DNA of 64,000 nucleotides, taken from Spraguea lophii (lineage: Eukaryota > Microsporidia > Spragueidae). The DNA lies in contig LDOQ01000311.1 of NCBI GenBank assembly GCA_001887945.1, positions 1-64,000 on the forward strand, given 5' to 3'. The position numbers and the translations under genes were made by a program. This document shows, piece after piece, positions 1-64,000 of this stretch. The notes beneath the pieces are model-generated. The model did no database searches. It was not told where the DNA came from and saw only the letters and a program-made list of their open reading frames with translations. Every line of letters begins with the position of its first letter. The first letter of the stretch is position 1.

Positions 1-675
1 ATTGAGATAATAAAAATACTAATTGATATTTAAAATTAAATAACTTTTATCCAATATCTTTCAGTGTTGTTTTGTGGTGTTTTTAAACTCCAAGGTACTA
101 CCCTTACTGGTAGACCTTAAAGTTTAGGAGTCCCAAAATTTCAATATATAACAATACTCAATATAATTTTCTAAAGATTATATGATCATAATTTTTTTAA
201 GCAATATAATAGTTACAATGCATAATAGATATTGGATGGTATATAAGATAAATGGAATATTAGTTAGATAATTGATAATATTTTAACATTGATATTAAAG
301 TTGTTGAAATATTTTTTTTAACATAAAAAATTTTATTTAAGATACTTTTTACAACACATCCTTATTATATTCCTTTCCCATTGAAATATTTATAATTGTA
401 AGAATAATATTTAAGAGAATGTAAGTAAATTAAATTGATTTTTATTTCAAATATTTTTAGATTATGATTGCTTTATTTTTTATATAAATTATATAAATAT
501 AAAATTAATAAAGATAGAACACATATTCTTAATAGGTAGTTTAATAGTATTTAGAATCATTTTTAAACATCATTTAAAATACACGTTAGTAAATTTATCA
601 AATATTCGTATTTGTTGATTACCTAATATAGAAAAAGCTCAAGTGTTCTAGAACATTTTGATAAATAAAAATAAT
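1..675. other. Intergenic AT-rich stretch
   Basis: I see no supported gene here. The sequence is AT-rich with scattered poly-A and poly-T runs. Around 88-130 a short, slightly GC-richer patch resembles neither a tRNA nor the dispersed SINE closely enough to call. The last part should hold the promoter of the deacetylase-like gene, but there is no C-run before its ATG. Confidence 0.5.
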
Positions 676-1449
676 ATGATTAAAATACCTATGATATTAC
701 TGTTTATATTCAATGCATTATGTTACGTTGGTGTCCCAGATAAATGTACAAAAGCTGGTACAATAGCATTAACATTTGATGATGGGCCTACAGCATACAC
801 CGATAGGATTTTAGATATATTAGAAGAAAATGATATAAAAGCAACTTTTCATTTCACGACTCAAAATATAAATAGAAGAAATATTTCTTCGATTGCACGA
901 AGAGCTGAAGAAGAAGGACATTCAATAGGACTCAGGGTGAACCCACAGAGGGACTGGGAAAATATGGATAATGATGATATAAAAGAAGATATTGGGACTC
1001 AAGTAGCTACAGTAGAAAGGGAAACTGGATGCAAAATTAAATATGGAAGAGCGCCAGTAGAAGATGGAGTAGTGAATGAAACCGTCTACGATGCTTTCAA
1101 AAAGAAAAAAGTAATACAGAGTGGGTACAGTTATTGTTTTTATGATGAAGCAGCAGATCCGGATGATGCCACGGAATTAATAGAAAATACAATAAACTCA
1201 TCGAACCCAAAATACGATTCTTTCATATTTTTATTGCATGATGAGAGAGAAAAAGAATTCCCTACCCTAGAAACAATAATTGAAACAGGAAAAAAGAAAG
1301 GATATAAATTCGTAACACTCGATGATTGTTTAGCTGGGTATGAACCGGGAAAACCAATTAATAGCTCTAAAAGTAAATCTAGTATGAAGAGCTGCACAGC
1401 AAAACTAACATCAATACCATTGGGACTGCTGCCTCTTCTGTTGTTGTAA
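676..1449 (+). CDS. Secreted polysaccharide (chitin) deacetylase-like protein, metal site degraded
   Basis: This is a NodB-fold carbohydrate esterase family 4 protein of 257 aa. Chitin deacetylases of this family act on the chitin layer of the spore wall in fungi and microsporidia. I chose the ATG at 676 because the 658 start is TTG; the protein then opens with a hydrophobic signal peptide (IKIPMILLFIFNALCYVG). The TFDDGP motif with the catalytic base Asp is intact at residues 33-38. The second motif, normally GHEIGxHTxxHP with two zinc-binding His, reads GHSIGLRVNPQRDW, so both His are gone. The C-terminus is a run of small and hydrophobic residues that could be a GPI-anchor signal. Inference: a structural or binding protein, not an active deacetylase. 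No CCC motif precedes the start. Confidence 0.8.
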   Translation: MIKIPMILLFIFNALCYVGVPDKCTKAGTIALTFDDGPTAYTDRILDILEENDIKATFHFTTQNINRRNISSIARRAEEEGHSIGLRVNPQRDWENMDNDDIKEDIGTQVATVERETGCKIKYGRAPVEDGVVNETVYDAFKKKKVIQSGYSYCFYDEAADPDDATELIENTINSSNPKYDSFIFLLHDEREKEFPTLETIIETGKKKGYKFVTLDDCLAGYEPGKPINSSKSKSSMKSCTAKLTSIPLGLLPLLLL

Positions 1450-1536
1450 TTAAAGTAAATGTAAAAAGTATCTTTCTTTTTTTTTGATAATTTCCATTTC
1501 AAGACTTCATAAATATTTTTTTATTGTAAAAATGTA

Positions 1537-2223
1537 ATGAATATTTTTTTACAATTTTTTACGAAATTATATTTTTTGTATATAGAACATATAACTACAA
1601 TACACGTAAAATCATTGATTAACCAATATAATAAATCACTTAATAGCAATACAGATATTGTTAAATATGATATTATAAATGAAACTATAAAATCTGATAT
1701 TTTCGGTAGAAAATATATGTTGTTAGTTGGATATATCAAATTTAAAAATATTTATTATAATAAATTTAAAATAATAATAACTTTAGAAAACAATCAGAAG
1801 ATTTACTTCTATCTAGAAACTTATAAAGGCAATAATAAAATATCAGAATTAAGAAAAGAAATAAGAAAAAATCTATTTTTTATGATAAAACATTGTAAAA
1901 ATATTATTTCTCATGAAAAAAAAGAATATATTTCATTTAAAAATGAAAGATCTTATAAAAAAGAGCATAATAGTAAAAAAGATCATGGAAATGAGGTATA
2001 TAAGAAGAACAATCATAAAAACATTTTTCCGAATAATGAAAATAAAAGACATATTATAGCAAATATAATATCTAATAACAATAAACTTAAAAATATATAT
2101 AAAAAAATTGAAGATTATTATTATTATGCAAAAATATGTAGAAATATTTTAATAATTTCATCTTTGATATTCGTTTTTTCTAGTGCAGTATATTTGTATG
2201 TTTTATTTAAACTAAAGATATAG
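1537..2223 (+). CDS. Orphan protein with C-terminal membrane anchor
   Basis: I do not recognise this 228-aa protein. It begins with a short hydrophobic stretch, has a folded-looking N-terminal half with mixed strands (YMLLVGYIKFKNI), a very polar Lys/Asn/His-rich middle (residues about 120-165), and one clear transmembrane segment near the end (about 203-224, ILIISSLIFVFSSAVYLYVL). This suggests a tail-anchored protein facing the cytosol. It lies 87 bp downstream of the deacetylase-like gene on the same strand. No C-run precedes the ATG. Lineage-specific membrane proteins of this kind are common in microsporidia. Confidence 0.55.
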   Translation: MNIFLQFFTKLYFLYIEHITTIHVKSLINQYNKSLNSNTDIVKYDIINETIKSDIFGRKYMLLVGYIKFKNIYYNKFKIIITLENNQKIYFYLETYKGNNKISELRKEIRKNLFFMIKHCKNIISHEKKEYISFKNERSYKKEHNSKKDHGNEVYKKNNHKNIFPNNENKRHIIANIISNNNKLKNIYKKIEDYYYYAKICRNILIISSLIFVFSSAVYLYVLFKLKI

Positions 2224-2451
2224 TGATATACAGCTATTAGGGAATAGTGTATATTCTTAGATTTATTTATTTTTTATCTTTTTAAATAAAATATTATAAT
2301 AAGTTTTATATTTTACTATTTTAATAATCAATAACGATGATGATAATTAATAAATTATTTTATATTCCGCCAGAAGAAAAAAAATTTTCACGGAGATATT
2401 ATTAGTAAGTTTCTTACTTTGAATAAAAAAAATTTTTTTAATTTTGATTTT

Positions 2452-4059
2452 TTATTCTTCTATTGAGGATTTTAAAAATTCAGTGAAAATTTTATTGGGC
2501 TTATTTTTTCTAGCCGTCAATTCTGGATGGTATTGAGTTCCAACGAAAAATTTTAAATTGGGGATTTCTAAAATTTCCATTCTCTTTCCTATTTTATCTG
2601 TTGCTACGAAGTGCATACCATTCTTTTCTATCTCTTCGATGTATTTTATATTTACTTCGTATCTATGACGATGTCTTTCAGTTATGTATTCTTTATTGTT
2701 AAATACCTTTTTAACCCTTCCTTCACGCCTAAAATAGGTTTTAACATCACCCAATCTCATAGTACCACCTATTTCTTTATTATGTTCTCCCATATAAATA
2801 ATCACAGGATTATTTGAATCAGGATCAAATTCAGCAGATGTAGCATCATTAATACCAAGAACGTTTCTACAGAATTCTATTACTGATAATTGAAATCCTA
2901 AGCATATTCCCAACAAAGGTATATTTTGTTCTCTTGCAATTCTAATGGCATTAATTTTACCTTCTGTTCCTCTGCTACCAAAACCACCTGGTATTATAAC
3001 TCCATCAACACCACTAAGATCATAATTTCCATTTTCTTCAAATAGATCAGAGTTGATGTATTTTATTTTGATGTTAGTTTTTAATTCTTGCGCAGAAAAC
3101 GTCAAAGCTTTGTTAATAGACAAATAAGCATCTACATTTTCTGTATATTTTCCTATTACACCAATACTTACCTCCCTGTCATATTCTTCAGTTGGATTAT
3201 CAGATTTTATAATGCCTTCCTTCTTCTTGATTAATTTCAGCTGGTCAGAAATTATTTTATAAATATTTTGTTTTTCTAAAATTTCTGGTATTTCTTCTGT
3301 GTTTTTAACCACTGGAGAATAAAATACAGAATCTTTAGCAACTTCGCAAAAATTAGATATTTTAGATCTTATACCATCATCTAAACTTTCAGAAGAGTTG
3401 CATACAATAATATCGGGATTTATACCCAATAAGTTTTGCTTTTTAGAAGCATTTTGAATAAGTTTTGTTTTTATTTCTCCATTGGATAGAGTAGGAAGAT
3501 AATCCACTGAAATAAATAAAATATTTTCTTTTCCAACCTTCAACTTTAGTTGTCTTAAAGCTTCACAGAAAATATTAGATTCTATATCACCTACAGTACC
3601 CCCAAGCTCTACCATACATACTTCTGCATTAACATATTCATCACCTTCAATTCCCTTTTTCAATGGCTTCTGTGCGCCATGTATTATTTTCTCCATTATT
3701 AAATCTGTTACATGTGGAACACACTGAACGGTCTTTCCAAGATATTTACCCTCTCTTTCTCTTTTTATAATTTCTTTGTAAATTTTACCCGTAGTAATAG
3801 AATTATCTACAGTAAATGAAACATCCAACAATCTTTCATAAGATCCAAAATCTAAATCTACTTCTGCACCATCTCTCAAAACGAATACTTCTCCATGATC
3901 TATTGGAGAAATGGTTCCACAATCAACATTTAGATATGGATCGATTTTTATGAAATTAACCACATGACCATAAGTATCTAATATTTTTGCAATTGAACTA
4001 CCAACTACACCTTTGCCAATACCAGATATTGTTCCTCCGCAAACAATTATGTACTTCAT
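2452..4059 (-). CDS. URA7: CTP synthase
   Basis: It makes CTP from UTP, ATP and glutamine in the cytosol, the last step of de novo pyrimidine nucleotide synthesis. The 535-aa protein has both domains. The N-terminal amidoligase domain carries the P-loop GGTISGIGKG (8-17), the substrate motif DPYLNVDCGTISP (about 40-52) and GGTVGDIES (153-161). The C-terminal class I glutamine amidotransferase domain (about 297-535) has the nucleophile Cys386 in GICLGFQ and His511/Glu513 in YHPE. Yeast enzymes are about 580 aa, so the C-terminal tail is trimmed. The start is fixed by TTTACCC directly before the ATG on the minus strand. Its product feeds ECT1, encoded in the same window. Confidence 0.97.
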   Translation of the reverse strand: MKYIIVCGGTISGIGKGVVGSSIAKILDTYGHVVNFIKIDPYLNVDCGTISPIDHGEVFVLRDGAEVDLDFGSYERLLDVSFTVDNSITTGKIYKEIIKREREGKYLGKTVQCVPHVTDLIMEKIIHGAQKPLKKGIEGDEYVNAEVCMVELGGTVGDIESNIFCEALRQLKLKVGKENILFISVDYLPTLSNGEIKTKLIQNASKKQNLLGINPDIIVCNSSESLDDGIRSKISNFCEVAKDSVFYSPVVKNTEEIPEILEKQNIYKIISDQLKLIKKKEGIIKSDNPTEEYDREVSIGVIGKYTENVDAYLSINKALTFSAQELKTNIKIKYINSDLFEENGNYDLSGVDGVIIPGGFGSRGTEGKINAIRIAREQNIPLLGICLGFQLSVIEFCRNVLGINDATSAEFDPDSNNPVIIYMGEHNKEIGGTMRLGDVKTYFRREGRVKKVFNNKEYITERHRHRYEVNIKYIEEIEKNGMHFVATDKIGKRMEILEIPNLKFFVGTQYHPELTARKNKPNKIFTEFLKSSIEE

Positions 4060-4639
4060 GGGTAAAAAAAATATAAAAATTAAAAAATAACGTTTTTTTA
4101 AAAACCGAAATCGATGATGTAAAATAAATAAATTCGTTTACTTCAATAATCGTGAATAGTAATATAGAATTTCTTTTAATTTTTAAAAAAATAAAAAAGT
4201 ATAAAAATCCATATTTAATAAAAATAAAATTATTTGTAATTTTATAACTATTACGACTTGGATCATACATTATAAAATAAAATATTCAAACAACAAAAAT
4301 TATATACTTATAAATAAAAATATAAATCAAACTAATATAACCATTCCAGAATTTAACATTACGGAGATTATACAAGATAGAATGTAAAATTACTAATTAT
4401 GAGACAAAAATCGTTTTAATAATGATAAATAAAAAGGGGAAATCATTGATTCAATATTGAATACAATGAATATTAAAATAAGAACAATATATATTATCTT
4501 TATACTTTCGAAAACGAAAGAAGAGTTGAGATAAAGCAGTTATGGAAAAAAAGTTCATTTTTTTAGATAAAAAAAAACATTAATTATAACCAGACACGAT
4601 TTATTCTCGAACGACTAAAAATATATGTAAGTAATACCT

Positions 4640-5210
4640 TCTTTAAAGATATATGCCTAGTAATCATTAATAAAGTTTTAAGTGATTTTTGGTTCGGATT
4701 AAAACAAACAAACTAATTAAGAAAAATATCATAAATATTATCAAGGAAAGGAAAATATTTGCAGATATTTTGTTTACGAAACAAACAGGAAAAGAGGATA
4801 AAAATTTTGTATTCGTAGATGAGGGTTAGATTTAATTTATTCACAAGTTCTAAAGATTTTTAGAAGGAACTCTTGTAATCATCACAATTGGTAATATTAT
4901 GATTAAAAATATTTCTGTTATAACGATAGTGGATAAATACGAAACATTGAATTTTCACGTTGATTCTAACTCAATGAATGCATTTAATTGTTCAGAATAT
5001 TTTCTAAATTTTTAAAATATATGTCATGATAAAGGAATAAATAAATCAATATTTATATTAGATAATGTCAGAATACGCCATCCAGTTTTGGTAGAAGAAA
5101 TAATATAAACTTGGGATATCTTTCAGCGTATTCTCTCTAGTTAGATATAATCGGAAACTGTTGTCTAAATGTGGAAATTATATGATTAGATAATGTCCAT
5201 TAAATGTATA
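4640..5210 (+). pseudogene. Tc1/mariner (IS630-like) transposase relic
   Basis: Pieces of a DDE transposase can be read on the plus strand in shifting frames with stops. Upstream is a piece ending FVDEG-like (about 4815-4830), matching the first catalytic Asp region. At about 5050-5110 the translation SIFILDNVRIRHPVLVEE matches the second Asp motif (LDNxxIHxS). A later NPIE/FSKWK-like piece lies at about 5160-5200. No intact frame remains and I could not locate terminal inverted repeats. A decayed SINE copy follows immediately. Confidence 0.55.
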
Positions 5211-5289
5211 TTATAGGAAATTTATATGTACAATTAATATTTTTATAAACAACTAGTATCATTAGAAAAATCCTATAAAATACTAAAGT

Positions 5290-5730
5290 TGTCTAGTCCA
5301 AGTTTCTCATCGGAATAGATTAAGAAACAAAAAAAATTATATCGCTAAGATAAAAAAAAATATGTTAAATGTGTGAAAGTTTGACAGTGTAGATTGATTG
5401 TGTCTTATACAACGGATGATTACCGAATTGAAGTAGTTAGTTGGTGTAGTTACAATACCCTTATTTATTAGTGACTCCGACAGTATTATGTCGAAAAGGG
5501 AGGTTAAAATCCAATTAAATCTCATAGAATAATGGTTGCATTACACGCAAAATCAGTAACGTTTTATATAATTAATATATAACTTTTTTTAAATTAATAT
5601 TTTTATTACTAAAAATGTCCTAAATCGTGAGCCAAGATGAAATTAATACATATATGTATTTAAGACAATTCATCATATATATTATTTATTTCAATGAACT
5701 AACAATCTTAGACTATGGTATACCATAGTT
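5290..5730 (+). mobile_element. SINE copy (decayed), plus orientation
   Basis: This is a strongly diverged copy of the dispersed tRNA-derived element. The best conserved block is at 5420-5480 (GTAGTTACAATACCCTTATT, then a GTGACTC-like stretch). It corresponds to the part between the tRNA-like head and the 3' end in intact copies. The A and B boxes are no longer recognisable, and the 3' end survives as an ACTATGG-like remnant near 5712. Confidence 0.6.
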
Positions 5731-5797
5731 ATATAGAATATGCTTGATACAACAAAAATTTTTTTTAAAATTTTTTTATTTTTAAAAAATCTACACC

Positions 5798-6082
5798 ATG
5801 TCTAATAAAATAAAAGTACTTGATGAATATACTTTCTCGATTACAGATGAAGATCATACATTAATGAATCCATTACAATGGTCTATTTCACAAGATAAGA
5901 GTGTAGATATTTGTGGATATACCATACCACATCCATCTGAGAATATAGCTACATTGAGAATACAATTTAAAGACGAGAATAGGCAAAATAAAACAGAAAA
6001 GAAGGATACTTTAATTGAAGGTTGTGATAGATTGGAGAGAATAATAAATGAAATGATGAAACAATTAGAAGATACTAAATAA
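5798..6082 (+). CDS. RPC19: RNA polymerase I and III subunit AC19 (RPC19)
   Basis: This is the 94-aa small alpha-like subunit shared by RNA polymerases I and III, where it pairs with AC40 in the assembly platform. The signature DEDHTLMNPL (18-27) and CGYTIPHPSE (39-48) are diagnostic of the family and separate it from RPB11. An ATLRIQF strand follows, then a C-terminal helix (residues about 70-92). The length is somewhat below the yeast protein (142 aa) because the acidic N-terminal tail is absent. The ATG is preceded by ACACC rather than a full CCC. The gene stands alone, with transposon remains on both sides. Confidence 0.93.
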   Translation: MSNKIKVLDEYTFSITDEDHTLMNPLQWSISQDKSVDICGYTIPHPSENIATLRIQFKDENRQNKTEKKDTLIEGCDRLERIINEMMKQLEDTK

Positions 6083-6274
6083 ATAAAATATTGTTAATTT
6101 ATTGTGAAAAAAAATATGCGATTTGAAATTTTTTTATTTTACTATTATGTTAAATTCATTGTCGGTGTTTATAAATTCATATTTCGGGCAACAATTTTGA
6201 AAATACAATATTAATATAAAATAAATTCTTTTTTTTAATGAAAAAAGCTTAGATTTTTAATATATTTTTTATTA

Positions 6275-6710
6275 AACTTTATTTATAGAAGTTTTTTGGG
6301 TGTTTGCGGTTTATGACTTTAAATTCTTGGAGTATATTTTTAAACTTATGCTAACCGACATATATGGATTAATCTCATCTTACCGCATACTCCATAGTGT
6401 TGTGAATTTGTGTAATGCTGCCACCGTCTATCCTGATTACTTCGATATTTATATTTTGCTTGCCATAGTGCTGGCTAAATCACAAATTAATACAGGGATT
6501 TCAACTACACAAGCTAAATACCACTTTAATCTGGTAATAGCCATCGTTAAAAACACGCTAAACTACGTTATCGAACCCTTACCCACTTAACTATCTTTTC
6601 TTTATCTTTCCTGCCTCTTGTTTTTTTAAAAATTCTCTATGTGAAGGATTCGAATCCTATACTTGAAATTTGGTTACATCCACGACCACTCAGTTAAGTG
6701 GGCCTTCAAC
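6275..6710 (-). mobile_element. SINE copy, minus orientation, moderately diverged
   Basis: The tRNA-like head lies at about 6640-6708. Read on the minus strand it keeps a B-box-like stretch (GGATTCGAATCC, with one change from consensus) and an A-box-like AGTGGTCGTGG. The body at 6450-6560 matches the other copies (AATTAATACAGGGATTTCAA). An open frame of 96 codons at 6300-6590 is only the element read backwards, not a gene. Confidence 0.8.
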
Positions 6711-6719
6711 CAGAGAAGG

Positions 6720-7525
6720 AGAACCCCTTTTTACTCGTATATTAATAAGGTAATTTTAATTATCCTAGAATAAATATTATACATTTTCAAAATAATGAAA
6801 TATATACACAAAATAAAGATGTAACATAAATATATTAAAAAACATAGTCGAATATAAAAATATTAATACAGTTTAAAACATTGTTATAAGAAAACAATAT
6901 AAAAGAATTATTTATTGTCAATATTTACTTCCTTGGTGTATTTTGTAATGTAAATTATCTTTATTAAAATATGATTTTATAAAATAATTATTCATAAAAA
7001 TATAATTTATTTTAATATTATACGTTATAAGTTATTACGGGATAATTGAATATATTTTTGTCGAATTCGGAACAATCTAATCTGCAATTATAGATCAATC
7101 ATGATATCTTTTAAATCTATTATGTGATAATACTTCTTATTTTATTGATGAAAATCAACCAAAATGTTTTTTAAAGAGATAAATATCAGGAATTGATTGT
7201 TTTAATTTAATGTTTCTTATTTAAAAAAATTGTTTATAATAGATTATTTTTTTTATTTTAATTAATAATAATTAATATCTTTTGTAAAAATATTAAATAT
7301 TACGCATCCTTGAGTTAGTATAGAACATTAGAAAAAGTTATGAAGAAATGGATTCAATTTTATTTAAATGGTAATTTTTATAATTCCTTCAAAAATAACC
7401 AATCATTTAAACCTGTATGTTTCACATACAACACAAATATTATTTGTTTAGATTATAAAATTTTTATTTATTGATGTTTTGTTGTTTCAAATATAAAATT
7501 TTAAGGTAAAAATATTTATATACCC
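6720..7525. other. Intergenic stretch upstream of 6PGDH
   Basis: About 800 bp of AT-rich sequence with no open frame or repeat that I can support. The final bases before the 6PGDH start contain TATACCC, the expected start-proximal signal. Confidence 0.5.
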
Positions 7526-8863
7526 ATGGATATTGGATTAGTAGGTTTAGCTGTAATGGGTGAGAATCTTGTTCTGAATATTAGGGATAAAGGATACACT
7601 GTTAGTGTATATAATAGAACATATTCAAAAACAGAGGATTTTGTTAAGAGATCTGGTGTTCCTGGATATAAAAATTTAATAGATTTTATTCAGAGTTTAA
7701 AAAGACCTAGGAAAATAATATTGATGGTAAAAAGTGGTATGCCAGTGGATATATTTTTAGAGCAATTAAAGGAACATTTGACAAATGAAGATATAGTGAT
7801 CGATTGTGGTAATTCAAATTTTAAAGATACTATTATGCGTATTTCAAAATATAAAGAATATTTTCATTTTGCAGGAGCTGGTGTATCAGGAGGCGAAGAA
7901 GGAGCTAGACATGGGCCTTCAATAATGGTTGGTTCAAATGCATATGTATGGAACAATCTGAAAGATATATTTTGTAGTATTGCTGCTAAGTCTGATGATG
8001 GGAGTTGTTGCAGGTTAATGGGACCTGATGGTGCTGGACATTTTGTTAAGATGGTACATAATGGAATTGAGTATGGAATGATGCAGATGATTTCTGAAAT
8101 TTATATGATAATGGCCCAGTATAAAACAAATGAAGAAATATCAAAGATATTTGAACAATGGGATAAAGGAATTTGTAAGGGATATCTGATTGAAATCTGT
8201 AATAAAATATTTAAATCGAAAGATGATAAATATGTTATTGATGAAATTGATGATAAAGCAGAACAGAAAGGAACAGGCTCTTGGTGCTCTATTTTATCAT
8301 TAGAGACTGGTCAGTATCTTCCTATAATAACAGCATCTGTTTATGCAAGAATCATTTCTTCAAAAAAAGAACTTAGAGAAAAATATTCATCTCTTTTTCA
8401 TTCAAATAGAGAAAATAATGAAGAAATCATAAAAAGTTTAGAATCAGCATATTATTGTGGTATGATTTGTTGTTATTATGAAGGATTAACATTTATTAGA
8501 AGTATAAGTGATTTATATTCTTGGAATATAAATTTAAAAGAGGTAATAATGGCATGGAAAGGAGGTTGTATTATTCGTACGCAATATTTAAATGTTTTAA
8601 AAAATATGAATTTAAATGAAGAACCATTTAAAGATTTTATAGAATTGGTAAAAGAACATATTTATGATCTAAGAAAGGTTATTATATACAGTGTCCAACA
8701 AGAAATTCCTACGCCTGCATTAAGTGCATCAATTTCATTTCTAGATGGCTTAAAAACAAAAAAATCTGGAGCTAATCTCTTACAAGCCATGAGAGATTTT
8801 TTTGGCGCACATATGGTAACAAGGAATGGTGGTGATAAAGAACATTTAAATTGGGATCGTTAA
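7526..8863 (+). CDS. GND1: 6-phosphogluconate dehydrogenase, decarboxylating
   Basis: It oxidises 6-phosphogluconate to ribulose 5-phosphate with NADP+ in the oxidative pentose phosphate pathway, in the cytosol. The NADP-binding fingerprint GLVGLAVMGENL is at residues 4-15. The GAGVSGGEEGARHGPSIM substrate loop is at about 117-134. The signature GAGHFVKMVHNGIEYGMM carries the catalytic Lys174. The C-terminal tail (GAHMVTRNGGDKEHLNW) is present. At 445 aa it is slightly shorter than usual (about 470-490). The start is set by TACCC immediately before the ATG. In microsporidia this pathway is a main source of NADPH and pentose. Confidence 0.96.
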   Translation: MDIGLVGLAVMGENLVLNIRDKGYTVSVYNRTYSKTEDFVKRSGVPGYKNLIDFIQSLKRPRKIILMVKSGMPVDIFLEQLKEHLTNEDIVIDCGNSNFKDTIMRISKYKEYFHFAGAGVSGGEEGARHGPSIMVGSNAYVWNNLKDIFCSIAAKSDDGSCCRLMGPDGAGHFVKMVHNGIEYGMMQMISEIYMIMAQYKTNEEISKIFEQWDKGICKGYLIEICNKIFKSKDDKYVIDEIDDKAEQKGTGSWCSILSLETGQYLPIITASVYARIISSKKELREKYSSLFHSNRENNEEIIKSLESAYYCGMICCYYEGLTFIRSISDLYSWNINLKEVIMAWKGGCIIRTQYLNVLKNMNLNEEPFKDFIELVKEHIYDLRKVIIYSVQQEIPTPALSASISFLDGLKTKKSGANLLQAMRDFFGAHMVTRNGGDKEHLNWDR

Positions 8864-9169
8864 TAAATTAATTTGAGTATTATTTTTATGACAAGTGATA
8901 AATTTTGTTTTGATTTTTCCAAAATTTATCATCTTTCTTATATTGAGATTTTTAAATTTATTATGTTTAACGATAAGGGCTACTTTAATTAAAATATATC
9001 ACGTCCTATGTCTTTTCTATATTGAAAATATCAACTTACATCTTTTTTATTTCTGAATTCATCTAATTTTGTTGTTTTTGTATACAATATTTATGTTTTG
9101 TTTTAAAAGTTTAATCTAATACAAAACACTGATATCAATATCTATTTAAATCAACTTGTTGTTTATTGT

Positions 9170-10294
9170 ATGCCGAAAAATAGAAGAAAGAATAGAAAAA
9201 ATATGATAAATAAGAAATCAGACGAAAGTAAGAATGAAAGTATTACTAAACTTAATGTAGAATATACAGATTATGGTAGAGAAACGAATTATCTTATAAA
9301 GAAAGAGATAAAGAAAGAAATGCAAAATCAGAAAGAGAAAGAGAAAGTGGAAGGTAATGAGAAAGAAGAGAATACAAAATTTGTTGAAGATAAGAATAAT
9401 AAAGAGGATATAAAATTAATTAAAGAAAAAAATAACAAAGAGGAAATAGATATGAAAGAGAAAATTCTAGAAATTGAAGAAACAGAAAAAATACATATTT
9501 ATGATAATAAGTTCCTTAAAGAAGAAAATCTAGAAAAAGGGAAAATTAATGAATATAAAAATAATTCAAGCAATCAAATTACGAGTGATAAATTATTTAA
9601 TTCAAACATTAATTCTGATAATTCTGCAAATACTGCGATATTAAAAAAAAGACTTTTAGAAATTAACGAAGAAATAGAAAAAGAACTTGGTGATGATTTA
9701 TTAATTAGAACCGGTGGAATAAATAAAAGTTCTCCGTTTATAGAAAATAATATAGAAATTAAAATAGAAAATGACAGAATATCCTTCATGGACTCAGAAG
9801 ACGACACTGAAAAGAAAAATAGCATAAAAAACGAAAAACCATTTGCGGCACAGAAAGAAGCATTGGATAGATTGAAAGTTGTTTTATTAGAAGAAGCCAA
9901 AAAACTTGAAAATAATACCACAGGACCTAAAAAAGAGCATACGTTAAAGATATATCAACCATACCAACCACAAAAAGCACAACAATATCCAGTTAATATT
10001 AAAAACTTTACAAAAGAAGGAGAGGTTCAGAATCTTTCAGTGCTTAAAGAAGAAATAAATAGAGAAATAGAAAAAACAGAAAGTGATGGAATAAAAAATC
10101 CCACTTTAAACACAGATAAAAATATAAAAGCACATAACCATACATTTGAAACAGATAAAAATATAAAATTACAAAATCATACATTTAAATCTGATATAAA
10201 TATTGTTTATACAAATGAAATAGAAAATGTAGAAGATAAAAAGAAACCCAGTGGCTTTAAAAAATTTTTAAAAATGTTTTCATGTGGATGTTAA
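9170..10294 (+). CDS. Lys/Glu-rich orphan protein ending in CGC
   Basis: I do not recognise this 374-aa protein. It is highly charged and probably largely disordered or coiled-coil, with KEK/EEN runs at about 45-130. Before the C-terminus there are near repeats of about 12 residues (TDKNIKAHNHTF, TDKNIKLQNHTF, SDINI). It ends GFKKFLKMFSCGC. A basic patch followed by terminal Cys-Gly-Cys resembles the double-geranylgeranyl motif of Rab proteins, but there is no GTPase domain. The ATG has no C-run. Inference: a lipid-anchored, lineage-specific protein. Confidence 0.55.
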   Translation: MPKNRRKNRKNMINKKSDESKNESITKLNVEYTDYGRETNYLIKKEIKKEMQNQKEKEKVEGNEKEENTKFVEDKNNKEDIKLIKEKNNKEEIDMKEKILEIEETEKIHIYDNKFLKEENLEKGKINEYKNNSSNQITSDKLFNSNINSDNSANTAILKKRLLEINEEIEKELGDDLLIRTGGINKSSPFIENNIEIKIENDRISFMDSEDDTEKKNSIKNEKPFAAQKEALDRLKVVLLEEAKKLENNTTGPKKEHTLKIYQPYQPQKAQQYPVNIKNFTKEGEVQNLSVLKEEINREIEKTESDGIKNPTLNTDKNIKAHNHTFETDKNIKLQNHTFKSDINIVYTNEIENVEDKKKPSGFKKFLKMFSCGC

Positions 10295-10699
10295 CGATAA
10301 CAGATAATGGAGTAAATTTTCAAATTAAAAATTTATTATATCAAAATTTTTTTTAAAAATTATAATAATTTAAAGAGATTAGATAAGCGCTTACGATAGT
10401 TTACAGTTTTAATCAAAGAGATTTTAATTATAACACTATTATTTTCAATTAAATATATAATAACTATAACAATTTAATATTCTATAAAATAATTACAAAT
10501 ATATTATAATATTTATTGATAAAATGTACAAATAAAATCTAAAGATTAAAAAATAAAACAAATAAAATACTCATTTAATATATTTTAAACCGTTTAAAAT
10601 TTCATGGAAAAGGAATTTTTATGATTTTAAATAAAAATAGATTGAAATTTGAGTTATTAATCACTTTACATTATGTATAGGTTACTTTTTATATATATT

Positions 10700-11370
10700 T
10701 TTTTTAAATATCTCAATGTAATTTCAATAGCTTAATGTGTATTCCTTTGTTTTGTTGATATACAAAGTTTTCCGCATAAGTAATTGTTTCGTATATATAA
10801 CCCAGGTTGCGTATTTTTTGATAGACTTTTGAACCATATGTTATTATTCTTGTTCTTATATTAACGTTGTTTTTGATTATCTTTTAAATAACTTCTGCAT
10901 TCTTTTTGTTTTCAACCTGATAAAATATTTCTTTGATCTTCCTGGAAATGCCACCAATAACCTAAAATTGTTTTTATATCTTTTAATATTATATTTAGTT
11001 TCGGGACTGCTCTCATCAATTTTGACTATGTCATCACACCTAGCTATTTTATCTTTTTTATTTTTGATTGTTGCGCTTTTTAATTTATTGATTATAGAAT
11101 TTATTATTCTATAACTTAATTTTGTTTTTATTTAATGCGTTTATGTATTGATTAATTATATATTTCCAATGTTACTTGAAGTATTTCGTAGATAAAAATT
11201 TTAATCCATCAAAAATACTGTTTTTTCTTACGTTGTATATTATAACGTCCCCATCTAAATAATTCTATTCAATCACCACATTCAATTGACGATATCTTTT
11301 TATATTGCGAACATAACCTTTCATGTGAAATTAATCCTTATTTTTTGACAAACAAAAAAACCCATACGGT
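10700..11370 (-). pseudogene. Merlin/ISXO2-like transposase relic
   Basis: On the minus strand, broken frames match the IS1595/ISXO2-type DDE transposase in the right order. An N-terminal VRKNSIFDGLKFLS-like piece lies near 11170-11240. DIVKIDESSPETKYN, the first catalytic motif (VEIDES...KYN), is near 11010-11040. Then comes LVAFPGRSKKYF, and finally an IRNLGYIYETITYAENF piece at about 10760-10830, which matches LGYxHxxVNHSxxFV. Several stops and frameshifts make it non-functional. The same family occurs at about 46, 56 and 58 kb. Confidence 0.65.
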
Positions 11371-11379
11371 CGTTTAGGC

Positions 11380-12000
11380 AATTTGTATATTATTATTTAT
11401 ATTTTGTTTGTTATAAACATTTGGAATTATTTCTTTATAGAATCTTTATTTTCACATGTTACCATAAAGTATACTTTTAAAAATTATGATAAAATCCCAT
11501 TTTTATTTAATATAGCTTTTCTATCGCTATCTTGTTATTGAAATATCAACATGTCCATTCTAGTCAAATTTCTTTAATATTCAACTGATAATAGATAAAA
11601 AAATAATAAACATCTTGGCTATTTCCTTTTTTATGATACACCCTTTTCTTATATTCATCACATTGAATCTAATCACATTATTAATAATTGGTTTTCATAT
11701 GCTCATTATAATGTCTAATAGATTTTTATTTATATTTTACAAATTTGGTAGTTTTTTCTATTTCTTCAGATTGATCAAAAACCCTATATATTGTATTTCT
11801 CATAGATATATGATAATTAATTTATAAATAAATATCACGGTATAAACCAAGAATTAATGAAAAAAATAATAAAAGGAATAAATGAATATTGTTAAACTTT
11901 AAAAAATGTTTCAATCGACTTTTAATTATCATTATTATTTAAAATAGAATTTACCCTATTTTGCATATTAATTCCGAAAAAAAACAATATGATTATTATT
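11380..12000. other. Gene-poor stretch between transposase relics
   Basis: AT-rich sequence with only short open frames, the longest 70 codons at 11615-11827, which is hydrophobic and unsupported. It probably consists of decayed transposon ends, but I see no clear inverted repeats. Confidence 0.4.
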
Positions 12001-12007
12001 AGACTTT

Positions 12008-12330
12008 CTAATTATTTCTAAATTTTGATTTTTTTAATATATCTCTTGAAGTAATAATAAGAGATCTCTTCTGATTAGATAACCTTTTAAAACTGAAACG
12101 CATTTTTTCTCTGATTGCATTTCGGGGAGTAAGCGGTAAAAATAAATAGCTGGGGTCTTTGCTCTTAAAAACCAAAAATATCACCTGTGATTTATGTAAT
12201 CTTACATTATTCAAGATTAAAAGAGACTGGTTATTTATAATAGATTCAACATAATATTCATTTAAAAATCCGAAAAAATCTATATTGAAAACACTGTTTT
12301 CTAACTTATGCTTAATTATGCTCCCGAATC
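12008..12330 (-). pseudogene. Tc1/mariner (IS630-like) transposase relic
   Basis: Read on the minus strand, 12280-12000 gives a C-terminal DDE domain: FFGFLNEYYVESIINN, then LLILNNVRLHKSQV (matching LDNxxIHxS with the catalytic Asp changed to Asn), then YLFLPLTPRN (matching FLPPYSPxLNPIE). The upstream part up to about 12540 has an open frame containing NPVVRLVENLFNRIKRLV, whose relation to the element is unclear. Stops and the loss of an acidic residue show it is dead. Confidence 0.5.
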
Positions 12331-12840
12331 AAATAAAGCACATATGAATACATTATTATCCTTGGAACAACGGACTTGCTGAGTTTATTATTTTAACAAT
12401 TTTTTTCGGTTTATTGGTAGACACAAGCCTTTTTATACGGTTAAAAAGATTCTCTACCAAACGCACAACAGGATTACATTCATTAGATATCATGTTTATT
12501 GTTAATAAAAATATATACAAAATCCGGTAAAAACACAAAAAAAAACATTTAACAATGTCTATTTATTCATTTTATTTTTAAAAATTTTTCCTATTAATTT
12601 CTGATTTACCTGTAAGTAATAGAAATAATAATATTCAAAATATTTATTATATACAATTTATTATTAATAATAAATAAAAAGCAAATATTGTGTTGCATGT
12701 TGTTATTATCTATTATAATCTTTTATAATTTATTTATTATTATTCAAATGCCTTTTATTTTTCATTTACATTTATATTTACATGTATTTACATTCATTTG
12801 TTATTTACATGATCATTAATCCTTCATAATTATGTATTTA

Positions 12841-13689
12841 TCATTCATTTGCTTCATAAAAAAGAATATTTATGGAAATGATATGAGAATATATTTCATT
12901 CTGTTGTATTTTCTTTATTTTTAAATCGTTTAATATAAACCAATCCTTTTTAGCTTTTATTATGGAATATATATGTGTAGGTTTATCTCCTTTTCCTGTT
13001 AATACTGCTATAGATCTTAAATCATATTTTTTATTTTTTATTTTTATATTAAACTTAAGGTTATTTTTAACATAATTGATATTATATTTAAAATACCCAC
13101 TAAATAACAAAGATATTGTTTGTGGATATATTCCATATAAATTTTTTTTTATTTTATAAATTTCTTTTTCTATATTTACACGATCAAAGTTATATTTTTT
13201 TATAGAATTTTTTTCTATTGTAGATGCTGCAATACCTTCGAATATTTTTCTAAAATTACCATAATTTTTATTTTTTTTATTTTTTATAAGATATTTGATT
13301 ACCAAATATAATAAACGCCTAGAATCTCCACCTGTTTTATATTCTTTTTTATCAAAATTCATAGATTTAAACAATGTAATATAATCATCCTGCAAATTTA
13401 TTTTCCCACCATTTTTCATTTTCATAAAAATATTCTTAAATTTATGCTCTACTGAATTTGCATCAAAATTATTTTCTATAAAAAATCTACCTACACTCCC
13501 ACCATAAAATAATTGAAATAATGTATTTATATAACATATACCTCTTTTATTCTCCAAATAAGCTATAGGATAACCATTTACATTAATATATTCATTTAAA
13601 TGTAAACGTATTATAATATATGTTATAATACATATAATAAAAAGAAACGTAGAAATAAAACTAAAATATATTATATTTCTTTTATTCAT
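12841..13689 (-). CDS. Membrane-anchored ubiquitin-specific protease-like protein
   Basis: This 282-aa protein has an N-terminal signal anchor (IIYFSFISTFLFIICIITYIIIRL), then a reduced USP-type (C19) deubiquitinase core. The Cys box reads NKRGICYINTLFQLFYGG, matching GNTCYINSLLQ with the nucleophile Cys kept. The C-terminal His box reads DLRSIAVLTGKGDKPTHIYSIIKAKKDWFILND, split as DLRSIAVLTGKGD then KPTHIYSIIKAK; it matches the VVVHxG...GHYxxY...WxxFDD pattern, with His and the final Asn-Asp present. Usual USP cores are over 300 aa, so the fingers region is largely missing. I chose the ATG at 13689; the longer frame to 13740 starts at TTG. No C-run precedes it. The topology puts the protease domain either outside the cell or in an ER lumen, or in the cytosol if it is a reverse anchor. 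Confidence 0.6.
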   Translation of the reverse strand: MNKRNIIYFSFISTFLFIICIITYIIIRLHLNEYINVNGYPIAYLENKRGICYINTLFQLFYGGSVGRFFIENNFDANSVEHKFKNIFMKMKNGGKINLQDDYITLFKSMNFDKKEYKTGGDSRRLLYLVIKYLIKNKKNKNYGNFRKIFEGIAASTIEKNSIKKYNFDRVNIEKEIYKIKKNLYGIYPQTISLLFSGYFKYNINYVKNNLKFNIKIKNKKYDLRSIAVLTGKGDKPTHIYSIIKAKKDWFILNDLKIKKIQQNEIYSHIISINILFYEANE

Positions 13690-13910
13690 ATTATTCACAA
13701 GAATAAAATATTTATTTTTATTAATTATGTCATAAATCAATCTTAATTTAATTTATAAAAAATAATATAAAATCTAAAAGTAAAAAAGAAAGTATTATTA
13801 ATATAAAATATGATATAGCAAAAATATTATAAAATATAAAATGTAATATAAAAAGAAAGTATTATAGAATATAAATAGAAATAATATATAATATATAATA
13901 TATAATATAA

Positions 13911-14070
13911 ATGGTGTTATAAAAGATAATAAATATTATTTACAAAAATTATTATTTAACTATTTTTATAATGTAAAATAATATATTTTATATTGTTATT
14001 ATTTATTTTATAATTATATTTTATTAATGATATATTAAATAATCATATTTATTATCTTTTATAACACCAT
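13911..14070. mobile_element. Small MITE-like hairpin with 26-bp perfect inverted repeats
   Basis: Positions 13911-13936 (starting ATGGTGTTATAAAAG) are the exact reverse complement of 14045-14070, with about 108 bp of AT-rich sequence between. A TAA trinucleotide lies directly outside each end, which could be a 3-bp target duplication of the PIF/Harbinger type. In this AT-rich background TAA alone is weak evidence. There is no open frame inside. Confidence 0.55.
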
Positions 14071-14224
14071 TAAGATATATAATTATATTTAATATTCTTA
14101 ATGAAGTATAATTAAATATTATATAACATCTTACTTATCATAAAGGTTGTACTCCAGATATGGAAAATATTCTATTAAAGGACGGTGATATGATGACTAT
14201 AAAATTGCTGAATCGTAAAGATTT

Positions 14225-14465
14225 CGTTATAAAACAGATTTAGTTAATAAATTATGTTTAGAAAATTTATGATAAAAATATATTTTGATTAATATTTAAT
14301 TCCTTAAATATTTCAAAGAAAAAAGTCTTTCTTTGACAGATATTGTTTAATACATCAATCATTTACTTTTTACCTATCTCCTCTTTTTGTTATATATACA
14401 ACAATAATATGTATAATATGTTGTATAATATATTTATCTTGTTTAGATTATTACTGTATTTAATT
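14225..14465 (+). repeat. Diverged copy of a repeat also at 52.56 and 59.58 kb
   Basis: The stretch AGATTTAGTTAATAAATT, followed by TTCTTTGACAGATATTGTTTAATACATCAATCATTTACTTTT and ATATACAACAATAATATG (given in parts), aligns with 52550-52770 and 59580-59790. In those two places it follows directly on a SINE copy; here the preceding 100 bp are too decayed to tell. No coding function is apparent. Confidence 0.55.
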
Positions 14466-14749
14466 TTGTCAGAATAAAAAAAATAAGAAATTAAGTATTA
14501 TTTATTTCTTTTCAAAAATTATAAATATGTGATAAAGTTGTTGTAAAACTATTTTTTAACACATATAAAATATTTCTTTATATTACAATGGTTTTATTCG
14601 TCTTAGGTAATTGGAAAAGCTTTTACATTTTATTTGATTATAAACTATATCTTGTTACCTTCACCTACTCTTCTGCTTGAGAATAAAAGTATATTTTACC
14701 ACCTCTATTATTTTTTTGCATATCCATCTAAATTATTTTATTTAACCCC

Positions 14750-16414
14750 ATGGAAAATATACAGAAGTTAAGGACAAAGGGTTTTGGTGATAATAAGATT
14801 CAAAGTTATCAGAAATTAAAATCTTGGATAGAAGATAGTCTTGATTCTTTTCGTGGTGATCTTTTACAATTATTATATCCGTTGTTTGTTCATTATTATT
14901 TAGATTTTATGAGTAATGATAATATAGATGAAGGAAAAAAGTTTTTTGAAAGTTACAGTGAAGATCTTAAAACAAATACAAAAAATAATTCTGAATTGGT
15001 AATTTTAGAATCAATATCCTCTCCACTTCATGTAAGAGAAAATTCTTTATCTAATTTATACAGAAATAATAAATATAAAATATCCATGGGAAAATATGCA
15101 TTTGATCTTTTTATAAATTTTTTGGAAGAAAATCATCTAACTTATATTTTAAAGATTGTAAATCAATATTTGGATATAAAAATTAAAATAGATATTAAAC
15201 CTGAGGAATGTGGTGTATTAGATAATAATGTTAACGATGTAAAATTGGATTTAAATACATTTCTTACAAATAAAAGGGTAGAGGATGCAATAATCAATGA
15301 TGAGCAATATAAATATGATCATCTCGAATCTTTTGTAAGTTCATTAAAGAAACACAGAGAAAGCAAGAATACTGAAGAAAGTAAGGTATGTAATTTTCCT
15401 GCTTCAACAATATTTACGGAGATTGAAAATTTAAAAGATCTTTGTAATAGAATAAGTATATCGCCTTCTTCTTTACCAAGTATATGTTGCTATACAATAC
15501 ATAATACATATGGAAACCTTACTGCTATAGAATTCTCCAATGATATTAAACTTCTTGCGTGTGGATATAAAGATTCTTATATAGAATTATATTCTTTAAC
15601 AGAAGAACCTTTAAAGAAATTAAAAACATCTGCAGAATTAGGAAAGACGGATAAGGATGATTATTTTGTGGATGTTGGAAGAAATATAAAGCTTATTGGC
15701 CATTCATCTTCAGTGTTTAGTTTAAAGTTTTCTCAAAGCAAGAAATTATTGTTAAGTTGTTCATCTGATTGTTCAGTTAAACTGTGGTCTTTGGATCTAT
15801 TTACATGTATTTCAACATTTAAAAGCCAGGGTTTTCCTATCTGGAGTGTTGATTTCTGTCCAAATGATGTTTATATTCTGAGTGGTAGTGCAGATAAAAA
15901 AATGTCTATGTATTCTATGATGAGTAACAAAGAAGAACGTATTTTTACAGGATTTTTAAGTGATGTTGCAACGGTTGCTTTCCATCCCAACGGTAATTAT
16001 GTATTCGGTGGTGGATGTGATAATAAGATCAGAATGTTTAATGTTCAAGATGGTTCTTGTGTACGTATTTTTAGTGGGCATACCGATATTGTTACATGCT
16101 TAGAAGTTAGTTATTGTGGTAAATACTTTTTAAGTGGAGGTAAGGATAAAATAATTTATCTTTGGGATATCGAAACTGGTGCATCAATTAATAAGTTTGT
16201 TGGCCATGAGAAAACTATTTATTCTCTATCATTTTCATATTTTGCTCTTGTTATAGCATCATCAGCTGCTGATAATACTGTTAGATTATGGGATAGATCT
16301 GATCATAAAGGTACTTGCTTAGGTGTATATTCTACCAAAAGTACACCAATCTCCGCTATAAAATTTGGATTTAGAAATATTTTATCAGTCGCTGGTCCAT
16401 TTTTAGGAGCATAA
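14750..16414 (+). CDS. TAF5: TFIID subunit TAF5 (WD40 protein)
   Basis: This 554-aa protein is a scaffold subunit of the TFIID general transcription factor. The N-terminal part (about 15-150) matches the TAF5 NTD2 helical domain (SWIEDSLDSFRGDLLQLLYPLFVHYYLDFM). After a linker, WD40 repeats run from about 245 to the end, with clear units such as GHSSSVFSLKFSQSKKLLLS, SCSSDCSVKLW, GHTDIVTCLEVSYCGKYFLS and GHEKTIYSLSFSYFALVIAS. At 554 aa it is shorter than the yeast protein (798 aa), and the N-terminal LisH is absent. The start is preceded by AACCCC. As SAGA shares TAF5 in yeast, it may serve both complexes. Confidence 0.92.
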   Translation: MENIQKLRTKGFGDNKIQSYQKLKSWIEDSLDSFRGDLLQLLYPLFVHYYLDFMSNDNIDEGKKFFESYSEDLKTNTKNNSELVILESISSPLHVRENSLSNLYRNNKYKISMGKYAFDLFINFLEENHLTYILKIVNQYLDIKIKIDIKPEECGVLDNNVNDVKLDLNTFLTNKRVEDAIINDEQYKYDHLESFVSSLKKHRESKNTEESKVCNFPASTIFTEIENLKDLCNRISISPSSLPSICCYTIHNTYGNLTAIEFSNDIKLLACGYKDSYIELYSLTEEPLKKLKTSAELGKTDKDDYFVDVGRNIKLIGHSSSVFSLKFSQSKKLLLSCSSDCSVKLWSLDLFTCISTFKSQGFPIWSVDFCPNDVYILSGSADKKMSMYSMMSNKEERIFTGFLSDVATVAFHPNGNYVFGGGCDNKIRMFNVQDGSCVRIFSGHTDIVTCLEVSYCGKYFLSGGKDKIIYLWDIETGASINKFVGHEKTIYSLSFSYFALVIASSAADNTVRLWDRSDHKGTCLGVYSTKSTPISAIKFGFRNILSVAGPFLGA

Positions 16415-16598
16415 ATAAAATCCTTTTATTTATAATATTTTTGCATAAACAGGATATAAAAATTGTTTTGTTATTTTTCTATTAATAAACTATAAACCAT
16501 TTTGTATAAAAGCCAATTTATATATTACAAACACGAAAAACATATAATTTTATTTTTTCATTGCAAAATTATTTTTTTAATTTTTTTCTAACCCATTA

Positions 16599-16958
16599 AT
16601 GAACGACGTAGAGAAAAAATACGACATAGAAACACCAGTACCCGAGAAACTAATAAACGTTGAACTCCGTTTACTTTGTTCCAATAAAAAACTTCTATCT
16701 GATTTATCCAACAGGTATTACAACTACCTATTTCAAAACTCCCCAACAGCCAAGAAACCCAGAGTCCTCCAACCATTTATCTGTGACGTAACCACCAGAA
16801 AATCACCATGCGGCCAAGGAACAGCCACATGGAGCAAATATAAAATGATAATCCACGGAAGAATGTTCGCCCTACAAATGACACATCAGATGCTCAAAGA
16901 TTCAGCAGCTTTCTTACAAAATACAGATGTTGAGGTAAGATTAACATTAAAGGGATAA
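16599..16958 (+). CDS. RPS20: 40S ribosomal protein S20 (uS10)
   Basis: A 119-aa small-subunit ribosomal protein of the uS10 family, located in the head of the 40S subunit. It keeps the core TTRKSPCGQGTATWSKYKMI (about 69-88) and the terminal DVEVRLTLKG strand. Base use is richer in G and C than the neighbouring genes, as expected for a highly expressed gene. The C-run is TAACCC eight bases upstream of the ATG. It lies 184 bp downstream of TAF5 on the same strand. Confidence 0.95.
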   Translation: MNDVEKKYDIETPVPEKLINVELRLLCSNKKLLSDLSNRYYNYLFQNSPTAKKPRVLQPFICDVTTRKSPCGQGTATWSKYKMIIHGRMFALQMTHQMLKDSAAFLQNTDVEVRLTLKG

Positions 16959-17010
16959 GAGAATTAAACATTTATTTTTCTTAAAAATATTTTACTTTTT
17001 TTTAACCTTC

Positions 17011-17184
17011 ATGACACAAACAAATATACAATCTTCAATTAACAAAGAAGAATATCAGGCAGAACTCATAATGCAGATAAATGAATTCAATGATATAAAA
17101 CATAAATATAATACACTCAAAGAAGAATATAAGAGAGAGAAGATAAATGCAATAGAAAGAAAATTGTATAAAATAAAAAGATAA
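17011..17184 (+). CDS. Small coiled-coil protein (57 aa), unrecognised
   Basis: An ATG at 17011 opens a 57-codon frame rich in Glu, Lys, Asn and Ile, with a heptad-like helix (ELIMQINEFNDIKHKYNTLK). It lies 52 bp after RPS20, and AACCTT stands just before the ATG, similar to but weaker than the usual C-run. It could be a real small protein or chance. I cannot assign a function. Confidence 0.35.
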   Translation: MTQTNIQSSINKEEYQAELIMQINEFNDIKHKYNTLKEEYKREKINAIERKLYKIKR

Positions 17185-17189
17185 TAAAA

Positions 17190-17600
17190 TAAATAATATA
17201 GAGATGGTAGAGATGTTAGATATAAACATAAAGAGAGAAAAGTAGATACTAAGATAATAAGATAATTTATTTAGAAAAGTACAACTACGCAGAGTAATAA
17301 ATAATGATAATAGTGATGATGATAGGAGTAGTAGTAATAATGATAGCAATAATGGTAATAACGATGATAGCAATAGAAGGAATAACAGTCAGGAATAATA
17401 ATAATAATAGTGATAATACTCATATCATTATTAACATCATACTACTATCAAAAATATCATTACCAACAACCATCTCAATCATACCAACCATTACCAACAG
17501 GACATATTAATATTAATAATATATTTTATTTTATTTATTTGAATATCTTTCTTTAATCATTTAACCATATATTTTTATAATAAATACTACTTTTTATTTT
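17190..17600. other. Low-complexity intergenic DNA
   Basis: Runs of AATAAT, GATGAT and GTAGTA type triplets dominate 17300-17420. Open frames here on both strands are consequences of the triplet repeats and are not supported as genes. Confidence 0.5.
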
Positions 17601-17610
17601 ATTCTCCCCA

Positions 17611-17841
17611 ATGAAATTAAATATAAAAAAACTTAAAACAAAAAATAGACGTTTAGAAAGAAATATAAGAAAAATAAAAAATAAAGAATATGAAGAATTA
17701 GACACACCGAATAAAGAATTGGAAATAACAAATAAAAATAAACCAAAAAGAAAGAAAGCCAAAAGAAGTAAAATAAAAGAAATAAAAATTAAAATAAATA
17801 GAGGAATATATTCGATTAAAGAATATATTAACAGACAATAG
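17611..17841 (+). CDS. Small, very basic orphan protein (76 aa)
   Basis: This Lys/Arg-rich protein has two helix-prone parts (KLKTKNRRLERNIRKIKNKE and KRKKAKRSKIKEIKIKINRG) around a short acidic linker. The strongest support is TCTCCCC two bases before the ATG, the same signal seen at the housekeeping genes. It could be a nucleic-acid-binding or ribosome-associated protein, but I see no family signature. Confidence 0.5.
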   Translation: MKLNIKKLKTKNRRLERNIRKIKNKEYEELDTPNKELEITNKNKPKRKKAKRSKIKEIKIKINRGIYSIKEYINRQ

Positions 17842-18339
17842 AATAATAATTATATGAGTAATAAGCACAATAATAATAATATTTATTATACGAGTAATTA
17901 TATGAATAATAGTAATAACAGTATTAATATGAATAACCGTTGATTATCCTTCATCATAGTAAAATAAAACGAATATAGAAGTAGTCAAGTAAATATTAAT
18001 AATATCAGATTTGTACAAGGAAATATAAATACGAATAAATTTAAATAAAAAATGAGTTACTTAAAACGGAATCTTTCTTTTATATCGTTTATCAGAAATT
18101 CTAAAGGTAATAATAGTAATAAATTATACTATTATCATATCATCATCATATGTACTTATTATTATATTACATGCTTATATCATCCACACTTATAATCCCT
18201 TTATCGCATACATTTATTATTATCATATTCTTATCAAATTAATAACATATTTTTTTAATTTACTTTAATTAATATTTTTTTCCTTTCGCTTTTTTTTATT
18301 TTTACCTCCCCTATAAATACTATTTTCCTCCATATCCAT
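17842..18339. other. Intergenic stretch
   Basis: AT-rich with AATAAT-type repeats near 17860-17935. No gene is supported. The promoter of the NC2-beta gene must lie at its end, where CTCCCC stands about 30 bases before that ATG, farther than usual. Confidence 0.45.
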
Positions 18340-18756
18340 ATGAATGATGATGGCCATGAAGAAGATCTTAAGCTTCCTAAAGCAACTGTAGACAAAATAA
18401 TTATGGATTCTGCTGATAGACGTGTTGTCAGTAGAGATGCTAAAGCGTTAATAATGGAATTGGCATTAGAATTTATTCATTTGATAACAGCAGAAGCTAA
18501 TATTGCGTGTGAGAAAAGTAAGAGAAAAACCATAACATACGAACATATACTTACTGCTTTAATAAATTATGATTATGGTGAATATGTTGATAAGTGTACA
18601 GATGTTTATAATGAGTATAACAATATATCTAAGAAAATGCCTTCTAAGCAGGATAAATTTAAAGATTCGGGATTATCGATGGAGGAATTGCATGAAAAAC
18701 AATTAAAATTGTTTGAAGATGCGAGAAAGAAGTTGGAGGATGATGATGAGAAATAA
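18340..18756 (+). CDS. DR1: NC2-beta (Dr1), TBP-binding transcription repressor
   Basis: This is the histone-fold subunit of Negative Cofactor 2, which binds TBP on DNA with NC2-alpha and blocks TFIIA/TFIIB entry. The histone fold spans about residues 10-90, with LKLPKATVDKIIMDS, EFIHLITAEANIACEKSKRK and TITYEHILTAL matching the family. The C-terminal QKQ/LFEDARKKLE helix, typical of Dr1 (EELLxxQxxLFxxAR), is also kept, which separates it from NF-YB. The length, 138 aa, is close to yeast NCB2 (146). Confidence 0.93.
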   Translation: MNDDGHEEDLKLPKATVDKIIMDSADRRVVSRDAKALIMELALEFIHLITAEANIACEKSKRKTITYEHILTALINYDYGEYVDKCTDVYNEYNNISKKMPSKQDKFKDSGLSMEELHEKQLKLFEDARKKLEDDDEK

Positions 18757-19211
18757 TAATAAAGAATAAGTTTAAAAAAACAAAATATAATATTATACGA
18801 TGTATTTATTTTATAGCAGAATGTTTATGTTCTAATATATTTTTTAATAATTTTATATATTTATTTTATATTCAATATTGCTGGTATTTTACTTTATATT
18901 TTATACTTTTAATTGGATTATTAAATTTCAATAGTAAATTTTACTATTAAAAATTAGTTGAAAATTGAGTCTAAAAGAAGAAATAATTGCATATATTGAA
19001 TATAAAATTATTAAAAAAAAATTTTTATAATTTTAAAAAATGATAAGTGAATTGTATTTAAATTAATATAAATGATAAATATTAATGAGTATAAATAAAA
19101 TATTACTTAAATAAAATAATACTTATAACATTTATAATAAAAATATATTTTATTTCTTTATACTTTCTTTATTATGTATTACTTATATATTTCATAGATA
19201 TTTTAATGCCC
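18757..19211. other. Intergenic stretch
   Basis: AT-rich; a short palindrome AATAGTAAATTTTACTATT lies near 18932. No gene or repeat is supported. Confidence 0.45.
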
Positions 19212-19763
19212 ATGAGTACAAACTACCTTTCAAACTTTATAACAACACTTAAATCTTATATGAATAACAAAACATCTGTATCATCTTTATTAGAATCACA
19301 AGAACATTTATTTATTTATAAATACTATGGTAATGAATTAGAAACAGAACTTAGAAATGAAATCTATCGTATTACAAGTAAAATAAACACAGAATTATTA
19401 TATCTGAATAAATTAATAAAAGAATATGAAGAAATAGATACAGAGATAGAATTAAATAATAATATAGATACAGAGATAGATGGTAATATAAAAGGTAATA
19501 TAAAAGATAGTATAGTGAATAACAACAATATGAATAGGAATAATAATAAAAACAATACAGAGAATAACAATAACAATATTATAGATAATGAGATAATAGA
19601 ATATGCTATACGACTAGGTAATACATCTATTGGAAAACATATAGGATATTTAGCAAGATTACCTGCATATCCTACAAAAGAGATGGTTATGGAGGAAATG
19701 GAAGAAGAGAGTGAGGAAGAAAATGAAAACGAAGAAGAAGAAATTGTTAGCTTTGATTTTTAA
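19212..19763 (+). CDS. MED4: Mediator subunit 4-like protein
   Basis: A 183-aa protein with a helical N-terminal half, an Asn-rich low-complexity insertion (about 90-125) and a conserved-looking segment DNEIIEYAIRLGNTSIG then LPAYPTKEMVMEEM. The pattern EIIxYAxxIS-T followed by LPxxPTxEM is typical of MED4 in the Mediator middle module. The C-terminus is strongly acidic. I chose the ATG at 19212 because GCCC stands directly before it; an in-frame ATG at 19206 would put the C-run inside the gene. The match is short, so this is a family suggestion and not certain. Confidence 0.5.
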   Translation: MSTNYLSNFITTLKSYMNNKTSVSSLLESQEHLFIYKYYGNELETELRNEIYRITSKINTELLYLNKLIKEYEEIDTEIELNNNIDTEIDGNIKGNIKDSIVNNNNMNRNNNKNNTENNNNNIIDNEIIEYAIRLGNTSIGKHIGYLARLPAYPTKEMVMEEMEEESEEENENEEEEIVSFDF

Positions 19764-20382
19764 ATATTTTTATATTCATTTTATTTTAAATAAATATTTA
19801 TTTTATAATTATTATTTTATTTATTGTATAATCATTATTCTCATAAACTTAATTTAATTATAATATTTAGATTACAAATAAATATAAAATTAATATATTA
19901 AAGTAATAATATTATTGATAAAATATTATTTTTTATTTTCCATCGGAGGGAAGAAAACCTCTCACTCATTTAATATTAGATATGGATAATCTATATTTTC
20001 TTATATTCATTTATTTAATTAATTATATTTTCTTATTTTACTTTATTTCTTTTTGAAGTTGTATAAATGTTTTAAAAATAATAATTTGGGGATATGATGA
20101 TCATTCGACGGGTATTGGAATAATCAATTAGAATAGAAAATTTATTAAAAAATATATGATTAGATTTAATGTATATTTATGATGGAATTATTAGTAGAAT
20201 ATTAAATTTGCTTAAAGATCTACAGATGTGTAATGATAAAAAGTTTCTATAAAAAAATATAAAGTGATTCAAATGAATAATATATTTTTATTAAAAAAAT
20301 AATTTTATTTATATTCTTTAGAATATTTTATATTTTTTAATGTAAAACCTCGTGCACCTGTCAAAATCATAAATATAATTTA
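19764..20382. other. Intergenic stretch before a SINE
   Basis: AT-rich; a short open frame near 20070-20100 and a GGAGGGAAG patch near 19946 have no support as a gene. The right end is the target site of the SINE. Confidence 0.45.
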
Positions 20383-20395
20383 TAATAAAAAAAGA

Positions 20396-20887
20396 TTTTT
20401 TTTTTACGAATGAAATTTTATTTATCAAAGCTTCCTGGCCGGTTGCGGCCTACCATGGTCTGTGACCTTCGGTTCCTCGAGCGACATTAAACTTGTACTA
20501 ACTGGTTTCGCTACAGATATGCATTAATCTCATCTTACCTTATACTCCAGAGTGTTAGGATTTTGCGTATGGTGCGCGTCGCCGCCCCCACTTCCAGCTC
20601 TTAAGGAATTCCCAGCCTCTTTCGTTGCATAGTATTGGCCGAGTCACAAATCAATACAGGGATTGCAACTACATCAGCTAAACACTACTTTAATCTAGTA
20701 GCGGGGCCGTCATACAAGGCACAGCTATGCTGCGCTATCGAAACCTCACCCACTCAACAACCTTTTTCTCTCTTCTCCGTTTATTATTATTCTTTTTTTG
20801 TTTTGAAAATTTTTCTGGATGAGGGATTCGAACCCGCCAGGCTTGGGGTTTGGTTACCACCCCACGACCACTGGGCCAGGCGGGACT
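20396..20887 (-). mobile_element. SINE copy A, full length, minus orientation, with 13-bp target duplication
   Basis: This is a full copy of the dispersed element (about 490 bp). Read on the minus strand it starts with a tRNA-like head at 20887-20815. The A box is TGGCCCAGTGG and the B box GGTTCGAATCC, both good matches to the RNA polymerase III consensus. The body is comparatively GC-rich (a GCGCGTCGCCGCCCCCAC patch at 20571), and the element ends in an A-run (T-run at 20396-20405 on the plus strand). The 13-bp sequence TAATAAAAAAAGA flanks it exactly at 20383-20395 and 20888-20900. A tRNA head, A-tail and target duplication together are the hallmarks of a SINE. Copies B and C are nearly identical. 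Confidence 0.88.
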
Positions 20888-20929
20888 TAATAAAAAAAGA
20901 GATAAATAAATATTTCATCACCCTTAAGA

Positions 20930-21859
20930 ATGGTGAATGTATGGGCAGATGGTTGTTATGATGTATTTCATTATGGACATGCAAGAGGTTTAAAACAAGC
21001 GAGAGAAATGGGTGATAAGGTTATAATAGGTGTTCATACCAATAAAGATATTGAAGAGAATAAATCCTTACCTGTGCTTTTTGATAATGAAAGGGTAGAA
21101 TGTGTTAAAGCATGTAGATGGGTGGATGAAGTAGTATTAGGATCACCATTTGTAACAAATATTGATATTGTTAAAAAATATGGTTGTGATATTATTATGC
21201 ATGGAAATGATCCTATTTCTGATGTTTCGGGGGAAGATTGTTATGCATATGCTAAAAAAATGAATATGTTTAGAGAATTTGATAGAACGCCTACTACATC
21301 AACAACAAATATTATAGGAAGAATGTTACTTAGGAAAAATAAAATATATCATGTGGATAGTAAAAGATTGGAAGAATATGAAAAGGAGTTGGCATTACCA
21401 AAAAAGGAAAGAAATGGTAAAATAGGATATATTTTTGGTACATTTGATCTTTATCATGCAGGCCATGCAGCAATACTTAAAGAGGCAAAAAATAGATGTG
21501 ATTATCTTATTTTAGGATTATTTACAGATAAAAAAGTTAAGGAGGTAGAAAATATATATCCATTATTAAATTATAAAGAAAGAAAATTAACATTACTTTC
21601 TAATAGATACATAGATGAGATAATAGAAGCGCCAGCAGAATTAAATATACAATTCATAGAAGAAAATAAAATAGAAAAAATATATAAAGGAAAGATACTT
21701 AATAAGAATTATAAAGATGAATTATATTTAATAGAAAAAAATAAAATAGAAGAAATAGAAACAGAATATAGTTATCTTACAGCAGAAGTCATAGCAAAGA
21801 GAGTGTGTGATAATTATACGTTGTATGAAGAGAGACAGAGAAAGAGAGGAGCAAAATAA
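20930..21859 (+). CDS. ECT1: Ethanolamine-phosphate cytidylyltransferase
   Basis: It makes CDP-ethanolamine from CTP and phosphoethanolamine, the rate-limiting step of the Kennedy pathway to phosphatidylethanolamine. The 309-aa protein has two cytidylyltransferase folds. The first has HYGH at 14-17 and RTPTTSTTNIIGRMLL (119-134, cf. RTxGVSTTDLVGRML). The second has GTFDLYHAGH (170-179). The two-domain form identifies the ethanolamine enzyme; the choline enzyme has one. The C-terminal LTAEVIAKRV...YEERQRK also fits. CACCC stands 10 bases before the ATG. A SINE ends only 43 bp upstream of the start, so the native promoter must be very short or displaced. Confidence 0.95.
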   Translation: MVNVWADGCYDVFHYGHARGLKQAREMGDKVIIGVHTNKDIEENKSLPVLFDNERVECVKACRWVDEVVLGSPFVTNIDIVKKYGCDIIMHGNDPISDVSGEDCYAYAKKMNMFREFDRTPTTSTTNIIGRMLLRKNKIYHVDSKRLEEYEKELALPKKERNGKIGYIFGTFDLYHAGHAAILKEAKNRCDYLILGLFTDKKVKEVENIYPLLNYKERKLTLLSNRYIDEIIEAPAELNIQFIEENKIEKIYKGKILNKNYKDELYLIEKNKIEEIETEYSYLTAEVIAKRVCDNYTLYEERQRKRGAK

Positions 21860-22125
21860 ATATTATTTTGTTATTTTATTATCTGTTTTTGTGTTTAGAT
21901 AATAGCGGTAAAAAATAGATTAGTAGTTGTACTGAAAAAATACTAATAAAGCATTAGCAGTAGATTATATAATATCAATAAATTCGATTATTACTATATT
22001 ATTATTGTGACCTTACCTAACCCTTTCCTTTTATAATATCATTCTATCGATCTTAATATATTATATTATCTAATGTAATACCATTCTATTATAAATAATA
22101 AATATTTATTTATTATCCCTTTTTT

Positions 22126-23439
22126 ATGCATAATAATTTTAATCCCAATACTTTTGAAAATTCTTTTGTACATGATTTCTATACCAAACATTCTAATGAA
22201 TTTAATAAATCAAGAATAAACGCATGGTCTTTCATCCCATCATTTTTTAAAAAATATTATAAAAAAAATATGATAATATTAGATAATGGATGTGGTAATG
22301 GTAGAAATATAATAAAAAATAATACAATAGCAATGGATATATCAAAAGAGTTATTACATAAATGTAAAGAAATAAAAGTATTAAAAGTTAAAAATAGTGA
22401 TATAAATGATAGTAATATAAAGAGAAATATAAATGATAATATTAATACTAATGATAATATAAAGAATAATAATAATCATGATAATATAACTAATATAAAG
22501 AATAACACTAATATAAATAGTAATATAACTAATATAAAGAATAACACTAATATAAATAGTAATATAACTAATATAAAGAATAACACTAATATAAATAGTA
22601 ATATAACTAATATAAAGAATAACACTAATATAAATAGTAATATAACTAATATAAAGAATAACACTAATATAAATAGTAATATAACTAATATAAAGAATAA
22701 CACTAATATAAATAGTAATATAACTAATATAAAGAATAACACTAATATAAATAGTAATATAACTAATATAAAGAATAACACTAATATAAATAGTAATATA
22801 ACTAATATTAATACTAATATAAAGAGAAATATAAATATTAATACTAATGATAATATAAAGAGTAATATAAAGGATAACAATGTTAAAACAATAAACGAAT
22901 TAAAGACTAAAATACCTATAGATCTTATTCTATGTAATGGAATATCTACATATTTTAAATATAATACATTTGATATTATATTATCTATATCTGTTATACA
23001 CCATCTATCAACAGAAGAAAGAAGAATAGAATATCTTAAAGAATGTAAGAGAATATTAAAAGATAAAGGATATATGCTAATATATGTATGGAATATAAAA
23101 ATAAAATATAAAAGTAAATTCAGAAGTTTAAAAGAATATAACACTAAAGATAAAGAGATAAGAGATATTAATAATTTAAATTGTAATATAGATAATAACA
23201 ATATTACTAATAATGGTAATAATGATAATAACACTACTAACAATACAATAACAAATAATGATAATAATATTTTTAATGATAATGATTTTATAGCTATTTG
23301 GAATAAGAAAGAAGAAATGAAGAGATATTATCATTTATTTTCTATGGAAGAAATAGAAGAATTATGTATAAGTGTAGGATTAAAAATATTAGAGAAAGGA
23401 TATGATAAAGAGAGTATATATTTAGTTCTTACTAAATAA
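22126..23439 (+). CDS. TRM9: tRNA wobble-uridine methyltransferase TRM9, with repeat insertion
   Basis: This is a SAM-dependent methyltransferase that, with TRM112, finishes mcm5U at the tRNA wobble position. The N-terminus (VHDFYTKHSNEFNKSRINAW) and the SAM motif ILDNGCGNGRN (about 51-61) match TRM9, as do FDIILSISVIHHLST (motif IV region) and LKECKRILKDKGYMLIYVW. Between SAM motif II and motif IV lies an Asn/Ile/Thr-rich insertion of about 165 aa, containing eight identical 13-residue repeats. A second Asn-rich stretch interrupts the C-terminal part. Without these, the length (about 230-250 aa) is normal. ATCCC stands 6-9 bases before the ATG. Confidence 0.85.
   Translation: MHNNFNPNTFENSFVHDFYTKHSNEFNKSRINAWSFIPSFFKKYYKKNMIILDNGCGNGRNIIKNNTIAMDISKELLHKCKEIKVLKVKNSDINDSNIKRNINDNINTNDNIKNNNNHDNITNIKNNTNINSNITNIKNNTNINSNITNIKNNTNINSNITNIKNNTNINSNITNIKNNTNINSNITNIKNNTNINSNITNIKNNTNINSNITNIKNNTNINSNITNINTNIKRNININTNDNIKSNIKDNNVKTINELKTKIPIDLILCNGISTYFKYNTFDIILSISVIHHLSTEERRIEYLKECKRILKDKGYMLIYVWNIKIKYKSKFRSLKEYNTKDKEIRDINNLNCNIDNNNITNNGNNDNNTTNNTITNNDNNIFNDNDFIAIWNKKEEMKRYYHLFSMEEIEELCISVGLKILEKGYDKESIYLVLTK
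22483..22808 (+). repeat. Coding minisatellite, eight identical 39-bp units
   Basis: Units of 39 bp start every 39 bases from 22483 to 22756 and are identical as far as I can read. A partial ninth unit starts at 22795. Each encodes ITNIKNNTNINSN in frame inside TRM9. The absence of substitutions between units suggests recent expansion or ongoing homogenisation. It is not a CRISPR array, since there are no spacers. Confidence 0.9.
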
Positions 23440-23692
23440 TTACATTATCCTTAACATTTAATTGTTAATAATATTTTTATATCTTATTTTATGTGTTTAT
23501 TATATTTTTTAATTATGATTTATCTTTGTTGGTTCTTTATCTTATTATTTCATATTCTTATTTATCTTATTTATTCTATTTATTTTAGATTCTCATTAAT
23601 TCTCTATCTTATTTATTTTATATTCCTTATTAATTTCTATACATTATTCTATTTATTTTATATTCTTTACATTAACTCTTTATCTTATTATT
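23440..23692. other. Short intergenic stretch between convergent genes
   Basis: TRM9 and the SAPS-domain gene converge here. The sequence is a T/A-rich run of CTTATTTATTTTATATT-like near repeats. A hydrophobic open frame at 23491-23745 reflects this composition and is not supported as a gene. Confidence 0.45.
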
Positions 23693-25678
23693 TTATTTAT
23701 CTTCACTATCTCTTTCAAAAATATCAGAGTGTGGTATATCTTTAAGTATCATCTGACTGATATATCTGCATAGGGTTTCTGTATAACAATCATCTAGAAA
23801 TGTTACTATTTCTTTGTCATTGTATTTAAATTTTTCTCTTCTTAATTCTTTAAATAGGAAATCATTTTCTATTACTATCCATTCATCTGTATCTAGTACG
23901 CATAGGATATTTAGAAGTTTAGTGCGGTGGGCGATGTAAAGATCGTAATTCTCAACTTCTTTTTTTGTTTTTACTGTGTTTTTAATATATTTTCTTGTGC
24001 ATGATAGACCTAGGAACAGTTGTAGGATAAATGAGTGGTTGAGACGATATGATGGGGTACTGTTATTTTTATAGGAGAACATTGTTTTGCATTCTGAGAG
24101 TAGGTTGGGAATAAATGGTGTATTTTCTAGTATTTTTATGAGATAGGAATAATCCTGGATGTATACGAGTATGTGGGCGATAAAATTATATGATGCGTTG
24201 ACGATGAAATAATCATCTGAAAGGAAGAAAATGTTGATAAGAAATTTATAGTAGTTATTAGTGAATATCATATTAAGAAGGTTAGTACTGTAAGTCAATG
24301 TGGTCATTATTATGTAAAGGATGAATTTACTCTTTGGTGTATCGAGTTCTGTTAGTGATTCTTGTGGTATTTTTTCTAATGGAGTAAAATAATCTTCATA
24401 AAGTGTTTGGAAGTCTGGTGATGTATTTTCTTTTAAGATTTGACTATAGGATTTAAATACAGGATCTCCTATACGACTTTTTCTTAATTTCATTAATTTA
24501 TCCCTCTCCTCTCTAAAATTTTTATATCTTTCTTTTCGATTTTCTTTCTCTATCGCTTTTTCTTTTCTTAAATCTATTTTATATTGTTCATATTTTTTCC
24601 GACTTCTTTGATTGTCTTCTTCAGTGTAATAAATTATTATGCTATCATCAGAAATTCTTTCAAATAATTTATCTGATAGTTTTAATTTAGCGCTATCCGA
24701 TTTATTTATTAAAGTGATTATACTTCTAAAAAGTCTTTTGGTATAAAAATAATATTTCTCTTCTAAAAGCATATCAAATATCAATGGTATTGCTTCCAAT
24801 AAAATATTTCTAGAAACATTATCTTTAACCTTTTTCTCTGGTGCTGTAATATACGAAGCAAATAATAATAAGATTTTTATAGTATTTTTCACTCTATTTC
24901 TGTATTTAGAACTATCTTCATTTAATTCTAAATAAATCTGTGAATTTGATGTCTGTCTTTCCATCTGACTCTCTAATTCACTTTTCCTTTTCATCTTCGT
25001 CTTTCCCTTAACCATCACCGTAGAATCTGTATCCGTATCTGTATTATCATCAGAATCATCAGAAATCCCATCAAATTCAAACTCCTCATCAGAAATCTCA
25101 GTAAGAGTATTATTCAATATTCTAGATACATCATTATTTTCTCTATTTCTTAAACATAAACAACATAACCTTTCAAAAAATTTACTTCTATCCAACACAT
25201 ACATAAACCTCAGAAAATTTTCATCACGCATGGTCAGCATATAAATTAAAGCATCCAAGACTACAGGATAATATATTTTATCCAATATAACATCCATAAT
25301 TGATATATTCAACGCACTAGAAACTGAACAAGGATACTTTCTTACCCAATGTCTTATTACTATATAAAAATGTTTAGAAAACAGTTGTTTATCCTTAGCT
25401 TCTTCAAATTTATCCAATTGATAAAATAATAATCTACAATTCTTCAGTACCAACATATCAAATTCATGATTTTTACTTAAAAAATATTCTGTGATAATAG
25501 GTGTTAAATAACGTATATGAAACAATTCAAAAAATAATTTATATTGAGTACAGAAATAATTAGTACTTGATCTTATTCTTTGATTGAATTTATCATATTC
25601 AGCTATAAGTCTGCGACTGAAAGCTTTATGTTCAGGCGGTACATCATCTTCAAAAGCTTCATTAACAAAAGATAGCAT
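23693..25678 (-). CDS. SAPS-domain protein (SIT4/PP6 phosphatase-associated)
   Basis: SAPS proteins are helical-repeat regulators that bind the PP6/Sit4 phosphatase. In this protein of about 661 aa the pattern KIYYPVVLDALIYML...RFMYVLDRSKFFERLCCLC matches the SAPS block HIxxPAIMDLLLxLI...LQWLxxxxLIxRLVxLL. Further on, FLINIFFLSDDYFIVNASYNFIAHIL matches LLDLFFxYxxNNFLHxxVxxII. A charged insertion (acidic DDSDDNTDTDTDSTV, then basic KTKMKRKSE) separates the parts. I chose the ATG at 25678 because GCCC stands 12 bases upstream; an in-frame ATG at 25711 would add 11 residues. The assignment is from pattern only. Confidence 0.55.
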   Translation of the reverse strand: MLSFVNEAFEDDVPPEHKAFSRRLIAEYDKFNQRIRSSTNYFCTQYKLFFELFHIRYLTPIITEYFLSKNHEFDMLVLKNCRLLFYQLDKFEEAKDKQLFSKHFYIVIRHWVRKYPCSVSSALNISIMDVILDKIYYPVVLDALIYMLTMRDENFLRFMYVLDRSKFFERLCCLCLRNRENNDVSRILNNTLTEISDEEFEFDGISDDSDDNTDTDTDSTVMVKGKTKMKRKSELESQMERQTSNSQIYLELNEDSSKYRNRVKNTIKILLLFASYITAPEKKVKDNVSRNILLEAIPLIFDMLLEEKYYFYTKRLFRSIITLINKSDSAKLKLSDKLFERISDDSIIIYYTEEDNQRSRKKYEQYKIDLRKEKAIEKENRKERYKNFREERDKLMKLRKSRIGDPVFKSYSQILKENTSPDFQTLYEDYFTPLEKIPQESLTELDTPKSKFILYIIMTTLTYSTNLLNMIFTNNYYKFLINIFFLSDDYFIVNASYNFIAHILVYIQDYSYLIKILENTPFIPNLLSECKTMFSYKNNSTPSYRLNHSFILQLFLGLSCTRKYIKNTVKTKKEVENYDLYIAHRTKLLNILCVLDTDEWIVIENDFLFKELRREKFKYNDKEIVTFLDDCYTETLCRYISQMILKDIPHSDIFERDSEDK

Positions 25679-25711
25679 TAAGAATGTAAGGGCATAATAA
25701 TTTGTTTGCAT

Positions 25712-27129
25712 AAACAATAGAGGGAAAGATATAATGTGATAAGAAAGAATAATATAAAAAAGATATTAAGTGATAATAATAAAAGAATGTATATTAATTT
25801 ATACAAAAGAATGATATAAGGTTGAATGAAAAATAATATAAAAAAGATATAGATATGTAATAGAAGAAAAATAATATAGAATCTTGAATATGTACGTAAG
25901 TATTCTAAAAATCTATTTGAAGGATTTATTAAAATATATTTATCCACTTTTTTTTCTGCAAAAAGATCTCCTCTTTGATGTAATATTTTACATATTTTTT
26001 TTACAAGAATTAGTTAGATTTTGAAAGAAAATTTCCGGAAAAGATAAAATTAAATCTAATATTTAATTTGTCGATTTCCTTTTTAATCAAAGATCTTTTT
26101 TGATTCTATTTATTCTTTCGGATTTTAATACAATTTATATACAACACAGAATATAAAATAATAATATAAAGGAATATAAAAAAAACAAAGAAGAAAGCAA
26201 TATAGGGTTTTAATAATATAGGTTTTTAATAAATTATTTTAATAGAAGATGAGAAACCTGTAGAATTAATATGAAACGAACGTTTATTATTACATGTAAA
26301 AAACAATTAATATTATAACCAACTAAATAAATGTTAATTATTACTGTGTTTAATCGCGTATCAATCTCAACACCTATTTTTTCTTTTTTGTGATGACAAA
26401 TAACTATATTGCAAAGATATTAATTGGTTAATAAATGATATTTGAAGCAAATTGTGATTAAAGAAAGAAATAAATAAAAGTTATGATATTTAACAAAGAT
26501 GAAAGAGATAGACGGATAACTATTAGTAAATTTCCCGAGCTTTTAGGTCTTCCTCAAATAATAACACAATAATTATATTAGTATTTTTATATAATAAAAT
26601 ATAAAATAATTGTAAAATGCTTATAAATATTATTTTTATTATAATTAAAAGGAGTATTATACAGAACCGGTATTGACAAACAATAAGATTCGAATAAAAG
26701 TTGATATTCCTATTAAAATCACTTTATTTATCAAACATAACAAACCATATATTTTCATATACAATAAAGAAGAAAACAATATAAAGATTGTTGAGATTGA
26801 AATTACGTGCTTAAACAATCTTAAACGAGTGAAAGCTTAAAAGTAAGGAAAATATGATTTATTAATATATATAAATTGAAATCTGTTTACAAAGCAAATA
26901 CGGAAGTAATATTATTTATACTAATATAATATAATTATGATTAAGTTTAAGAGGGGAACAATCGCATACATTCAATTGACTGTAACTTTAAAAGAAAAAG
27001 AAATATTTTAATTATCTATTCCTCTTAATCTAATAATGAAAATAATAAAAAATATAAATAAAATATTTATCTTTGTTTAATAAACATCCTTATACAACAA
27101 TTAAAATATAATTATAAAATATTTATTAT
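25712..27129. other. Long intergenic stretch
   Basis: About 1.4 kb with no supported gene, between the start of the SAPS gene and the 3' end of CTR9. It is AT-rich with scattered poly-A. A TTTATTTATCAAAC patch near 26727 recalls the 3' end of the SINE on the minus strand, but I could not extend the match. Confidence 0.4.
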
Positions 27130-29082
27130 TTAATTATAACCTTTACATTCTTTATAATTATTTCTTATTTCTTCTATTATTTCCTTTCCTTCTTTCTTCT
27201 CTTTTAATTTATTTGCTATATCAGAAAATATTCTATCTGTCAACGGTATGCTTCTTTTAAAATAATAATAACTTTTATCATATTCTTCTAATTTGTATAA
27301 TATAATTCCTAGATTCTTACGTATATTTTTATCTATGGTAGATAGTTTTTGAAATATAATTTTACTTTTATTAGGATCTTTGGTTGATAGAAGTATTCCT
27401 ATCATATTGGCTGCGTAGAAACAATAATTTTCTTTTTTAAGAACGTTAATAAAAATAGAGAGTGATCTTTTTAGATCTTTTAGTTCAAAGTAAATCGTTC
27501 CTTTAAGTATAAGTGCAAATAAATTGGTTTCTCTCTTTATTTCTTTAAGTGCTTCTTCGTATTTCTTTTCTTTGTATAAAATATATCCTATGATGTTTTT
27601 ATCTGTGATATTTTTTATTTTTTTATTTGTTATACAATAATTTAGAAGATAAAAATTATCTTCATGTGATAATTCTTCTAAGATTTGATGGTTTTCTTCT
27701 ATTTTTGCTTTATTATATTTTAAAGCCAATGTAATTGATTTTTCTTCTTCTGTATATTCTTTTTTAATTTTGGAATATAATTCCATTGCATTGGTAATAT
27801 GAATCTTAATTTCATCATTGATATTATCGTTTGACTCAAGAATGATAGATTGTTCATACGGCGAGGTTATTTTTCTTATTCTATCTAAAAAATAAGCTTT
27901 GTTATTTTCTACAACATAATCCAAGACCAAATCATTATTTTTAAGTTTCTTATATTTTTTGTATGCTTCTATAGGATTAATACTCTCATTTAGTATTACA
28001 TCAACAACAGCTTTAAAGTTTCCTGACAGCTTATTCGTATCTACATTAGAAATATTATTGTTTTTAATTTGAAGATAAGAATAAAATTCATGTAATTCAT
28101 CTATATCTTTTAAACCATCAAATTCTTCAGATTGAATACGACTCATAGAATATTTTGCATAAATATTATAAGATTTTTTATAATGCTTCAAAGCCTCGTC
28201 TTTATTGTTTTTTAAATGGTATAATTTCCCTAAAAAATATTCTCTATCTTCCTCTTCTCTCAAAAGCTTTATAATATGTTCTGCATCTTCATAATCATTT
28301 CTATCGATATAAAAATTAATCATTGTTACTTTAAAATCATCATTATGCTTAAAATCATCAGGTAATTCACTCAGCTCTATTGCATCTCCTTTAACCATAC
28401 TCTCTATCTCAGAGATTGTATATTTTTTATCATTTTCCAAATAATATTTTATTATACCATTTCTATATCTATGACTTAATCGTATTAAATAAAACAATGC
28501 ATTTTTATTACCAATATATTCTTCTTCCAACATTTTCACTGCATCTTTTATATCACCATGATAAAATCTATCTAAACCTTTCAATAAAATATTATCACCA
28601 TTATAATTATTATTATACAATAAATTTATTAAACTCAATCCTAAAACAGCCAACGGATATGTCTGCCCAGAAAATAAAAACTTACTAATATCATATTTAT
28701 GTGTTCGTAAGAAAAAATATCCTTTACAAATATTAAGAATAGGTTGATTTTCTTTTGAAGTATTTTCCAATTTCTGAAACAATTTATTACATTGATTATA
28801 ATATGAATGATCTTTGAAATATAATTCTATATACAAAGACAAAAGTATTAAATTCAATTTTTCTACTTCTTCTGGTATTAAGACATTTTTTTCTATTGCA
28901 AGATTTAATATTTGTATAGCATTTGCATGTAAATGGTGTTGATGATATAAAACAGCTAGACGGTGTTGATCTGAAAGTATTACATCCTGTGTAGAAAGAA
29001 AATCTAAAAGTTCTTCAAAACCATTGTCTAAAGGCAATTCTTCTAATTCGAAAGAATCTGTTTTTGTATGAATTACAATCAT
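27130..29082 (-). CDS. CTR9: CTR9, TPR subunit of the PAF1 elongation complex
   Basis: CTR9 is the TPR scaffold of the PAF1 complex, which travels with RNA polymerase II and promotes histone marking. The N-terminus (FELEELPLDNGFEELLDFL) matches the CTR9 start (ELDFDQLPxGEEVLxIL). It is followed by TPR-like helical repeats over nearly the whole 650 aa, e.g. YHQHHLHANAIQILNLAIEK and YHGDIKDAVKMLEE. Yeast and human proteins exceed 1000 aa, so repeats and the acidic tail have been lost. TATGCCCT stands directly before the ATG. A more general TPR protein remains possible. Confidence 0.72.
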   Translation of the reverse strand: MIVIHTKTDSFELEELPLDNGFEELLDFLSTQDVILSDQHRLAVLYHQHHLHANAIQILNLAIEKNVLIPEEVEKLNLILLSLYIELYFKDHSYYNQCNKLFQKLENTSKENQPILNICKGYFFLRTHKYDISKFLFSGQTYPLAVLGLSLINLLYNNNYNGDNILLKGLDRFYHGDIKDAVKMLEEEYIGNKNALFYLIRLSHRYRNGIIKYYLENDKKYTISEIESMVKGDAIELSELPDDFKHNDDFKVTMINFYIDRNDYEDAEHIIKLLREEEDREYFLGKLYHLKNNKDEALKHYKKSYNIYAKYSMSRIQSEEFDGLKDIDELHEFYSYLQIKNNNISNVDTNKLSGNFKAVVDVILNESINPIEAYKKYKKLKNNDLVLDYVVENNKAYFLDRIRKITSPYEQSIILESNDNINDEIKIHITNAMELYSKIKKEYTEEEKSITLALKYNKAKIEENHQILEELSHEDNFYLLNYCITNKKIKNITDKNIIGYILYKEKKYEEALKEIKRETNLFALILKGTIYFELKDLKRSLSIFINVLKKENYCFYAANMIGILLSTKDPNKSKIIFQKLSTIDKNIRKNLGIILYKLEEYDKSYYYFKRSIPLTDRIFSDIANKLKEKKEGKEIIEEIRNNYKECKGYN

Positions 29083-29299
29083 AGGGCATAAAAATTATAA
29101 AAAATATAAATAGAAAGTTTGTAATGAGAGTAAATTACAAAATCATATTATTTCAATATTTAACAAATTAATTAATGTAAAGAAAGATTAAGAATAAGTA
29201 ATAATTAAAATAATGATAATAAAATAATAAAAATTATAATAAAAATAAGTAGTAATTAATAAAAATAATTTTAATAACAATTAGGAAATTGAAAGTCTT

Positions 29300-29690
29300 C
29301 CCTGAATTTAATGGTTGCTTGATATAACCAAATCATAAGGTTAATAAGTTCAAGTTTACCACGCTCAGAAAGATTATCAAAACAAAAAAAAAATAAAAAG
29401 AACATAGATAAGTATAAGAAATTTCAATGTGTAACTTAACAATGTTTTCTATATCAAATTCATCGTCAAATTAAAGTGGTACTCAGTTAGTGTAATTTTT
29501 ATACCTGAATCAATTAATGATTCGGTAAATATCATATCAAGATAAGAATCTCAATAAGAATGTTATAATAAAATATATAATATATTAACATCTTAGAATA
29601 TAAAGCAAGATGGGATTAATGTATATATATAACAAACCCAGTTAATACAAATTATCATTGTTTTAAAAAAACACGTAATTTCATATTATG
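29300..29690 (+). mobile_element. SINE copy, decayed, plus orientation
   Basis: The head (about 29305-29380) aligns with AGTGGTCG...GGTAACCAAACCCC...AGTTCGAATC of intact copies in degraded form (TATAACCAAATCATAAGG, then AAGTTCAAGTTTACC). The middle TAAAGTGGTACTCAGTTAGT (29473) and the 3' part GATGGGATTAATGTATAT (29610) followed by CCCAGTTAATACAAATT (29638) match the common body. There is no clear target duplication. Confidence 0.65.
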
Positions 29691-29780
29691 ATAAGGATAT
29701 ATCTTACTAAAGAATTTCATTTAATTAAACTAAAAACAATAAAAAATATTTATAATTTAAAACCATTATATTATTTTTAT

Positions 29781-30041
29781 TTATAAATCATGTATTAAAT
29801 TATCTAAAAATGCATATCCTTCCTCTATATAGCTTGCTGCATTTTTTATCTCATTTTCCATATTTTCTTCTTGATTATTATTTTTATATTCATCTATTAT
29901 CTGTTCTATACGATGTTTGCATAACAACAATTCTTCTACCAATATTTTAGCATCATCTACAGAAGATTGTGTTAATCCTATAATATTATAATATAGATAT
30001 AATAAATGATTTATTTCATTTTGAAGTAATGATATATCCAT
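29781..30041 (-). CDS. Small helical protein (86 aa), distant MED21 resemblance
   Basis: Almost entirely predicted helix: LLQNEINHLLYLYYNIIG, then VEELLLCKHRIEQIIDEY, then a Glu/Asn linker and a last helix AASYIEEGYAFLDNLIHDL. The order of helices and the ending recall Mediator subunit MED21, but it is much shorter (yeast 140 aa) and the identity is low. ATCCTT lies before the ATG. It could equally be another small coiled-coil subunit. Confidence 0.35.
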   Translation of the reverse strand: MDISLLQNEINHLLYLYYNIIGLTQSSVDDAKILVEELLLCKHRIEQIIDEYKNNNQEENMENEIKNAASYIEEGYAFLDNLIHDL

Positions 30042-31302
30042 AAGGATGATATATAAAAATAAATTAAATAAAATAAAATAGAAAGATGTATGAATTGTTT
30101 TTTCAAATATATTATGATATTTTATAAATTATATTTATATTATTAAAAGAAGTTGTATTGTTGTGTTTTTTATATTTATATTATTAAACGAAATTATATT
30201 GTAAAATTTTTTTAAATTGTTTTGTTATTATTTAAAGAAATAAATATATTTCTATTATTAGAATTATATATCAAATATTTAAATTTTATATTTGTATCGA
30301 TTAATTTAATTGTTGTAATAATACTTTGTAATTGATTATGCTGTGTCTCAAGAATTATTTTTATTTTTTTTCTAAAATTTATAGCTTGTTTATAAAGATT
30401 ATTGTTGAAATAAAATTCATTAGAAATTAAGTTTATAACATAGTCTATCACATATTTTATTTCAATTATAATCTTTATTAAATTATGAGATAATAATTTT
30501 ATTTTTTATAATAATTTATTCAGAGGTGAACAATTGTTATAAAAAATTAAAATGAACTGAAAATAGAGTTTAACTATTAAATTTTTTGTAATATTTTTAT
30601 TTCTTTTCGTTTTCTTAGAAAATTTTCATATAAATTAAATAACTAAACACATTTTTAAGTGTACCCATTTATTCTATTTTTGAATCAATCTTGATTTCTA
30701 TCGACTTTCAGGTTAAGAAATAACTTTATCACAATCTTTCAATGTTTGTTAATAAATTTTTAATTTATTTTTAAAACGATATTTCACATAATTCTTTTAA
30801 ATTATATCGTGTTTAAACCTGATTTTGAACAAAACATATTTTATTTTGTATTCTTAACTTAAAGTGTTTGAATAAAATCTAAATAATAAATAAAAATATT
30901 TTATAAAAAGCAAATTTTCTATATTTTTGTATTATAATCATAATTCAGTTTTCTCAGTGTATATTTACCCTCAGTAATACGACAATAATATTTCTAATAC
31001 TCTTATAATATTATTTTATGATAATTTATATTGTTAATAATCTTTTATAATATTCTTATATATTATTGTATTACATTATTTATATTACCAATATCATTTA
31101 AAGTTTTTTATATTTTGTTATTATCATTTCTCCTAAATCGAAATAAAACTAGTTTATATATTATTTTAATGGTATATAAAGGATTATAATAACTTTAACT
31201 ATTATTATATTATAAAATATAAATATTTTATTATTTAGTTTATATATATGCTGTATCATTTGATATAAAAATAACATAAATAATATTGTTATTTGTATAA
31301 CA
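30042..31302. other. Long intergenic stretch
   Basis: AT-rich and without a supported gene. A 79-codon frame at 30212-30451 on the minus strand starts with GTG, has no internal ATG and is probably chance or a decayed gene. The last 100 bases hold the promoter of the secreted orphan at 31303. Confidence 0.4.
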
Positions 31303-32799
31303 ATGATGAGTTTCTTCTTGTTTTTTAGCTTACTTATAATATTCTTTAAAACTACAAGAAATATTGAAGAGAATATGGAAAATAGAAGAATAATGATGGT
31401 TAATAGTTTATTAGACGATATAATAAACAATAATAATTATTGTAAACTTATTGAATATATAAATGATAATAATAGTTGTTTTAAACTTATCAATTATATA
31501 AATGGTATAAAAAACAATTATCAAATATGTAATAGAGGTTATGGTAATAGATATTATGATAATATATATAAAAATTATAAAGATAAAGATAATTTATACA
31601 AAGGAAAGGATAATATGTATAAAGGAAAGGATTATCACATATATAATATGTATAAGCATGATAATGTGTATAATAAAAATAGTATAGCGGATATGTTATC
31701 AAATGATAGAACAGGTAAAATATCGGATAACAAATTATGTGTTAATCTTTTATTTGGAAATGGAAAGGAGGTAGAAGAATATAATCGTTATTTGAAAAAT
31801 GATAACAATAAAAATATAATATATTTTGTAAAATATAAATATGGTATAGAAAAGATGAACAATGGAAAAATAAATGTATTAAAAGCTAAACGTACAAATC
31901 CTAGATTATGTAATATAAACAATAAAAAAATAAAGTCTGAATATGATAACAAAAGGATTGGAGTTAATAACAAATCATATGAATTATTTGAAGATAAGAA
32001 AAAAATAAAAAATAGTGGTACAAAAGAAATTAAAAAGATAAAAACATATGAGTATAATATAAAAAATATTAGAAATATAGATTTATTATATAATAAGAGT
32101 GTAGTAATAATGTTGAAATATAAAAGATACATTTATAATATCTATTCTATAGTAAACAGTTATATAATAAAGATTATGAATTACATTCCTGATATCGTTA
32201 AAAGATTAAATTTGAAAGATAGAATTGTATGGGATAAATTCAGAAACGAATTGGTAATAATTAAAAAATCTAAAATAATGAATAATATAGAATTTATTAG
32301 AAAATTGAATAATAAGGTAAATAATGTAATTAAAAGCAAAATAGTGAATACTCAAGAAATACTAAAAGAATATAAAAAAATAAAACAGAAAATAAAATCA
32401 GCACAAAAGGAAGATAAAAATATGAAAAAATTATTTGAAAAAATAAAAACCAAAGATAAGTCCAAGATAAAAAATATTTCGTATTTTAATGTAAAAGACC
32501 TAATATTTCATAAATCGGTTGAAAATGATTGTATAGTTTCACGTGTGTATAATAAATCTGTAAGTAATACATCATTGTATCATTGTTATATAAATATGAT
32601 GGTGTTTGGTAAAAAGACTCATAGTTTTAAGAATTCTAATTATTATGTTCGATCTATTCCTGTTATTACTTGTCCTAATCTGAAAAATACGTATCAGCTC
32701 AGAATGGTGTGTATTTGTAGACCTGAACAAAATAAAAGAATGTTCAAGTATCTAGAAGATGTATTTCTATTAGAAAATAGGAATGGTTGGATATTATAA
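31303..32799 (+). CDS. Orphan secreted or membrane protein, Asn/Lys-rich
   Basis: I do not recognise this 498-aa protein. The N-terminus is a strong signal peptide or anchor (SFFLFFSLLIIFF). A low-complexity region has short repeats (YKGKDNMYKGKD), followed by very Lys/Ile/Asn-rich sequence with a weak hydrophobic stretch (YIYNIYSIVNSYIIKIMNYI). The C-terminal 110 residues look folded and carry five Cys (DCIVSRVYN, HCYINMMVFG, VITCPNLKN, VCICRPEQ). The start follows GTATAACA, not a C-run. The composition and signal suggest a rapidly evolving secreted protein. Confidence 0.55.
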   Translation: MMSFFLFFSLLIIFFKTTRNIEENMENRRIMMVNSLLDDIINNNNYCKLIEYINDNNSCFKLINYINGIKNNYQICNRGYGNRYYDNIYKNYKDKDNLYKGKDNMYKGKDYHIYNMYKHDNVYNKNSIADMLSNDRTGKISDNKLCVNLLFGNGKEVEEYNRYLKNDNNKNIIYFVKYKYGIEKMNNGKINVLKAKRTNPRLCNINNKKIKSEYDNKRIGVNNKSYELFEDKKKIKNSGTKEIKKIKTYEYNIKNIRNIDLLYNKSVVIMLKYKRYIYNIYSIVNSYIIKIMNYIPDIVKRLNLKDRIVWDKFRNELVIIKKSKIMNNIEFIRKLNNKVNNVIKSKIVNTQEILKEYKKIKQKIKSAQKEDKNMKKLFEKIKTKDKSKIKNISYFNVKDLIFHKSVENDCIVSRVYNKSVSNTSLYHCYINMMVFGKKTHSFKNSNYYVRSIPVITCPNLKNTYQLRMVCICRPEQNKRMFKYLEDVFLLENRNGWIL

Positions 32800-32871
32800 T
32801 TCATTTAAGCGTTTAAATAAAAGTTGAAGTAAAATATTTTTAAATTTTTTTTATAAATTTTTTTTGCCCTT

Positions 32872-33366
32872 ATGTCTCAAAGCCAATCTGAAATGCAAGT
32901 AGCTGAAGTGATAAAGAAAGTATGTGGAAGTGTAATAAAAGATAGTTTACAATCTGCTTTAAAAACACTAAGAATTAAATTGATCAGTGATAGTGATGGA
33001 AGCAACATTATGGTGATAACACTCCCTCTTCCTCTTTTGGACGCTATCCAACAATATTTCAGTGAAATACAAAATAAATTACAGAAGCAATTTTCTGAGT
33101 TCCAAATCTTCTTTATCAGGGAAGCAGTATACAACCCAAACAATACATTGAACAAGAAATTACAGGAAAATTGGTTAAAAGATTTATGTTTCCCTTCTGT
33201 GGTTAATCAAAGAATGACAGTAGTGAAGGAAGGAGGAAATATTAAGGAAGAAAAGGTATTTGTTGAGAGAAAATCAGAATTTACTGAGGAGGAATTTTAT
33301 TCTATGAAATTGGTATTTAAAGAATTGACAGGAAGAGATGTTGAGTATGGATTAAGATATTATTAA
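32872..33366 (+). CDS. RPS7: 40S ribosomal protein S7 (eS7)
   Basis: A small-subunit ribosomal protein. The 164 aa match eS7 along the length: SALKTLRIK...IMVITLPLPLLDAIQQ, then KLQKQFSEFQIFFIREA, ENWLKDLCFPSVVNQRMTV and the C-terminal FKELTGRDVEYGLRYY (cf. YKKLTGKDVNFEFP). The basic segment after the second strand is shortened. TTTGCCC stands two bases before the ATG. It begins a run of three genes on one strand with gaps of only 55 and 85 bp. Confidence 0.9.
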   Translation: MSQSQSEMQVAEVIKKVCGSVIKDSLQSALKTLRIKLISDSDGSNIMVITLPLPLLDAIQQYFSEIQNKLQKQFSEFQIFFIREAVYNPNNTLNKKLQENWLKDLCFPSVVNQRMTVVKEGGNIKEEKVFVERKSEFTEEEFYSMKLVFKELTGRDVEYGLRYY

Positions 33367-33421
33367 ACTTCTCTTAGATTGATTTTTAATTTATTTTGTT
33401 TATAAAAAATTTTTACCCTTT

Positions 33422-34303
33422 ATGCTAGATTTCCAAAGCTTTGAGATTCCAAGCAATCTCCCAGATAGCTCAGAAACCGTGCAAATTAGTTCTCTTGCAC
33501 TTCTTAAAATGTTGATACACGCAAAATCAGGAATACCATTGGAAGTGATGGGATTGATCCAAGGAGAGTTTATAGATGAATATACCATAAAGATAGTAGA
33601 TGTGTTTGCTATGCCACAAGCTGCTTCAGGTATAGCAGTAGAAGCAATGGATCACGTGTTTCAAATTCAAATGACCGAGCTTTTAGAACAAACTGGAAGA
33701 ACTGAGAATGTAATAGGGTGGTACCACTCACATCCAGGATTTGGTTGTTGGCTCAGTAATGTTGATATGTCGACACAAAGTGAATTTGAAAAAATGAGTA
33801 AAAGAGCCATAGCAGTGGTTATTGATCCAGTACAGTCTGTTAAAGGTAGAGTGGTTATAGAAGCGTTCAGATTAACTGGTAATGCTTTTTCTCTTATGGG
33901 ATCAGAGCCTAGACAAATTACATCCAATATAGGATTTTATCCTAAATCTACACTTGTTGCATTACTCCATGGTCTCCAGAGACAATATTATAATTTTCAT
34001 ATAACATACAAGAACACAGAGTTAGAAAAAAGAATGTTATGTAATCTTAATAAAAAAAGCTGGATAGACTATCTTACAGTTAAAGAACCTGATAATGGAG
34101 ATATTGAAGAATTGTTATCTCTTACACAAAATTATATTCAAATGGTAGAAAGGGAAAAGGATCTAACTGATGAAGAACTAAAGGTTTACAGGGTTGGAAA
34201 GGTTGATTATAGAAAACATATTTTAGAGCATACAGAAAAAATAGCTGAAGAGAATACAATATACAATATGTTATTATCTTTACATTCTTTTATACTTGAA
34301 TAA
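33422..34303 (+). CDS. RPN11: 26S proteasome deubiquitinase RPN11
   Basis: This is the zinc metalloprotease of the proteasome lid that removes ubiquitin chains from substrates. The MPN+ (JAMM) motif is complete: Glu41 in PLEVMGL, His102 and His104 in GWYHSHPGFG, Ser112 and Asp115 in WLSNVDMSTQ. The 293-aa length is near yeast (306). TTTACCC stands three bases before the ATG. It lies 55 bp downstream of RPS7. Confidence 0.97.
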   Translation: MLDFQSFEIPSNLPDSSETVQISSLALLKMLIHAKSGIPLEVMGLIQGEFIDEYTIKIVDVFAMPQAASGIAVEAMDHVFQIQMTELLEQTGRTENVIGWYHSHPGFGCWLSNVDMSTQSEFEKMSKRAIAVVIDPVQSVKGRVVIEAFRLTGNAFSLMGSEPRQITSNIGFYPKSTLVALLHGLQRQYYNFHITYKNTELEKRMLCNLNKKSWIDYLTVKEPDNGDIEELLSLTQNYIQMVEREKDLTDEELKVYRVGKVDYRKHILEHTEKIAEENTIYNMLLSLHSFILE

Positions 34304-34388
34304 ATATTCTTCTATGAAATAATTACCTTTTCAAAAGTATTTTTTGTAATTTTAAAAATAAATATTTGTTTATATCAATCAACCCCAA

Positions 34389-35678
34389 ATGAACAAAACA
34401 AATGTATACTTAGTTCCTGATCTCTCTGTAAAGGATATAATAGAATATTTTAGTGAGTTTAACATACAGATAAAGCCTTCTGAGATATCCAAACCAACCT
34501 CACCTACTGTATCAAGAATATACAATGCTATACTTGAACTTTATCAAGGACGTTCTACTGAAGATATTATGATACAAAAAAATAGAACAGAGGAATCTTT
34601 GTTTAATTTCGTGTTATGTAAGAGAATGAATTATTTTCTTAACAACCTTGGTATAAATACATTTTCATTCAAAGATATAGCATTTCCAGATTCCAAAAGA
34701 TTTATATCATTTTTAAGTGTAGTTATAAATTTTAGTATATACAGAGATTCTAAACAAAATGTATATGAAAGTATTTTACAAAGAAATGTAGAAAGAGAGA
34801 GTATGAATAAAAATTTAGATAATGAAATAAAACAAAAAGAAAATACATTACAAGAGAAAAGAATGCACAGCAATCAAAAACTTGAAGAAGTAGACGATTT
34901 TAAAAAGAAGATAGAAGCATCAGAAGAAGATCTTAAAGAAAAATATAAAAACTTTAGAAAACGAGAAAGAGAATATGAAAAACTAAGAAATACAAAAAAG
35001 GAAATAGATGACAGATGTTGTTCTCTCAAATTAATGAATTATTCCTTAAAAACCGATATTACCAAACTCAGAACACAGATAGTCACAGATCCAGATAAAT
35101 TAATTTCTCTGTTAGAAGAAATGAAACAATACGTGCATAAAGAAAAAGAAGAAATAAAACTTATTAAAGAAGAAATACGAAAATACAACGAAGAAAAAAT
35201 CAAACTCCAAAAAGAAATGGAAGAAATAAAATCTAAAATCAAGATAGCATCAGAATATTCCGAAGAGATGAAAAAAGATGAAAACTTACAAGCAGAAATA
35301 TCACAGTTAGATTCACTAATCAAACAACAAGAATCCACGGAAATTTCATTAAAAAAATCCACTGAAACCGTCCAAAGACAGATATCCCACTTAGAAACTA
35401 AATTTTACAGATTAAAAGAAAACGATAATTTTATAAAGGATGAAATTACAACTCACCTAGATTCTCTTAAATTAGAATATGATAGTAAATCTACAGAAAG
35501 AGAAAAATTGAATACAGCAATAGAAAGTAATATGAAGAAACTTAGAGAAATAGAATTTACTAAACTCAATTTAAGAAATGAATATGATAGTTTTATTTTA
35601 AATATAAGAAAAATGAATAATAAAATAAAAGAAGAAACATATAAAAAATATAATGATTATTATATAGCAGATGAATAA
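34389..35678 (+). CDS. NUF2: Kinetochore protein NUF2
   Basis: A subunit of the NDC80 complex that links kinetochores to microtubules. Residues 1-120 match the NUF2 calponin-homology domain (VPDLSVKDIIEYFSEFNI, SKPTSPTVSRIYNAILELY), and about 130-425 form one long coiled coil rich in Glu and Lys. Length 429 aa, near yeast (451). AACCCC lies two bases before the ATG. It is 85 bp after RPN11. Confidence 0.9.
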   Translation: MNKTNVYLVPDLSVKDIIEYFSEFNIQIKPSEISKPTSPTVSRIYNAILELYQGRSTEDIMIQKNRTEESLFNFVLCKRMNYFLNNLGINTFSFKDIAFPDSKRFISFLSVVINFSIYRDSKQNVYESILQRNVERESMNKNLDNEIKQKENTLQEKRMHSNQKLEEVDDFKKKIEASEEDLKEKYKNFRKREREYEKLRNTKKEIDDRCCSLKLMNYSLKTDITKLRTQIVTDPDKLISLLEEMKQYVHKEKEEIKLIKEEIRKYNEEKIKLQKEMEEIKSKIKIASEYSEEMKKDENLQAEISQLDSLIKQQESTEISLKKSTETVQRQISHLETKFYRLKENDNFIKDEITTHLDSLKLEYDSKSTEREKLNTAIESNMKKLREIEFTKLNLRNEYDSFILNIRKMNNKIKEETYKKYNDYYIADE

Positions 35679-36089
35679 AATAATATTGATTAATAAAATG
35701 TTATATATCTGAATATTTATTTATATTTTGATATATCTATATTTACCAATGGTTAATATATTTTAATATTTTATTATCTACGTTTAATATTCTATTATTT
35801 ATATTTAATATTCATAAGCAACAAATTAAACAATAATACAATTATTATTTTATCTTTACGGTTCTTTTTTAGTAATAACATTTAATTTTAATCTAATTCA
35901 TCAAATGAGTAGCTTACTTTATCCTTTAGAATGTTTGGATAAATAATTGTTCTTGTAATAAAATTAATATATTTTTACTGTAAGTATTATTAAATACAAA
36001 GAATATTCTTTTTTTAAACAAATATAATATATTTTACTATTTTCTAATATTCTGCTCAATGAAATTAATAAGAAATATTCTTATAAAAT
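35679..36089. other. Intergenic stretch between convergent genes
   Basis: Between the ends of NUF2 and the CTLH gene. AT-rich with ATATTTAATATT-like near repeats (35715-35815). No gene is supported. Confidence 0.45.
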
Positions 36090-36902
36090 TTAAAATTTAA
36101 AATTATCTATTTTATATTTACTTCCCAATTCTTTTTCTAATAATTTTACTTCTCTTATTATTCTTTCTAATTCTGATACATTACATATATTTTCATTTCC
36201 TATTTCATTTATATATGATTCTTTTTCTCTTATGAGATTATTTATACGTTCTGATAATATCTTCCTTTCATTTTCTATATCAACTTTCTTTTTAAAAACA
36301 CAACACATTATCAATTCTGAGAGATGTTCAAGTATAAAATTACCATCAATATTTTTATATTTAAGATTATTATTCATATTTTTATTATCGCATTTATTAT
36401 TCATATTTTTACTATCGCATTTATTATTGATCAATATTTTTATTTTTTCATTAATGAATGTTAAAGCTTCTGTATATTTATTTTTTGAAATTAATTCTTT
36501 TACCTGATGAGCACGTAAATAATACAAAATAATATTTATATTTATTATTTTAAAATTATTTCTATTTTCTGTCTCATATACCATGTATGTTGGATATTTG
36601 TTGGTATCAAATGTATGATTATCTGTTTTATTCAATAATTCTATATTTTTATCATTCATTAAAGTAATACATTTATCTATTTCTCCTTTTAAAATATTTA
36701 TTCTTATCTCATTCATAATTTCTAGATTATAATCTATTCCAGGTTCTATGTTGTCTACCTCCTTTGAAAATGATACGTATAAATCTTTAAGACTGTTATT
36801 ATAAAATAAACATTTTATTATATCGTTTGCTTTTTCTAATTCTTTTTTATTAGGTTTGTTGTCTTTTATTAAAATATATTCATCTGAATCTATTCTTTTC
36901 AT
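36090..36902 (-). CDS. CTLH/CRA-domain protein (GID/CTLH complex-like)
   Basis: In this 270-aa protein, MNEIRINILKGEIDKCITLM (about 63-82), followed by ILYYLRAHQVKELISKNKYTEALTF (about 126-150), matches the CTLH and CRA pattern (IRxAILxGDIxxAI...LxxQxFIELLRxGxxxEALxF). The domain occurs in GID8 and RanBP9-type subunits of the GID/CTLH ubiquitin ligase. A short Asn/Lys repeat NKCDSKNMNNKCDNKNMNN lies in the middle. No LisH or SPRY is evident. GACCC precedes the ATG by six bases. Which subunit it is cannot be decided from pattern. Confidence 0.6.
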   Translation of the reverse strand: MKRIDSDEYILIKDNKPNKKELEKANDIIKCLFYNNSLKDLYVSFSKEVDNIEPGIDYNLEIMNEIRINILKGEIDKCITLMNDKNIELLNKTDNHTFDTNKYPTYMVYETENRNNFKIININIILYYLRAHQVKELISKNKYTEALTFINEKIKILINNKCDSKNMNNKCDNKNMNNNLKYKNIDGNFILEHLSELIMCCVFKKKVDIENERKILSERINNLIREKESYINEIGNENICNVSELERIIREVKLLEKELGSKYKIDNFKF

Positions 36903-37770
36903 TTTAAAGGGTCAATTTTAAACAACAATTTTTAATTAAATTATAGAATTATTATAAATTAAATTTTCATTTTAAAATAAATTAAATAATAATAATATAT
37001 TATCTTAATTATGTTTTTTAAAGGACGATGAGTAAATATCGTGTATTTAAAAAATAATTTTATTCTTCATTGAAAAACAAGAGAAAAAGATTTATCTATT
37101 AATTATATTGTGTGTATTAAAATTATTTCTTTTCACAATCTAAATTCTATTAAAATTATTTTGTTATATATTTTAAAAGTGATAAACAAATACGAATCAA
37201 CCAATTCTATATAATAAACTTTTAAAAAACTTGATTTCTAAATTTTAATTTCTTTATTAACTAAGAATCAATCAATAAATTATATTCACATATTTAATAA
37301 ATTCTAAGTTACGTTACTACATTATTAAATATAATAACAAGTAAATGCTATATTAGAAAAAATATCGATTTATAATCACATATAATTTTTATTATTTCAG
37401 ATATATTTCTATAAATATTTTATATTACATCAATCTAAAAATTATTTTACAGTAAAATTCAGTATGATAAATTCTATTACTATTGTTTAATATTTATATA
37501 TATCTTTTAATTCTTATAAACATTTATCTAACAACAAAAATTATTTTTTAATAAAAAAAAGTTTTATTAATTATAATATATAAATATTCCTAGACAAAGA
37601 AGATAATGTATTTTTATTATGTTATAAAAAATATAAAATCATTAATTTAATATAATAAAACTAATTAATATAATAAAATTAATTAATACAATAAAACTAA
37701 TTACTATGAAAATTTCTGATTTTGATCATAAAAAATTTTTTTCATAAAATATATTTTCTAAATCGACCTT
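36903..37770. other. Long intergenic stretch
   Basis: About 870 bp of AT-rich DNA without a supported gene. A short tandem AATTAATATAATAAAA-like repeat (about three units) lies at 37645-37705. Confidence 0.4.
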
Positions 37771-37962
37771 ATGAATTATGAATCCATTATCAAGATTTTT
37801 TTATATACAAACATTATTTTAGGATTTTTAATATTTATGTATATATTAAACATATTTTTAAATAAATATAAATCTGAATCACAGAAACCTAAGAAAAGAA
37901 ATATAAGAAATACAAATTATGATTTCTCTAGTTTAAATGACACTTCAATACTTAATATGTGA
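37771..37962 (+). CDS. Small single-pass membrane protein (63 aa)
   Basis: One transmembrane segment (residues about 8-30, IFLYTNIILGFLIFMYILNIFL), then a basic stretch (KKRNIRN) and a polar tail. GACCTT stands before the ATG, a weak form of the C-run. I do not recognise a family. A decayed partial copy of its middle follows directly downstream. Confidence 0.4.
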   Translation: MNYESIIKIFLYTNIILGFLIFMYILNIFLNKYKSESQKPKKRNIRNTNYDFSSLNDTSILNM

Positions 37963-37973
37963 TGTATATATAT

Positions 37974-38050
37974 CAAACATATTTTTAAATAAACGTAAAT
38001 CTAAGTAACAAGAATTTAAAAAAGACAAATTATAATTTTTATGGTATAAA
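37974..38050 (+). pseudogene. Decayed partial tandem copy of the small membrane protein gene
   Basis: ACATATTTTTAAATAAACGT, then AAATCTAAGTAACA (37977 on), aligns with positions 37850-37885 of the gene just upstream, with an in-frame stop and small indels. It may be the remnant of a tandem duplication. Confidence 0.4.
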
Positions 38051-38386
38051 CGATAATTTAAAATCCAATATGCTGGTATGTAATAACAAATGTACATTTG
38101 CATTTATTTATAATGATGATGGGTAATATGTTTTAAGCGAACAAGAAAGAAATATAATTGTTTTCCAATCTACCACAAATTTTTGTTATCATGACCTTGA
38201 TATTTTAACAAAAAAATAAATATAATTATTTGAAATCAATAAAAACGAGGAAAAAAATAAAGATTAAAATTTATTTTTTTAATATAATTTTATTTATATA
38301 CATTCAGTTCACAAATGAAGAAGTTAATGGATTATATTGAGGTGCTTGTTATATAAAATGAAGTATTAAATATTTATAAACTGATA

Positions 38387-38632
38387 TATCCTTAATAATA
38401 AATGTATAACTTTTATTAATTCTTTTTTAAAGGTATTAAATAATAATAATTTTGATTTGAAAGACTTTGTTAATTTCAAAAACAATGTTTTGAATAAGAT
38501 AAAAACAATTAAAATTATTTTTTTCTATCAGTGTAAAAATTTAAAACATGATAATATAAATAATTTCGTTAATTTAATAGAAAACTCTCTTTATATATAT
38601 TTATATAAATTAATAAAGGATATAATTTAATT
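38387..38632 (+). pseudogene. Possible gene relic without start codon
   Basis: A frame of about 80 codons is open here with no ATG (FDLKDFVNFKNNVLNKIK, then FYQCKNLKHDNINNFVNL). In DNA this AT-rich an 80-codon frame with such amino acid variety is notable, but it may be chance. I see no family. Confidence 0.25.
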
Positions 38633-38639
38633 ATATCAT

Positions 38640-39110
38640 AATAAATTAGAATCAAATAAAAAAATAAATAATATTCTTATAAAACCATAAATACAACCAT
38701 CCTTCGAAAGATTATACCAATAATATTAATAATTTAATATATTTTCAATACTTAATATAATATTTTACAAATATTCAACTTAAGAAATATTTATGAGCCA
38801 ATCGAAGTATTATTATGGTACGTTTAAAGCTTAAAGAAATATTTTTGTTTAATTAAAAAAATAATGAAATCTTGATTTATTTATTTTTTAGACAATTAAA
38901 AAATGTAAGTTTAAATAAAAGGATTTTACAGCTAATTCATAATATTATTTTTTTTAACATAGAAAAATAAGATACATTATTATAACATAATTATTTTATA
39001 TTTTCCTTATATTTCTATTCAACTCACAATTCTCGCAAAGCTTTTCTGGGAAATATTATTTTTATAAATACAATTTTTTTTAAAAAATTAAAATACCGAA
39101 CAATAAATAT
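38640..39110. other. Intergenic stretch
   Basis: AT-rich DNA with no supported gene between the possible relic and a SINE copy. Confidence 0.4.
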
Positions 39111-39112
39111 AA

Positions 39113-39572
39113 CTCGCTCAGCCCAGTGGTCGTGGGGTGGTAACCAAATTCCAAGCCTGGCGAGTTCGAATCCTCATCCGAAAAATTTTCAAAAAAACAT
39201 AATAATAAAAGGTTGTTGAGTGGGTGAAGGGTTCAATAGTGTAATATTGGATATGTTTTGTATGACAGCCTATTACTCAATTAAAAAATAATGTTTAGCT
39301 GGTGTAATTGCAATCACTGTATTGATTTGAGACCCAACCAATACTATGCTAAGAAGGAGGTCAGAATTCAGTTCAGGATAACAGAATGATGTTTTTACCG
39401 TATGTAAAATCCTAACGTTCTGGAATATAGGTAATATGAGATCAATGTATAATATATAATGAAACCAATTAATACAAATTTAAATATGCTTTAAAACCCC
39501 AAGGTCATAGACTACGGTAAACTAAAACCTGTCAGAAAATTTCCATAAATAAAAGTTTCATTTAAAAAATAA
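39113..39572 (+). mobile_element. SINE copy, plus orientation, moderately diverged
   Basis: The tRNA-like head is well kept (AGCCCAGTGGTCGTGGGG, 39119-39136, and GAGTTCGAATCC at 39163). The body has GTTTAGCTGGTGTAATTGCA (39293) and the 3' end AATAAAAGTTTCATTT (39547). Its GC-rich centre has decayed. It lies 45 bp beyond the 3' end of CCR4. No convincing target duplication. Confidence 0.85.
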
Positions 39573-39617
39573 ATAAACAATCTTTATTACAATAAAATTT
39601 AAAATATTTTTTAGAAT

Positions 39618-41309
39618 TTATTTTTTAATATTAAACTTAATACCTATGATTATATGATCACTTGGATAATGTAAATTAGGAAACCCTATAACATTTCCTG
39701 CATACTCTTCATCCACACCACTCAACAAAGATCTTACTTCCATTTCTTTCTCATGAAATATATAATCTAAAACACCTTTATGTTCTGGTGTAAATGAAGT
39801 AAAATCTATTTCATAATCTTTATAACTGTCCATCAATTTTATATTATTTTTAAAATCATATAACGCAGAATAATCATATCCTAAAAATTCTTTTTTTATT
39901 TCTATTTTTTTATTTATTATCAAATTATATACAGCAGAATTTCTTTCTGAGTTAAAATCTCCACATAAAATGACATATCCATTGTATTTACTCTTAATCT
40001 TCTCAATCTCTTCTAATAACAGAATCGTTTGTATTAATTTTATATCAGGAGAACGAGGATCCCAATATAAATGTGTATTCACTACAATTAATCTAAATAC
40101 ACCATCTTTACCATTACCATTTCTTACCCTCTCTAGCACTGTAACTAATGCTATATTATCTCTATTGATATTTCTGTTTATTATATCATCATTGTTCTTA
40201 AATCTATTATCAGTCATTATTATTTTATTGAATTCTATATACTGGTTATACACTAATCTATATTTTTGTTTCTTCCAGAATGTAGCACATCCATCTACTT
40301 TTAATCTTTCATTTTCATTCATTCCTATACTTCTATTCTTCGGATAAAATAAAGAATCATAATTAAGCTTAGTTTCTAAAGTATCTCTAAATTTCTCCAT
40401 AAAAGAATATGTTTCCATTTCTTGTAATGCAAGAATATCCAGATTATAAAATAATAAATCATTTAACACCATTTCTGATCTATTATCCCAATGTAATATC
40501 CAAGATGGTACATACCCATATATAGATTTTCCTTCTTTTTCTTTTTTTGTATAATGAGGACATAAGATATTATAAGAACCTACACTCAAAACATCCCCAG
40601 ATTCACTATTACATACATCAATCCATGCTCTATCAATAGGTTCTTTATAATTAGTGTTATTTTCCCTACAAAACTTAATAATCCCCAATCCATTCTTTTC
40701 CAATCTTATTTTACAAAAAGGTTCTACCAAAGGATTTCCATCCAATTCAAATTGCACCAAATTATACAAAGTTCCCAATTCTACTGGCACTGAAGAAATA
40801 AAATTATTATTCAAAATCAAATATCTCAAAGAAAGTAATTTAGAAATTGAAGATGGAATAATTTTCAACCGATTATTAGAAACATTCAACACTCTTAACT
40901 CCTTAAGATTGCATATTTCCTCAGAAATACTCGTAATCTGATTATTCTCCAAATACAACTCCTTCAAAAAACGCATATAATACAAAGAAGAAGAAATAGA
41001 ACGCAAACCCTGGTTAGAAAGATTCAAACCATAATACCCATTAGAACAACTATCACATACATCATTATAAATAGCACCTGGGCACGAAAATACAGATACA
41101 CTAGAATTATTATTTTTACCTATCTCAGAATGCACAGTAGAAGCAGCTATAGACGTATTAGAACCACCATCATGATTATCACTTACACTTAACTTATTAT
41201 ACTTAGGAGCAAGAGATAAATTAGATAAATTATTATTTACATTATAATTGCATGTACAGTATCCAGATTTATTAAACTTTGGTTTTTTCTTTATATCAGA
41301 AAGTAACAT
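39618..41309 (-). CDS. CCR4: CCR4 deadenylase (LRR + EEP nuclease)
   Basis: This is the exonuclease subunit of the CCR4-NOT complex, which shortens mRNA poly(A) tails in the cytoplasm. Four to five leucine-rich repeats (about 95-205, e.g. LKELYLENNQITSISEEICN) precede the endonuclease/exonuclease/phosphatase domain (about 235-563). Catalytic motifs are present: SYNILCPHY, LALQEME (metal-binding Glu), VVNTHLYWDP, LCGDFNSE and HYPSDHI. The LRR part, which binds CAF1, shows it is CCR4 and not a nocturnin-type enzyme. TTACCCC lies three bases before the ATG. Confidence 0.95.
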   Translation of the reverse strand: MLLSDIKKKPKFNKSGYCTCNYNVNNNLSNLSLAPKYNKLSVSDNHDGGSNTSIAASTVHSEIGKNNNSSVSVFSCPGAIYNDVCDSCSNGYYGLNLSNQGLRSISSSLYYMRFLKELYLENNQITSISEEICNLKELRVLNVSNNRLKIIPSSISKLLSLRYLILNNNFISSVPVELGTLYNLVQFELDGNPLVEPFCKIRLEKNGLGIIKFCRENNTNYKEPIDRAWIDVCNSESGDVLSVGSYNILCPHYTKKEKEGKSIYGYVPSWILHWDNRSEMVLNDLLFYNLDILALQEMETYSFMEKFRDTLETKLNYDSLFYPKNRSIGMNENERLKVDGCATFWKKQKYRLVYNQYIEFNKIIMTDNRFKNNDDIINRNINRDNIALVTVLERVRNGNGKDGVFRLIVVNTHLYWDPRSPDIKLIQTILLLEEIEKIKSKYNGYVILCGDFNSERNSAVYNLIINKKIEIKKEFLGYDYSALYDFKNNIKLMDSYKDYEIDFTSFTPEHKGVLDYIFHEKEMEVRSLLSGVDEEYAGNVIGFPNLHYPSDHIIIGIKFNIKK

Positions 41310-41630
41310 AAGGGGTAAGATGATTTTTGTTTTATTAACAAATATTTGTTACCGCGAAAGAGAAAGAATATTGATAGCATGATATAGGATATAGGATATA
41401 ATAGAGTGAGAATACTATAATGATAAAAAGAATAAGATATATTATATTAATATTAAAAAAATATAATATGATAATAAAAAGAATAGAACAAATAATGATA
41501 ATAAAATATAATATTGATAATTTATTTTTCTATACTCTCATTGGTTTTATATTTTTATTAATTATTTATGTTATTAATTTATCTATTACAGATATGAAAC
41601 AATTATATAAAACAGATTATTTAACCCTTC
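41310..41630. other. Divergent promoter region between CCR4 and the ArfGAP gene
   Basis: The two genes are transcribed apart. A 73-codon frame at 41420-41641 with one hydrophobic segment lies here and overlaps the ArfGAP start by 11 bases. It has no C-run and I do not call it. AACCC lies four bases before the ArfGAP ATG. Confidence 0.4.
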
Positions 41631-42770
41631 ATGAGTTTTAATAAGAAAATAGAAGATAGTAAAGAAATACATATGAAGATTAATAATAATAAAAATGATA
41701 ATACAATTGATATGAATATTAATGATGATGATAATAAAACTAATATGGATAGTAATAACATTAAGAATATTGCTACTACTACTAATACTAATATGGATAG
41801 TAATAACATTAAGAATATTGCTATTGCTACTACAACTAATATGAATGATAATAACATTAAGAATACTACCACTACTAATATGAATACTACCACTACTAGT
41901 ACAACTAAAACAACTACAACCAATAACAATAATAATACTACCACAGTTACTAAAACAGATAATATAAATATTTCTTATAATGCATTAACAAAGAATCTTT
42001 CACAACTTTCTTCTAACAAATACTGTATAGATTGTTCTACTATCAATCCACAATGGGTATGTATATCACATGGTATATTTATATGTTTAGAATGTGCTAG
42101 TAACCATAGATCTTTTGGTGTGCAAATAAGTAAGGTTAGATCTATAAATATGGATACTTTTGATATTAAGAGTTATACTACGTTAGAATTAGGTGGTAAT
42201 GAGAATATAAAAAAATATTTAAAAGATAATAATATGGAGAATGTACCAGTGAGGGAGAAATATAGAATGAATGAATTAAAAATTTATAGAGAAGCATTAT
42301 TAAAGGAAGTAAATAAGAAATTGGGTATAATTGAAGAGAAGCGTAATATTGTATCTGTAGGAAGTAAGAAAAGAAGTAATGGTTATAATAAGAATAGAAT
42401 TAATTATGATAATAATAAAGATAATACTATGGATAAGATTACTTCTATTATTAAAGAGAATGCTATTCTTATAAAAGATAAATCTATATATTATTCTGAA
42501 GTATTACATGAAACAGTTATTAAACCAGTAGGACAGGTAATAGTGGAGAAGAGTAGGAGTATAATCAATAGAATAAAAAATAATGATGTAGAAGATAGAA
42601 ATACAGTAAGAGAATGTATACAAGGATATAATAATAGTTATACTGATAATAACAGTTATAATAGTAACATAACTAATAATACTAACAGTTATAGTAATAA
42701 TAATAATAACAGTTATAATGATGGTAATATAAATAAGAAGAAAGATGATAATTGGGATAATTGGGAATAA
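41631..42770 (+). CDS. GCS1: ArfGAP (GCS1/ArfGAP1-like) with Asn/Thr-rich extension
   Basis: This GTPase-activating protein for Arf acts in Golgi-ER vesicle traffic. The zinc finger is complete: Cys132-x2-Cys135 in YCIDC, then 16 residues, then Cys152-x2-Cys155 in ICLEC, with the arginine finger Arg160 in NHRSFG. The preceding LTKNLSQLSSNKYC matches the usual ArfGAP1 N-terminus, so the 105 residues before it are an unusual low-complexity extension (Asn, Thr, Asp). DNA repeats inside it (starting ATGGATAGTAATAACATTAA, at 41743 and 41791) suggest slippage. The C-terminus ends in DDNWDNWE, like the tryptophan motifs in this family. Confidence 0.87.
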   Translation: MSFNKKIEDSKEIHMKINNNKNDNTIDMNINDDDNKTNMDSNNIKNIATTTNTNMDSNNIKNIAIATTTNMNDNNIKNTTTTNMNTTTTSTTKTTTTNNNNNTTTVTKTDNINISYNALTKNLSQLSSNKYCIDCSTINPQWVCISHGIFICLECASNHRSFGVQISKVRSINMDTFDIKSYTTLELGGNENIKKYLKDNNMENVPVREKYRMNELKIYREALLKEVNKKLGIIEEKRNIVSVGSKKRSNGYNKNRINYDNNKDNTMDKITSIIKENAILIKDKSIYYSEVLHETVIKPVGQVIVEKSRSIINRIKNNDVEDRNTVRECIQGYNNSYTDNNSYNSNITNNTNSYSNNNNNSYNDGNINKKKDDNWDNWE

Positions 42771-42892
42771 TACAATAAAATAAAATAATTAATATTTTAT
42801 AAAAAAAGAATAAAATAAAAATTTTTAAAAATTATATATTTTATAGGTTATTATTATTTTTAAAATATTTATTTTATTTTTTATGCCCATAA

Positions 42893-45103
42893 ATGAACGA
42901 TAATATTAAAAATAATGATATTAAAAAGAATGATATAAAGAAAGTAAAAAGTAATGATATTAAAAATGATAATAAGACTAAAGAAAATACTAATATCAAA
43001 AAGAATGATATAAAGAAAGTGAAAAATAAAGATATAAACAATAATAATGATACAAAGAAAGCAAAGAATAATAAGACCAAAGAAAATAATGATATTATTA
43101 AAAAAGAAGAAAAAGAGAAAGAAAGAAATATTAAAAAGAATGATATCAAAAAGAAAGTAAAAAATGATGATATAAACAATAATACTGATACAAAGAAAAT
43201 GAAGAAAGTAAAGAATAATCAGACTAAAGAAAATAGTGATATTAAAATTAAAAAGAAGAATACAGATATAAACAATAATAATGATAATACTAATACTGAT
43301 ACAAAGAATACAAAAAAAGTAAAGAATAACGATATAAACAATATAAACATTAACAATAAAATAATTAAATGTAAAGAAATATATGCTACAGATAAAAATA
43401 TAAAAAATATTTTATATATAAAAAATTATAAAGATAATAATTATAAGAATATATATATTACCATAGGTAGAAGAGTATTAGATATAAATAATAATAAATA
43501 TATAAAAATATCATCAGATATAAATAAAATAGAATATAAAAATAATATAATAGCAATAGTAGATATTATAGGAAATATAAAAGTATATAAAGATAATAAT
43601 AGTATAAGATATATAAAAAATAATAAACCTATAGGATGTATATCTATAGGTAATAATAATAGTGATAGTGATATAGAGAGTAATAGTAGTATAAAGAGTA
43701 ATAATAAAGATAACAATGATAACAATAATAATAAAGATACAAACAATGACAGTGATAATAATCATAAAGTAATAAACTATTTAGTATATACAATAGACAA
43801 TAAAGTAATAATAGATAATTATATAGATAACATATCATATACACATAAAGATAAAATAATAAGTATAAATACATATAAAAATTATATTATATCATATTCT
43901 ATAGATAATAGATTAATTGTATATAATAAAGATAATAGAAAATATATTCAATATAATACTGAGAATATTATAGGTAATGGTATAAAGATAAAAGTTATAG
44001 GAGATAATATATATTTTATTAATAAGAATAATATATTATATTATAATATTAATGATATTATAAATGATAATAATGATATATCTAATGAGTGTGTGACCAT
44101 TCCTAACCCTTGTAATAATTATAAATTTAATAATAATATAGATAATATATTTTATAATAATAATATTTATATTTTAAGTAATAATATAATATATATTATG
44201 TCTAAAGAATTATATATGATAAGATATATAAGCTTGGGTATAAGTATAAGAGATATAATAATAGATAATAATATAATATATTTATTAAGTAATAATAGTA
44301 TATATTCTTATATTGATAATAATGTATTAAATGGTTATAATGTAGATGATAATAATATGTTAAATGGGTATAAGGGTGATGTGTTAAAAGATGATGTGTT
44401 ATATAAATCTAGGTTTTATAGGAAGGAAATGATAGATATAGAAGAAATAGATAATAGTTATAAGAAATATGATATTATAGAAAGATATTTAAATAATTAT
44501 GAATATAGGAGAGCGTATAAATATTATTTGGATAATAATAATACTAATGGGGATGTAATTATAGGTAATAGTGATATATTGATATTTATATTAAAATATG
44601 TATATGAGAAAAGGAAGTTAAAACAGATATTAGTGGATAGTAGTGTAATTGATAGTATATTTGTGTTATTTAATTATTATTTTAATAGAAATGATAATAC
44701 TTATGTTCGTAATAATGATAATAAATATAGTAATATAAATGATGATAGTATAGATGATGAGAATGGTGATGTAGATGATAGCGATAATAAATATAATAAT
44801 ACAAAGAATAACAAATATAGCAATATAAACGACGAAGATGATGGTGATAATATCACTGATAATCCTAGTATTGCTATGAATAATAATGTTAATGATATCT
44901 TGAATATTAGAAGTGCCGGTGCTAAAGATAATTATTTACTTTCTATATTTATTGAAATTTTTATAATATTGTTATCTATGCATAGAGAGATAATAGAGGA
45001 TAAATATGAAGAAGAAGTTAATTTGTTGAGAGAATTAATAGATAGGGAAGTTTCTATGGAAGAGAAATATATTTATTTAGATGGTTATATAAGTAATATA
45101 TAA
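42893..45103 (+). CDS. UTP15: UTP15-like small-subunit processome protein
   Basis: UTP15 is part of the UtpA (t-UTP) subcomplex that starts pre-rRNA processing in the nucleolus. The 736-aa protein opens with about 150 residues of Lys/Asn/Asp repeats (NDIKKNDIKKVK-like). A degenerate beta-propeller follows, without typical WD dipeptides. The C-terminal part matches the UTP15 C-terminal domain: IIERYLNNYEYRRAYKYYLD (cf. LRKFxYxxALDxAL), ILKYVYEKRKLKQILVD and the last helices REIIEDKYEEEVNLLREL. Low-complexity insertions are scattered throughout. ATGCCC stands four bases before the ATG. The last 84 codons and the following 5S gene are duplicated at 52.8 kb. Confidence 0.6.
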   Translation: MNDNIKNNDIKKNDIKKVKSNDIKNDNKTKENTNIKKNDIKKVKNKDINNNNDTKKAKNNKTKENNDIIKKEEKEKERNIKKNDIKKKVKNDDINNNTDTKKMKKVKNNQTKENSDIKIKKKNTDINNNNDNTNTDTKNTKKVKNNDINNININNKIIKCKEIYATDKNIKNILYIKNYKDNNYKNIYITIGRRVLDINNNKYIKISSDINKIEYKNNIIAIVDIIGNIKVYKDNNSIRYIKNNKPIGCISIGNNNSDSDIESNSSIKSNNKDNNDNNNNKDTNNDSDNNHKVINYLVYTIDNKVIIDNYIDNISYTHKDKIISINTYKNYIISYSIDNRLIVYNKDNRKYIQYNTENIIGNGIKIKVIGDNIYFINKNNILYYNINDIINDNNDISNECVTIPNPCNNYKFNNNIDNIFYNNNIYILSNNIIYIMSKELYMIRYISLGISIRDIIIDNNIIYLLSNNSIYSYIDNNVLNGYNVDDNNMLNGYKGDVLKDDVLYKSRFYRKEMIDIEEIDNSYKKYDIIERYLNNYEYRRAYKYYLDNNNTNGDVIIGNSDILIFILKYVYEKRKLKQILVDSSVIDSIFVLFNYYFNRNDNTYVRNNDNKYSNINDDSIDDENGDVDDSDNKYNNTKNNKYSNINDEDDGDNITDNPSIAMNNNVNDILNIRSAGAKDNYLLSIFIEIFIILLSMHREIIEDKYEEEVNLLRELIDREVSMEEKYIYLDGYISNI

Positions 45104-45779
45104 TAAATAATATTAGAATTATTTTATAATTTTTTATGTTTTATTGGAAATTAAACTTTTAGATTGTAGGATATACACTTTATGTATTCTGGGTTAAGAG
45201 TTAAAATGACTTTTATTTTATATAACAATTTATCTGATATATTGATAGGTGATGATCGACGATTAGTTTATACGTGATCGAGTATGATAGATGAAACTGT
45301 TTTCGTCTATGTAAATAGATTTTTTAAATGAATTATACTATTTTTTAAGACCTTTATAATCTTTATAATCTTAAATTATGCGGTAATAGTTAAACTATAC
45401 ATGTTTATATTAATACGGAATATTCGAACTAAAACAGATACGGCCATATCTACTGAAAATCACCGGATCCCGTCCGATCTCCGAAGTTAAGCTAGTAAGA
45501 GCCATGTAAGTATTAAGGTGGGCGACTACTTGAGAAAGCGTGGTGCTGTATTTTTTATTTTTTTTAATTATAATAATATTATTTTAAACAATTTACTTTT
45601 CTCTGTATCATTATTATAGTAATTAATATTTAGGATTATTTTAAACTGTTATAATTAACCAAAAATAATATGTTGTTTAAAGTAAATTCATGATATATTA
45701 CAATTATTATTTATATAATAATAATATATGTTTTTTATCAAACATCTTGTTGTATGATATTTTACTCTATAATATTGTT
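44851..45779 (+). repeat. Segmental duplication 1, source copy (UTP15 tail + 5S rRNA + flank)
   Basis: This segment recurs at 52808-53595 and continues at 55256-55525, interrupted there by a 1.66-kb insertion. Both copies hold the end of UTP15, the 5S rRNA gene and the same downstream AT-rich flank ending CTCTATAATATTGTT. The copies differ by scattered substitutions and by an indel of roughly 110 bp (near 45720 versus 55366-55470). Confidence 0.9.
45437..45552 (+). rRNA. 5S ribosomal RNA
   Basis: About 116 nt matching the eukaryotic 5S pattern: GATACGGCCATATCTACTG at the 5' end, CCCGTCCGATCTCCGAAGTT, GCTAGTAAGAGCC, GGTGGGCGACTACTTGAGAA and the closing GTGCTGTATT. The 5' GATAC can pair with the 3' GTATT. 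The internal A-box and C-box region of the polymerase III promoter (AGCTAGTAAGAGCC and onward) is present, and a T-run directly after the end would serve as terminator. Dispersed single 5S genes of this kind are known from microsporidia. Confidence 0.95.
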
Positions 45780-45944
45780 GGAGTTGAGAGACCGTAAGTG
45801 TGTTCCTTTTGAAAATAGTTATTTTTTTGCTAAAAGATCGTTTTAACTTTTAAAAAAGTATATAAAAGAGATTTTGATGGTAAAAATTGATGTTATTAAT
45901 AGGATAGAATTAATTTCATTGATGAGAAAATCATAAGTTTTTTT

Positions 45945-46580
45945 GTCTATTTGGTGGATTCGGGTATTTTGAAAAAATCGGAAAAATGTTCTAAATGTAA
46001 AAATGTATTGAAACTGATGATTGATGAAGACCTAAACAAATGGTTGTTGAATTGTACAATTTCAAATGCACAAATACTTCATTTTCTACCCAAAAAAAAC
46101 ATTATTATATGGTTTGAAGACATTTTTATCGAAAATTTTATTGGTAATTTACGATATTTCAAAAAAAAACAAAAAAAAATTTAAGAGAAAACAGTATTTC
46201 TAATATTGCCTATGTAAATGTTACTAATATATTATGGAATAAAATAAAATATCGACCAAAAAAAGAATAAGAGGGGGAAAATAAACAGCTGAGGTCGATG
46301 AAATTTATCTTACAAAAATAAGTAAAATAAAGATAAAATAACAAAAAAACAATGGTGTGTTGGAGTAGTATGTAGAGAGGCAGAAAGTGTTTTTTGGAAA
46401 ATAACTACTAAAAGAAATGTAACAAAACGTAAAAAGCGAACAACCACTATTCCTAACCCGTGGAAAACGGTTATACTTTATTGATTAGAATGGATTATTT
46501 TCGTTATAGCGTAAATAACCTAGGAATTTTGTAAATCTAAATAACCTTGTAATTCGCACATAAAACATAAAGAATAAATG
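45945..46580 (+). pseudogene. Merlin/ISXO2-like transposase relic
   Basis: The N-terminal zinc-ribbon-like part KSEKCSKCKNVLKLMIDEDL lies in an open frame at 45951-46184. Then, after stops and frameshifts, come AEVDEIYLTKI at about 46290 (cf. VEIDES), WCVGVVCREAESVFWKI at about 46350 (cf. WVFGxxxRxxxxVF) and a last piece NSHIKHKE near 46553. The second catalytic Asp region is unreadable. Non-functional. Confidence 0.6.
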
Positions 46581-46613
46581 GGAACAAATGAAATATTTTT
46601 TAATAACAAGAGA

Positions 46614-47102
46614 TTTTTTACGAATGAAACTTTTATTTATCAAAGCTTCCTGGCCGGTTGCGGCCTACCATGGTCTGAGACCTTCGGTTCCTCGAGCGAA
46701 ATTAAACTTGTACTAACTGGTTTCGCTACAGATATGCATTAATCTCATCTTACCTTATGCTCCAGAGTGTTAGGATTTTGCGTCTGGTGCGCGTCGCCGC
46801 CCCCACTTCCAGCTCTTAAGGAATTCCCAGCCTCTTTCGTTGCATAGTATTGGCCGAGTCACTAATCAATACAGGGATTGCAACTACATCAGCTGAACAC
46901 TACTTTAATCTAGTAGCGGGGCCGTCATACAAGGCACAGCTATGCTGCGCTATCGAAACCTCACCCACTCAACAACCTTTTTCTTCTCTTCTCCGTTTAT
47001 TATTATTCTTTTTTTGTTTTGAAAATTTTTCTGGATGAGGGATTCGAACCCGCCAGGCTTCGGGTTTGGTTACCACCCCACGACCACTGGGCCGGGCGGG
47101 AC
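46614..47102 (-). mobile_element. SINE copy B, full length, minus orientation
   Basis: Nearly identical to copy A at 20.4 kb and copy C at 54.3 kb, with intact A box and B box. It is flanked by TAATAACAAGAGA (46601-46613) and TAATAATAAGAGA (47103-47115), a 13-bp target duplication with one difference. It lies inside a Merlin-type element. Confidence 0.87.
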
Positions 47103-47434
47103 TAATAATAAGAGAATTTAATAGAAATAAAAATATAAAAAATTATATAGAAAATATTTTTATTTATATGAAAAAAATGCTCATTTTCCGCATTATTGGA
47201 CTTATTAAAGGTTATTTGATGGATTTATTTTCTTTTAAAACTATTCATATACCTTTTTTGAAAGTTAAAACGACTTTTTACCTATATTTTATCTTCGGAA
47301 TATTAAAATGTATAACTTTATTAATTTAAAAATATGAAAATAATTTTATTAATAAAATAATAATAAATAAACTATAAAACAAGTATATTATAATTGATAA
47401 AGTATACATTTCATTACTTCAAAAATAATATATT

Positions 47435-47451
47435 CTGTAATATTTTTACAG
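47435..47451. promoter_or_regulatory. Conserved palindrome upstream of secreted orphan gene
   Basis: CTGTAATATTTTTACAG is a 6-bp inverted repeat with a 5-base loop, 119 bp before the ATG at 47554. The same 17 bases occur 117 bp before the paralogous gene at 56613. It may be a binding site or simply shared descent, since the flanks are also duplicated. Confidence 0.35.
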
Positions 47452-47553
47452 ATTGTATCGTATAATAATGTTTCTATCTAAAAAAGTATTATTTATATAA
47501 TATTCTTTATTTTAATTATTAAAGTCTATTTAATCGTATAAAAAAACAATATC

Positions 47554-48195
47554 ATGTATTTGTTAGTTTTTTTTATTTCGCTGATTTATTCTACTACGAG
47601 TCTTGTTGGTTTTACAAAATACATTCTTGATTACGGTAAACAACTTAAACAGTGTTCTGATCTTACAGATATAGATTTGAATAAAGCCATTTCAAATATG
47701 GCAGTAAGACATAAGCATAGATTGAAAATTGCTATGAAACAATTAAAAGCTCGAGATGAACCTGAGGATAGTTTAACTGTTTTGACAAAAGCATTTGGTG
47801 AAGCATGTGAGATGACATTGTTTGGCAATAGGATAAAAGCTGATAAAAAAGATGGTTTGATTAAATTAATAAAAGATGATTTGGTTTTTGGAGAGATAGA
47901 ATTTTTAATGGGTATATATAATATTTCATCAATTTTTAATGCTGATAAGATTATGGGAAAAACACCCAAAGATATGTTTGATGAGTATTGTGAAAATTTG
48001 ATTTCTTTTATAAACAATGATGCTTGTATTTATCGAAACACGATTCAAATGATGGCCAATCATATGAGTGAGATAGATAAATTGTATGATGATCTTATGA
48101 ACAATTATATAAATCATTTAAATGAGATAAATATGTCTAAATCTATATTGTATGATATGGGAATAGAAGAGGTGCCGTTGGGGTTGAAAGATTAA
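47554..48195 (+). CDS. Secreted orphan protein, paralogue of a pseudogene at 56.6 kb
   Basis: I do not recognise the 213-aa family. It starts with a clear signal peptide (YLLVFFISLIYSTTSLVG). The rest is helical, with conserved Cys and charged residues (MAVRHKHRLKIAMKQLKARD, FLMGIYNISSIFN). There is no C-terminal hydrophobic tail, so it is likely soluble and exported. No C-run precedes the ATG; AACAATATC does. The second copy at 56613 differs at many positions and is frameshifted, so this one is the likely functional member. Confidence 0.65.
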   Translation: MYLLVFFISLIYSTTSLVGFTKYILDYGKQLKQCSDLTDIDLNKAISNMAVRHKHRLKIAMKQLKARDEPEDSLTVLTKAFGEACEMTLFGNRIKADKKDGLIKLIKDDLVFGEIEFLMGIYNISSIFNADKIMGKTPKDMFDEYCENLISFINNDACIYRNTIQMMANHMSEIDKLYDDLMNNYINHLNEINMSKSILYDMGIEEVPLGLKD

Positions 48196-48227
48196 AATGG
48201 ATATTCTTTTATATTTGAGTTTTTTTC

Positions 48228-48683
48228 ATGAAACTTTTGTTTATTAAAATTTCCTGGCTTGCCGCGACCTATCATGGCCTATGATCTTTGGTTCTCAAAG
48301 CACGTTTAACTTCTACTAATTGGCTTAGCTACAGATACATATTAATCTTATTTTATCTTATGCTTCAAAACGTTGGGATTTGATGTATAATGCACGTTAT
48401 TACACATTCTCAGCTTTTTTAGAAATTTCTAGTTTATTTCTTAGCATAATATTGACTAGCTATAAATAAATGTACTGATTGCAATTACACTAGTTAAACA
48501 TATTTTAATCTAATAATGGGCCCGTTATATAAAACATAACCAATGTTACGCTATCGAACCCTCATTCATTCAACGATCTTTCTCTTTATTTCTGCTTTTA
48601 TTTTTTTTTAAAATTCTTCTGGATGATTATCGAACCAGCTGCTTAGGATTTGGTTACCATCCCAGACCACTGGACCAGGCTAG
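48228..48683 (-). mobile_element. SINE copy, minus orientation, diverged
   Basis: The 3' end matches intact copies (TTCCTGGCTTGCCGCGACCT near 48249), as does the body (48470-48560). The head near 48610-48683 keeps TTTGGTTACCATCCCAGACC but its B box is damaged. It sits just after the secreted orphan gene. The duplicated region at 57.3 kb has a SINE in the same place, so this insertion predates that duplication. Confidence 0.8.
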
Positions 48684-48689
48684 CTCTCA

Positions 48690-49425
48690 AAAAATTCCAG
48701 ATCCATATTTTTTTTCATAAAAAACAATTTTTGTTTTGAAAAGGTTTTGCAAAGTTTAATTATAAAAATTAAATAAAATAAATTTATTGGCGTGTTTGAT
48801 TTCTTTTTTGAGGTAAGCAAAGTCAACAACCTTGAAATTTTTTATAATCATACTGGTATAGAAATCGTTTTCGTTGCAAAGTATACAATAAATCTACATT
48901 TTTGCGATATTTTAGAAAATTTTTATCGTTACTCAGATATCATTAAACTTTTAAATATTCAAATTAACTCTTTATTTTTAAATAAGTAAATGTATCTTGA
49001 TGTTCAAATTTAAATTAATAGAAATCTATACGATTTATAAAAGGTATATAAATATAATAAGACGATGGTATGCTTTCCAATCAAATAATAATTAAAAAGA
49101 AAATTCTTATTTTATTTGTTACAATAAAAATAATCAGTATTTAGATAAATAAAATAAACCTTAAAAACAGCTATTGTTCAGCTTTCAATATGCACGACCT
49201 ATAAAATTCCAGGAATATTATTAATTAATGATTGACCATCTAAATTAATTAAAACCCGAAAATACCGAAAATTTAAAACAAATTTTATATTGCAATGCGA
49301 ATATAAGATTATGCTTTTATACTTTGTATATTTCTATGTGTAGATTTGGATGTATTATTTTTTACAGTTTCGCATATTTATCCAACCACATAGTATTTTA
49401 TTTATAACCAAGACAATTACATACA
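48690..49425. other. Intergenic or decayed DNA
   Basis: An open frame of 65 codons at 48792-48989 (IEIVFVAKYTINLHFCDIL) may be a gene fragment, but there is no C-run and no known family. The rest is AT-rich without supported features. Confidence 0.35.
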
Positions 49426-49429
49426 CGAA

Positions 49430-52018
49430 TTAAATTCACTCGATACAACCATCTATGTAAATACCAATAATCTTTCTATTGACATAACAATACCAAAAAT
49501 TATTTACGATTGTATAAAATTAAAAGTTTTCAACTATGAAAACAGCTTTTTGAAAACATTATCCGAAGATTTTCGTAACTTATCCAACTAAGAACACTTG
49601 GTATTGAATAATAACAAATTTACTGAAATACCAGATGTTATATTTTCATTGACAAATTTAAAAACATTAGAAATGAATAAAAATAATATAAAAGCCATTC
49701 CCACCAATATTAAATACTTGAAAAGTTTAGTATATTAAAATTATCGAAAAATTTTCTTATATATATACCTTATTATTTAAGTGAACTTCCACAACGTACA
49801 TTTAGATTTATCATATAATGAATATATGTTTTTAACATCGGAAGAAAAACATATTTATTTTTTCTATATTATAAAAAGTTTTAATTTAAAATTTGTATAT
49901 TTGGACGGCACTCTCTTTAGATTTATACCAAAAAAATTTAATTTTTAAAAAATAGAAGAATTTCATGCAAATACAAACAAACTTTCTACCATTCCTCTAA
50001 ATACTTTAAAAAATTCCATTTGAAAAAAATATTTCTTGATGGCAATTGTTTCAAAGAAGTGCCAAGGAGTATTTTAATGTTAGATGCAATTGAAACAATT
50101 TCTATTAAACAAATTATATTCAAATGGGTTTTATAATAAAGAACATAGCATCGTCAAATTTAATATTTTTAGATCAAGTTATAATAGAATTAAGAATTGT
50201 TATATGTCATTAGATTCTGTCCCATCTTTAGAAATATTAAAGTTAAACGATAATTATACAAAAAATTTTATAGTGAAATCCATAAAAAATTCATCCTAAA
50301 AAAGAATTTATCTAAGAAAAACAATTTATCGGTCTTAGGCAAAAATTTTTTTTGGTTTCAAAAATCTCGAGTTTTTGAATTTATGGGACAATAATATTTA
50401 TAAGATTGATTATTTAAATACCATAACACATATAGAACTTACATTGAAACTGACTTTGTATCATAAAAATGGGATGGCAATCTTTTCTATACACGGCTTT
50501 TCAACAAAATCAGTTTATCGTGTCATTAGGCACCAGAAGATGAAAACAATTTAAATATATTTAAACGGTATAATGAAGCTAAAGTGAAGACTCTAAAACC
50601 AAAACATTGTTATCTTTCAAAAATCTCAAATGATATAGAAAAACTTGTTTCTCTAGAAAATTTATATTTTAGACATAATTACTTAAAAAAAGTATATAAT
50701 TATTTTAAAGATTTACATTCTTTAAAAATTCTTGACTTATCTTATAATAACATTGATTTTATTGATCCAGATATTTTAATGTTAGATTCTTTAAATGTTT
50801 TAAATCTCGCAAAAAAACAAATTTCAAACATTTCCGATATCTATTAAATGGTTTAATCACCACAAGCTTTCGATCGATTGACGGAAGAATGCCATTGTAT
50901 TTGCTTTTAATGATCCTTGGTTGGGATTGTTGCAATTACCTCTTAGATGTTCAAGAACAATATGTATTGATGATAAAGAAAATATTTCAAAGTATATAAC
51001 TGCTAGTAATATATACAAAAATGATTTTAAAAATTTATATCAATGGAATCTTAAAAAACTGCTGAAATAATATCAAATGAACCAAATGTTGAATATTTAT
51101 CATATACTGAACTTATAGAATTATGGATTTTGTGTCTAAAGTCACATGTAATAACAGATAATATAAAAGATGCAATCGAAGAATATATTAATGCTTATAT
51201 TGAATAAATAACAATGCGATACTTATTATTACCGAATTTAATCCCAAACAAGATGATATAATACGAACTTATTTAAATGCTGTGTTCACCATTATAAAAG
51301 AAAAAGAAGATTCTCAATAAATAAAAAATACATGTACAGCTATTTTACAAGAAACGAAATTTTGTTATGATGCCCAATATGAAATGCTCCAACACATATA
51401 CATTCCATTAAAAACAGAGGATGTTTCTGATATCACATATTTTATAAAAGAAATTATTTACAAAATAAAATATAATACTCTTTCAGATATATTTACTTCA
51501 AATAGACATGATCAAAGTGTGTATATCTTGATCATTGGAGAAATAAATTATCAGAAGAATCGGATTTATAAAAAACGAACTTAAATATAATCACCAGCTT
51601 AATTTTTATTTAAACGATAACAAATCATATATTCTGTATCAATTTTTCTTGTATTTAAGGTAGACGATGTTGTAACCAAGATACTCGAAAAAATTAACAA
51701 TAATGGTAAATTTATATGTCTTACATCACAATTAATAATAAAACATGAACCTGATGAGACTCAATTTAAAAACTATCTAATATTCAATGATATTGATATG
51801 TTGGAGGTAGGAAATATTAGAAGAAAAGGAATGATTTTCATATTGGGAAATATGAAATTTATACATAAAAATGGATCTGGAATATAAATAAAGAAATTAT
51901 AACCATTGAAATTAATTACGTCTTCAGCTAACTTATTTTCAACAATTATGCGTGGACAAAATAATATTAATATTTTATATAAACGCGTGTACGACAATAA
52001 TCGTGAAACTTCATTTTA
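49430..52018 (+). pseudogene. Decayed leucine-rich repeat protein gene
   Basis: Leucine-rich repeats can be read across frames for over 1.4 kb: LKTLEMNKNNIKAIPTNIKY near 49660, SLEILKLNDNYTKN near 50235, SLENLYFRHNYLKKV near 50660 and SLKILDLSYNNIDFIDPDIL near 50720. A non-LRR C-terminal region follows (open piece 51384-51584, then an end NILYKRVYDNNRETSF at about 51970-52018). At least eight stops or frameshifts break it. Expanded LRR families are known from several microsporidia. The 3' end also occurs at 58.8 kb. Confidence 0.7.
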
Positions 52019-52807
52019 AAAATTGATTTTTAAATAATATTTATTTTATTATTTTAAAATAAAGTTTTTGTTTATATATTTCTCATGTTTTTATTATGCA
52101 CGGGCCCGCTTGGTCCAAAGGTCGTGAGGTGGTAGTCACATCTTAAGTTAGCGATTTGAGTCCTTCACCCAGAAGAATTATCAAAAAAATAAATAAATAG
52201 GAGTGGAAGGTTGTAAGTAGATGAGGGTTCGATAACTCAGCATTGGCTGTACCTTATATGGTGATCCGCGACTAGATTAAAGTAATGTTTAACTCCGTAA
52301 TTCCAATGTCTATATTGATTTGGGCTCGACCAATATTATGCAAAGAAAGAGGTTAGGAATTTCGAAAAAATTGTGAGCGTCGCAACGTATACCATGCGTA
52401 AAATCATAATGTTCTGAAGCATGAGGTAAGATATGATTAACGTATATTTGTAGCGAACCAGTTACTACAAGTTTAATTGTGTTTAAGAGTCAAAGGACAG
52501 CAGCCGCCTAGAAAATTTTATAAATAAGAGCTTCATTAAAAAAAGTCGAATTTAATTACTAAATTGTATTTTGGAAACTTATGCTAAAAAACTATTTTTA
52601 TTTAATATTTAGTTTCTTAAATATCTTAAAGATGGGAAGGTCATTCTTTGAAAGATGCTGTTTAATATATCAATCATTTACTTTTCATCAGCCATCTTCT
52701 TTTATTGCGTATACAACAATGTTAAATTTTGTTAGCTCATTTCTATATACTTTATGCAATCGTGAATAAAACAATGTGTACAGCGTTAATTATTCAGTAA
52801 CATAAAA
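51800..52807 (+). repeat. Segmental duplication 2, copy 1 (LRR tail + SINE + flank)
   Basis: It matches 58785-59840 in the same order: LRR gene 3' end, TTTTAAATAATATTTATTTT spacer, a plus-orientation SINE and the tail repeat also present at 14.2 kb. Copy 1 ends where the UTP15-tail duplication begins, at an ATATCACTGATAAT sequence. Confidence 0.85.
52103..52535 (+). mobile_element. SINE copy, plus orientation, diverged
   Basis: The head begins GCCCGCTTGGTCCAAAGGTCG and has a GATTTGAGTCC remnant of the B box. Body and 3' end are recognisable (TTGATTTGGGCTCGACCAAT near 52315). It is shared with copy 2 of the duplication at 59.05 kb, so it inserted before that duplication. Confidence 0.8.
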
Positions 52808-52832
52808 TATCACTGATAATCCTAGTATTCCT

Positions 52833-53060
52833 ATGAATAATAATGTTAATAATATTTTGAATATTAGAAGTGGCGATGTTAAAGATAATTATTTATTTTC
52901 TATATTTATTGAAATTTTTATAATATTGTTATCTATGCATAGAGAGATAATAGAGGAGAAATATGAAAAAGAAGTTAATTTGTTGAGAGAATTAATAGAT
53001 AGGGAAGTTTCTATGGAAGAGAAATATATTTATTTAGATGGTTATATAAGTAATATATAA
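52833..53060 (+). pseudogene. Truncated UTP15 C-terminal fragment
   Basis: It encodes a piece almost identical to the UTP15 end (LFSIFIEIFIILLSMHREII, then EVNLLRELIDREVSMEEKYI). The frame is intact, pointing to recent origin, but nothing upstream would express it as UTP15. Confidence 0.85.
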
Positions 53061-53406
53061 TAAATAATATTAGAATTATTTTATAATTTTTTATATTGTA
53101 TTAGAAATTAAACTTCTACATTGTAGGATACACATTCTATGTATTCTGGGTTAGGAGTTAAAATGATTCTTATTTTATATAACGATTTATCAATGAAATA
53201 AAGTATTGATGACTGATTATTGATGGTTAATTTATAAAGTGATCGAGTATGATAGATGAAACTGTTTTCGTCTATGTAAATAGATTTTTTAAATAAATTA
53301 TACTATTTTTTTAAGACCTTTATAATCTTTATAGTATTAAATTACTTAATGATGATTAAATTATATATACATGTTTATATTAATACGGAATATTCGAACT
53401 AAAACA

Positions 53407-53522
53407 GATACGGCCATATCTACTGAAAATCACCGGATCCCGTCCGATCTCCGAAGTTAAGCCAGTAAGAGCCATGTAAGTATTAAGGTGGGCGACTACT
53501 TGAGAAAGCGTGATGCTGTATT
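53407..53522 (+). rRNA. 5S ribosomal RNA, second copy
   Basis: It differs from the 45.4-kb copy at about two places in the mature part (GCCAG for GCTAG, and GATGC for GGTGC near the 3' end). The first change restores the more common 5S sequence. The internal promoter and the T-run after the gene are kept, so it may be expressed. Confidence 0.95.
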
Positions 53523-53595
53523 TTTAATTATTTTTTTAATTATAATAATATTATTTTAAAACAATTTACTTTTCTCTGTATAATTATTATAATAA

Positions 53596-55255
53596 TTGTC
53601 GTGGGCAATTACATTTTTTTAGCCAAAGGATTCTCAAGAATTGTAAGATTTTAAAATTAATTTATTAGAAGATAACACACTCAAAAAAGATGGGGTTGCC
53701 AACCTGCTCAATATTTATATCAAGATGGAGGGAAAAAAAGAGGGAGTTTTTGACAGTTACAAAAAAGATAATTTTTATTATCTATTTTATAAATATAAAA
53801 AATGTTTAATAAACCATACTTAAATCATAGAAACTTTTTTTGAAAATATAAAAATTATCGTAATTTTTATTCGAAAAAGCTTCTTTAATAAAAAGTAATA
53901 TTTCTTTTCTTATAATATTGATCAATCTCTTTATTCTTTTATAACAATCAATATGCCATGGTAAATAAAGGTTCTTTTTAATATATGAATAATGTACTGG
54001 ATATTTTAATGTAACATTATAAGTTACAAAAAACAACATAAAGATTAGATATTTGAAAATGGATATAAAAAATAATTTTATTAAAGAATAAATATAATAA
54101 TTTTAATTGTTTAAGATTATAAAAAAATTTAAAATAAGAATAACAGAAATGTATTTATTGCATTTAACTTTAAAATATCTTAACTTAATCTATCATATCG
54201 TGGAGATATATAATTTTATTAGTCATTGGTTATTCAAATGAAGATAGGCTGAAAAAATTAATTTTTTAAAATAAAATACCCGCCCGGCCCAGTGGTCGTG
54301 GGGTGGTAACCAAACCCCAAGCCTGGCGGGTTCGAATCCCTCATCCAGAAAAATTTTCAAAACAAAAAAAGAATAATAATAAACGGAGAAGAGAAGAAAA
54401 AGGTTGTTGAGTGGGTGAGGTTTCGATAGCGCAGCATAGCTGTGCCTTGTATGACGGCCCCGCTACTAGATTAAAGTAGTGTTCAGCTGATGTAGTTGCA
54501 ATCCCTGTATTGATTAGTGACTCGGCCAATACTATGCAACGAAAGAGGCTGGGAATTCCTTAAGAGCTGGAAGTGGGGGCGGCGACGCGCACCAGACGCA
54601 AAATCCTAACACTCTGGAGCATAAGGTAAGATGAGATTAATGCATATCTGTAGCGAAACCAGTTAGTACAAGTTTAATTTCGCTCGAGGAACCGAAGGTC
54701 ACAGACCATGGTAGGCCGCAACCGGCCAGGAAGCTTTGATAAATAAAAGTTTCATTCGTAAAAAAAATTTAAAATAAAAAAAAATATGTAATTTGGTTTT
54801 TTTAAAAATATTAAAAATTGGAAAAGAAAACACCAAATCCATTGTTTCTTTCTGTAATCTTGAAATATCTTTCTAATTTGTACGGTAAATATATATCTTA
54901 ATGGGAAAAAATTTATGTAAAAAAACCTACTTAAGACATAATCTGAAAAGAAAATAAAAACACCATTTATTATAAATATATAATGGCTAGCTACATACAG
55001 AATATTGGATTATGGGATAATCTCTATAATAGTTTTTTTTGAAAAAAATTAATTGCCCGCGGGTAAACTTGCAAAAAACAGGGAAAAAAGAAGAAGAAAG
55101 AAGAAAAGACCATACATATAACTAATAATTTTTAATTCTAAAACTTGGACTAGCAAGCCATTGTCTTTTCGCGTGTAGTGGCCAAGTTCAATTAAATAGA
55201 AGTCTAATATTTTTCATAGAAAAATATTGTCCTCCTATTTAATTGCCCTCGGCAA
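53596..55255. mobile_element. TAA-flanked DNA element (PIF/Harbinger-like) with nested SINE
   Basis: The ends are 16-bp imperfect inverted repeats: TTGTCGTGGGCAATTA at 53596 and, on the other strand, TTGCCGAGGGCAATTA ending at 55255. TAA flanks both ends (53593-53595 and 55256-55258), and the empty site at about 45612 has a single TAA. This is direct evidence of an insertion of about 1.66 kb. A third similar end, TTACCCGCGGGCAATTA (minus strand, 55050-55066), suggests a composite or nested structure. Internal open frames (e.g. 53806-54039 minus, 77 codons) match no transposase I recognise. The TAA target fits PIF/Harbinger, but this is inference. Confidence 0.7.
54277..54767 (+). mobile_element. 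SINE copy C, full length, plus orientation
   Basis: It is nearly identical to copy B. The head is at 54280-54350 with A box (GGCCCAGTGG) and B box GGTTCGAATCC, then the GC-rich centre (GTGGGGGCGGCGACGCGCAC) and the 3' end ATAAAAGTTTCATTCGTAAA. Flanking TTTAAAATAAAA occurs at 54265-54276 and 54768-54779. It is nested in the TAA-flanked element. Confidence 0.87.
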
Positions 55256-55530
55256 TAATTAATATTTAGGATTATTTTAAATTGTTATAATTAACCAAAA
55301 ATAATATGTTGTTTAAAGTAGAATTCATGATAGATTACAATTATTATTTATATAATAATAACATAAGAGGTATATTTTTGTCCATATAAATAAATTTTCT
55401 GTTTAAAAAAATAACATTTACAATTGTATTTCTGTATTCTTAATGAGAATACATTAAGAGATAGATAATATTTATGTTTTTTATCAAACATCTTGTTGTA
55501 TGATATTTTACTCTATAATATTGTTAAATT
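55256..55530 (+). repeat. Segmental duplication 1, second copy, second part
   Basis: Continuation of the duplicated 5S flank after the 1.66-kb insertion: TTAATATTTAGGATTATTTT and onward match 45615-45779, with one extra stretch at about 55366-55470. Confidence 0.88.
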
Positions 55531-55699
55531 GGATACTTTACGTATGCCGTTTAAAAGTAATTAATTTTTTTACTCTTGAAAATATAATATTAAACAATAA
55601 ATAGAAGTTTAATTAGGTTATTGTAACGTCATTTCTTTATTCCTCGTAAATGTAGAAAAGTTTAAAAAAAATATAATTTATTGGAATTTAATTATTTTT

Positions 55700-56230
55700 T
55701 AATGACAAACTTTTCATTCTACATTACCTACCTTTTATCGTATTTCTGTGTATATTGGTTTCCAGGTCTTTGAAATTTTTATTATGGTCTACAATATAAT
55801 GTTTTATCTCTATATTTTTGATATTATATCCTTTTCATTGTTTGAATATAATATGGGTTTTTATAATACTGATGGTGTTTTTTTACTTCTATCTTTAATT
55901 GTTTTTAAAACAGTAATCTACTATTGTTTCTCGCTACGAATCCATGTCCCACTTCCATCGGCCCGTACCCTCTGGTATATTTCTTCCTACCAAGTTTTCA
56001 CTATCTATTTCTATAATTGTATTTTTTATCCTTATTTTAATAGGATTTTTAAAGTAATAATTATTTAATTTTCTTTCTAATTCAATTATTATCTTCTTCG
56101 ACGTAGACTTCAACAAAATCGTGTTATTATTTATCCGACAACTTGACGATAACAGAGAAATAACCTTTATTATTTCTGCCCAGTTTTTTATTGTTAGAAA
56201 AACATTGTCAACAAATAAGCTCTTATTTTT
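55700..56230 (-). pseudogene. Merlin/ISXO2-like transposase relic
   Basis: Read on the minus strand, NPIKIRIKNTIIEIDSENL (about 56040-55980) matches the NPIKLGGxGxIVEIDE motif, with Glu lost. Further on, HYIVDHNKNFKDLETNIHRN (about 55770-55720) matches HYxVNHSxNFVDPETGxHTN. Stops and frameshifts lie between. Open frames on the plus strand here are shadows. Confidence 0.65.
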
Positions 56231-56495
56231 TTACATTTTTTTCGAGAATATCAGACATTATTTTTCTTATTTTTTATTCCCTTCATATTACCAAGACAAA
56301 AAACAATTTTAAACATTTAAAACTCGTTTAATAAAGAATTGAATATATTTTCCTCGTTTTCTAATTTGATTATATCCAAAAAAAGACATAAATAAAATAC
56401 CATAATTTCGAATATTTTTATTTATTTCATTTGTTAATTATGGATGCATTCAATTTGGGAAATTTTTATTCGTAATTATATTTTAATAAAATATT

Positions 56496-56512
56496 CTGTA
56501 ATATTTTTACAG
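56496..56512. promoter_or_regulatory. Conserved palindrome, second copy
   Basis: The same CTGTAATATTTTTACAG as at 47435, 117 bp before the paralogous ATG at 56613. Confidence 0.35.
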
Positions 56513-56612
56513 ATTGTACCATACAATAATGTTTTTATCAAAAAAGTATTATTTATACAATATTCCTATTTTAATTATTAAAATCCATTTAATTGGATAA
56601 AAAAACGACATC

Positions 56613-57250
56613 ATGTATTTGTTCGTTTTTTTTATTTCTGTGATCTATTCTACTGCAAATCTTATTGATTATATAAAATACATTCTTGAGTACGGTAACC
56701 AGCTTAAACAGTGTTCTGATCTTAAAGGTATAGATTTGAATAACGCCATTTCAAAGATGGCAGTAAGACATAAGCATAGAATAAGAATTGCTATGAAACA
56801 ATTAAAAGCTAGAGATGAACCCACGGATAATTTAATTATTTTGTTAAAAGCATTTGGTGATGCAAGTGAGATGACAATGCTTGGTATTAGGATAAAACCC
56901 GAGAAAAAAGACGAACTGATTGAACTAATAAAAAAAGATTTGGTTTTTGAAGATGTGGAATTTTTAATGGGTATATATAATATTTCATCGGTTTTTAATC
57001 CTAATAAGATTATGGAAAAAACGCCCAAAAATATATTTGATGACTATTGTGAAAGTTTGATTGTTTTTATAAATAATGGATCTTATATCTGTGAGAACAT
57101 GATTAAAGTAATGGATAATTGCGTGAGATAGATGAAGTGTACGATGGTCTTATGAACAATTATATAAATCATTTAAATGAGATAAATATGTCTAAATCTA
57201 TATTGTCTGATATGGAAATAAAAGAGGTGCCGTTTGGATTGAAAGATTAA
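56613..57250 (+). pseudogene. Frameshifted paralogue of the secreted orphan protein
   Basis: The first 172 codons match the 47.55-kb protein (signal peptide YLFVFFISVIYSTANLI, MAVRHKHRIRIAMKQLKARD). A small deletion near 57120, four bases relative to the paralogue, shifts the frame, and a stop follows. The lost C-terminal end is still readable in another frame (MNNYINHLNEINMSKSIL) up to 57250. The protein would be about 40 residues short if made. Confidence 0.8.
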
Positions 57251-57280
57251 AGCGTTTATTCTTTTATATTTAAGTTTTTT

Positions 57281-57745
57281 TATGAAACTTTTGTTTGTTA
57301 AAGTTTTCGGGCTGGCCACGGCCTATCATGGCCTATGTTTTTGGTTCTCAAAGTACGTTTAAACCGTACCACCCGGCTTAGTTACAGATACGTATTATTC
57401 TCATTTTATATTATGCCCGGGTCGTTGGGATTTTGCGCATAATGCACCTTATTACACATTCTCAGTTTTTTAGAAATTTCTAGTTTATTTCTTAACATAA
57501 CATTGACTAAATCACAAATCAAGACTGCGATTGTAATTATGCCAGTCAAATACTATTTACCTGATGGCGGACCGTTATATAAAACATAACCAATGTTACG
57601 CTATCGAACACTCGTTCATTCAACGATCTTTCTCTTTATTTCTGCCTTTTGTTTTTTTTCGAAAATTATTCTGGATGAGGGACTCAAACCCGCTGGGCTT
57701 AAGATTTGGTTACCACCCTAGGGCCATTGGATCAAGTGAGCTTTC
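57281..57745 (-). mobile_element. SINE copy, minus orientation, diverged
   Basis: In the same position as the 48.2-kb copy relative to the duplicated gene. The head near 57670-57745 keeps TTTGGTTACCACCCTAGGGC, and the B box is altered (GGGACTCAAACCC). It was copied with the duplicated region rather than inserted anew. Confidence 0.8.
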
Positions 57746-57792
57746 AAAAAATTACAGATCCATACTTTTTCCATAAAAAAATAATTTGGGAA

Positions 57793-58773
57793 TAATGAAT
57801 ATTAACTACCCCAAAAACAGCCTTAAATCATGAATATAACAAAAAAACAGATAGATTTAGAAAATAAGATAAATTACTCGAACAAAATTCTTTCTTTTTT
57901 GCGGAATATGGGTGTTCTTAAAGAAAATCACAAATGTTCGTTATGTAAAAGGTATATGAAAACAATAAAAAGTAAGTATAACGATGGTTTTGTTTTAAGA
58001 TGTCATAGTAAAAGATGTAATTAAAAAACAATTTCCGTAAGAATTGGTAGTAAATTTATTGAGTAGGATTAAATTACCTTTAATTTCCATAATTCGAGTA
58101 ATATATGAATGGTCACAAAAGAGAAGTTTAAAAGACATAATGAAAGAGGTGGGAATATCCTATAATGGTTTGAAATCGGTATTATCAGTTTTTGAATCTC
58201 ATATAAAAAAACCAAAAATAAAAAAATAGGAAATGAAGATAAGTGGGTTGAAATAGATGAATCAGCTATTTCAAAAAGAAAGTATAATGTTGGAAGACTC
58301 AATAAACAAATTTGGGTTATTGGAGGTATTGATAGAATAACTAAAAAAATGGTTTTTGATGTAACAATTTCAAGAAATGCAAAATTCTTGAGACATACAA
58401 TTAAGAAACATGTTAAGGAAGGTTCAATAATAGTAACAGATTGTTGGAAAGGATACAAAGACCTTCAAAATTTAAATTATAGGCATTTTAAAATTAACAT
58501 TCGAGAAACTTTTTAGAGCCAAGAAACAGAGAAACAAACACACAAACAATAAAAATAAATTGGTGATGGCTAAAAGAATATATAAAAATAAAAAAACCAA
58601 AATCTAAACGAGGCGTTTTGGAAGTGATTTCACAATTTTTTTTTGTTTGGATTTAAGTCTGTTTTTGTGCAAATTCTGTTCGAGCTAAAATGTTTAAAAG
58701 GTCTTAAAAATAATTAAAATGCCTTTTTTATTTAAAATTAAGACTGTTTTTTCGGGTAGTTAATATTCATTAA
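57793..58773 (+). mobile_element. Merlin-type DNA transposon with clear inverted repeats, dead
   Basis: Terminal inverted repeats of about 34 bp bound a 981-bp element: TAATGAATATTAACTACCCC at 57793 and the reverse complement ending at 58773. Between them a transposase relic runs on the plus strand. The zinc-ribbon-like KCSKCxx part reads HKCSLCKRYMKTIKSKYNDG (57930). Then follow WVEIDESAISKRKYNVGR (58245), IWVIGGIDRITKKMVFDV (58310), SIIVTDCWKGYKDL (58425) and a HSRNFLEPRNRETNTQ piece in another frame (58498). All three acidic or HTN-type catalytic regions are visible, but stops after the zinc-ribbon part and at least one frameshift break it. It is the best-preserved member of its family here. 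Confidence 0.8.
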
Positions 58774-58784
58774 TGCCGAAGAAA

Positions 58785-59840
58785 AAGTATAATTTTCATA
58801 TTGGGAAATATGGAATTTATACATAAAAATGCATCTGAAATATAAATAAAAAGATTATAACCATTGAAATTAATTACGTCTTCAGCTAACTTATTTTCGT
58901 CAATTATGCGTGGACAAAATAATATTAATATTTTATATAAACGCGTGTACGACAATAATCGTGAAACTTCATTTTAAAAATTGATTTTTAAATAATATTT
59001 ATTTTATTATTTTAAAATAAAGCTTTTGTTTATATATTTCTCCTGTAAATATTATGTCCGGTTTCGCTTGGTCCTGTGATTGCGGGGTGATAGTCACATT
59101 TCAAATTTAACGAGTTTGGGTCCTTCACCCAGAAAAATTTTCAAAAAATAATAATAATAAATAGAAGCGAAAGGTTATTAAGTCGGTGGGACTCATTGGG
59201 GAACATTGGCTGTGCCTGTACAACATTTCACATCTAGATTAAAGTAGTGTTTAGCTGGTGCAATTACAATCCACGTATTGATTTGTGACTCTGACAATAT
59301 TATGCCGAGAAAAAGATAAGAAATCTCTAAAAAACTGGGAGCTCTGACAATATTATGCCGAGAAAAAGATAAGAAATCTCTAAAAAACTGGGAGAACGGC
59401 AACGTGCACCATACGCAAAACTTTAACACTCTGATGCATAAGGTGAGATTAGAGTAATGCTTATCTGTAGTGAAACCAACTAGTACAAGATTAGATGTAC
59501 TTTAGGAATCGAAGGGCATAAACCATGGTAAGCTGCAAGTAATCAGAAAACTTCTATAAATAAAAAACTCATAAAAAAGCCAGATTTAGTTAATAAATTG
59601 TTTTTGAAAAACATATTTTTATTTAATATTCGATTTCTTAAATATCTTAAAGATGTGAAGCACATTCTTTGAAAGATGCTGTCTAATATGTCAACCATTT
59701 ACTTCCTATTAATTACCTTCTTTTATTGCATATACAATAATGTTAAATTTTGTTAGTTCATTTCTATATATTTTTGCAATCGTGAATAAAACAATGTGTA
59801 CGGCGTTAACTAATCGTAATATAAAATATCACTAATAAGA
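58785..59840 (+). repeat. Segmental duplication 2, copy 2
   Basis: It repeats 51800-52807: LRR gene 3' end, spacer, SINE and tail repeat, ending AAAATATCACTAATAA where the other copy joins the UTP15 segment. The Merlin element lies directly at its left edge. Confidence 0.85.
59050..59580 (+). mobile_element. SINE copy, plus orientation, with internal 53-bp tandem duplication
   Basis: The head at 59060-59135 is altered (B box GAGTTTGGGTCC). The body holds a perfect 53-bp tandem repeat, 59289-59341 and 59342-59394, that other copies do not have. The 3' end is recognisable (59500-59575). Confidence 0.8.
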
Positions 59841-60036
59841 TGATTATTCTAAATCAATTCAATTTCTGTGTCGTACCAAACTGCATCAATAATATAGATT
59901 AATGGAATATAATTATATAATAAAGTAACTTTAAATAAATATAGATTTCTATAAAATAAACTTTCAAGTATTTGATTATACAAAAAATATAAATTATATG
60001 TTACTTAAACAGTTTAAAAATCATAAATAAATTTTA

Positions 60037-60801
60037 TTAAGACAACTTTATCTCCTTGGCTATAAAATTAATTGACATATTCGTTAAATCTTTATCTTCA
60101 AACATTTTTATACGTGTATATAATTCTATGTATATATTTTTATTATTATATTGATATTCAACTTTATTTATTAATTTTATTTTATCGTTAAAATATCTAT
60201 TTATAAAATATATCGTACATTTAAGATGATGTTTTATTCTTTCTTTATCGATTTTTGTAAGGTGAGTCTCTCTGCTTTCAACATAGTTCATAAAATCTAA
60301 AAAATTTTTTAAAAGGTTCCTTGTAATGATCATAATTTCAAATTTCATGTTTCTTTTTATTTTAGATAACTCATCAAGCAAAAGTTCTATTTTTTCAATA
60401 TCCTTTTTCAAATACATTAATAAACTATGTAATATCGACCTTTTAATTTTTTTATTATAGGTATTCTCATTTTCTATTGAATATATTGTGTGTTTAAGCA
60501 TATTAAAATTCAATCTTATTGGTTTGATTTCTTTTTCTATAAAATTATAAGAAATATGGTTAGATAGGAAAGATAGATGAATAGATTTCAATTGATCAAC
60601 GACAAATGTTAATGAGTTGAATGGATTCATATAATTTTCTATAATATTATTTTCAGAAGATATATTTTTTGAAATGTTGTATGATAGGTTCTGTAATTCT
60701 CGTATTTTATCAATAATATCGTTTGTAACATCTTTTATTAATTGTTTCTCATATATGGTAATTGACTGAATTATTATAAGAAATAAATGCAAATGAAACA
60801 T
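60037..60801 (-). CDS. Secreted orphan protein, helical
   Basis: I do not recognise this 254-aa protein. It starts with a signal peptide (FHLHLFLIIIQSITIYEK). The rest is almost all helix, Lys/Asn/Ile-rich, with no further membrane segment and few Cys (one, in HHLKCTIYFI). General build and size recall the 47.55-kb orphan, but I see no clear sequence similarity. No C-run precedes the ATG. Probably an exported lineage-specific protein. Confidence 0.6.
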   Translation of the reverse strand: MFHLHLFLIIIQSITIYEKQLIKDVTNDIIDKIRELQNLSYNISKNISSENNIIENYMNPFNSLTFVVDQLKSIHLSFLSNHISYNFIEKEIKPIRLNFNMLKHTIYSIENENTYNKKIKRSILHSLLMYLKKDIEKIELLLDELSKIKRNMKFEIMIITRNLLKNFLDFMNYVESRETHLTKIDKERIKHHLKCTIYFINRYFNDKIKLINKVEYQYNNKNIYIELYTRIKMFEDKDLTNMSINFIAKEIKLS

Positions 60802-61026
60802 GGAATTGATCGATATTTTAAATTTATTATTACAAATAAAACTTTGTTTTGATGAGATTATGGATTTTATACAGTAGTTTTCTGAATAATAGGTAAAATT
60901 AATAAATATTTATTTGTAAATTATTAATTTTTGGCTGATTGTAAAAGAAAAGTTCTGTTAACTAAAAAACTCTTTACCTAAATATCTTGATTAATAGGAG
61001 AGATGCATTAAGGGATTTGATTGAGT

Positions 61027-61172
61027 AGCATAAGGTAGATGAAATTAATGCATATCTGTAACGAAACCAGTTAGTACAAGCTTAGATGTATTTGAGGACC
61101 CGAAGGTCACAGACCATGATAGGCCGCAACCGACAGGGAACTTTGATAAATAAAGGTTTCATTGATAAAAAA
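61027..61172 (+). mobile_element. 5'-truncated SINE with 14-bp target duplication
   Basis: Only the last 146 bp of the element are present (AGCATAAGGTAGATGAAATT to the A-run). GGATTTGATTGAGT (61013-61026) and GGATTTGATTGGGT (61173-61186) flank it exactly, with one difference. A 5'-truncated copy between target duplications is the expected product of incomplete target-primed reverse transcription. Confidence 0.88.
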
Positions 61173-61189
61173 GGATTTGATTGGGTTGA

Positions 61190-62673
61190 ATATTTTAAAA
61201 TCTAATCTTTTTTTAATAATTCCCTAGGGTATTTAAACACAGAAATAGATTTGACATTTCCTGATTATTCGAAGAACAAATAGAAAAATAATAAAAAGTA
61301 TCTCTGAAAACTAAATTTTAATTTGCATGACTTATACACCAATATAGGTCGATACAATTGAAATATCTGTTTCTCATATCAATCTAATTTCATTACCAAC
61401 AGTTAAACAGTTATCAAATAAAACCATTTCGATAAAAATATCTTAAGTGATTTTATCTGAAGATAATGAACACTTTGTGATAATATATATTTCTGCTCTT
61501 TTTAATATGACTAATAAAATATTGTTATACCTTAGTGAATGTGAGTTTAATATCCACATAAACAATATATATGGATATGGTCTTGTAAACACAAATGCTA
61601 TTGTATAGAATGTATATACAATAGCATAAATAAATCTATACATGTTATATTCCTTCCTTTAATATCGTGAAGAAGATATAATACATGGTATATATGATAC
61701 ACATAAGTTTTTATTAAAAATCTTATGATACAAATATTTTTATAAGAAGTTTGATATTAATAATGGTTAATGGTAGATCATATTTGATAAATAATATTAA
61801 GAATTTCCTATTTGGAAAAAAAAGAATAGAATATTTATTCTTATTGTCGTATCCCCCGAGTTTTAATTTCATAGAAAAGTATTCAACATTCTGGGAATAA
61901 AATAATCAGCAGAAAACCAATATATAAAAATAGACAAGTTCTGCAAGATTACATTAGTACAGTTTCAGAAAGTTTAATGGAATCTCAATAGTTTTTAGTA
62001 GCTTTAATGGAAACGTGTTGAATAAAATGAATATGATATACCATGAAATATTTAATTAATGTTATTAACATAATGTATTTAATTTTTTTAAAATAAACAT
62101 TTTTTATTAATATATATCAATTTTCGTTCTTTTTATAATACTCTTCACCATTATTTCGTCAAAAAATAATAATTCTTCCATTTGTCAATATATTTTGTTT
62201 TTTATGGTTGTAAATATCATATATATATTGTTAGATGTTGCATGGAGAACATACATAATTTAAATGGTTGTTTATTTTGAAAGTAATTATAAAAATTTTC
62301 GACTGAAATTTATTCTTTTAAAACCAATAAAAAAATAAAAAAAAGTTTTTAAATAAAATTAAATACATTTTTTAATATCTTTTTCTAGTGTTTCATAATA
62401 ACATCCAAAGTTAACTATCTTAAAACCACCATTAATATTAATATTCAAGCGATAAATATTTTTTAAAAAAAAGTGATCTAATCGGATTTTTGATTTTAAG
62501 TATAAAATATTATTTTAATAATAAAAACAATTTAATAAAGTATACATTGTATATATAAACATTTTTATCTTATTTTAAATGTGACGAAAATTTTCGATTA
62601 TTCATAATTATTAAAATATGAATATTAAAGATCATTTTATAAAAAAAATAAAATCACTTTTAATATTATACCC
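61190..62673. other. Long intergenic stretch
   Basis: About 1.5 kb of AT-rich DNA with no supported gene or repeat. An open frame at 61443-61643 (minus, 66 codons) has no support. ATACCC at the end precedes the ABC transporter ATG. Confidence 0.4.
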
Positions 62674-64000
62674 ATGGATATTTCATGGCAAAACATCTAT
62701 ATTTTTGTACCAAACAATGGAAAAACAGTAGCAGGAAAATACGCACATCTTATAAAAGATTGTTCAGGGAAGGCTAGAAAGGGTAAATTAATGGCGATAA
62801 TGGGTCCAAGTGGGAGTGGAAAAACAACACTTTTAAAAGCATTAGTTGGAAGGATACCACCAGGATCAAAGACGAATGGGGCCATACTAGGTGATGGAGA
62901 GGAAAGAGATCTAAATAGCTGGATAGCAAGAAGTGGATATATAGATCAAGATGATAATGTTTTTGAATCTTCCACTGTATATGATACTATATTGTATGCT
63001 GCTAAGTTCAGATCACCCGATCAAAAAAACATAGAAGAAACAATACAAAAGATTTTAAAAGATTTAAAAATAGACAATATAGCATATAATAAAATGGATA
63101 GTATTTCTGGCGGAGAGAGAAAAAGAACTATGATTGCTGTAGAATTGGTATCTAATCCAGATCTTATATTCTTAGATGAACCAACATCTGGTCTTGATAG
63201 TTATCTTGTTATTTCTTTTATAAAACTTTTAAAAGAATATGCTAGTAAATCGGGAAAGACGATTATTTTTACAATTCACCAACCACCACAAGAAGCATTT
63301 CGATCTTTTGATGATCTCCTTTTACTTGCAAGAGGAGAAACTATTTATTGTGGAGAAGCTAATAAATGTGAAGAATTTTTTAATACTCATGGGTTTACAA
63401 AAATTAGAAATTTGCCTTTCTCTGATTTCATACTCGAATTGCTTATAAGAGAGAATATAGACAGCAGCCCAATCCAAGCTATGATCAGAGAAAATAATCT
63501 TAAATATGCTGGGCATGATTTAAAATATAAAGAGAGAAAGAATAATGATGCTTCTTTTGATTTTAAATTTAATCTTAATCATATAAAATTATTGGTTAAA
63601 AGGAGATTTAGTTTTTTCACTTTTTCGAAAAGAAAAATTATCGGATATCTTTATAGAATGGCTGTAACCCCGATGTCTATTATAAATTATTATACTTTTA
63701 GAATGCTTAGTAAAGACAAAGAAAGCACATTAGATAAGGCACTCTTATGTAAATGTTATACATTTAATTATTATATCTTCTTGTGTCTGTTTGTGACTTT
63801 GAATTGTTGTTCTTGTATATTTACAATACTTCCGGAGCGACCTGTAATTAAAAGGGAAATGGGGATGCGTACATATTCTATGCTTTCTTATTATTTATCA
63901 ATCTGTATATCAGAGCTTTTAGAACTTCTACCATTTACAATTTTACATTCTATCGTAGCATGGATACCTCTTTTAAAATATGTTTCGTTTATACATATAC
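62674..64000 (+). CDS. ABCG-type half transporter (partial, runs off the window)
   Basis: This ATP-binding cassette protein of the ABCG (White/Pdr) type starts at 62674 and is still open at the window end (442 codons). The nucleotide-binding domain comes first: Walker A GPSGSGKTT (about 44-52), signature SGGERKR, Walker B LIFLDEPTSGLDS and the H-loop TIHQPP. Membrane segments begin after residue 330 (YIFLCLFVTLNCCSCIFTIL), with ERPVIKREMGMRTYSMLSYY matching the ABCG coupling region. Domain order NBD-TMD and the GLDS end of Walker B fit ABCG. ATACCC stands directly before the ATG. Substrate unknown; microsporidia use such transporters for lipids or drugs. Confidence 0.93.
   Translation, partial: MDISWQNIYIFVPNNGKTVAGKYAHLIKDCSGKARKGKLMAIMGPSGSGKTTLLKALVGRIPPGSKTNGAILGDGEERDLNSWIARSGYIDQDDNVFESSTVYDTILYAAKFRSPDQKNIEETIQKILKDLKIDNIAYNKMDSISGGERKRTMIAVELVSNPDLIFLDEPTSGLDSYLVISFIKLLKEYASKSGKTIIFTIHQPPQEAFRSFDDLLLLARGETIYCGEANKCEEFFNTHGFTKIRNLPFSDFILELLIRENIDSSPIQAMIRENNLKYAGHDLKYKERKNNDASFDFKFNLNHIKLLVKRRFSFFTFSKRKIIGYLYRMAVTPMSIINYYTFRMLSKDKESTLDKALLCKCYTFNYYIFLCLFVTLNCCSCIFTILPERPVIKREMGMRTYSMLSYYLSICISELLELLPFTILHSIVAWIPLLKYVSFIHI

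Follow-up and report, generated by a model that had tools for sequence, protein, structure and literature searches.

Microsporidia are a standard example of genome reduction. For this group, Table 2 of PMC3614468 contains a row for an unnamed SINE class in Nosema bombycis (28,669 bp, 0.18%), and PMC6416283, as far as its accessible text extends, mentions SINEs in general terms only. AfuSINE2 of Aspergillus fumigatus is found among the tRNA-related SINEs of fungi (PMC5063351). In the accessible part of that report, fungal SINEs combine Pol III head features with a tRNA-unrelated region, are flanked by duplications of 4-14 bp and measure 140-493 bp, and one family resembles a LINE-like sequence. 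In the UnaL2/ZfL2 SINE-LINE pairs, according to the accessible part of PMC4176376, the SINE 3′ end matches that of a LINE from the same genome, and the common portion includes hairpins. Each of these traits has a counterpart in the element described here.

The window, i.e. the whole stretch of DNA that was analysed, comprises 64,000 bases, in which a preliminary inspection (the sequence-only reading) had recognised a repeated element as a tRNA-derived SINE. Our main reading, to which we assign a probability of about 0.88, is that a SINE of 484 bp plus an A tail is copied through RNA, would be transcribed by RNA polymerase III (Pol III) from internal boxes, and would be mobilised by a resident LINE via a matching 3′ part. 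As a genuine SINE with a LINE partner, it is of a known kind.

The element and its copies in the window

The assignment of the DNA to a microsporidian genome was borne out by the Rpn11 gene of the window. Its named matches of the same length are mostly microsporidian, the top identity being 60% (a partial record from Pseudoloma neurophilia). Better E-values, at 50-53% identity, were obtained for three longer proteins from animals and plants; our guess is that their scores are probably summed over two domains. In a tree of 18 rows, the window protein is located among core microsporidia (open fork, 84/90), without a supported sister, and outside the group of animals, plants and fungi (100/99). 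A microsporidian SSU rRNA model gave no match in the assembly, which is why Rpn11 was used for the placement, and a 6PGD protein search gave no indication of the host. One Piwi-domain (Argonaute) gene is present at C56:134645-135547, so part of the RNA interference pathway has been kept.

The sequence-only reading had placed a 490-bp element at 20383-20900. The element is real, measuring 484 bp plus an A tail in the majority of 60 full-length copies, but it lies on the minus strand. Read in this direction, the order is duplication, head, A-rich linker, body, LINE-like 3′ block, terminal 28 bases, poly(A) and duplication. The features of this reference copy are listed below; the two boxes are named after what we take to be their consensus.

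20888..20900, minus strand: 5′ target site duplication, 13 bp, exact match to 20383-20395
20406..20886, minus strand: SINE, young full-length copy, 98.3% identical to the majority
20868..20878, minus strand: A box TGGCCCAGTGG, by the presumed consensus
20824..20834, minus strand: B box GGTTCGAATCC, by the presumed consensus
20433..20487, minus strand: block common to the SINE and the LINE 3′ UTR, 46/55 against the C21 LINE
20406..20433, minus strand: terminal 28 bases matching the LINE terminus, 20/28 between SINE majority and LINE majority
20396..20405, minus strand: poly(A) tail, 10 A, read from the sequence
20383..20395, minus strand: 3′ target site duplication, 13 bp, exact match to 20888-20900

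The SINE is non-coding, as the sole ATG-initiated ORF of at least 40 aa at this copy has 43 aa and starts outside the element. At 20886-20930, about 43 bp separate the SINE head from the start of a downstream cytidylyltransferase-like ORF, encoded on the opposite strand, so that the putative Pol III promoter of the SINE adjoins the promoter region of this ORF. At 22126-23439 there is a methyltransferase-like ORF (assigned by eye) with many in-frame Asn-rich unit repeats.

All twelve places to which about twelve copies or fragments had been assigned contain the element. As a number of separate insertions, however, twelve does not stand, because four of the old copies (48.2/57.3 and 52.1/59.1 kb) represent two insertion events in segmental duplications. 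Altogether, SINE matches account for 4,286 of the 64,000 window bases (6.7%). Three copies are young (20406-20886, minus; 46620-47102, minus; 54279-54759, plus), and the long old copies at 6.36, 39.1, 48.2, 52.1, 57.3 and 59.1 kb are 66-72% identical to the young majority. Apart from the reference copy, the window contains the following (percentages are identities to the majority):

46620..47102, minus strand: SINE, young full-length copy, 13-bp duplication with one mismatch
54279..54759, plus strand: SINE, young near full-length copy, 12-bp exact duplication
39121..39562, plus strand: SINE, old copy, 72%
48228..48680, minus strand: SINE, old copy, 71%, insertion shared with 57282-57730
57282..57730, minus strand: SINE, old copy, 68%, insertion shared with 48228-48680
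52105..52478, plus strand: SINE, old copy, 72%, insertion shared with 59065-59565
59065..59565, plus strand: SINE, old copy, 66%, insertion shared with 52105-52478
6358..6690, minus strand: SINE, old copy without 3′ end, 68%
61027..61163, plus strand: SINE 3′ fragment, 87%
5427..5490, plus strand: SINE fragment, 76%
29369..29402, plus strand: SINE fragment, 88% across 34 bases
29600..29653, plus strand: SINE fragment, 80%

The segmental duplications of the window comprise 44849-45624/52806-53597 (92% identity), 47424-48724/56485-57780 (84%) and 51820-52819/58778-59838 (75-83%). One of them has a 5S rRNA gene in both copies. Another contains the paralogous ORFs 47554 and 56613; ORF 47554, the one tested, has no Pfam match. 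Since the two old SINE pairs are located inside segmental duplications that are 75-84% alike, those insertions are older than the duplications. No aligned empty site for the young SINE copies was seen in the window's segmental duplications.

Genome-wide copies, insertion signature and head

The assembly searched has 5,273,041 bases in 73 contigs, the window being bases 1-64000 of contig C18. A first look yielded 445 SINE candidates, the best 40 of which were scored; of the resulting rows, 40 are long (95-100% identity) and four are partial (76-83%). A 29-base pattern from the SINE 3′ tail occurs, with up to three mismatches, at 147 places in the genome; read backwards, the same pattern occurs at none. 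From 73 loci we assembled a set of 60 full copies by leaving out L131 (no SINE match), 11 clearly 5′-truncated copies, old or partial extra matches and copies with a 5′ flank that had already been counted. The 60 copies diverge from their majority by 0.2-5.8%. At 13 sites a second base is common to at least nine of them, which suggests several source copies. For the old-copy majority, one member of each duplicated old pair was omitted; the old layer includes 12 matches of at least 120 bp, ten of which were counted as independent. Judging from these divergences, the family was active over an extended period: the old copies are 65-77% identical to the majority, and those of a recent burst differ from it by 1.5% on average, although the counts provide no young-to-old ratio for the genome because the young copies were picked by searches that favour the best matches. 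Six contigs (C15, C25, C54, C56, C58 and C60; L068-L073) start at the same SINE base, plus or minus one, and the repeated SINE explains such assembly breaks inside a repeat. No match to the SINE head was found in viral contigs.

For the three full copies in the window, flanking duplications of 12-13 bp had been reported previously. They are exact at 20.4 kb (13 bp) and 54.3 kb (12 bp), but the 13 bp at 46.6 kb contain one mismatch. The sequence-only reading had regarded the absence of duplications from other genomic copies as an argument against a SINE; in fact 51 of the 60 full-length copies have them, counting those with up to one mismatch, as compared with 6 of 235 mismatched flank pairs. 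In this call a net score of at least 10 was demanded, and 5′ and 3′ flanks from different copies served as controls. Exact duplications of at least 12 bp flank 44 of the 60 full copies versus 0.1% of the mismatched pairs. Among the 46 copies with exact duplications of at least 11 bp, the length ranges from 11 to 17 bp with a mode of 14, and the tail opens with at least six A in 45, in line with the A-rich 3′ end noted before. Seven of the 11 clear 5′-truncated cases have a duplication of 11-16 bp at the truncation point, a count made without a shuffled control.

Nine of the 60 full copies have no duplication at the one-mismatch threshold, and three of these nine reside in inverted pairs whose flanks match crosswise. 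Two such pairs were observed, L030 (C45:92442-93687) and L118/L119 (C1:142809-144268), the second of which was spotted by eye. Together they involve the three full copies lacking their own duplication and one truncated copy. Their crosswise flanks reflect either inversion through the SINEs or misassembly.

In the SINE majority, the A box starts at position 9 and the B box at position 53, a spacing that we take to be approximately that of a tRNA gene. Each young copy contains the B-box pattern GGTTCGANTCC once, and these three occurrences are the only ones in the window, where 0.03 would be expected. The strict A-box-plus-B-box pattern is present in the 20.4 kb copy only; the copies at 46.6 and 54.3 kb contain CGGCCCAGTGG, which is one base off the strict pattern. 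Thus, of the near-consensus boxes attributed to three full copies, the B box holds for all three, but the A box is strict at 20.4 kb only and deviates by one base in the other two. With boxes above chance, the SINE head is a candidate internal Pol III promoter.

The proposed tRNA origin of the head fared less well. The A and B boxes do have tRNA spacing, but a tRNA search of the head, as suggested by the sequence-only reading, returned no tRNA with either ARAGORN or Rfam, and no particular parent stands out among the 50 tRNA genes compared. These 50, of which 47 are distinct and none is a tRNA-Tyr, were drawn from 57 genome tRNA matches. The best value is 55.8, for a tRNA-Ser; pairs of tRNAs for different amino acids average 46.3 (sd 11.3), so the similarity is no better than between unrelated tRNAs. 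A tRNA fold of the head was not found; a long hairpin was obtained instead, with a stability that does not exceed that of shuffles (z -0.44). For the SINE body, there was no match to a known RNA family in Rfam. Since the head has neither a recognisable tRNA nor a significant fold, we consider "tRNA-type promoter" the safe wording.

The 3′ end and the resident LINE

A partner LINE had been predicted to lie outside the window, and a likely partner that has the SINE 3′ end in common was indeed located elsewhere in the same genome. An RVT_1 profile search of the genome gave nine matches. One of them, at the start of contig C72, belongs to a non-LTR element with weak matches to PF14529 (endonuclease) and PF00078 (reverse transcriptase, RT), both below the Pfam cut-offs. 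Its protein relatives are distant, one of them being named LINE-1 reverse transcriptase-like (Smittium culicis). The catalytic half extends beyond the contig boundary, and the initial portion of the endonuclease is in another frame. Contig C21 contains a reading frame, the C-terminus of which resembles what we take to be a zinc knuckle, followed by a 3′ UTR and poly(A). Because a decayed copy on C1 joins C72-type RT sequence to a C21-type 3′ end with no poly(A) in between, we treat C72 (5′ half) and C21 (3′ end) as one LINE family. A complete LINE was not found in the assembly, as the C72 5′ half and the 3′ ends from C21 and elsewhere are on separate contigs, and there was no intact RT core of the partner among the RT matches of the assembly. 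Apart from its catalytic core, the missing LINE has likely been identified. Duplications of 12 and 10 bp flank two short LINE 3′ ends, which indicates that the LINE integrates in the same way as the SINE.

Copies of the partner LINE are located within about 1.2 kb of contig ends on C63 (both ends), C11, C21, C34 and C72, and others are internal. The terminal copies may be subtelomeric or merely mark assembly break points. On C21, a short TTAGG-like repeat occurs near LINE sequence (L067, about 3545-3570). At L067:2009-2076, a 68-bp piece of the LINE RT region (99% identical) directly follows a LINE poly(A) and precedes an ORF1-like start, possibly as a result of template switching or as part of a LINE array. 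The C48 LINE was rejected as the source of the 3′ end, since beyond the decayed C48 RT there is a complete SINE that has a duplication of its own. Several of the nine RVT_1 matches are Ty3-like in our reading; reading frames of Ty3-like LTR retrotransposons were seen at C73:39646-41190 and C44:26817-29869. On C2 (L044:3925-7641), an open frame of 1239 aa with Asn-rich inserts has a weak RT match and is possibly, as a guess, a telomerase reverse transcriptase.

In a 6-kb comparison, a 55-bp block of the C21 LINE 3′ UTR matched the SINE at 84% identity (E 5e-12). When the last 130 bp of the SINE were compared with the C21 3′ UTR, the local score was 39.0; the maximum was 15.5 among 2000 dinucleotide shuffles and 15.0 among 306 genomic stretches. 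A search of the genome with the LINE 3′ end, in which the best 40 of 109 candidates were scored, gave at least 41 matches. Among the matches listed, 16 rows are LINE-like and 25 contain the block alone, as expected of SINE copies. Nine of the LINE-like rows listed span the block fully (C21, C63 twice, C11 twice, C61, C27, C67 and C5). Since these nine 3′ ends span the block and C1 has it in the same place, the block belongs to the LINE; a nested SINE fragment in C21 was ruled out by the identical position of the block in other LINE copies.

An alignment of ten LINE 3′ ends with the SINE revealed two common blocks. Relative to a LINE majority built from nine 3′ ends, the decayed C1 copy being omitted, the SINE majority matches at 44/49 positions in the block and at 20/28 at the terminus. 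The terminal value was attained by 1 of 780 control sequences preceding A-runs. Against C21 alone the terminus matches at 18/28 positions, attained by 3 of 334 controls, and against C1 at 14/28.

The shared 3′ block could, as a possible but tentatively held alternative, be an inherited remnant without a present role, poly(A) alone being used by the same or another LINE. Such relaxed use would suit the fact that SINE and LINE both terminate in poly(A), and that the SINE does not contain the approximately 125 bp by which the two common blocks are separated in the LINE 3′ UTR. It would also fit a block that is not better kept than the rest when old and young SINEs are compared (0.75 of columns conserved versus 0.82-0.92 elsewhere), and whose two hairpins have modest stability (z -2.35 and -1.23 in young SINE and LINE) and no covariation. 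On the other hand, the two-hairpin block folds alike in the young SINE and the LINE, and both the block and the terminal 28 bases have been retained in the two elements at the levels given above.

Proposed cycle, alternatives and known systems

In the reading that we prefer, a SINE mobilised by the resident LINE, Pol III would transcribe the SINE from the A and B boxes in its head. The LINE protein, with its AP-type endonuclease and reverse transcriptase, would take the SINE RNA as substrate; we propose that it does so because the two-hairpin block, the terminal 28 bases and poly(A) match the LINE 3′ UTR. The enzyme would then nick AT-rich DNA and prime reverse transcription on the poly(A), leaving duplications of about 14 bp and an occasional 5′-truncated copy. 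Target-primed reverse transcription is the established mechanism for this class of elements, and the combination of poly(A), variable duplications, 5′ truncation and shared 3′ end points to its execution by a LINE enzyme. Those parts of the scheme that can be read in the DNA itself are the copy number, the duplications, poly(A), 5′ truncation, the boxes, the shared 3′ modules, and an endonuclease-like region and RT start in the LINE.

Pol III boxes, several source copies as suggested by shared variable sites, and a lack of Rfam matches that leaves room for an undescribed RNA would also be found if the copies did not form a self-sufficient SINE lineage but were retropseudogenes dispersed from a host Pol III RNA gene with a cellular function. 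We consider this improbable, as a host RNA would not need the LINE-like 3′ module and the element has many copies of two ages. Short, multicopy and flanked by duplications, the element could superficially pass for a MITE or for the end of a larger DNA transposon, the latter having been named by the sequence-only reading as an outcome that would speak against a SINE; nothing points there, since the duplications vary from 11 to 17 bp, poly(A) is present at one end, and truncation affects the 5′ side while the 3′ end is kept, which makes this origin very improbable. Equally improbable is copying by enzymes of the resident Ty3-like LTR elements, which do have open reading frames in this genome, because the SINE 3′ end matches a LINE and LTR integration generates short fixed duplications without poly(A) or 5′ truncation.

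Returning to the SINE with a LINE partner, we lean towards a more far-reaching interpretation, though with reservations. The two elements would be the first SINE-LINE parasitic pair characterised in Microsporidia. The SINE would be expanding, or would have done so until recently, in a small genome with a retained Argonaute gene. The head would be a Pol III promoter that has lost its tRNA fold, and the 3′ module an internally deleted LINE 3′ UTR. If this holds true, the SINE 3′ module represents a naturally minimal substrate for the reverse transcriptase of the partner LINE. In addition, the pair provides a small natural experiment on which portion of the LINE 3′ UTR is required by the enzyme. 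A SINE that accounts for 6.7% of the window and has its own LINE also implies that a reduced genome can host a parasite of a parasite. Furthermore, every SINE copy, together with its duplication, can serve as a neutral marker of insertion, and two segmental duplications have already been ordered relative to SINE insertions.

The sequence-only reading knew of no described SINE family in microsporidia, and none was found in the accessible literature, many subscription papers lying outside the search. The term SINE is absent from the accessible main texts, supplements aside, of PMC4202319, PMC3486916, PMC7313128, PMC12449221, PMC13174016 and PMC10542269. The absence of a described family has to be qualified by the class tabulated for N. 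bombycis (PMC3614468), which shares with the present element the SINE label in a microsporidian genome, but which in the accessible part of that paper is a table row alone, with no family, sequence, duplications or LINE partner given. Fungal SINEs, as described in the accessible part of PMC5063351, are low-copy and were traced to particular tRNAs, whereas the present element has 147 tail matches in a microsporidian assembly of 5.27 Mb, no traceable tRNA, and a poly(A) end shared with the resident LINE. In comparison with the UnaL2/ZfL2 pairs, as far as the accessible text of PMC4176376 describes them, the present pair, in which recognition of the SINE by the LINE enzyme is a proposal, differs in that SINE and LINE alike terminate in poly(A) and that the larger of the shared blocks has an internal position, about 125 bp of LINE sequence being missing from the SINE.
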